DNA of 38,870 nucleotides, taken from contig NW_003143297.1 of the NCBI RefSeq assembly GCF_000003605.2, forward strand, positions 123,782 to 162,651. Direction: 5' to 3'. This document shows, piece by piece, positions 1-38,870 of this stretch. Origin of the DNA: Saccoglossus kowalevskii. Taxonomy: Eukaryota > Hemichordata > Enteropneusta > Harrimaniidae. A program made the translations under genes and the position numbers. Under the pieces are notes generated by a model that worked only from the letters and a program-made list of their open reading frames with translations, searched no databases and was not told the origin of the DNA. Position 1 is the stretch's first letter. Each line of letters begins with the position of its first letter.

Positions 1-2013
1 ATCTTGGAGTTAAACCCGGAACTCGGGGTCAAGACTAGCCCCTCTGACTCTGAGCTGAACTAGTCTAAGGTGACACCAAGTTAGTTTGTTCACACTTGTT
101 TTTCAACAGTGGGTTAAATTTAACATGGTTTACTCCATTTTTGCTTTTGTATGAAATTCATAACATTTATTTTTTATAACCCTTTGTCATTGAATAAATT
201 AAATTACATATGATGAAACAAGTAGATATTTGATTCTGGTTTATTTTAAAACAATGTGATAACTGTATCAACACTTGATTTGTAATACTGTAAAATACTT
301 TATTTTAGCTAGAATTAATTTTCGCTGAAAAGACTTTTTCGGTGTTTTGTATGGAATTTATTTTCACTGATTTTTGACAAGTTGAATGTAAAATATAGGA
401 AAAAAAGTATATTCGCAGGATTTTATTTTAACTGAATCATTCCTTACTGAAAGTTATTCAAAAGCAAAAATGAAGTATTTTTCAGTAATGTACAGTTTGT
501 TCCTGATTGTGTTATATTGGCCTCATTGTAATCATTGTCCTAAAATACATGTAAATGATAGTATTGTTTGAAATATAATTGTGTGTAATTTTGTGTGCTA
601 GGTGTGGTTTTGCTTGATTGACTATGTGAATAAATTAAATCTCTGAAAAATATTTGTAAGCAAATAGCGCCCTCATGTGGTTAGAATTTGAGATTGCTGG
701 TAACCCTAATTATAATATGTTATTTAATAATATGGTGCCATGAATCAGTATTTCTTGATCGATCTACTTAAAATAATTTATGTTCGAAATATTACCTGAT
801 AATTTAGAGATCAGACTGAAAAGTTTGTAAAAAATATACAATAGCCTGCCACCATTGTTTGTAACAAATTGAATTTTTAATTATAAAAAACAATTAGATT
901 TACTCTATCTTGCCAACACAGCTGATGGGCTTCCCTGTTTAGACAATTCAATTATAACGAGTAATTAGTAGTCTTAATTAGTAGGTGCTTAGGTGGTCAA
1001 AGCCATTTTATTGTTAATTTTATACACTAAGTTAAGGAGTCTTCATTGTGTGTTTGTATTTAATATTTTCCAATTTGACAAGTTCAATTTGATAGGGTCA
1101 TTTTTGATGACTCAGAAATTATAATATTTAGAGTGAGAGCGATAAATTGTGGTTTTGTTGAAATGTGAATCATAAGTACAAAATTTATTGAGTACCGTAT
1201 TTGTTCAGTCACCATGTGCAAAATTTCAATTTATAAATTAAGTAATGTCTCTGTTAAAAAAAAAAATCTTCTTGGTGGGTGAATGCTGTGAAGTCCCTTA
1301 TAGACAGTAATAATATCCAGCAAGTCAATCCAAGCATATCAATTGCAAGATTCATCAGCAGAATCCCTACCAGGCAGCAAAATAAAAAAAGAATTCCACT
1401 GCTACTTAATATGTTAAAATGAGTAAATTTATCTAATACCATATCTCAATTCAAAGCTGTAAAATATTGCCTAAATTGCTTATTAATATATGCATGATTA
1501 GTCGTTTATGACGGGTGCGAGTGTATTAAGCTGTGTCAATACAAAGGGAAAGATGTATAGGCTGGTGGTAATGCACTATCCCCTGCTGATGGCCTCCGAC
1601 ATATTATTATGATAATACCTTGTACTCCACCTATATGTGCCACTGTCACTTCAGTTATACTGTCGAGGTACTGTGAAGTGGCAGGTTGTCAAGTCACCCA
1701 GCCTTAATTTAAATATTGTTGTGGGGGACACTGTGTCTGCTGTTTGCCTTACTACAGTGTGTGTTGAGTATTGCAAGGACCTATGCACATTGTATGTGAG
1801 ATGAATACTGAAACATGATGAATAATACTTGCTGACGGAACCACCTTATTATCAATAGTCTATTCAGTGCTATTGTGCAGTGTACCATGCTCGGCAGTGA
1901 ATTCTAGTTTTTAGTCATCAGTCTTCCCTTGTTTTGGATAAAACCCCCAAACCACCGCCACCCTGTGGAAACCAAATATCACCGGTCTCTGTTCGGCCTG
2001 CCATCCCTCGAAG
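1..2013. other. 5' flank and probable leader of the long isoform
   Basis: I see no supported coding sequence here. The stretch holds a MITE-like repeat (286-487, listed separately) and otherwise AT-rich unique-looking DNA. The last 100-150 bases before the ATG at 2014 are richer in C and G and probably belong to the untranslated leader. I cannot place the transcription start: no convincing TATA box or initiator stands out. Confidence 0.5.
286..487 (-). mobile_element. MITE-like palindromic element, copy 1 (about 202 bp)
   Basis: The element begins TACTGTAAAATACTTTATTT and ends near TTTTTCAGTA, so its ends are roughly inverted repeats of each other. It aligns over its whole length, on the opposite strand, with the element at 20497-20690. 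Shared inner blocks are the 'tttattttcactgatttttg' segment, the 'atgtaaaatat' segment and the 'ggattttatttt' segment. It carries no open reading frame, as expected of a non-autonomous DNA transposon. The strand is assigned only relative to copy 2. The superfamily and any target-site duplication are not clear. Confidence 0.6.
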
Positions 2014-2436
2014 ATGGCTGATGCTATGGAGGAAAAAGAACTGACAACGAAGGAAGATCATCATGAGTCTAATCCAGAAGCTGTTTTCCAGTCTATGGAA
2101 GGAGATAAGGACACTGGACCTGTCCGGAGGGTGACCAATTCAATGTTTGCGACTGTGACTGAAAAAATGGGTTCCCTCCCCTTAGGGGGATTCCGTAGGC
2201 AGGATGCTGAGCCTGTTTTTAAGGAGATAGATCGTACACTGAAACTACCCGATAAAAGGGCTGTTTATCGAGCATCCCCAGAACACTTGGAATCTTACAA
2301 TATTCCTGATGCCAGTCGTAACGGAAATTCTAACTGCAAAACAAATCAGGCTGCACCAACAAGTCCTGTTGACCCAACAGAAGCCGACAGTTTGATAGAG
2401 GCGGACACTGCTGTACCAGTCAACGAAAGATTTCTG
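2014..2436 (+). CDS. DPYS/CRMP: Alternative first coding exon 1L: long N-terminus (141 residues)
   Basis: The ATG sits in a strong start context (A at -3, G at +4: gaagATGGC). The 141 codons end with CTG before a GTAATG donor, in phase 0, which matches the acceptor at 10278 and gives ...NERFL joined to TQRILIKGG. Translation past the donor stops after seven codons (stop ends 2457), so splicing is needed. The segment is hydrophilic, starts acidic ([19 protein letters not shown]) and looks disordered at both ends. A more ordered-looking middle lies around residues 40-100, with [10 protein letters not shown] and PLGGFRRQ. No domain is recognised. Vertebrate CRMPs also have long 'A' isoforms made by an alternative first exon, and this has the same architecture. 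I have not shown sequence homology to them. Confidence 0.8.
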
Positions 2437-5400
2437 GTAATGTTAACACGTGATTAATCTCACCACCCATCCATAACCCTCCCATGACCTCTTTACCTGA
2501 ACTCATCTATCCATCATATACTGGCAAGTAAATTGTGAAAACGTACTTGGTAGCCAAACCTCCTCTCCCCACCCTGCCCACGTGTATTATTTCTAGACCA
2601 TGCTTTCCTCTCTGCTTGCTGATTTCAGTAAACATGGCTGCCTCCTACACTTGTTCATAGGCTGAATATTAATAAGGTAGATACACTGCAATCCATTATG
2701 ACTTACCAAGACACATTATGTATTTAAATAATCTGTCTATAACTACATACATATTGTAATGCACCTCATGAAATTGACATAAACATCCTGTCTGCTTTGC
2801 AACCACATATTGTTTCATTTTATTTTGCAATCAATTTTATTTTTAAACATATAGATAAATTGTCTGCTCCCAGGGTGTTGTCAATTAAAAACCAATAGCT
2901 GTGTCTACCACTTTAGTCCAACTACAAATATAAACAACGTATCCCATTCATAATTTTTTTTTTTTACTTTGAGTAATTTCAAAACTACAAAGATTCTGTT
3001 ATGTGTCTTCTCTTTGTCTTAGAAATCTGTCTGTTACCAGTAATGTCACAAATTGAACTCATTGTGCTTTCGTCTATTGTCATGTAAATGAGAAGCTTTC
3101 CCCTGTAGTTAATTGATGTCATAAATCCACTCTATTCTAATAAAGCATTTAACTGCTTTTCAACTTCTGATATATTATAATGGTGATGTCATAATTGTTC
3201 TTTCTCATCTATTTATACATTCAGTTTACCTACATAAAGACGAGCTTCTATATTAATTTTAAGGTTTTGTTTTGTACATGTTCAAATATTTTTAAAATGC
3301 CACAACAAAACCCTCTCTGTATGACAGAGTTTAAAAATACATATTAATCTTGTTCGCCATGAACTCCCACTGATACGTACACGTGTTTGAAATGAATAAA
3401 ACTCATCCAAGCGTATGATGGAATTGGTCTATCACAAGTTGTGTTTTTACCTATTGTTGGTGCCATGTGCAGGATTATTGCTTTGTGTCAACACTAACCT
3501 ATGTGAAATGCACGCTTTAATGTAAAACCAGATTGGTATTTAGATTTATATTTTTAAATTTAATTTGTACAATAACTTGCACACCATTGTTTAAAATAAT
3601 ATTCCACATACAATTGGGGAGAATTGCGATAAATTGAATTTTTGTGATGAAATTGATTTCATTAATAGTGACTTTATTAATTTTTATTTTAATGATGTAG
3701 TATTGCAAAGTTAAACCTGGATGGTTACATTTGTATGCCTGTTTGGGTGAAACCATTATATATGTGTGGTGCGATGCAGAAGGGGAAGGGGATGAGGCTT
3801 CATTGTAATCATCTAAAATTTAGTTCTTTGAGGAAATGTAATATTGGTGCTTCAGTATTACCCAGTGTTTTCCCCCTGTGGTTATAGTTTGTTGAACCGC
3901 AATAAGTCACTTGGCAGTGTACAATGTTGGTGTATCTATATGTGGGTCGAATTACTGTACTACGGTATATTGTAATAACCACACACTAAATACCAATGCA
4001 AGAATTTGTAATGATCCTCTTTCAGTTTTTGGTATGCCAGCATTCATGTCAATTACTGATAATATAAATTTGTATATTTTAGAAATTACCAAGAAAATGT
4101 TTTACTTTAACTTGCATCATGTCAGGTGATTCTGAAAAAAAATTCTATTTTTCAATATTTATGATATATATATATTAAATTTGATTATATTTTCATATTC
4201 AAAATAACAACTTTAAATTGATTAAGTTGAATTTTGAACTTAAACTTTAAAAAATTCTCAATAGATATATGATAAAATATAGATGTTTAAAATAGTAAAT
4301 CAGCTGCTAGTGGGTGTATTTTATAGAAACATGGAAGTGGATACAATTGACCTCATTGTGTGATTTGATCTATTTGAATTCAATCTATTTATGTAAATCC
4401 TGTAACAATCTTTTTGATGAATGGGAAATCCTAATTACATCTCATTTACATATATTGTGTTTTGCATTCTCTCTCTCGTATTGTTTCTCGCATGCATATA
4501 CAACAAATCATTTAATTTTAGCTGCAAGCAGTTTGCACGATTTGCTGATTCATAGGCTTAATTACAAATTTTGTGAAAGTTGCTGTGATTCACTATAAAT
4601 TGTTGTGGTTGTAACTGGTAGAGATTTGTCTCTTCTGAAATTAATGCATTTTACAATATACTATTATAAAGTACACGGAAGCGTACTGGGTAAAGAAACT
4701 GATACAGTCTATCACATTAGGTTTTGTTTTCATTACATGTAAACCTGACACGTCACGTGTCTTGTAATACTAGCATCTAGGCAAGTTACTCCACACATAA
4801 TAAATCATCAACTTTGTACTCAATTATTTTTTTTTAACCTGACCCATCTTTTATTTTTCTCAGTAAATTAGATTTTAGTACCAGTTAGGACAAAATTTAT
4901 TATGTTTTAATGGTGTCTGTTATTGGGGTAATTAATGGCAATGGACATGCAGCTGAGCACTCCAGTTTCGTAATCAATTTAATTTTTTTGAGGTAGAAGT
5001 AATCATAGACATTTAATGAATATTCAAACTTGATTAACATAAATAAAATAATTGGGAAGCAAATTGTACTTTATAATTATTATGAATTGTAATATTCTAA
5101 ATTTTCTGTTTTGTAAGCACTACAATAAATAGTGTGCAGGTCTGCTAGTGTTCTTTTCTTTTCTGTATTCTATGAAATTGTCATAACCAGTGACAGACAT
5201 TGCATGATATTAATGAATGCAAACGTCTGCGGTATTATGAACGTATACTAGCCAATAGAAGATGTGAGCGTCTGCTAGGATTCTTGTACGTGATCACTAT
5301 TACAATGCTGTCGTGCACACATGTCTGGCATAGTGAATGCATCTATTTTAGGGTGTGTCACTTTCTCTTGTTCTGGATCTACCTTTGTACCGTGGAGATT

Positions 5401-8400
5401 TCCACATAATGGCGTCTTATATTGCATAATACGTGGTTTGATGGTCGGACAATGAATGTGTACTCAAGAGGAATTATAGTTTACTGGCTTTACTGGGTTT
5501 GATTATCAGATTTATGTTAATGTTGTGACTTGGGAACATAGCTCATTATGTTTGTGAATTGAATTCATACGTCAGTTGTTACGTTCTGGATGTCAGAAAG
5601 TGCCACATTTTGATTGGCGTACACATGCACTAAAAAACCCAAGTGAAATTTAAAAAATGTTATGTTCTTGTGGTTAGCAGAATTAAAGTTTATGATATCT
5701 AATGTCTATAATACTGGATATGACAATGTCTTTGTATATTATTTATGTTTGGGACAAAATGCTTCATGAATGGAAGAAATACAAAAAAATCAAATATATG
5801 AAATACAGGCCTTACAAATTAATTATTATAAAATTACACACAGTAAAAAGGTGCATTTAAGATGTAAATTGCCTGTCCAAACTTATTATGAATTATTGAA
5901 TTTGGCCTTAGGCAACTATTAATTTTGTTTTTTATTAGTCTTTGAAATAAACTGATTCTCTTGGTCTTGTTAGAATGTGGCCACAAAAATTAGAGAATAG
6001 TACCCCTTGTCTAATATTCATTATCAAAGGTAGAAATACACTGCCCATCTAAAACCTTGCCCATAGGCAATGTTTGGATAAAACATGACTAATTCGTCCG
6101 TAAAATAGCTGACCAGTTTTATACTACTGTGATTATTTGCTACTAAAGCAATGCATTTGTATAATGTGTTCATTTAAAACTTGTTCTGTTCTATTATTTG
6201 CCAACATAATTTGAACCAATGCATAATATTTCATTAAAATCACTGAGTATTTTTTTTCACTATGAGGAAAAATGTAAAATTTGATCTTTTTGTGATGCCT
6301 ATCTTAGAACCAATCATGCCTGATGACTATTAAAATTAGAATAGTGTCAAAAATATGCTTGATATTTTGTAACCTCATTTCATGATTATTGTATTTAGAC
6401 TATAATGGAATGTTTATGATCAACAAAAAATGCACCAAGAGATTGCCCTGAATAGGGTATCAGAAAAATGCAGTAATCACATGTAAAATAAGCACAAGCC
6501 ATTTTATATCTGGCATAATTTTAACAGATCCTTAATTTTGCTAAAAGGCCAACTGTTCTCATTATGATAATTTACAATTTCATACAAATGTGAGCTTATC
6601 TTAAATGGTTCAGTGTGAATTCTTTAAAATCACACCAAAATAAAATGATTTGTTTCACATGTGCCTAATATGGTGATGCACACCTCCTAATCAACTATGG
6701 GAGTCTGTGAGTTCACCTTAATTTTAAACACTCTCATTGTAACAATTAACTTTATTGAATTAAACTAGTAAATATTCTAAGTTAACTATAGCCCTTGATT
6801 CCATGGCTTCTTTTGGGTTGATCTGAGAAAAACAATACTGAAATATTTTTCACTCTCAAAATCTTATTGTGTCTTAGTTCAGACTCCAGAGGACTACCTG
6901 AAATTCAGTTTGTTTTTTAAGAATACTAAGTTTTGTTAATTTTCTAAATCCATCAACATTTTTAATTTTGATCTTGTAAACAAGTATTTTGAATGATTGC
7001 TTCAATATGTTTTCTTACAAAAATTAAGTTCATCGATAAGGTCAAGACACTTTGACCATTATTTATTCAATATTTTTTATACAGGGTGGCCCAACTCAGC
7101 TATAAATAGCTGCTTTCCAATGAGACCTTGTAACATACAACACACATACAACAAAAATTATACAAAATAGTATATCCAATAAAATAAAAAAAAACACTAG
7201 ATATAGCTGAAAATTACCAAAATATACTTAAGGAGACAATATATTTTTTTTTCGAGTTGTATTTAATGTCATGCAATTACAAAGAGTCTCTGGTAGGGCG
7301 TTTTGCAGTTTGGTACCTTGATATTTAAAAGAGGTATGTGACATTGGAATGCCCAGGCAAGTCAGCAGCCGTAGCCTGCCTAGTATTATAGATTAATCTG
7401 AACAGAAATTTGTTGATGTAAATAACAAGGAAATTTAAAATTCATTTGCTGGTTCAACTGTTTCTGGAATATTTTGCCCAGCTTAACCCATGTCATGCAG
7501 TTGTACGCATCAAAATCATCATAACATACTCCAAACTGAAGCTATATGATTCAAAGCTAAATTAATCATAGTATTTCCTGTTCAAACCAGGTAATTTAAT
7601 TTCTCCAACATCATATGAGCTAAATTTAAACCAAATATTTCTCCTATAGTTATTTATAACAATTTATGTATACAAGTATTAAATAAAGGTCATAAAAGCG
7701 TAATTATATTTAAATTGTATTTTCTTTGTTGTGATTTTGTGATTAATTAAGAAATGTTCCCATACATGTCGATAAACAATGGATAATATTCTCTGCTTTA
7801 AATATGTACCAACCTTATTCATTTTTGAGTTGGAAAGATACTAAATCATCTATTACTAACCGTAACCAAGCAACTTCAGATTTCACTTCCCTAGCAACAG
7901 TTATATCGATGTTGTGGGAACCACACCTGCCTTGATGTAAAATGGTTTATAAGGTTTCTATCATTCTGCATTACTAACAATCTCCTGTGAGAAAACATAC
8001 TAATAAAAACAGACATTGGTTGCTGGTTAATTTCACATATTTTTTCCCAACTTTATATATAGATCTGTTAAATATAATATTTGGAAATTCAGAATTTAGT
8101 TATACATTGTAGTGATTTTAGATTCATATTTATTATTGTTGTTTATTAAATTCTTCATTTTTTATCCTAATGCAATTAAGCATGTACTTAAATCTAATCT
8201 TATCGTTCAGACATGAATATTTGGTTAAAAAAATAATGTTAACAGTTCACACACTGTAGTTTAGTAGTAATATTGTTCAGCATCGTAGATAAAGAATTTG
8301 AAATCTTCCGGTTTGTTTATCAAAATAATTATAACTTGGAAATGTATATTCAGTTAATTAATTAAGCGTATGCGATAACAATGGGAATGTTACTAATCTT

Positions 8401-11400
8401 GCTTTTTCTCATCAGTAGTAACTTTACACTAGAAATTACTAACACCTTAGGTAGTTCAATAAACCACTTAACTCACTAAAATTCCATGTATATTGCACGT
8501 GTATTGACTGATGGACTTTTGCAAAAAAAAAACAGGTATTATAGCTTTGTGGTTGATATATATCATTATATAACAACACATACTGAGCGTGAAAGCCCCT
8601 TGTTGGACCGTGAATTGCAGTGAGTCCAACCAATCTATATCAACTACAACGTCAAGGTGTTAAGTGTTAAAAGTCAAAATGGAACACGAGAAAGAGAAAA
8701 TGTCTCTGAAGAAGGTCCCCCACCTCAAGGTATGGTGACTAATATTGTACAAAAATATTCCATTTCTAGGCACAGGTTAAATAGTTAAGTTTTGGGTTAT
8801 GGTGCTTGAAGCAGTCGTTTCTGTCGTGTGTAACTTCACCATGCTTTAGCGGAAGTCATATTAGTTGGTTTATACTTTAATGGTTAATTAAAGTTGATAT
8901 TTTCTTTACTTTGCTTTGCCTCAGTAAATGTTGAGATGCTCTACAATAGAACGCTTTATAAACATCCTGTATAAGCTTTTTCTTGGAATCGCTGCTCTAC
9001 GGTTATAGGCGCATTTATTTGGTGTGGTTGATTTATTCTCATACCTGCTGTCTGTACCCATATGTTTTCGTATCTTCACTTTCATATATTATTAAATCAT
9101 TCACATTATCATATGTCTTTTATTTGCCACATATTTCAAAAAGCTTTGTATTTCACATCTGTCTTCGCTTATTCTTCCTTGTACAAAATGTACGTACCTA
9201 CATGTATTTCCCGACCTCCCATAACTAATTACTCATAACTTAACATAATGTTCCATTTCAGATGCGTATACAATGTTGCCATTTACTTGAATGTATTCAA
9301 ATACAATGTATTTCATTCCTAATATGTGTAACACATGTAATCATAATCCCAAAATTGCATTTGTCACTGAATCATTAAAATATGTCAAAGTTTAATCTTA
9401 CACACACTGCTGTCATTCACATAATAAATGTGCTACTAATACACTATTTACCTGTGAAAATAGCCATAAAAACTTTCAATTTTCTAAATCAATTTGGTGT
9501 AGTGTTGAGACAGGTTTCATTTTTCAACTTTATTTTTATAAATAAATTTGTATTTGGACTAAAACACTGAGAACACGTCCTTTACATTTGCGCTATGGCC
9601 GCCCAACTGAAATGCTGAAAACATGAGTAATACTTTAATAACTGTAATACTTAAATGATCAAGTACATTTGCATGATGGCAGCCCAAATGATATGCTGCT
9701 AACACTGTGCATGTATATACATACTATGTTGGGTGTTTTAATATCTGTCCTGTGTGACATCAACTCAACACCCTCATGTCATTATTTGTGCTGTTACATT
9801 CAAGTTTTATCTTGTACATGTGCACCCTCCCTACCCACAAATATACGTTACCAAGCTGCATGTACGTGTATATGCATTTGTTAAACTAATTTGAAATCCC
9901 CTCACAACTAATTATGGATCTTCATATTTCCCTCCCGCTGATGTGTTTACATAGAGTAACTCTCCTCAGACCCCTTCCCCTTATAAGAACAGCCAGCTAA
10001 TCTGTAATTGTCTACTATTACAATGTATTCGTAATCTTTATGTTATAATCATTAATTACATTTATTGTTTGTCCAGTTACATTGTATGTTTGTCAAAATT
10101 AGTATCAGATAAGGAAATGATTGGGCTTTGTTGTATTTTTGATACTACAATATAGAAGACCAAAATCACCAAGTATCCAGTCTACATTATTTCTCAGTTT
10201 TGTTTTGCAAATATTTCTCAAATTTGATAATTTTGTACCAACAACATGTTTATTTATTTACTGTATTTATTTCACAGACTCAACGAATCTTAATCAAGGG
10301 TGGTAGAGTGGTCAATTCTGACTATTCATTTGACGCTGATGTCTACTGTGAAGATGGCATTATTCGGTAAGATATTATCACAATTTTTAGTCATTTTTGG
10401 TTTGGGGCATTTTAAAAATTAGTTATCAGCTCTATATTTGTACTTTGCAGGGTTTGAAGGCTCAAAATTCCTGACTTGATGACCTTAAAATATTTCCTTC
10501 ATAATTTTAAGTACCAGTAGTCTATAAAGTAATTTTTAGATGTTGTGGCCTTGAATAAAGTGCAGTTAAACTGAGGCTTGGTTTGAAACTAACAATATCT
10601 TAGGGGTATAGCATGTCTAATTTTAGGGGTAGATGTCAATGCATCTATATGCATTATTCTTGTATCTTGATAAGACTTAAAGATCCAATTCACTTGCCCC
10701 GGGTAAGTGTGAATTGGAAGTTGGGCTATGCTAATGAGTGTTGTTAATCACTTGCATAGCCTATGACGCATCCTGTTTCAGCGGCCCAACATCACTTGAC
10801 TTTGATTGACAGGAGTTAATTACTCAAGATTAGGAGCGCGTCACTTTCCCCAGTTCGTGTTTTTGACTTTTATCGCCAAAATCTCAGCTCGTACACTATT
10901 TATTGTCATAAATACTACACACAGTCACTGCTGTGATATTCATAGTTACTTTGGCGCGACATAATCGATCTGTAAGTTCGAGAAAACGCGTTTTTACCGG
11001 AGCTTGGCTGGAGCTGTTTACTACAGCGTGACATGCAAGGCCATAATCCCTATTGTTTAGGAGCGTATTTATAGTATACCTGGGCCTTTAAGTAAATTTG
11101 ACTTTTGTCACTTTCCATGAAATAATCCCAGCATACAGAATCAAGACCTGTAGGGAAAAAGGGAAATTCTGTTCATTTACAGTGTTCCCACCAGACGTGA
11201 AACATATATTTCATGATTTTAGATTTTGTTTGTGCTTTTGAGGGCACTGTCTCCTATACATTGTATAAATTGAACAAAATAAAAATACTGTCTCTGTCCA
11301 ACACTGCATTTACATCAGTAGTCTAAAAATATACAAAAATGGTACAAGTGTGCCCTCTAAGCCTATATGACACAGCACTGATGCACACAAATTTGCTGTG

Positions 11401-14400
11401 ATGCAACTAGTGATGCTAATTCATTGCCGTGTCATTGACGCAACAGAAAATCATAAATTGAAAACATTTGAAAAACATTTCACAATAGATATGGAATATA
11501 TAATTTTGTAAAATTAAATTCACATTTTGTAAACAAAATAAGTTTGAAAACAAAGATAAGTAGTCACAACATTTTTCTTTGTGCCTAGTAACCTATACAT
11601 TCACATACAAATTATTTTTGTTCCTAAAGACCAAAGCCCCCCCCCCCCTCGCACACACCCACAACCCCAGTAGTCAACAAGTAGACTCAACTTAATTTTG
11701 GTGATTCCATTTTGACTAATTGGTACATACATGTAGCATTTTGCCATTTCTTATTAAAATGAATATCTGTTGGTTTCTCATTGCAGTCAAGTTGGTAAAG
11801 ACCTGATCACTCCAGGTGGTGCTACTATCATCGAAGCCAATGGCAAACTTGTCATGCCAGGTGGCATTGATACACATACACATTTTCAAATGCCATTTAT
11901 GGGAACGGTTTCTGCTGATGACTTCTATCAAGGAACTAAGGCTGCATTGGCTGGTGGTACAACCATGATAAGTAAGTACTCGATTCATCAGTACTATCAA
12001 CTGATTTATTGTTACAGTAATTTATCTTCACAGAAGAAAGAAAAAGACTCTTTGGTCTAAGTTACTTATTTTCATTGACTATGCATAATAGTACATGTAA
12101 ACCTGTAGAAAAAGTATTTTATTAATCCTTATCTTGTCGGCCACATGTACTTTTACATTGACTTGACTTGACTTAATCTGTGAATCTGTAAAATGTTTTA
12201 TTCATATTTTGTTAGCTTCCGGGGGAAAAAAATCCTTTTTAGCTATTAAACATCTTATCTTTGCCAATTTATCTATCCTGTAATTTTACTAATTTAAAAA
12301 AGAATATCTTCTCACAAAAGAGATTGTTGACACCCATTTAAGTTTCTGTTAATGTAAATTAATTTGCTAAAATAACTGTTCAAACTATTTTACAGTATTT
12401 TCACTTTAACCAATAGAAAATGAAATTAAAAAGGAAAAATGCATGAAAGTATGCGAAATGTTGGCAAGTTGCCAAGCTTGTGTACATTGTGTCTTGCACA
12501 TAGTTAAAAACGCAAAAAACATTAAAATGTGGCGACCATTATGCCATGTGTGTAAGATTTGCATTGATGGACATTGACTTTCCCACAATTCAATGCATTC
12601 TCCCAGTGACAAGCATAAACATAAGTTTCATATGAATGTGGTGTGTACTAAATAACTTCTTTGATTCCTTGAGTTAAGATTCACCTTAACTCCAATTATC
12701 TTTCTGCAGTGGATTTTGTGATTCCGCAGAAAGGAGAGTCGTTGTTGTCAGCTTACGAGAAATGGCGTTCCTGGGCCGACCCTAAAGTTTGCTGTGACTA
12801 TTCTCTGCATATGGCCGTGACATGGTGGGGTGATAAAGTATCCCAAGAAATGGAAGTACTTACCAAAGACAAAGGTAACAAAATACAGGAATTTATACAC
12901 GACTGTTTTTCTTGTGGGATACACCTGGCATATTCATTGCAAAAATAAGACAGTCCCTGCACAATTGGGATGTTTCTTTCACATCTCTTCTGTAAATTTA
13001 ACTCTTTGTCTGTTGATCTGAATAAAAAAAATATAATAATTTGCCGTTTGAACGGGACCTGTTACTTGAATCTATTTTATGTGTAAACATAAAAAATGTC
13101 ATATCTGAGGCAAGTTGAAGACGAAGAAATCTGAGGGTTATATTGCCTATGTCTGTTTTCTTCTATGCATTTGTGTACTGCTTGGAGTGATTATAAAATC
13201 ATTGTATGTATATTGCTTTTACTATTTACATGTGAATACGTTTTCATTATTTTTCATCTAATAATTTGTGTTTTTACTTGTTTTAGGTGTGAATTCATTC
13301 AAAACTTTCATGGCTTATAAGGATGTTTTTATGTTGAATGATACAGAGGTTAGTCAACTATTTTGTATTGCTTTCAGTGCAAAATGTAAATAACATTTTC
13401 ACTGCTTTCAGTTTTTATGATTAAATATTTTGACTGTGTTAAAAAAAAAAATTCTCAAGTGACTTTAATTCTCTTGGATCCCAATAAAAGTTCACTGACT
13501 TGCTCAAACGCCAGGACAGTCACTGTGACTTCTTAGGATCCCAGGTAAAAGTCAGTGACTCCCTAGAATCGCAGTGAAAGTCATTACCACTCCCTAGGAC
13601 CCCTAGGTGAAAGTGGCTGTGTCCTAATGTGCACATATTTTATTTATCCATGGTTTCATGATTGATGTGGATCAAAATGTTTGTATATATAGACACCAAG
13701 AATTTAATGTAACCAACATATTTTCTTATTCTGAGTGCCAATGATGTCATGTTCCTGAACGACTTCAAAATAACTTTGAAATAGCTCTTCAGTCAATTGA
13801 CTCAATGAATGAATTATAACGATCTCAATTTAGCTAAAGAGCCAACAGTCTCATTGTGAGAACACCTTGAAGCTGAACTATTCCTCTAAACATAGGTGTA
13901 CTCATTATTTTCTTACAGTTATATCACACCTTCAATCGCTGTAAAGAGTTGCGTGCTTTGGCTCAAGTACATGCAGAGAATGGAGATCTGATTGCTGAGG
14001 TAATACATTTATTGTTTTCCTCGCTTATTAATGTGTATATCGTCAATAAATTGTCTAACAATTACTTGTATCAAGTAAAAAGTTGCTATTGTGTGTGGTC
14101 TGAAGTAATATTTTATTATTGTACTGGTACTTGTATAATGAAATTACTTTTAATTCTTTTTATAAAATGGAATACTGAAATGAATAGTAGACTCTTCAGA
14201 AGACTATTATTGAATTGTTTATATACATAAATATTTGTAATTTTCTGTCTTTATCGAGATCCTGTATTATACGTGAAATCAAACGAAAAAAACAGGACTA
14301 AGCATTGTAGTGGTGTCAAAACATGGCATAGGATTTGACAAACGTGAAAGAATTTAATTTAAATACAATGTATGTTTATGTTTAATAATGTGCTATTCTC

Positions 14401-17400
14401 ATTTAAAAATGGAGAATTTTAAAGAGGTATTTCATATTACAATACGAAAAGATTGATATTTCGACATTGACTGTTTAAAATCAAATCATATAGCAACATA
14501 GGTTCGTTCAACATATTATACAATTTCTTATAGTTATTTAACAGAAATTCCACTTTTATCGCCACAATTCTATTTAATGACTTTCTGGTAATTCACAATA
14601 GACTTCAAAGAAAATGTTGGAGTTGGGTATCACTGGACCAGAGGGACATGAAATGTGCCGACCAGAAGAGGTAAGCTACACGTCTCAATATATTCAGTGA
14701 TTGTGATCATACCCTGATTGGTTAAGAAAAGATATACATGTAATGTATTACTCCCCAAACTTGATATCTGTATGTAATTTGTCAACTTCACTGAGTGTCT
14801 TATTAGAATTATCTTTAATTATTGTTTTTCCAACAGTTAAGAATTGTTTGTGAAGGCAATCATTAGCTGATTTCTTTTTAACTAGTTGCTGTGGAGTCCA
14901 ATTAAAAAAAGATGGTTTCCAAAAGCTTAATTTCAAATTTTAGTTGTCCTATAATTCAGTTACTGGCCAGAAATATGACATTTATTTCAACTTTTGAACC
15001 TCACATTTAATAAATAGATGATAACTGAAAAAATAAATACTTCTTCCCGTCATGTGCCAATAAATGACTAACCTTATTAACCGTCCAGAATATCATAGAT
15101 GCTTAGTATGTAAATTACCTATTACTTCAATGAATGCTGGGTAATTAAACTATAGATATAAGTCATCAATACTAATATTGTAGATACCGTTTTTATTTCA
15201 ATGTTAAACACACATACTAGGTGGAGGCAGAAGCGGTAAACAGAGCCATTTGTATCGCTAGTCAGACATCTGTACCGTTGTACGTTGTCAAGGTGATGAG
15301 TAAGAGTTCTGCCAATATCATTGCCGCTGCACGAAAGAAAGGTGACAATTAAATGTATTATAGATGTTGCACAAGCACATTGTTGAGAGAGGTAAACTGT
15401 CTTGATTTTCCCCCACTGATATGATGAAACAAACAATAAATAAATAAATAAATATGAACTGAAATTTGAAACAAATTTTCAATGTCACACTATAGACACT
15501 ATACCTCACTCAATGCTTGGATCAGGCACGTTCACATTATTTAAAGTAATTGTTGTCTTTGTTTTTTTGTCTTGTCTTTCTTTTATCTGCATGTTGTACT
15601 GTACGTCTACGCCGTCTAGGTTGAAGCCGAGGCGACAAATCGTGCTATAGTAATTGCCAATCAAGTGAACTGCCCACTTTACATTGTCCATGTGATGAGT
15701 AAAAGTGCAGCCAATGTTATATCAGCAGCAAGAAAGAAAGGTACCTGCTTGATACCAATTTCAATAAACTATGGATTTTGTCGCAGTTAGTTCCTGGGTT
15801 TGTCCCATGGCATTATGGATAGATATCATCTATATACATTCCCTGGTAGTGCTATATCCATTTCAGCTAAATAGTTCTCTTGTTAGTGTCCCAATAAACT
15901 AGCTATTGCACCCCACATGTGATTCTTTTCAAATCATAAAAATAATCATTCTATTTGTCATTGTGTCCATGTCAGGTCATATTGTCTTTGGAGAACCAAT
16001 TGCTGCATCTTTGGCATGTAATGGAACTCATTACTGGAATAAATGCTGGCGTCATGCTGCTGGCTATGTTTTAGGACCACCGCTTAGACCGGATACTACA
16101 ACTCCTGGTTATCTCATGGATATGCTTGCCAAGTAAGTAAAAAACATTTATACACCAAATAGGTGCTTCTGTGCATTGTATATGATTTTGATCTTGGGAT
16201 CTTTGTACACTTTGCATTCTAATGATGTACAAATTGCATTGTACAAAGTAGTCTGTGCTATATAGGCCATTGTACTTTGTGTGCATGCACACAACTGGTT
16301 GGCAAGAACCTATTGTTCACTCAGCAAGATAAAACAATTGCATTTTCACTGCTTCTGTTATTAAATATACATGTAGCTGTCTATGTTGTAACAGCAGATC
16401 GCATGCTAGTGTTGATCAGTGAGATACATTTGTTATGCTAGTTGACAAAAATGTAAGCAAATGATGTCACAGTGCGACAGCGTATATCTTTACTCAATCT
16501 AAGGAGGACATGCAATGCATCTTCTTCGTATCACTTTATTGTAATTGCTGAAAATCCCAGTAGGGATAACTTGTCAATATTTAGTTATTACAATAATTTG
16601 AGTACACATGGTTGTCTTACTATGTTTATCATTTACAATTTATCATTAATGTACATTTTTTTGTTTCGATACAGCGATGAGTTACAGCTGACTGGTACTG
16701 ACAACTGTACTTTCAACAGTAACCAGAAAGCTATGGGTAAAGATGATTTCACTAAAATCCCTAATGGCGTAAATGGTGTTGAAGACAGAATGTCAGTTAT
16801 TTGGGAGAAAGGCGTTGTAAGTATTGGAATGATTTCTTGGTTGACATGATTTATGGGGGCGAAGCTGCGTCACAGAACGTTCTATGCTGCTAATACATGC
16901 TCCACTGTACCAAGTATTTCTATGTTCTCTGCGCAGGCTGCTGTGGAACACTGATTGAGGAGCTGGTGAAAATAAGTCAGGAAAACTGCTCAAACTCAAC
17001 TCCACTAAATGTAGGGGTAGTCTTGTTACACAACACAACAACAATCCCAAAGTACTTTTTCCTCGCCTTTCCTTAGCTTCTCACTATATAACTGTATTTG
17101 CTCCATCATAAGTGCATCTCCAATAATGTATGTACATGTAAAAATTATTCCTGGTTCCATTAAATGTGAAGTGAAGTAAAAATTATCTTTTTAGCTTCTT
17201 ACTGTTTAAACTATTGGCATCAAGAACATATTTGTATGTGAATTGTGTTTGGAAAACTTACAAATACAAAAGAAATAAAAATAGATGTAATGTAACTAAC
17301 TCCCAAGATGTTGATATTGCTACATTTGCTCTCAATTGAGCAAATACAGTACTCAGAATTTTCAATATTAAGTGTGTTTATTTAAATCACATAAAAAATT

Positions 17401-20400
17401 TTGACAAATGCACATCCATTAGTTACTATTAGCTCATGTAGTTATATATAAAGAAGAAATGCAGTACGCTAACCCTGGTATTTCACTGGGTTTTTTTATG
17501 CTAGCACACTGGTAAGATAGATCCGTGTCGGTATGTGGCTGTGACCAGTACAAATGCTGCCAAGATCTTCAACATCTATCCTAGGAAGGGTGTAATCCAA
17601 GTTGGTTCTGATGCTGATATTGTTGTGTGGGATCCCGATCAGACAAGGACGATATCCAAAGATACCCATCACCAAGTATGTAAATAACGTGTTTATTTCC
17701 ATCGGGTATATGATGTATATGCTGATGTGTTATGTTGTTTTTAAGTATATTTTACCACATTGTATCATAATGTGTGTTTTTGGTACTATCAGGGGGATTG
17801 TCATGTTCATTGCAAATCCTGGACAATTTGTTGAAGAGTAGAATTTACTTACAAATAGCAAATACATGTACTGTAAAATCTGTATTACCCCAGTAGAAGC
17901 TGCTGTAGAATGCAACAGAGGGGATGCGGTTTCTATTAGAACATCTACACATATGAGAAATGATGAATGTTTGGTTCTCAATTATTCATACAAATGAGTG
18001 TGGCTTTTATTGGAGTTGCGACTTCTAATACAGATCTAACATTAGTAACTTTTCAAAGCAAGTCCAATAACCTATGGTCAAATTGAGTCCAGTAACAGTT
18101 AGGTCACTGATCAAAATTGATCCTCAAACACTTGGGTCACAGATAAAACTCCAAGTCCAACACTGAAAGTTATTGTATTGTGAGGTGCCTAATGCCATCA
18201 ATGGATTTTTCTTTGTTTACTATCTAGGCTGTTGATTTTAACATCTTTGAAGGAATGGAATGTCATGGTGTACCAGTAGCTGTTGTCTGTCAAGGTAGAC
18301 TGGTCGTAGATGAAGGTGTGGTGAGTAGGGTTTTTTTCGTTAATCCCGGTCAGAAATGTTAGTGGTTTGATAATTCTAAGTCCCTCTGATCTGTGAAACC
18401 AAGTTTTCACTGTGACAGACTTTGGTACTTTCCATCCTACTGAAATTCATCTTTCGCTTATAAATAGGCTGATTAACAGTATTCACCTATGTAATATTTC
18501 CACCTTAATAGTGAGCCGAAAAGCTGGTTTACACAAGACAATTCTTGAGGAAATGTGTTGAGCAATGCATGATGCAACAGGACACAATAACGGCAGCTGA
18601 CAAATGGGTGATTAATGGTCTAAAAAAATGTATAACATTTCTCGGGTGATGTTACGGTGATTATGTCATACAAACTGAACAGTGGTATTGCCTCTACAAT
18701 TGGATTGTGGTACGCGACTTATAAATAAAACTCTTTATACTGCAAATAACTGAGAGTTGTCACTGTTTCCTTTCAGATGCATGTGACTCAAGGCGCAGGT
18801 CGTTTCATTCCAAATCCAGTCAACTCGCCAACTTGTTATTCGAAAATCAAACGTAGAGATGAGGTAAGAATCTAGTGTAACTGCCCTCTATGGTAGGTAT
18901 CAATAATACATTGTGAGGGCGCTATTCTCAGAGCATGGTGTATATGATGCTGATCTTTTCATACTCTGGAAAAATCTTGTTTACAAAAGTACAGGCGAAC
19001 TTGACTCGTGTGGATTAAAGCAATACTTCATAATTGTTTTTTACAGCTGAATCAACCAAAAGCCGTTGAGCGTGAAGCTTACGAGGGACCAGTTTATGAT
19101 CCCTCCCAGAAAATAGAAAGCCCTTCGCCATCTGACCCACTCACCCACCACGATGAGGATTTAAGTAGTCGACCAACTTCACGTCATGGTGGTCGAGATC
19201 TACATGCGTCAACTTTCAGTTTGTCTGGTAAGTAAAATCAACAGCCTCATCTTATGGCGGTTCTCAGATCCCCATTGTCATTTGCATTTTCCAGCAAGTG
19301 AAAATACATGAAGACGGGCAGAAATGTGTGCTTTAGGGTTGATTTCCTTTTATTCTTACATATTTATTTTGATAATTTCGTCATAGAAAATGCTTTTGGT
19401 TGTCATGGTTTCAGTATAAATCATTGCCCTATGAGATTGTAAGTCATCTTGGTACTGGCACTGTGAATTACGCCCCAGCTTCAAATTTCTTTAATCTTTT
19501 TCTTTCATCGTTTCTTTACTTTCATCTTTCTACTTTTCGTTGTCCCTGTATGTTTATGTGTTTCAGCTCTCGCATCCAGTCCAGTTTCCACTTACTTATC
19601 AAAACGATTTCAGATCTTTATAAGAGCCCTACTCTTAGTATCTTGGATGCATTTATGTGGTTCAACCATCATCTTATCTACTGTCCCTTCCGTCCTCGAA
19701 CAAAAAATATCAAATAAAAGTTTGTGACTTTTCAGGACATCTCATTATCACAGAAGTTTAAGATACAAATTTAATGTTTAATTGGATAGATATCATTTAT
19801 AATTCATATTGATGTAATGTAATGTTAAATTTTGTGATAATGTGAGAAGGTCCCTTAACTGTTATAGTTGGGTATATACGGTATTGGATAATAGTATATA
19901 TGCTTTATGGTTGACTCCTAAAAGTTACACATTGTAGTATTATCCTTAGAGTACTATTTTATTTATTTTTCTATACAATTTACAATAATTTAAATAATCT
20001 ACAGACCTTGATCAAAATTTTGAAGAAAAATCTGAAAAAAAATTGAAAGGTGACAAACTTTGACTTTTGCTCTAAACTGTTTTGTACTTCAGTGACAAGT
20101 TTTTCATTTTTGCTGAGGAAAATAAATGTGAAATTCTTATTTATAGTAATTTTTCCCCCCAGAAATTACCAGGATGTGTGACTTTTAGGAGTCGTGCATA
20201 TTAAAGGATGATTACTTCCAGATAATGGTCTTGCCATCATTGTTGTTGTTATTACAATTGTACAAATATTGACAAAACTTACCTTTCTAACCTGATTACA
20301 GTTGCATTCATGTTTTGCAAATATGTGGAACATCAATCCCAGATCAAACTAAAATAAATACATAAAATGCATAAAAATTAAGTTTTTGCTAAAAAGTATG

Positions 20401-23400
20401 ATATATTAATAGTAGATTTCCTGCCTTCACTTTAACATTCATTTCGTTTTGAGAGTACTGATGGTTTTCATCCTGTATGCAAACATACCTACTATCTACT
20501 GTAAAAGTACTTTATATTCACTTGGAATTAATTTTCGCTGAAGGGATGATTTAGTGAAAATAAAATCCAGTGAATATACCTTTTTTCCCATATTTTACAT
20601 TTAACTTATCAAAAATCAGTGAAAATAAATTCTATACAAAACAGCAGTAAAGTTTTTTCAGCAAAAATTGGTTCCAGCTAAAATACAGTATTTAACTGAC
20701 ATTCAAAGGCAAATAAAGCCTTTTAACTCAGTCTATTGTGCACAAAATAGGTCTATTTAAATTTGTAGTTAATTTCTCATTCAATACTCATCCAAATCTT
20801 GAAATTGGTGTATATATATATATCAGGGGATGGTATTTGACAGATTTGCAAAGTGGGAATGCAACTTACATGTAATCCCAATTAATCCCCCCTCCCCTCT
20901 ATTGGTGTGATGTTAACTTGCATGCCATCCAAGATTGTTGAAACGAGGATAAAACTATAACTTACCTGCACCTGTAGTGAGTGAATGCATGTCAATTACC
21001 ACGTGTGCTTAATTCCTTTAGGTCGGCAGGTGGATGATCATGTGTGTCCACGAGCCTCACATAAGATAACCAACCCACCCGGTGGGAAATCTAGTATCAT
21101 GTTTGGGAACAGTAACTAAGTGTCCATGCACTAGACATACGTATGCTAAGTAATGATTTCATTATACTCATTCAGTGTTAAGTCTGTAAGCGTGATATCT
21201 TAGTGGAAAAAACTCTATAATTATTTGTTCATTTTATTTTATGTTTACGACAGTGACTTGACAACCCTGATGGTAGGATAATTGATCGGACCCGATCAAC
21301 ATTTGCTTGAATCGCACACAAAAATGACACTCTTCTAGAGTTATTCTTTGACTGCAAAATGCACATCTGTACTGTATATTTCATTTGAAAAGCATTTCCT
21401 CATAAGACCAGACGTGCACGGGACGAATATAATAAAAAGTATACTCAGCTTCTGATTGGACACAGACAAAGTTGCGCTTGTACACTGTCGTAAACATTCA
21501 TAAAATATTGCACAGTGATACCAATAATTGATACGCTACCGTAAAGTAACACTGTCATCATCGTAACTGCACATAAATCATTACTTAGCGACCAGTATTC
21601 ATAGAGCTGGTGCGCAATCATTTGTCTGATTTCATCACCATTCAAGGCTTTCCAAAATGAAGTACAACAACATTTACTGCCCATTTGCATTTTGATAGAC
21701 TGCGTAATGTGTACAGTATTGATTAAAACCAACCTAAAACAATATTAGAACAGTTGCACACAAATACATCTGCAGTTCTGATGACAATGTACCTTTAAGT
21801 TTCTGAACACATTGAAATGTTCGAAAAGTGTCACAATTATTGGTGAATTATTTTTCCGATTCTCTGACAGAATTGCTTGTAAACTGTCATAAACATTTTT
21901 ATAAAACTAACTGCATGTATAAATGTAATTAAACTCTAATTTGTCACCAGTTATTTTCAGGTTACATGAGATATAACCCAACTTTTTTTCAGGAATTTCT
22001 TCAACTGACTAAAACATTTTTAGCTGGAATGAAATAGTTAATTATGCTTTTGGTTGTTAATTATTGATGTGGCTAATTAACATTAACTTCAATTATATAA
22101 TCAGATTATTAATAGTTTATTGCATGGAGAGTAAAGCTGAAATTATCTGTTTTATTTTCGTAATAATTAATTTCCCCATTTATGCAGTATAACGTCATCA
22201 ACCCCCATAAAGTTTGTTAACATGCTTCCCATTTTTGCATCAAATCTTCAAAGTGTTCACCCCCCTCCACCCAGCCACACACACATCCCCCACCAGACTA
22301 TAATCAGTGGAGGAAAGATAATCCAACTAACATCCAGAGAGTGACAGATACCCATATATCTCATAAAGTACATCTTTGCGACAAGTGAAAACAATACAAA
22401 TGTATAGACAAGTGACAGTAGATCAGACAAGAGAAATATCACATTTACTCTATTTAAAAAAGCATAAATGTACTGTATTAAAAGTGAACATGATCAAAAG
22501 TATGTATATAATATTAAAATATTAATAACAATTGCTATGGGTTTTAATGTGTGAACCAGATTCTGTAAAAGGGTTAATTATTCATAGGGTTTTAATTTTG
22601 CTTATTTTGCTGACTGGAAATTGTGCTAAATTAAAACCCAGTGATTTTGGTTTTGTCTTGCGGTAGTTTTCCAACAGAAAATCCAGTCTGCTTTTCAGTG
22701 ACTTTATTATTTCCTAAGATCCTCAAAATTTTCAGCAATTGTTTTCACTATGAGCAAAACTAAAGACAATTTTTCTTGCAAATTGCAGATATTATCATAT
22801 GTTAAGGATTTCTAATAAAACCATGGCGATAATACAGCTAATGACATTGCATGTAAATGTCTTTGTTTTTCAGGTTGACAGCAAAGTAACTAACTGTTGC
22901 ATGTAATTAACCGCACCTTCTCATATCAATAGGTAGTGAATAATGACAATCAATCTTCCAGTACACCTCGTCACAATTCCCCCTCCTTCACTCCCTCCCT
23001 CTCCTTCCCTCTCTCCACACACAATCACAGATTAAATGTCACTCTCTATTCGTCCTTCCTCTGTTCATTTCACTTCCTTCCTATCTATGCATTTATTGAG
23101 ACTGATGTAATCAATAGTTACGGCATGTACTAATGTGTTGTGTGCTACTCATGTTGTGTTATTGATTTTGAAGTGGCATGATTTACATGACTAAAATTAA
23201 TCAACCTGTTTTGAATGACAAGTAATATAGCTATATTGTGGTGTGTCCTTGCAACATCATCCCATCACTGGATTTTTAACACTCTTGTCACGAGTGAAAC
23301 TGAAGTACATATACCGGGGTATGTCATGGGTATTTGTGAAACCAAAAAGGAAATCCTACTAAAATTTTACTATTTTCAATTTGGACATATTTATATAAAG

Positions 23401-24143
23401 GCCACCTGCCTATAGTGACCACCTTTGTGCAGTTCCAGTGCAATTTACATGTAAAGTTACCTGTATATAAATACTGTCCAGTGTGACCAGTGACTGTTAA
23501 TAGCATGTATGAGTCTGGATACGGTAGTATACGCACAACAGTTTAAAATGAGCCACACGAGATTTGTTTTGATTTTTGCAATATTTGAGGAACGCAAAAC
23601 TAAAGGCGAAATAATCAAATGAATTAAAACTGTATGTTTAGAAAAAGAAAGAAGTCATCTTTAATTTTTTTCAAGAAACCTTGAACCCAAAACATATCTA
23701 TTTTAATTGCCTTTAGTGTCTTCAAACTGACATTTCCAATTATATCAAGGCAAACAAACATGACAAGTTGTCCTTTAAACTGAGAAATTGTCATATTTTC
23801 ATTTATGTATTTAAACATCGGTTGTCATATAAAGGTTACTTGTCTCTAAAGGACAATTTATAAAAATGATTACCGGTACATTCATTATTTGTTAAAATCA
23901 ACAGCGCTCTCTATCTGCATTTAAGGTCCAGTCTAGGAGTGTCTCGCATCACTCGACATTAAATCATCACTCCCTTATTGAATCGTCACTGATGCCTTAC
24001 ACTTTATCCAGAGTGGACTCCAATGAGTGTTTCTTTTTTATCTTATAGGCAGCAGGGACTCGGAATCATCTCCTGACAGTCCTAGACATGCTCAGCGTCG
24101 CGTGCTAGCGCCCCCTGGAGGCAGATCTAGCATTCACTTTTAA
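2014..24143 (+). CDS. DPYS/CRMP: Whole gene: dihydropyrimidinase/CRMP hybrid locus (multi-exon, alternatively spliced)
   Basis: This entry spans the gene; the exons are listed separately. Dihydropyrimidinase is the second enzyme of pyrimidine catabolism: it opens the ring of dihydrouracil and dihydrothymine. CRMPs are non-catalytic relatives that bind tubulin and act in axon guidance. I joined 15 coding blocks with GT-AG borders and unbroken phase. The short-start form is 583 residues with the first tail or 582 with the second; the long-start form is 707 or 706. That is CRMP-like length (about 570) and longer than human DPYS (519). Core motifs match DHPase: [13 protein letters not shown] (H77, H79), [11 protein letters not shown] (K169), QVHAENGD (H202), TGTDNCTFN (D336). 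Position 258 is H or K depending on the exon used. The C-terminus is CRMP-like ([11 protein letters not shown], then PPGG). No other gene overlaps it. The family call is certain; the dual function is inferred. Confidence 0.95.
2437..8678 (+). other. First intron of the long isoform; includes the upstream region of the short-isoform start
   Basis: These 6.2 kb are AT-rich and CpG-poor: one 600-base sample (5641-6240) has only two CpGs. I see no supported exon. Short reading frames here (for example at 3911-4129 and 4314-4598) have no recognisable similarity and look like chance. The last few hundred bases must contain the promoter and leader for the exon at 8679 if that exon is a true transcription start. 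No clear core-promoter motif was found. The palindrome AGCTATAAATAGCT lies near 7100. Confidence 0.6.
8679..8729 (+). CDS. DPYS/CRMP: Alternative first coding exon 1S: short N-terminus (17 residues)
   Basis: The exon encodes [17 protein letters not shown] and ends in AAG before a GTATGG donor, phase 0. It joins directly to [13 protein letters not shown] at 10278. The result mirrors the N-terminus of vertebrate CRMPs and DHPases, which begin a few residues before the R-[IL]-LIKGG strand. The start context is strong (tcaaaATGG, A at -3 and G at +4). A second in-frame ATG at codon 8 gives an even closer CRMP-like start ([10 protein letters not shown]). The exon is short, so the call rests on position, phase and similarity rather than length. 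It and exon 1L share the same acceptor, so only one is used per transcript. Confidence 0.82.
8730..10277 (+). other. Intron between first exon 1S and core exon 2
   Basis: No supported exon lies in these 1.5 kb. A diverged direct repeat is visible: 'acatttgcgctatggccgcc' near 9580 resembles 'acatttgcatgatggcagcc' near 9665, each followed by an 'aaatg/atatgctg' block, giving a spacing of about 85 bases. Reading frames at 8983-9228, 9382-9570 and 9669-9884 are unsupported. Confidence 0.6.
10278..10366 (+). CDS. DPYS/CRMP: Core exon 2 (DHPase/CRMP N-terminal beta domain)
   Basis: It encodes [18 protein letters not shown] followed by [12 protein letters not shown], with an acceptor ttcacag and donor cg|GTAAGA. 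It enters in phase 0 and leaves in phase 2. The LIKGG-[RK]-[IV]-VN signature is the first beta strand of all DHPases, hydantoinases and CRMPs. Both alternative first exons splice to it. It covers residues 18-47 of the short form. Confidence 0.95.
10367..11786 (+). other. Intron 2 of the core, containing a TTAA-flanked element
   Basis: A MITE-like element at 10675-11093 fills about a third of this 1.4-kb intron (listed separately). There is a C-rich tract around 11636-11675. No exon is supported; a reading frame on the - strand at 11716-12000 is only the antisense of exon 3. Confidence 0.6.
10675..11093. mobile_element. Putative non-autonomous DNA transposon (MITE) with TTAA ends
   Basis: The left end reads ACTTAAAGATCCAATTCACT. 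The right end, read on the other strand, begins ACTTAAAGGCCCAGGTATAC. The first eight bases of the two ends are identical and the next six are mostly similar. TTAA is present at 10677-10680 and 11088-11091, as expected of a duplicated TTAA target site. Just inside the left end is a hairpin made of TCCAATTCAC and GTGAATTGGA. The interior is richer in CpG than the surrounding intron and has no reading frame. Superfamily unassigned; the boundaries are the best-fitting ones, not proven. Confidence 0.5.
11787..11971 (+). CDS. DPYS/CRMP: Core exon 3: HxH metal-binding exon
   Basis: The acceptor is attgcag and the donor a|GTAAGT; phase 2 in, phase 1 out. The exon carries [19 protein letters not shown] and [20 protein letters not shown]. 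The two histidines of THTH (H77 and H79 of the short form, human DPYS H67 and H69) are the first zinc ligands. Vertebrate CRMPs have HTR here and lack the second one, so this constant exon is enzyme-type. The following ADDF-[YF][14 protein letters not shown] run is common to both groups. Confidence 0.96.
11972..12709 (+). other. Intron 3 of the core
   Basis: This 738-bp intron is unremarkable, AT-rich sequence with a good polypyrimidine end (tttctgcag). I see no repeat and no supported exon. Confidence 0.6.
12710..12874 (+). CDS. DPYS/CRMP: Core exon 4 (IPQKG / CCDYSLH segment)
   Basis: The exon encodes [33 protein letters not shown] and [17 protein letters not shown]. The split codon with exon 3 gives Met, where human DPYS has Ile in TTMII. 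Phase 1 in, phase 1 out, donor aaag|GTAACA. 'IPQKG' and 'VTWW' are DHPase-like; vertebrate CRMPs have VVPEPG and a different segment at the second site. This is more evidence that the core descends from the enzyme side of the family. It covers residues 109-163. Confidence 0.95.
12875..13286 (+). other. Intron 4 of the core
   Basis: This 412-bp intron ends in a clean acceptor (acttgttttag). Nothing else is seen in it. Reading frames that run on from exon 4 are intron read-through. Confidence 0.6.
13287..13348 (+). CDS. DPYS/CRMP: Core exon 5: carbamylated-lysine exon
   Basis: This 62-bp exon completes the glycine split with exon 4 and encodes [20 protein letters not shown]. The K in NSFK (K169 of the short form, human DPYS K159) is the lysine that is carbamylated to bridge the two zinc ions. 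Vertebrate CRMPs have a non-lysine residue there (FLVYMAFKD). The Tyr of MAYKD matches the substrate-contacting tyrosine of DHPases. Phase 1 in, phase 0 out. The donor gag|GTTAGT is a little off consensus. Confidence 0.94.
13349..13918 (+). other. Intron 5 of the core
   Basis: This 570-bp intron contains a poly-A run near 13441 and a degenerate tandem repeat at about 13456-13616 (listed separately). No exon is supported. Confidence 0.6.
13456..13616. repeat. Degenerate tandem repeat, about 40-bp unit, roughly four copies
   Basis: Successive segments share the pattern 'gtgactt...ctnggatccca...taaaagt-cactgact', for example near 13459, 13520, 13553 and 13590. Copies differ by substitutions and short insertions, so the array looks old. 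It lies wholly inside intron 5. Confidence 0.45.
13919..13999 (+). CDS. DPYS/CRMP: Core exon 6: QVHAENGD metal-binding exon
   Basis: Exactly 27 codons, phase 0 to phase 0, with acceptor ttcttacag and donor gag|GTAATA. It encodes [20 protein letters not shown] and ends NGDLIAE. The histidine of QVHAENGD (H202; human DPYS H192) is a zinc ligand in the enzyme and is also kept in many CRMPs. Because the exon is symmetrical, its skipping would keep frame but delete the ligand. Confidence 0.95.
14000..14601 (+). other. Intron 6 of the core
   Basis: This 602-bp intron is AT-rich and featureless to my reading. The in-frame run-on from exon 6 (to about 14230) is read-through, not exon. Confidence 0.6.
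14602..14670 (+). CDS. DPYS/CRMP: Core exon 7 ([10 protein letters not shown] segment)
   Basis: Exactly 23 codons, phase 0 to 0, acceptor cacaatag and donor gag|GTAAGC. It encodes [20 protein letters not shown] then [12 protein letters not shown] is nearly invariant in DHPases and CRMPs. This exon is the common donor for the two mutually exclusive exons that follow. Confidence 0.95.
14671..15220 (+). other. Intron upstream of the mutually exclusive exon pair
   Basis: This 550-bp intron ends in a weak acceptor: the run before cacatactag is interrupted by purines. No docking or selector sequence for mutually exclusive splicing can be identified by eye, though this is where one would be expected. 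Confidence 0.55.
15221..15341 (+). CDS. DPYS/CRMP: Mutually exclusive exon 8a: CRMP-type (Lys at the metal site)
   Basis: This 121-bp exon (40 codons plus one base; phase 0 in, phase 1 out) encodes [20 protein letters not shown] followed by [20 protein letters not shown]. It closely resembles vertebrate CRMPs ([10 protein letters not shown], then a KVMSKSSA block). The residue equal to human DPYS His248, a zinc ligand, is Lys (position 258 of the short form), as in CRMPs. A protein made with this exon should bind the binuclear metal centre poorly or not at all. It is 29/40 identical to exon 8b by my count, but codons differ throughout, so the duplication is old. The acceptor (catactag) and the donor (g|GTGACA) are both off consensus, which would suit regulated use. 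Confidence 0.93.
15435..15454. repeat. (TAAA)n microsatellite between exons 8a and 8b
   Basis: About five units of ATAA/TAAA lie in the 278-bp intron separating the two alternative exons. It is a simple repeat with no other feature. Confidence 0.6.
15620..15740 (+). CDS. DPYS/CRMP: Mutually exclusive exon 8b: DHPase-type (His metal ligand)
   Basis: Same length and phase as exon 8a (121 bp, 0 in, 1 out). It encodes [20 protein letters not shown] then [20 protein letters not shown]. It matches DHPases ([22 protein letters not shown]). The His in YIVHVMSK (position 258; human DPYS H248) completes the six-residue metal site formed with the constant exons. This isoform is therefore predicted to be an active dihydropyrimidinase. 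The acceptor is gccgtctag and the donor aaag|GTACCT is weak. Including 8a and 8b together would put the reading frame of 8b into GGT-TGA at once, so double inclusion cannot make a full protein. Confidence 0.95.
15976..16132 (+). CDS. DPYS/CRMP: Core exon 9 (FGEPIAASL / THYWNK segment)
   Basis: It encodes [20 protein letters not shown], then [18 protein letters not shown], then [13 protein letters not shown]. Phase 1 in and 2 out; acceptor atgtcag, donor aa|GTAAGT. THYWNK-x-W-x-HAA and GPPLRP-D are typical of DHPases, and CRMPs differ slightly (SHYWSK, SPPLSPD). The exon serves as acceptor for both 8a and 8b. If both were skipped, translation would enter the wrong frame and meet a TAG within this exon. 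Confidence 0.95.
16133..16674 (+). other. Intron 9 of the core
   Basis: This 542-bp intron has nothing supported in it. An in-frame run upstream of exon 10, from 16472, has no splice or similarity support. Confidence 0.6.
16675..16816 (+). CDS. DPYS/CRMP: Core exon 10: catalytic aspartate exon
   Basis: It encodes [39 protein letters not shown] and SVIWEKGV. The Asp of TGTDNCTFN (D336; human DPYS D326) is the last zinc ligand and catalytic base. Vertebrate CRMPs have Ala at this position (GSAHCTFN), so again the constant core is enzyme-type. Phase 2 in, 0 out; acceptor gatacag, donor gtt|GTAAGT. Confidence 0.96.
16817..17504 (+). other. Intron 10 of the core
   Basis: A 688-bp intron with a T-rich acceptor tract (gggtttttttatgctag). 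I see no exon or repeat in it. The - strand reading frame at 16793-17050 is chance antisense. Confidence 0.6.
17505..17675 (+). CDS. DPYS/CRMP: Core exon 11 ([13 protein letters not shown] / PRKG segment)
   Basis: Exactly 57 codons, phase 0 to 0. It encodes [40 protein letters not shown] and [17 protein letters not shown]. These are signature blocks of the whole family: [14 protein letters not shown]-x-I-x-VGSDAD and the closing beta domain's VWDPD. Donor caa|GTATGT. Confidence 0.96.
17676..18227 (+). other. Intron 11 of the core
   Basis: A 552-bp intron. Around 18060-18150 a loose 'aagtccaa...gggtcac' motif recurs, too diverged to call a repeat. No exon is supported. Confidence 0.5.
18228..18320 (+). 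CDS. DPYS/CRMP: Core exon 12 ([10 protein letters not shown] segment)
   Basis: 31 codons, phase 0 to 0: [20 protein letters not shown] then [17 protein letters not shown]-x-C-x-G-x-P belongs to both DHPases and CRMPs. Acceptor tatctag, donor gtg|GTGAGT. Confidence 0.95.
18321..18776 (+). other. Intron 12 of the core
   Basis: A 456-bp intron ending in a strong acceptor (cactgtttcctttcag). Nothing else is seen. Confidence 0.6.
18777..18863 (+). CDS. DPYS/CRMP: Core exon 13 (end of the folded domain)
   Basis: 29 codons, phase 0 to 0: [20 protein letters not shown] then YSKIKRRDE. This matches the family's VT-x-G-x-G-[RK]-[FY]-IPR segment and the YKRIK-x-R that ends the globular domain. Here Asn replaces the usual Arg after IP. 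Donor gag|GTAAGA. It is followed by a short 183-bp intron. Confidence 0.94.
19047..19227 (+). CDS. DPYS/CRMP: Core exon 14: CRMP-type C-terminal tail, constant part
   Basis: Acceptor tttttacag, donor tctg|GTAAGT; phase 0 in, 1 out. It encodes [20 protein letters not shown], a Ser/Pro-rich stretch ([11 protein letters not shown]) and then [14 protein letters not shown]. The ending equals the CRMP motif RNLHQSGFSLSG, and Y-[ED]-GPV is also CRMP-like. DHPases stop soon after exon 13 and have no such tail. SPSPSDP offers proline-directed phosphorylation sites in the region where CRMP2 is controlled by CDK5 and GSK3; the specific sites are not conserved by eye, so this is inference. If the intron is not removed, translation ends within two codons (SLSGK-stop). 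Confidence 0.94.
19228..21021 (+). other. Intron before the first alternative terminal exon
   Basis: These 1.8 kb hold a MITE-like element (20497-20690, listed separately) and a short TA run near 20811-20822. A 105-residue reading frame at 19400-19717 is T-rich, has no recognisable similarity and is judged chance. Confidence 0.6.
20497..20690 (+). mobile_element. MITE-like palindromic element, copy 2 (194 bp)
   Basis: The element starts TACTGTAAAAGTACTTTATA and its reverse complement starts TACTGTATTTTAGCTGGAAC, so the ends are imperfect terminal inverted repeats extending through 'aattttcgctgaa' on one side and 'aatttttgctgaa' on the other. Copy 1 (286-487) is the same element in opposite orientation. 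There is no coding capacity. The two copies sit 20 kb apart and bracket most of the DPYS/CRMP gene. Confidence 0.65.
21022..21119 (+). CDS. DPYS/CRMP: Alternative terminal exon 15A: CRMP tail ending [14 protein letters not shown]
   Basis: The acceptor is attcctttag. Phase 1 matches exon 14 and completes the Gly of SLSG. It encodes [20 protein letters not shown], then [11 protein letters not shown] and a TAA at 21117-21119. This parallels the vertebrate CRMP end (an AQIDDN-type start followed by PPGGR), so it is the closer match in its first half. Because it carries a stop it cannot be used together with exon 15B. A possible polyadenylation signal AATAAA lies at 21431-21436. Confidence 0.85.
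21120..24048 (+). other. 3' UTR of the 15A form and intron before exon 15B
   Basis: I see no further exon. Sequence after 21119 would be 3' UTR in 15A transcripts (AATAAA at 21431-21436) and intron in 15B transcripts. Notable stretches are a C/A-rich patch at about 22256-22290 and a pyrimidine-rich tract at about 22978-23018, the latter too far from exon 15B to be its acceptor tract. Reading frames at 21445-21732 (-), 22936-23133 (+) and 23215-23415 (+) are unsupported. Confidence 0.55.
21431..21436 (+). terminator. Candidate polyadenylation signal for the 15A transcript
   Basis: AATAAA lies 312 bases after the exon 15A stop, followed by GT- and T-containing sequence. It is the first perfect hexamer I find after that stop. 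In AT-rich DNA the hexamer occurs often by chance. Confidence 0.4.
24049..24143 (+). CDS. DPYS/CRMP: Alternative terminal exon 15B: CRMP tail ending [10 protein letters not shown]
   Basis: The acceptor is ttatcttatag, phase 1, again completing the Gly of SLSG. It encodes [20 protein letters not shown] then [10 protein letters not shown] and TAA at 24141-24143. The second half matches the vertebrate CRMP end (QR-[IV]-x-APPGGR); the first half is acidic and serine-rich with two SP sites (SSPDSP) that 15A lacks. 15A and 15B share the PPGG-[KR]-SSI core and splice phase, so they are probably an old duplicate pair. Confidence 0.88.
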
Positions 24144-25895
24144 ACCATATTATTCTCTGTGTTGTAGTGAAATGCTCTTGTGTCTATTTAGTCTGTTTTT
24201 ATGTAATAATGTTAAATTGAATGGAAAAAAAAAAAAAAAGCTTGTGCCTCATACTGTACTGTGTGTATAAATGGTTTGGTAATATTGGAAATTATTCCAC
24301 TTCTAGTTAGTTAGTCAGTCAGTTACTCAGTTGGTTTGTAGATAGGCAAGTAGTGTACTGTGTTGAATTCCAAATGCAGTCGGCAAACGAGCAAGAAACT
24401 ATGTGCAGCAGAGATTGTGTATTGATGGATAAAACAAATGGTTTCACAACCTCCAAGTTCATGTTCTGTAAAATGCCATATAAAATTGAATTAAAGTCAT
24501 GTGGTGTCAGCGAGCAAACATGGCAAGTACATTCACGAAAAGCAGAATGGCAAAGTGGTACGTTTAATCTGAACCATTTGACAAAGAAATGTGACAAAGT
24601 TCTAACTCGACTGCAATTATGATAGGTGGTGCTTTTGTAACATGTGCAAGGTCCATTGCTTAATTTCCATGTTGCAATCTCTTGTTCTTGTTCTTGTTCG
24701 TCTTTCATTTAAGCTTATTGTTGGTAAAATGCCCACGACAAGACAGGGTTATCTAATCTCGCCAGAGATTTTTAAAATGATCAAAAAATTATTATTCATA
24801 ATTGTAATATGATAAATAAGTGTTAACATTTGAGGGGGAAATTAAAAATGTAATTTTCATCAAATCATTTCATCTTTGAGGTGTTAAATAACAAGTACAT
24901 TTGACCGATCATCTTTGTAAATGGACGTTAGCTTATGGTACTATGTTTGTCAAGTTAAGAAGCGTTCCTAAGGAGCTCTGAGAATTTGAACCAATTAAAA
25001 GTTCAGTTGATCTTTAGTTGGCGCACTTCAAAGTTTCCTTTTCACTTTTTTTCTCACAACACTATCATTTGGATCCATCCTGTATTATTTCAGTGGGGTG
25101 GGACTTTATCCATGAAAAAAAATTCATGCACAATTCTATGGTGTTAATGTCTCAGTATTGAGCGTAGTTAATGTTTGGGGTGATGGATCACATCAGTTTG
25201 TTGAACACAGTACCTCCATGTAAAATTTGACATTTAGTCCCTGCTACCATGTACTAAAGTATTTGACAATTTCACTGAATTTACACACAACAGTTTTTCA
25301 TTGATATTTTAAGGTCAAAATGGATGAACTTTGTTCATCATGGCCATTGCATGAAATTGCACTTTATACGTCGTCCTAGGATCACATTTATAGTTAATAC
25401 TGAAATATTGTTTTTTTCTAAAATACAGGTTTTGAGTTTGTTCTTTTTGTTGTACTTTTCAGGTAGTTTCACCCCAGGTGTGTTGTATTTTGACTGGGGG
25501 GAGGGGGGAGTTGTGTCTACATTTTATATGCAACAAACTTTCTATATTTTGCCCTCTTTCTGTATTTTCCTCCCATTTCATATCGTAGAACCATGTGGTG
25601 ATGTAATTTTATCACAATTCCAGTGCCTTGGGCATTTTTAAAACTCTATTTAGACACATCCTGTGTCTTGTTATAATGTCAGTTTAGTTTCATTCCAGAT
25701 CTTTTTAAGTACAGTCTGTGCTTCCATCATTTTTTTTTCCTTCAGTACACCAGAGTCAGTGCTATATTTAGTTCTGTGTGGTGTGCTCAGTCAACTCTGC
25801 AGTATTGTGGGTGCACACTCTGATAATGATTTTGTTTTTTTGAGGCTTGAATATGAAATAAAAGATGTAATGCGCAATGTATTTTGTGTTTCTTT
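24144..25895 (+). other. Probable 3' UTR and flank of the DPYS/CRMP gene
   Basis: This is non-coding as far as I can see. There is a genomic A-run at about 24224-24239. The first perfect AATAAA I find after the stop is at 25857-25862, giving a possible 3' UTR of about 1.7 kb, but an earlier variant signal may be used. Overlapping reading frames on both strands at 24319-24708 have no recognisable similarity. A G-rich patch lies near 25495-25510. Confidence 0.5.
25857..25862 (+). terminator. Candidate polyadenylation signal for the 15B transcript
   Basis: AATAAA in 'gaaataaaagatg', followed within 30 bases by the TG/T-rich 'tattttgtgtttcttt' and then the assembly gap. It fits a poly(A) site, but the sequence needed to judge it further is missing. 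Confidence 0.35.
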
Positions 25896-26149
25896 NNNNN
25901 NNNNNNNNNNNNNNNNNNNNNNNNNNNNNNNNNNNNNNNNNNNNNNNNNNNNNNNNNNNNNNNNNNNNNNNNNNNNNNNNNNNNNNNNNNNNNNNNNNNN
26001 NNNNNNNNNNNNNNNNNNNNNNNNNNNNNNNNNNNNNNNNNNNNNNNNNNNNNNNNNNNNNNNNNNNNNNNNNNNNNNNNNNNNNNNNNNNNNNNNNNNN
26101 NNNNNNNNNNNNNNNNNNNNNNNNNNNNNNNNNNNNNNNNNNNNNNNNN
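25896..26149. other. Assembly gap (254 Ns)
   Basis: A run of 254 undetermined bases. Apparent reading frames crossing it (25663-26226 and others) are artefacts of translating Ns. Confidence 0.99.
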
Positions 26150-27572
26150 TGAAAAAAATTTGTGGTGATGGGGACACTCTTGCTTTCTGTACATTAATAA
26201 TGAAATATTCCCTTTTAAGCTTTTAAGAGCTACAGTTTACCAGGAACTGACATGTAAACAAAGTCATGCCAAAAACCAACTATAGTTGGCGCTCTAACCA
26301 TGAACAGCAAACAATACTGTCGCTGAAAGTCAAGACTTTCATCGACTTTCCTAATTTTGGGGGATTTCTGTATCTGCTTTATGGACACATTGTGTTTGGT
26401 AAATTTGGCTGAATCTTGTCAGGTTTCTATTTTGATTGCCTGTTTATGTATTTTCTGTCCCGAGATGAATAAAAACATTAAAAAAAGTTGCGTTTTGGTC
26501 GGCGTACGCACCACCGAAAAAGGCCATTTTTTCCCGTTATTTCACCACTGCACAACGCCCTCTTTTGATGAAACCTGTAAAGTTTGTGACCCTCTAATAT
26601 TTCAGATAAAAAAAATCGCCTCACTAAGCTGGATTGGTGGTAACTGGAACTTTATTCAGAACACGACGGATACATAGCATGGAATACAGTTTTCTCATGA
26701 TGTCGGTCATCACACAACAAAGTTCTCACACAAGTATGAATCTCGTCCTTGTATATATCTAGTGTCCTAGTCCTAGTCCTAGTTTTTTCCTAGTTCATTC
26801 TGATGACTTCACTATGACGCCCACAATTAAATGTCATTGGCTAGAACTTTATAACTTATCAAATAGCATCTTCGCCAGCTAAGGTATTGGCCGATCGACA
26901 TTTATTTTGCGATGCCTACTGGGTAGTGTGTGCCAACACCCTGCTTGTCGTGATGTTAGAGCAGCTATAGGGGCATTTTTTTTTTTGACGGAAATGTCTG
27001 TTATCATTTAGTTTTTTTTTGGTTTTGAATGGTACCATTTTTGTCTGAAAAAATGAAATCTATCATGTAACCTGTTTCTCAGACATGCCTGGGTAGAGTT
27101 GTTTCAAAATTAGCACAATAATGTTATATTCATATACAGTGCACCTTAGTTTGCTGTGTCTGATTTAATTTAATTTGGTGCTGAAACAATCATATAATAT
27201 GTCATTGGGAATTACTTTATAAGTTATGTATGATCCCTATTGCTGGGTATTGCAGTGTTATAACGTGCATCATTTCGATCATCATTCATTTTTTTATTCC
27301 ATTCTTTTGAACAGATGAGATATAAATAGAGATTTACCAAGATGTGTGACCTTTTGGGGGTATTGCATCGTGTATATTGACCCCATGTGGATTTAGTACA
27401 GATTTAGTACAGCAAACCATTGGAAACACAAAATTCAAATGCTGCTACATATAAGGGTACTCTTGGCATAAAAAAGTGATTGTAACATACTCTATGAAAC
27501 TGAAACTGACAAAAAATATGGAGGGAGTGAATACAGTAAATGTTCTGTCAAAATAAATCATATTTGCATGAC

Positions 27573-27778
27573 AATTTCAGTACTTGAGACATTATATATG
27601 CCAGTCGGACACCGACATAGTCGGCATGGAACCAAAAATTACAAGTCGCCTCCATAGGCACACACAGCATCCAAAGATTAGTGAAGACTTGCATTACAAT
27701 TTTCTGCCTTCCGATGAATTGATCGATAACATTTATTTTGAAACTGGATACGTTATGCTACATATGATTGGATATTGA
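27573..27778 (+). other. Weak exon-like open frame of unknown nature
   Basis: An acceptor-like 'gacaatttcag' precedes an open frame that runs to a TGA at 27776-27778. It includes an ATG at 27584 and a balanced, protein-like composition (SDTDIVGMEPKITSR, then HPKISEDLHYNF, then FETGYVMLH). That is unlike the Phe/Tyr/Leu-rich chance frames around it. I recognise no family, see no partner exon and no start context, and 60-odd codons is within chance. It may be an exon of an unseen gene, a decayed gene fragment, or nothing. Confidence 0.2.
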
Positions 27779-30700
27779 TTCCACGTAAGCAAATTCCAAA
27801 ATTAGCTCTCATATTAAAAAAATCGCCAGGTGTGAATTTATAATGTCATTAGGATTTCTACACGAAAGTTATATAAAATCAATCATTGTTTTTTTATGTA
27901 TAATAAATCAGACTTATCAGTATATGGTAATATTCTTGCTCGTAAAATGCACCGTTGATATCCTCATTAAATAACGTTGTTCAACACGTTTATATACAAT
28001 GGCAGGTCAATATATCACTTATGTTATTTATTTAACAAATCCTGGCTATAATTTGGTTTTAAAAGGCTCACTAAACACATTCTTATATTCCGACTGTACC
28101 ACCATCATTAAAATAAGCTGACATATTCAGATATCACATTGGCTGTCTCACTGTAACGTCATATGTTTACATTCATGCAAGGCAGCAATGCTAATCAACA
28201 CAGGCTCACGATCTGATGCGATAACATTGCACATAGTTTCTTTAATTTATTAGCATGAACACATTGTGTGTATAATTAATAACAACCAACAATTTCGTTT
28301 TATTTTATTATCGAGTGCAGTGTCATAGTGGCATACTCAAATATTTAGCTGTTTTAGAATTATCTTTTCAATGTTTGAAATTATAAAATAATGGGAGGTG
28401 TTGGGCCAGATCATCACATTTCCCAACCTGACTGATAGAGGACGCTCTGATCTCATTGATCATCCCCACTTTTTACCGACATATCATCAGTGGAGAGGAT
28501 ACAGCCATATGATATAGTGCAAAAACTGAGAAAAGGAAGAAAACATGCCCTGTGTGACCAATTCGGTGCTTGTGTTGTTTAAAATACATTATTTGCTCAC
28601 TGTAATGCACACAGTACTGAGTGCAGTAGTGGGAATGGGTGAAACATTTATTTTCTGAGAACTTAGTTACATGGTAACCACGAGGTTAACGCTGGTCTTT
28701 TGTCGTTTTATGGTTGGCAAACTGATTTATTGATGACTATAGGTTGATCAGGTTGTTTACTATGGACCGACTTATCTGCCACTCTGTGTTGTTGAAACGC
28801 TAATGACTAGAGAGTATGTTCTCCAACGAGTTCAATTTGCCCTGCAAGTGCTAATAGTGTGATCTCATTGGCCTGGGAACCCTTTTTGTTGAGGGCAACG
28901 ACAGGGAAACTTTTTTTTTTAGTGGAAACTGTACTTACATAAAAAAATATCGCAGGGTGAGCGAGACAGCCTTTCGAGCAGGGTATAATAAAAAAACGTA
29001 TTGGGGGGGAAATAACATCTGCTAAATGTAGGAAGCCGTGTGATATCAATAACTGATCGGTTGAGTGGTTGATGTATTCAAGACGCCCATAAAAGACAAT
29101 GAATCGATGAATTACGCCACCAATCGGGGAGGGGAATAGGCAAAAAAGTGTTTTTTAATGAGGACAGGGGAAAGATGATTTTGGTTAGCAGGAGGGGAAA
29201 ATAATTTGTTTAAAGATGGAGGGTAGCTTATAAACAGCTTTTAATTTCCCCTCGTTCATTTATATTAATTAGGATATTTTAAAAGACCCATAAAATTTTT
29301 TTTTTCCCAGAGAATTGACTATTTCAATTTATTGCCCGTTGACTGCACCTGAGAATACATATGGATTGACATGGTACAGTGCAATGCCGTCATAGCCCTT
29401 TGCGCTTTCCCTTCCACAGGTAGCCTTCAATTTCGTGGTCACTGCGCACGCTCATTTGCAGTTGTTTTACATACAAATTTACCACAAAGCGTAAAATAAA
29501 TTATTTGTGACAGCAGAACTTGTTCTTTTAATGTCTGACTTTCGTAGAAACCTTAATACAAACAATTTTATCGGGGACTACGTTGTGAAAGAAAATTTTA
29601 CTGTAGTAAAATGGCGCACTAAAACGTACGTATTTTGTCGTATATATTTAGGTGATAAACACTACAAATTGACTTTTAAAGGATTTGCTAACATTTCCAT
29701 TTGTCATGTTTTCTGGTGAATATTGCTATTCCCATAGAACTCAAAGCTTAACTTTGTTAACCTACAGTGACTTGTAGTTCGAATATATTTGAATATGCAA
29801 ATGAGTCGTATGCAAATCTAATGTTGCAGTGATGATCATAAGTAGCGCGCATCGAGTTGTGCTGAGTTCGGAGACAGCGGTGCGCGTCTTAGCGACTTAG
29901 AGTATTCTGTGACGTAGCGCCGCCCGAGAACAGAAACGCATATAACATACTTGCATTGTCCACGGGGAGTAGATAGTACCTAATTATGAAATAATTCATA
30001 TGCTATCGCGAGAACGACCTCGAGCTCGATACAACGTATACGTGATGATAATGTAATAATATTCTTCATTGTATACTTAACTGTCTTCATTAGCACACAA
30101 ATTAGATTCGAAATTATGCCTCCAACGATCAGTATCAAAGTTCCCGGCACAGTGTACTGTATCACCAATGAGAATAACATCCAAAAATACGTGTACCCCC
30201 CCCAAAAAAAAACCTCGCTCAACCACTCATACAAACACATAATTACCGGCATATTATGATTATTGCCGCCATTTATATGTTGGATGACTTTGAACATATC
30301 TTGAAATATGTAAACCACTTACATATTAAACATTTTCAGAAAAATATACAACTATATTCTTCTTTGTTTTCTAAGACACAAACGCCGATGCTTTGAACAC
30401 CCCGGCCACTTGATTGACAAACCTCTGCAGTTTTTTTTTTAATTGAACGCGATTATTCATTGCATTTGCAAGTGTGAACCCATTCCGCTTCATTCCGTGG
30501 ACAAATGACTTACAACAGTACGTGTAACGACGTTTATACGCGTAAACCCATTGTCAGTCTCCTAACTTTTGTTCAATGTGTAAAACACTGTGGCTTACGA
30601 GCCTAAATGTGAAAATAAAATTAAAATAAATGCTGTTTCCTTGTATTTTAATTTTCTTCTTAGAAGTCAAGTCATGTTGAATGGAAAGTTCAATTCTATT

Positions 30701-32071
30701 CAAATCTACTTTTAGATAGGAGAATCATTTCACTGCACCTGGACTTCTGGCGCCACTCACCGATATTCATATAACCTATGGGTTAATTGAAAACAGTTTT
30801 AGACCCGCCTTTCCGGGTTAGTAATGATTAGTTCGCATCTCAGAAACACGACGGCTAAGTCTCGCAGTGTACGATACCTAACGTAACGTGATAGCCGTTT
30901 TACGTCACCCGTACGTCATATCATGAATAAAACATGAGCGATCCAACCTCGTGTACATTCGTTTCTTTGTAAATCCTAGTTCATAATTCGTTACATTCAG
31001 TATTGATAATTCATTTTTCCAAGGTAAAGTTGTAATCGACGACACAGTTTCATGAAACAAAAATGTTTGCATATTGATTGATCTTTGGGCTGTTATTTTG
31101 TTTAGGGGCTTGTAACAATGTGTCAAAACCGGGCCACTCAGTGGTTATCGAAGGAAACATTCATGTCGGAAAGCCAGTTAACGCGACCAAAACAATATGA
31201 ATACAATAACTAGAGCACTTTGAATAGTTTGACTACTTATATGCAAGACACGTACTGTCGTAAACTGTAATTATTTTTAGGGTAATGATATATAGCATCA
31301 ACATAAATACAATCATACGGAAAATGTGCTTTTTCAAAAAAAATTGTGCCAGGTGTAAAGCGGATATAATTTGCAACTGAAATATATGATTTTCTACCGT
31401 ACAGTTGAGATGAAGATAACTCATATTTCCAGTCGCCCCTCTCCCTCACGGGACAGGAGATCGCCTTTTATTTATGATTCAACAGCTCAAAGTCGTAAAG
31501 TGTTCACGTAAATTGATGATACAAGCTGTCGATCTCTGATATCAGGTGTGTGGTCTTTGAACGCTCCCTTTATGAGATACCTCAATCGATCAATCATATG
31601 TTCCTTTCAGCGTGTTTTATAATTGATGTAAATGTGCCAGCAATTAAAACAAACTATTTAATCACGATACTGTTTTCCAACTCCCTCGACGAAGATCACT
31701 GCATGTCTCAGTTACGTGCATAACGAGTTTAATATCATTCTGTTCGATCGATACTGTAGTATTTCTGTACACTCGCTTACAGTCGATTCATATAATGTGT
31801 GTATAAACGAACATGCACAAATTGCCGTAAACGTACATACCAATGATGTCAGCATTTGCCTTCCGCCAAAACATAACGTCATCGGTATACGTAAATAAGT
31901 CACTGTAGTACGTAAACGTAATCTGGATTAATTTTGTATAGCTTCTATACCCGATCGACAGAATGATTAGACGTCATCATCTCGTCACATCTCATGGCTT
32001 CATGTCAACAATACCTTATAAGCGTTACATGGTGTATCTTATACGGGATCGGAAAGAAAGCGATGACGTCA

Positions 32072-32204
32072 TTAAAGCGCTGTGGTCGTCGCGCAGCGCG
32101 TGTTCAAATTTCATGTAAATAAACAATGTATTTTACACGCGTTGTATACGTCACTATGAGTCCCATATCGAACAGGACGCGGCACGACGACTGCCGCCCT
32201 TTAA
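32072..32204. mobile_element. TTAA-ended MITE, short copy (133 bp)
   Basis: The left end reads TTAAAGCGCTGTGGTCGTCG. The right end on the other strand reads TTAAAGGGCGGCAGTCGTCG. These are terminal inverted repeats of over 20 bases with a few mismatches, flanked by or including TTAA at both ends. The same ends flank 37392-37639, so this is a family. The short interior lacks most of the longer copy's centre, so it may be an internal-deletion derivative. No coding capacity. Confidence 0.7.
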
Positions 32205-34149
32205 CTTTCCTTCTGTGTCCTAATTCATTTCTCCAGTACCATTCGCACATTTTATCTACAGTTTCGCCCACTTTAGCTTATGCAATTATCGTAACGGATG
32301 GATGTAGTAGTCATAGGCGTAGGCCTAGCGGTCTAATCTAATTTTACCTGGCATTTGAGCAATGTTTAATACAACAGCTGTTCAAGCGTGAGGGGGGCGC
32401 CATGCACTCACTCTCTGAATTCACTAGAAATATAACAGCTTAGAAGGAAAATACTGACAATTTTAAAACGTCTGAATAATCTGCTTTTAAAAATCCGTGT
32501 ACAATAATATTCTAGTTGAATTATATTAAGCAGTACACGAGATGTCTTGTCTCAAATAATCCAATTATAAATGGACAGTTTATATAGTTAGGCTTATCTA
32601 AAACGCACAATTGAATCTCTCAATGCCTGTCTCAGAATCGTCACCTATAGTGCAATATATGGTAGTGTATGATATGCAATTTCCGGTTAGCATATCCGTA
32701 ATTGACACCGAACATTAATAGAGCCCGTAATTTGGTAGCCGTCAGACAGAGTAAATAGGCAAAGCATTCCGTAATCAGGTAGCATTTCAAAATTGTTAAA
32801 AGCTGCTGAGACCAATAAATATAACTTATAGAAAATGGTAGTTGGTAATCGTAGTCCTTCAGGTTAGTACTTATTCAATAAAACCAGACATTTGGAACAA
32901 CGTAACCTTTTTTCAGTGATAGAAATGAATAGATTCCATTAATATCTATCATTGCGAAAGGCATTTTCTAATTGGACGACAGCTGTTTTATAGCATGTTT
33001 CCCGGAAATGCTCGTGGGACCGAGACCTGTAAATGTCCGTCTCTATCATGCACACAATCACTTCAACGAAGGGGGTGGGGGTAGTTTAGAATTTCAAAGG
33101 GAAATTATTTTCCCGTTTCTCTGCATAAGCATCTCTAATCTAGCCCCGATTCGAATAGAATTATCTGTCGACCTCTTAACATTACAGAAAGTGACGTGCA
33201 TAGATATATCAATTAAGACGGATTATTATTTTAATGTAATATTTAGCTCTTCGAGAGAACTTTGCTCACTCAGTGAGTCGTGTACGTTTCGTCTAAACTA
33301 CATCATGTATACGATAGCGGGGATTCACAATACATTTTAATACACACGGATGCCAGAGATATATGCTCCAATTCCGGTCATTCATTTTTTGTGAATAACC
33401 ATCAGCTGTTGTCATGGTGACCTATATTCCATGAACAGCTGGCTTCCGTCTAAACATGAAAAAAATGACGATTTGTTTTCGTAGACGTTTATTTATATGT
33501 ATAGCTATTGTAATCTATAATCGACTTAGAAATAATAATGAACACCATGCACACACAGTCGGGCGATGTTTTACTGTAATCGTACTAATTCCACCAAACA
33601 GAGGCGAATGTCGAATGTCAAAGATGACCTTGGATTTTTTTCCCAAGGCCGTTGATTGAAGGACCAGTTTGTTTTCCAGTAGTAACGTGTTTTAATCAAA
33701 CGGAGAACATAATTCAGTATAAAGAATTGTGCGTGTCTGCCTGGTACAATCAGAGAGAATCCTTCGTCCTGGGCATCAATGTGAATGCATTGTACCGTAT
33801 AACGGAGGATAGGGAGTAAAATCATTCATAGGACACGGTGATCGCGCCGCATCGCCGGGAGTTATCGTTTGAACGCGTGATCCAGGATGATCAGCATGCT
33901 TACTTCCATTTGCGATTCATGGTTGACTTGTTGATTTACCATGACATTTGGTAAACTGTCGAACATCTATAGGGTATTAACGAGACTGGTGACGTCATTT
34001 CGTAAGTTATTGAGATCCAACGAAGAAGCATAACATGACGATGGGTAATCCACGATACGAGCAAGACATATCGACTCTCTAAATATCGAAAGTCAAACAG
34101 CATACTCACAATTATCGCTGCTATATGGCGATATTCGCAAGGGAAATCA

Positions 34150-34719
34150 TCACTGATTAATAAAGTCAGAATTATTTAATTCACCGCTAGTTTTTTCATT
34201 CATAGCAATGTCGTAGCCTTCTTTGAGGCAATCTTTGATATAAAAAAACAAAAGCTTCCAAGATTCCTCGACTTCTGTTGTGAATCTCTGCCCCAGTTCC
34301 TCTTGCCATACACTTAACATGGCTTCCTCAAAGGCGTCGAAGTAGTCCGGTTTGAAACCTTTGAAACGTACATGTGTTTTGGCAAGTTTAACAAGCAGTG
34401 GTCTCAGCGCGTTGTCTAAATCGTTCAAATTATCGATGGCTGCTCCTACACTCTGCATAAACCGAGACGAGTGCATCCTGAAATGCGGATTTGCCGAAAG
34501 ATTGTCTCTTCCCTCAATGTCTCTTGTCGGAAACATATACTTGATTTCTGGGTGCGATTCAAAAATATTAATGAAGATCTTCTGTCCGTTTTCTGTCATA
34601 TCATTCGCCAGTGGTCGCCATGTTTTGCGCACAATTCTTTTTTGCCGGTCGTCTAAGAGGTGTTTGTCGTCCACTGGAGTTTGGAAATCGCGTTCGTTAA
34701 TAGATGGTGTGCATCCCAT
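34150..34719 (-). CDS. Globin, globin X-like, N-acylated, single exon
   Basis: The product is a 189-residue haem globin. The start is at 34719: context gccATGG is strong, and an in-frame TAA lies 12 bases upstream. Globin landmarks are all present: Trp34 in helix A (RKTW), Phe63 at CD1 (KYMFP), distal His83 at E7 (FRMHSSRF), proximal His116 at F8 (LAKTHVRF), and Trp154 in helix H (EESWKLLF). The protein begins MGCTPS, which fits N-myristoylation of Gly2 (Ser at position 6) with palmitoylation of Cys3, as shown for globin X. Membrane attachment and a redox or signalling role rather than oxygen transport are therefore likely. The C-terminus extends about 20 residues past helix H. Most animal globins have introns at B12.2 and G7.0; here the fold is uninterrupted. 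Globin X membership is inferred from the MGC start and general similarity; neuroglobin-like is the alternative. Confidence 0.93.
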   Translation of the reverse strand: MGCTPSINERDFQTPVDDKHLLDDRQKRIVRKTWRPLANDMTENGQKIFINIFESHPEIKYMFPTRDIEGRDNLSANPHFRMHSSRFMQSVGAAIDNLNDLDNALRPLLVKLAKTHVRFKGFKPDYFDAFEEAMLSVWQEELGQRFTTEVEESWKLLFFYIKDCLKEGYDIAMNEKTSGELNNSDFINQ

Positions 34720-36170
34720 GGCGCTTGGTTATCAGAGTGATATTACAGAACAGATTATTGCAGTCACAGTATCGAGTATGTCGTTCTCCATCAACGTTTT
34801 GCAGACTAATCGTAACCTTCCTTCCGTATCGCTCGTTCTCCACGTTTGACTCTTGATAATGGTTCGACCCGTACTTATAACCGGGATAGTACGCACAGTG
34901 TTGAATAACCACTGTTTATATGCAAATTAGAAAAAAAAATTTTTAACCTCTCGCCGAGTCAGTAATATACGTAGCACGTTGCGTGGTCTTTCTTCACGTA
35001 CTTCCTTCATTATTGAAAAACAAACATCATGAGCAAACCGGAAGTCATGCGTGGATGATGCATTTATCTCTATAGCAACCAGTACGTCTGCCACTTCCCA
35101 ACCTCGACCTGTTGGTTGGGATCATTCAACTTATAGTATGTATAAATTACTCCTTCAAAATTCCACTCTTCCTCAATGTCCGTTTTTATAACTTCTAGGT
35201 CACATGATTTGACCAAGTACCACTTTAAGGTAGCGGGAGTATTATTTTCATGGAAAATTTTCCATTATTTTCATTGAAAATTATTCATTAAAGCAGCATT
35301 CCTGCGGATCATCGCAGCTTATATTGTGAATTCAAGTTGAACAACTCACATGTATTTTATTGATAAACACATTATATTTTCGGGAAAAAAGAAATAGATG
35401 GAAAACGTTGCTCGCTGTATAGATTTTGTATAATTTTACATTCTTTTGTGAAATCCTAAAATTTATTCGATGTCGGGTTTTTTGAAATGAGGTTCATTGC
35501 TATTTATGTGCGTGTACCTCCAGGGGAGACGAGAAACACTGTCGTTAATCATAGGAAAGTAAATGGGTATCATTTGATTACTTCGACCGCTTATCACGGT
35601 GTTATACGTATTATCACAAGCATCTCGAAGCAACCTTGATCTCGATGTTAATCCCCGAATTCATCGGTATTTGTTGTTATTGTCGAAGAAAATCTCAGTG
35701 GATATATTATAAAATGTCATTGCTGTACCTGTAGATTACAGAATAGGAGAAAATTAGAATATATACGATTTTTCGTTTTTGTTTTTTTCAATAAGAAATT
35801 CCGTTACCACTGCGTAGTTTAATAAAAGTAGGGATATATAATTATTCTTAAGTAATTTAAATAATATATGTTGGAACACCCGTGGTTCAGTGAATGATCG
35901 CCCAAAGCATACTTGAAAATGACTATCGTAAATGTTATGTTCCACTGCTTATAGGTGTGTATCCACACGCCATAGAAGAATTTTGTACTTCTATGGCTTT
36001 ACGTTTTTAAACCGATTGTATGATTTGTCCACTCTGTTTGCGTCCATAGCTTTGGCCTCCTTTGAAATAACATGAACTCAATGTAATGACAAACACGCGT
36101 TAATTCGAAATATTTAACAACAAATTGTGAAGATCCTAGAATCGTATAAAGTTCTATTCACAACGTATTA
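34720..36170. other. Upstream region of the globin gene
   Basis: The globin promoter should lie here. On the - strand there are TATA-like strings around 34872-34880 (TTATAAGTACGG) and 34911-34920 (TATAAACAGT), about 150-200 bases before the ATG. I cannot decide between them or exclude an upstream non-coding exon. The rest shows no gene or repeat. Confidence 0.4.
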
Positions 36171-36816
36171 TATTGAAAAATATACTAGTTTTTTTATACA
36201 TTTTTATACAAATTTTGCTAGTCAACTTAGGTGCCAAATCAATAAATTTACATTGAAAAATAAAATAGTTATTTTTTTATACATTTCAAATACAGATTTT
36301 GCTAGTTAACTCTGGTGCCAAATCAATAAATTTACATTGAAAACTACACTAATTATTTGTTCATACATTTCAAATACAGATTTTGATAGTTAACTCTGGT
36401 GCCAAATCAATAAATTTACATTGAAAACTACATTAGTTATTTGTTCATACATTTCAAATACAGATTTTGCTAGTTAACTCTGGTGCCAAATCAATAAATT
36501 TACATTGAAAACTACACTAATTATTTGTTCATACATTTCAAATTCAGATCTCTAATTAACTCTGATGCCAAATCAATAAATTTACATTTAAAACTACACT
36601 AGTTATTTGTTCATACATTTCAAATACAGATTTTGCTCGTTAACTCTGGTGCCAAATCAATAAATTTACATTGAAAACTACACTAATTATTTGTTCATGC
36701 ATTTCAAATTCAGATCTCTAGTTAAGTCTGATGCCAAATCAATAAATTTACATTAAAAAATAAGCAAGTTATTTTTTTTCATACATTTCAAATACAGATT
36801 TTGCTAGTTAACTCAG
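36171..36816. repeat. 84-bp minisatellite, about 7.7 copies
   Basis: The GTGCCAAATC / ATGCCAAATC landmark recurs at 36231, 36315, 36399, 36483, 36565, 36649 and 36731, so the period is 84 with two 82-base steps. Every unit has 'aataaatttacatt', 'ttcatacatttcaaat' and 'gttaactctg' blocks. Two unit types occur: type A (84 bp, with attttgctagtt) and type B (82 bp, with cagatctctagtt or close to it). B follows A twice near the 3' end. The first and last units are the most diverged. Confidence 0.93.
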
Positions 36817-38870
36817 ATCATAATAAAGATCTGTGTTTAGATAAGATTGAAACATTATTATTTACAAACGTGTGCAAAAAGCTCATTATAATTTATAAAT
36901 TATTATATTAAAAAAAAACTCATCACTTATATCATTTCTTGGGCACGTAATACAAACATATTTTGCAATGTCTCCTCAATTAATAACATTGACAGAAATA
37001 CTATATGAATAATTAACAATTTAGTTTATTCAAATAGATGTCCAAACGTTGTGTGAAAGTAAATTAAAGTAAAGTAAATTTGTGTCCATTAATGTGAATG
37101 AAATCATAGTACATACAATATCATGTTTGCTTTGATTCGAATCTCAGATTTATTCGAGCATATCCAACTGTACATTGACGGCTGATATCAATAAAAGTGG
37201 CATGTAGTCGAATTCCTGTCATCACTAAACCCCACATGTATTCTAGTCCCCATGGCAACCCTATTATTGATGACATTCTAGCCTGCGGTTAATGATACAC
37301 GACATGGGAAGCATACACCGACACTTTGCATATACACCATATGTACATCTATGTACATTTCAACTCTCATCAGTCTTTGGTTACCCGGTATTTAAAGGGC
37401 GGTGGTCGTCGCGCTGCGCATGTTCGACATTTGTGTTGATAAAGATTGATTTTCCCACAATCCAATGCGCCATTCTAACGGAAATTCGATACCTTCCAAT
37501 CACCTCAAAATACCTAATTAAAGATTGGTAACGTCTCAGTGTGTAATCGTTGGTCTGCGCTACAGTCAAAGTCGCTATCTTTGTTTATATGAGACCCATA
37601 TATCTCGCGCATGCAGGCGCGACGACTACCGCTCTTTAACAGTCGCGGTGTTGAAGTTGACACATTCCAATTTGGTTCTTCCTTCATCACCCAGTGTCAA
37701 TAAAATTGCGTTTTTATTTACAATTCCATCGCATTCATACTTGGACACTGTTTTGTGGCAGGTTTTAAATTCGTTCTGTCTCTTAGATGAAGGAGTTATA
37801 TTTTCACACGGATTTCTCAGAGGAAATTAGTTATGTATAACGTTTATTTGCTTTAGCGATCACATCCGTGGATTTTCTCCCCCCTTGACCAGTCCGATAA
37901 CGAAAGGCGTGATTGCCGCGTAATTAGATATCACTCTCGGCGATTCACCTTGAATGTTGAGCGATTTAATCCAAATAATACTCGTTTTTGTAATATACAA
38001 TCCAATTTTAATCTATTTATTTACAAGTTTATACTACAAACTGAACGGATACAACTTGAATAAGATACACATCCGCAATTAGGAAGACTATTATTTTCAA
38101 TTGCACTCACAATTTAAGTTCATTTTACCTTCCGTACTTCAACAAGTACATGCTTTGAGGCACGTTCTTCCATACGTACGTGTAACGCTGGGAGGCGAGC
38201 TTCATAGATTTTGTTTGTCCCTGTTTTTTCCCTTACCTTTAATTGTGTTATTGGAACAATATATGTAACTGTGACGCGATACACACTTCTAGTTTCGACC
38301 GATTTTTAATGCCAGTACTTCACCGATTCTAGAGTTTTCTCTCTACACTGGAACATGATTTCATTATCCAAACGCAGTGGAAATGTACTTCTGTCATGTG
38401 ATTCCGTTCTTTTTTGAACAAGGAAAGGTCAATTGCCATTAGACGTATATAGTATTACCGGGCAATGTCAGACACAAGGACGCCGGTAATTAAATTCTAC
38501 CGCTGACATACGTGTTAACAGTGACATCAATTGAAGGTCATTGGCGCACTTCAAATGAAAGTTTTTTCAGCTCGACATTTATAGGATCGCGCAACGTTGA
38601 CGAATTGATCATTTAAATTATTTTATATTATTTTACCAGAAACTGTTTTATTTTTCAGCTTAAATGTCCGTGCGTCGGACATCTGCCTTTTGAGAGATTC
38701 CCAGTCGATTTCGTATATTGTAGTTCTGAGTATATTGTTGTGTATACACGTATACGTGTATTAAGAGGATAAATAGCCATTAATATACCATATAACACCA
38801 TATAACCTATTCACCCCATGCCGGGAAAAATACAGAGATATTAAAAAATGCTTTCACCATCGGATGTAAA
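36817..38870. other. Distal intergenic region
   Basis: No gene is supported. It contains a full-length TTAA-ended MITE (37392-37639) and the perfect palindrome TACACGTATACGTGTA at 38745-38760. There is a short direct repeat, ACCATATAAC, near 38790. Reading frames at 37292-37531 and 37525-37830 overlap the MITE and are not genes. Confidence 0.55.
37392..37639. mobile_element. TTAA-ended MITE, long copy (248 bp)
   Basis: The left end reads TTAAAGGGCGGTGGTCGTCG. The right end on the other strand reads TTAAAGAGCGGTAGTCGTCG. The inverted repeats run for at least 23 bases with two or three mismatches. Near the right end, 'tatgagacccatat' matches 'tatgagtcccatat' in the copy at 32072-32204, confirming common origin beyond the ends. 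No transposase frame. TTAA targets suggest piggyBac-type or a related mobilising transposase, but this is not shown. Confidence 0.75.

Follow-up and report, generated by a model that had tools for sequence, protein, structure and literature searches.

The transition from an enzyme to a cytoskeletal signalling protein is an open question for the CRMPs, and the closest described system is the exon switch of the fly CRMP gene, reportedly described by Morris et al. in 2012. The CRMP gene of Drosophila melanogaster is a single gene with two homologous exons, 9a and 9b, and produces one form that was matched to DPYS and another that was matched to CRMP1, the DPYS-like form keeping a histidine important for pyrimidine catabolism (excerpted text of PMC8652244 and PMC7954323). 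Exon 9a is used outside neurons and exon 9b in neurons, and pyrimidine catabolism is supported only by the DPYS-like form (PMC8652244, same excerpt). A preliminary description of the locus reported here had pointed to this fly precedent, and the two sources bear it out at second hand (PMC8652244, PMC7954323). Among the literature matches listed (titles and starts of abstracts), no such switch outside flies was found; this is weak evidence of absence, and the original fly study may treat other animals. Here, a locus of the hemichordate Saccoglossus kowalevskii, a deuterostome, was analysed, and the sole gene of the family found in its assembly probably makes either an enzyme or a non-catalytic CRMP-like protein through two homologous exons included one at a time.

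The window is the whole stretch of DNA analysed, 38,870 nt of contig NW_003143297.1, and all coordinates below are positions within it. The mitochondrial contig of the assembly (17,037 bases; genes named by eye) agrees with this source: cox1 lies on the strand opposite to that of the remaining long reading frames, nad5 neighbours cob, the tRNA-Lys anticodon is TTT, AAA is in use, AGA is rare (8), and AGG appears twice, apparently in a misframed reading of nad3. For S. kowalevskii, a COX1 inversion, a transposition of ND1 or ND2, tRNA-Lys UUU, AAA read as Lys and lack of AGG have been reported (PMC3121625, in excerpt), and in hemichordates nad5 and cob are neighbours (PMC2697986, in excerpt); gene order and code thus point to Saccoglossus or a near relative. 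Positions 2014-21119 (+) hold a complete-looking dihydropyrimidinase/CRMP gene, all of whose exons lie on the + strand and all of whose internal exon ends are AG/GT. The coding part of exon 1 (2014-2436), a long-form first exon, begins with an ATG, encodes a 141-residue N-terminal extension in a frame that is open and phase-matched to exon 2, and ends at a GT donor. Exon 2 (10278-10366, 89 nt) has AG/GT ends and DPYS/CRMP homology, and exon 3 (11787-11971, 185 nt) carries the metal ligands His67 and His69 (HTH). These are followed by exon 4 (12710-12874, 165 nt), exon 5 (13287-13348, 62 nt), with the counterpart of Lys159, the lysine that becomes carboxylated, and exon 6 (13919-13999, 81 nt), with the His192 equivalent (VHAENG). 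Constant exon 7 (14602-14670, 69 nt) precedes the alternative exons 8a (15221-15341, 121 nt) and 8b (15620-15740, 121 nt), and constant exon 9 (15976-16132, 157 nt) follows them. The Asp326 equivalent (TGTDN) is located in exon 10 (16675-16816, 142 nt), and exons 11 (17505-17675, 171 nt), 12 (18228-18320, 93 nt) and 13 (18777-18863, 87 nt) lead to exon 14 (19047-19227, 181 nt), where a CRMP-like tail begins, and exon 15 (21022-21119, 98 nt including the stop).

Over the constant part of the gene, identity amounts to 69% with human DPYS, 67.6% with a fish dihydropyrimidinase (DHPase), 61% with the enzyme of Dictyostelium and 56-60% with CRMP1, 2, 4 and 5, and the top PDB match of the protein is 2vr2, a dihydropyrimidinase. 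The C-terminal tail is of CRMP type. Exons 14-15 encode a tail of 44 protein letters, identified by eye against CRMP5 and made up of a piece of 20 letters followed by a piece of 24, for which the CRMP5 counterpart, also picked by eye, spans 45 letters. The C-terminus encoded in exon 15 (35 letters) was typed by eye against the CRMP2 and CRMP5 tails. Since the tail exons are constant, the enzyme form made with 8b would bear a CRMP-type tail too.

Exons 8a and 8b are separated by an intron of 278 nt (15342-15619), share the same phase and are identical at 29/40 residues and 78/121 nucleotides (64%). Re-reading of the sequence returned exactly the coordinates, 121-bp lengths, common phase and 278-bp spacing of the preliminary description, and its figure for protein identity was reproduced. 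In 50,000 random 120-nt draws from the window (draws within the locus or containing N were skipped), the best identity to 8b was 9/40. Between the two exons pS is 0.84 (saturated), pN 0.21 and dN 0.25; saturation at synonymous sites and its lack at non-synonymous sites point to an old duplication with constraint on both copies. Inclusion of 8a alone or 8b alone gives an open frame of 707 residues from the ATG with a single stop, in exon 15. Joining 8a to 8b creates a TGA at the junction (stop at residue 400), and omitting both causes a frameshift (stop at residue 391), so that double inclusion and double skipping each end in a premature stop and full-length protein is obtained only with one exon. 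Mutually exclusive splicing of 8a and 8b is predicted from these frames, and exclusivity would be enforced at least at that level, transcripts with both exons or neither being presumably lost to nonsense-mediated decay or translated into truncated proteins.

The two exons differ at a single metal ligand. Where human DPYS has His248, the alignment bore out the Lys of 8a and the His of 8b that had been assigned there, and the remaining five ligands, H67 and H69 (exon 3), K159 (exon 5), H192 (exon 6) and D326 (exon 10), were all found intact in constant exons, where they had been said to lie. The His248 column holds H in 11/11 aligned enzymes (two vertebrate, one from Dictyostelium and 8 bacterial), K in CRMP1, 2 and 4, and N in CRMP5. 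The 8b form has six of six metal ligands (H, H, carboxylated K, H, H, D) and the 8a form five of six, the His248 position alone being altered, to Lys. Against the curated model TIGR02033 (NCBIfam; cut-off 393), the 8b form scored 629 bits and the 8a form 623, values so nearly equal that the family model cannot tell one form from the other.

In the mechanism proposed here, inclusion of 8b would complete the set of six metal ligands and yield a working dihydropyrimidinase. Inclusion of 8a would place Lys where His248 stands, and the second zinc and catalysis should then be lost; the fold and the CRMP-type tail would stay, and the product would be a CRMP-like non-catalytic protein. The proposal put forward earlier, that one gene appears to switch between an enzyme and a CRMP, is supported by the reading frames, the lone ligand change, the inactive H239A mutant of the Pseudomonas aeruginosa enzyme (PMC4437985, in excerpt; see below), the CRMP-type tail and the finding of no other family gene. 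By analogy with the fly, 8a may be used in neural and 8b in non-neural tissue.

The residues around the ligand had been described as following vertebrate CRMPs in 8a and DHPases in 8b, and this holds in part. Val-6, Thr-16 and Lys-24 of 8a are each common to 3/4 CRMPs, but its YVV is DHPase-like (3/4 CRMPs have YIT or YVT there), and 8b is as near to CRMP2 as to DPYS, with 9/41 differences from each. The earlier observation is nonetheless confirmed as correct in nearly every detail. Over the same 41 residues, 8a differs from CRMP2 at 9, from CRMP4 and from 8b at 11 each, from CRMP1 at 14, from DPYS at 15 and from CRMP5 at 21; by raw count, CRMP2 alone is nearer to 8a than 8b is, CRMP4 ties with 8b, and CRMP1 and CRMP5 are farther away. 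In PDB searches, 8a matched CRMP2 best (E 2.8e-13, against 1.2e-8 to 7e-8 for vertebrate DHPases), and 8b matched fish DHPase best (E 2.2e-14); CRMP2 (9e-14) was a slightly better match to 8b than human DPYS (5.7e-13).

Two trees, one of the constant part and one of exon 8, were built from ten PDB sequences, five of 80 bacterial loci and the window gene. In the constant-part tree the hemichordate gene was placed outside vertebrate DPYS plus CRMP (SH-aLRT 91.3, UFBoot 66); the AU test gave 0.83 for this outside position, 0.24 for a position with DPYS (not rejected) and 0.03 for a position with the CRMPs (rejected). In the exon-8 tree, 8a grouped with CRMP1, 2 and 4 (87.4/84) and 8b weakly with the vertebrate and Dictyostelium DHPases (72.6/31), and the difference counts agree with this tree in direction, less clearly. 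CRMP5 fell outside the CRMP exon clade, and forcing it into that clade, with the vertebrate DHPases beside 8b, cost 5.0 log units (AU 0.12, RELL 0.03). Such conflict between the exon tree and the gene tree is expected if the exon pair was already present when hemichordates and vertebrates diverged and its two members were afterwards distributed over duplicate genes in vertebrates.

The grouping of 8a with CRMP1, 2 and 4 was favoured over that of 8a with 8b by 6.8 log units, although the AU test did not reject sisterhood of 8a and 8b (p 0.245, or 0.14 when the pair was additionally held outside the vertebrates). With the His248 column dropped, the preference for 8a with the CRMPs fell to 2.3 log units (AU 0.44). 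Simulations under sisterhood of 8a and 8b reached 6.8 log units in 0/60 cases, with a maximum of 2.4, under a model that contains no convergence driven by metal-site loss. Taken together, these results are suggestive only of a common origin for exon 8a and the CRMP exon sequence. An exon pair older than the hemichordate/vertebrate split, whose members went to the DPYS and CRMP genes respectively in vertebrates, is likely from these comparisons and not settled. The fuller history, to which we give an even chance, is that the Lys/His pair was present in the hemichordate-vertebrate ancestor, perhaps even the bilaterian one, that vertebrate DPYS and CRMP genes are duplicates each retaining one exon, and that the hemichordate preserves the source state of the CRMP family.

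Alternatively, hemichordates may have acquired the pair independently (as may flies), with 8a converging on CRMP-like residues after loss of the zinc ligand; we hold this to be possible, though somewhat doubtful. It draws on the same AU value of 0.245 and on the raw counts, by which 3/4 CRMPs are no nearer to 8a than 8b is (11, 14 and 21 differences against 11). The fly exons add to it: 9a is the DHP form and 9b the CRMP form (excerpt of PMC8652244), the reverse of 8a and 8b if the letters are assumed to follow genomic order, and the fly change is given as His to Gly at residue 192 (excerpt of PMC7954323), not His to Lys. A separate origin has to contend, however, with the closer match of 8a to CRMP2 (9/41 differences) than to 8b (11) or DPYS (15), with the residues that 8a shares with 3/4 CRMPs besides Lys-24, namely Val-6 and Thr-16, and with the 0/60 sisterhood simulations that matched the observed preference for CRMP1, 2 and 4. 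A search for other animal loci found none in viral contigs, and in genome contigs the 80 loci retained of 230 confirmed were all bacterial by their titles. The question raised at the outset, whether the switch is ancient or arose twice, is narrowed by these results, and an origin separate from that of the fly switch is possible.

The ligands lost in the CRMPs fit the likely history of an exon pair older than the split. Losses in the aligned CRMPs amount to 5/6 ligands in CRMP1, 4/6 in CRMP2 and 3/6 each in CRMP4 and CRMP5. For CRMP-4, two of six ligands kept and a leucine in place of the bridging lysine have been reported (PMC4051505, in excerpt); this differs from chain 4cnt in the present alignment, which keeps three and has methionine at that lysine. 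The 8a form retains K159, H67, H69 and D326, unlike the four aligned CRMPs, from which the carboxylated lysine and other ligands have gone. As long as the constant exons were shared, no ligand outside the swapped exon could have been lost, and the further losses of the CRMPs would have followed separation of the genes; the lack of one ligand in the 8a form, against three to five in the CRMPs, is explained if the enzyme's dependence on the shared exons protected them from decay. The 8a form would, on these grounds, work like an early CRMP, and its retained ligands set it apart from a vertebrate-type CRMP.

Retention of five of the six ligands by the 8a form also lends itself to the reading that both products are enzymes, the Lys shifting metal content or substrate and 8a producing a modified amidohydrolase. 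A mono-zinc form of P. aeruginosa DHPase (Zn-alpha only) has been made and crystallised (PMC8860565, in excerpt). In the same bacterial enzyme, however, alanine at any single one of the six ligands, H239A included, abolished activity (PMC4437985, in excerpt). P. aeruginosa H239 aligns with the human His248 position, and the mutagenic primer for H239A encodes, as read here, LYLV-A-ISSREA, the matching segment in which Ala takes the place of His; the substitution reported at H239 is Ala, not Lys (PMC4437985, same excerpt). At this position CRMP1, 2 and 4 have Lys, and DHPase activity is reported to be lacking in CRMPs (PMC4051505, in excerpt). Two enzymes from this gene are consequently unlikely, and loss of activity in the 8a form is the outcome that the ligand change predicts.

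Signals for splicing were scored at both exons, and they bear on whether 8a is still in use. Immediately before the 8a acceptor the pyrimidine fraction is 0.47, the lowest of 14 acceptors scored; over 50 nt it is 0.54, which is low and not the lowest (range 0.52-0.70). With a hand-entered donor-score matrix, the 8b donor (5.11) was the lowest of 15 sites and that of 8a (6.68) was not among the lowest, which led us to reject the idea that the gene's weakest donors are those of its alternative exons. The weak acceptor, together with the greater distance of 8a than of 8b from the DHPases (15 against 9 differences), would suit a relic exon that is no longer spliced, leaving a gene that makes dihydropyrimidinase only. 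Against this, the frame of 8a is open, its AG and GT are intact and its length is exactly 121 nt, its donor scores above that of 8b, its changes are saturated at synonymous sites and few at non-synonymous ones, and it matches CRMP2 closely; we consider a relic very unlikely.

How a choice between the exons might be made was also considered. Upstream of 8b, the intron between the two exons contains a U/C-rich tract in which TCTT occurs four times within 100 nt, and a single TGCATG at 15588. A TCTT cluster of 4/100 nt was seen in 1.3% of intronic windows drawn at random; it was one among several features examined. TGCATG occurs 37 times in the window against 30 expected, and a single site upstream of 8b is therefore not notable. 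Tract and motif before 8b, like the low pyrimidine fraction at the 8a acceptor, are leads only for possible splicing control. Steric exclusion between exons, for which tropomyosin is an example, was judged unlikely here: the intron is 278 nt long, and the AG-free zone before 8b (73 nt) is not unusual, the zones at four other acceptors measuring 72, 73, 80 and 99 nt. Inspection for pairing between introns, in the window sequence alone and in a single species, yielded weak candidates, namely three inverted repeats that are AT-rich and 14-16 nt long.

Copy number was assessed in the assembly (572 Mb, 4,830 contigs), with scoring limited to the best candidates. Every match to the 534-residue protein (14/14, E up to 10), to TIGR02033 (10/10), to a CRMP2 part (8/8) and to the exon peptide (2/2) lay within the window gene, and no second DHP/CRMP family gene was found in the 572 Mb with these queries. 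The PF01979 profile matched 2 exons of the window gene and nothing further; searches with family models perform poorly on genes split by introns. Sensitivity was shown by a like search with human UPB1, which found seven collinear exon matches in one gene (60-77% identity, residues 2-193 of 306; two of the seven weak, E 0.008 and 0.01) and so supplied part of the gene for the next enzyme of uracil breakdown. For DPYD, the first enzyme of the pathway, PF14691 and NF006183, models weak on intron-split genes, gave no match in the assembly. The published Saccoglossus genome is larger than the assembly searched. Single-gene status is a statement on the present assembly, which may be incomplete. An assembly artefact, whether two alleles or a misjoined paralogue, can be dismissed as a source of the exon pair, whose 64% nucleotide identity (78/121) is far under allelic level and for which no second gene was found in the assembly as donor.

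With a switch between an enzyme and a CRMP-like protein as the preferred reading, the locus can be set beside the systems already described. Its 8b exon and constant exons together carry the full ligand set, as vertebrate DPYS does, and 8a carries the Lys of vertebrate CRMP1, 2 and 4; its tail (FSLSG..DDHV..RAS....PPGG.SS) resembles that of CRMP5 and, less closely, that of CRMP2. Unlike vertebrates, in which DPYS and CRMP1-5 (DPYSL1-5) are separate genes, the hemichordate assembly yielded a single gene, and its 8a form is short of one ligand. PKM possesses tandem homologous exons. These are swapped in one protein, as in the window gene (PMC7954323, in excerpt), but the swap proposed here would remove a catalytic metal ligand and alter what sort of protein is made, not how it is regulated.

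The nearest counterpart is Drosophila CRMP, likewise one gene with two homologous exons that differ at a zinc ligand. Unlike the fly gene, the window gene belongs to a deuterostome, and its CRMP-like exon comes first, an order that is reversed in the fly if the exon letters follow the genome; Lys replaces His here, where Gly is stated for the fly at residue 192 (PMC7954323, in excerpt), which in human numbering is not the same ligand and may be another ligand or reflect another numbering scheme. A deuterostome with one gene that seemingly makes both proteins by a swap of 40 residues offers a testable intermediate, in which the switch came first and duplication and ligand decay came later. With the fly switch extended to the animal lineage that contains the vertebrates, whether it is ancient or was invented twice becomes answerable by reading the locus elsewhere. 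Drosophila already provides the mechanism as such; the novelty lies in its occurrence in a hemichordate, together with indications that exon 8a and the CRMP exon have a common origin.

The CRMP gene begins with a long N-terminal exon encoding 141 residues (window 2014-2436, + strand), with exon 2 located 7.8 kb downstream. A Pfam search of the CRMP-gene protein returned no match within this N-terminal part. The exon might be the counterpart of what vertebrate CRMPs carry in their long N-terminal forms; the gene may have an additional short alternative first exon.

A human UPB1 (beta-ureidopropionase) protein query against the same organism's genome assembly (G000) identified a UPB1-like multi-exon gene at G000:C3365:119927-124206, with 60-77% identity in the individual exon matches. 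In the 17,037-base mitochondrial contig of this assembly (G000:C4830; entries L004 and L005), cox1 was inverted; this contig served to identify the animal as Saccoglossus-like.

Elsewhere in the window, an open frame at 34150-34728 on the minus strand, unbroken and encoding approximately 190 aa, matched the Pfam globin domain PF00042 (E 7.6e-21) and appears to be without introns. The globin-domain protein starts with MGC at its N terminus, like membrane-anchored globin X-type proteins.
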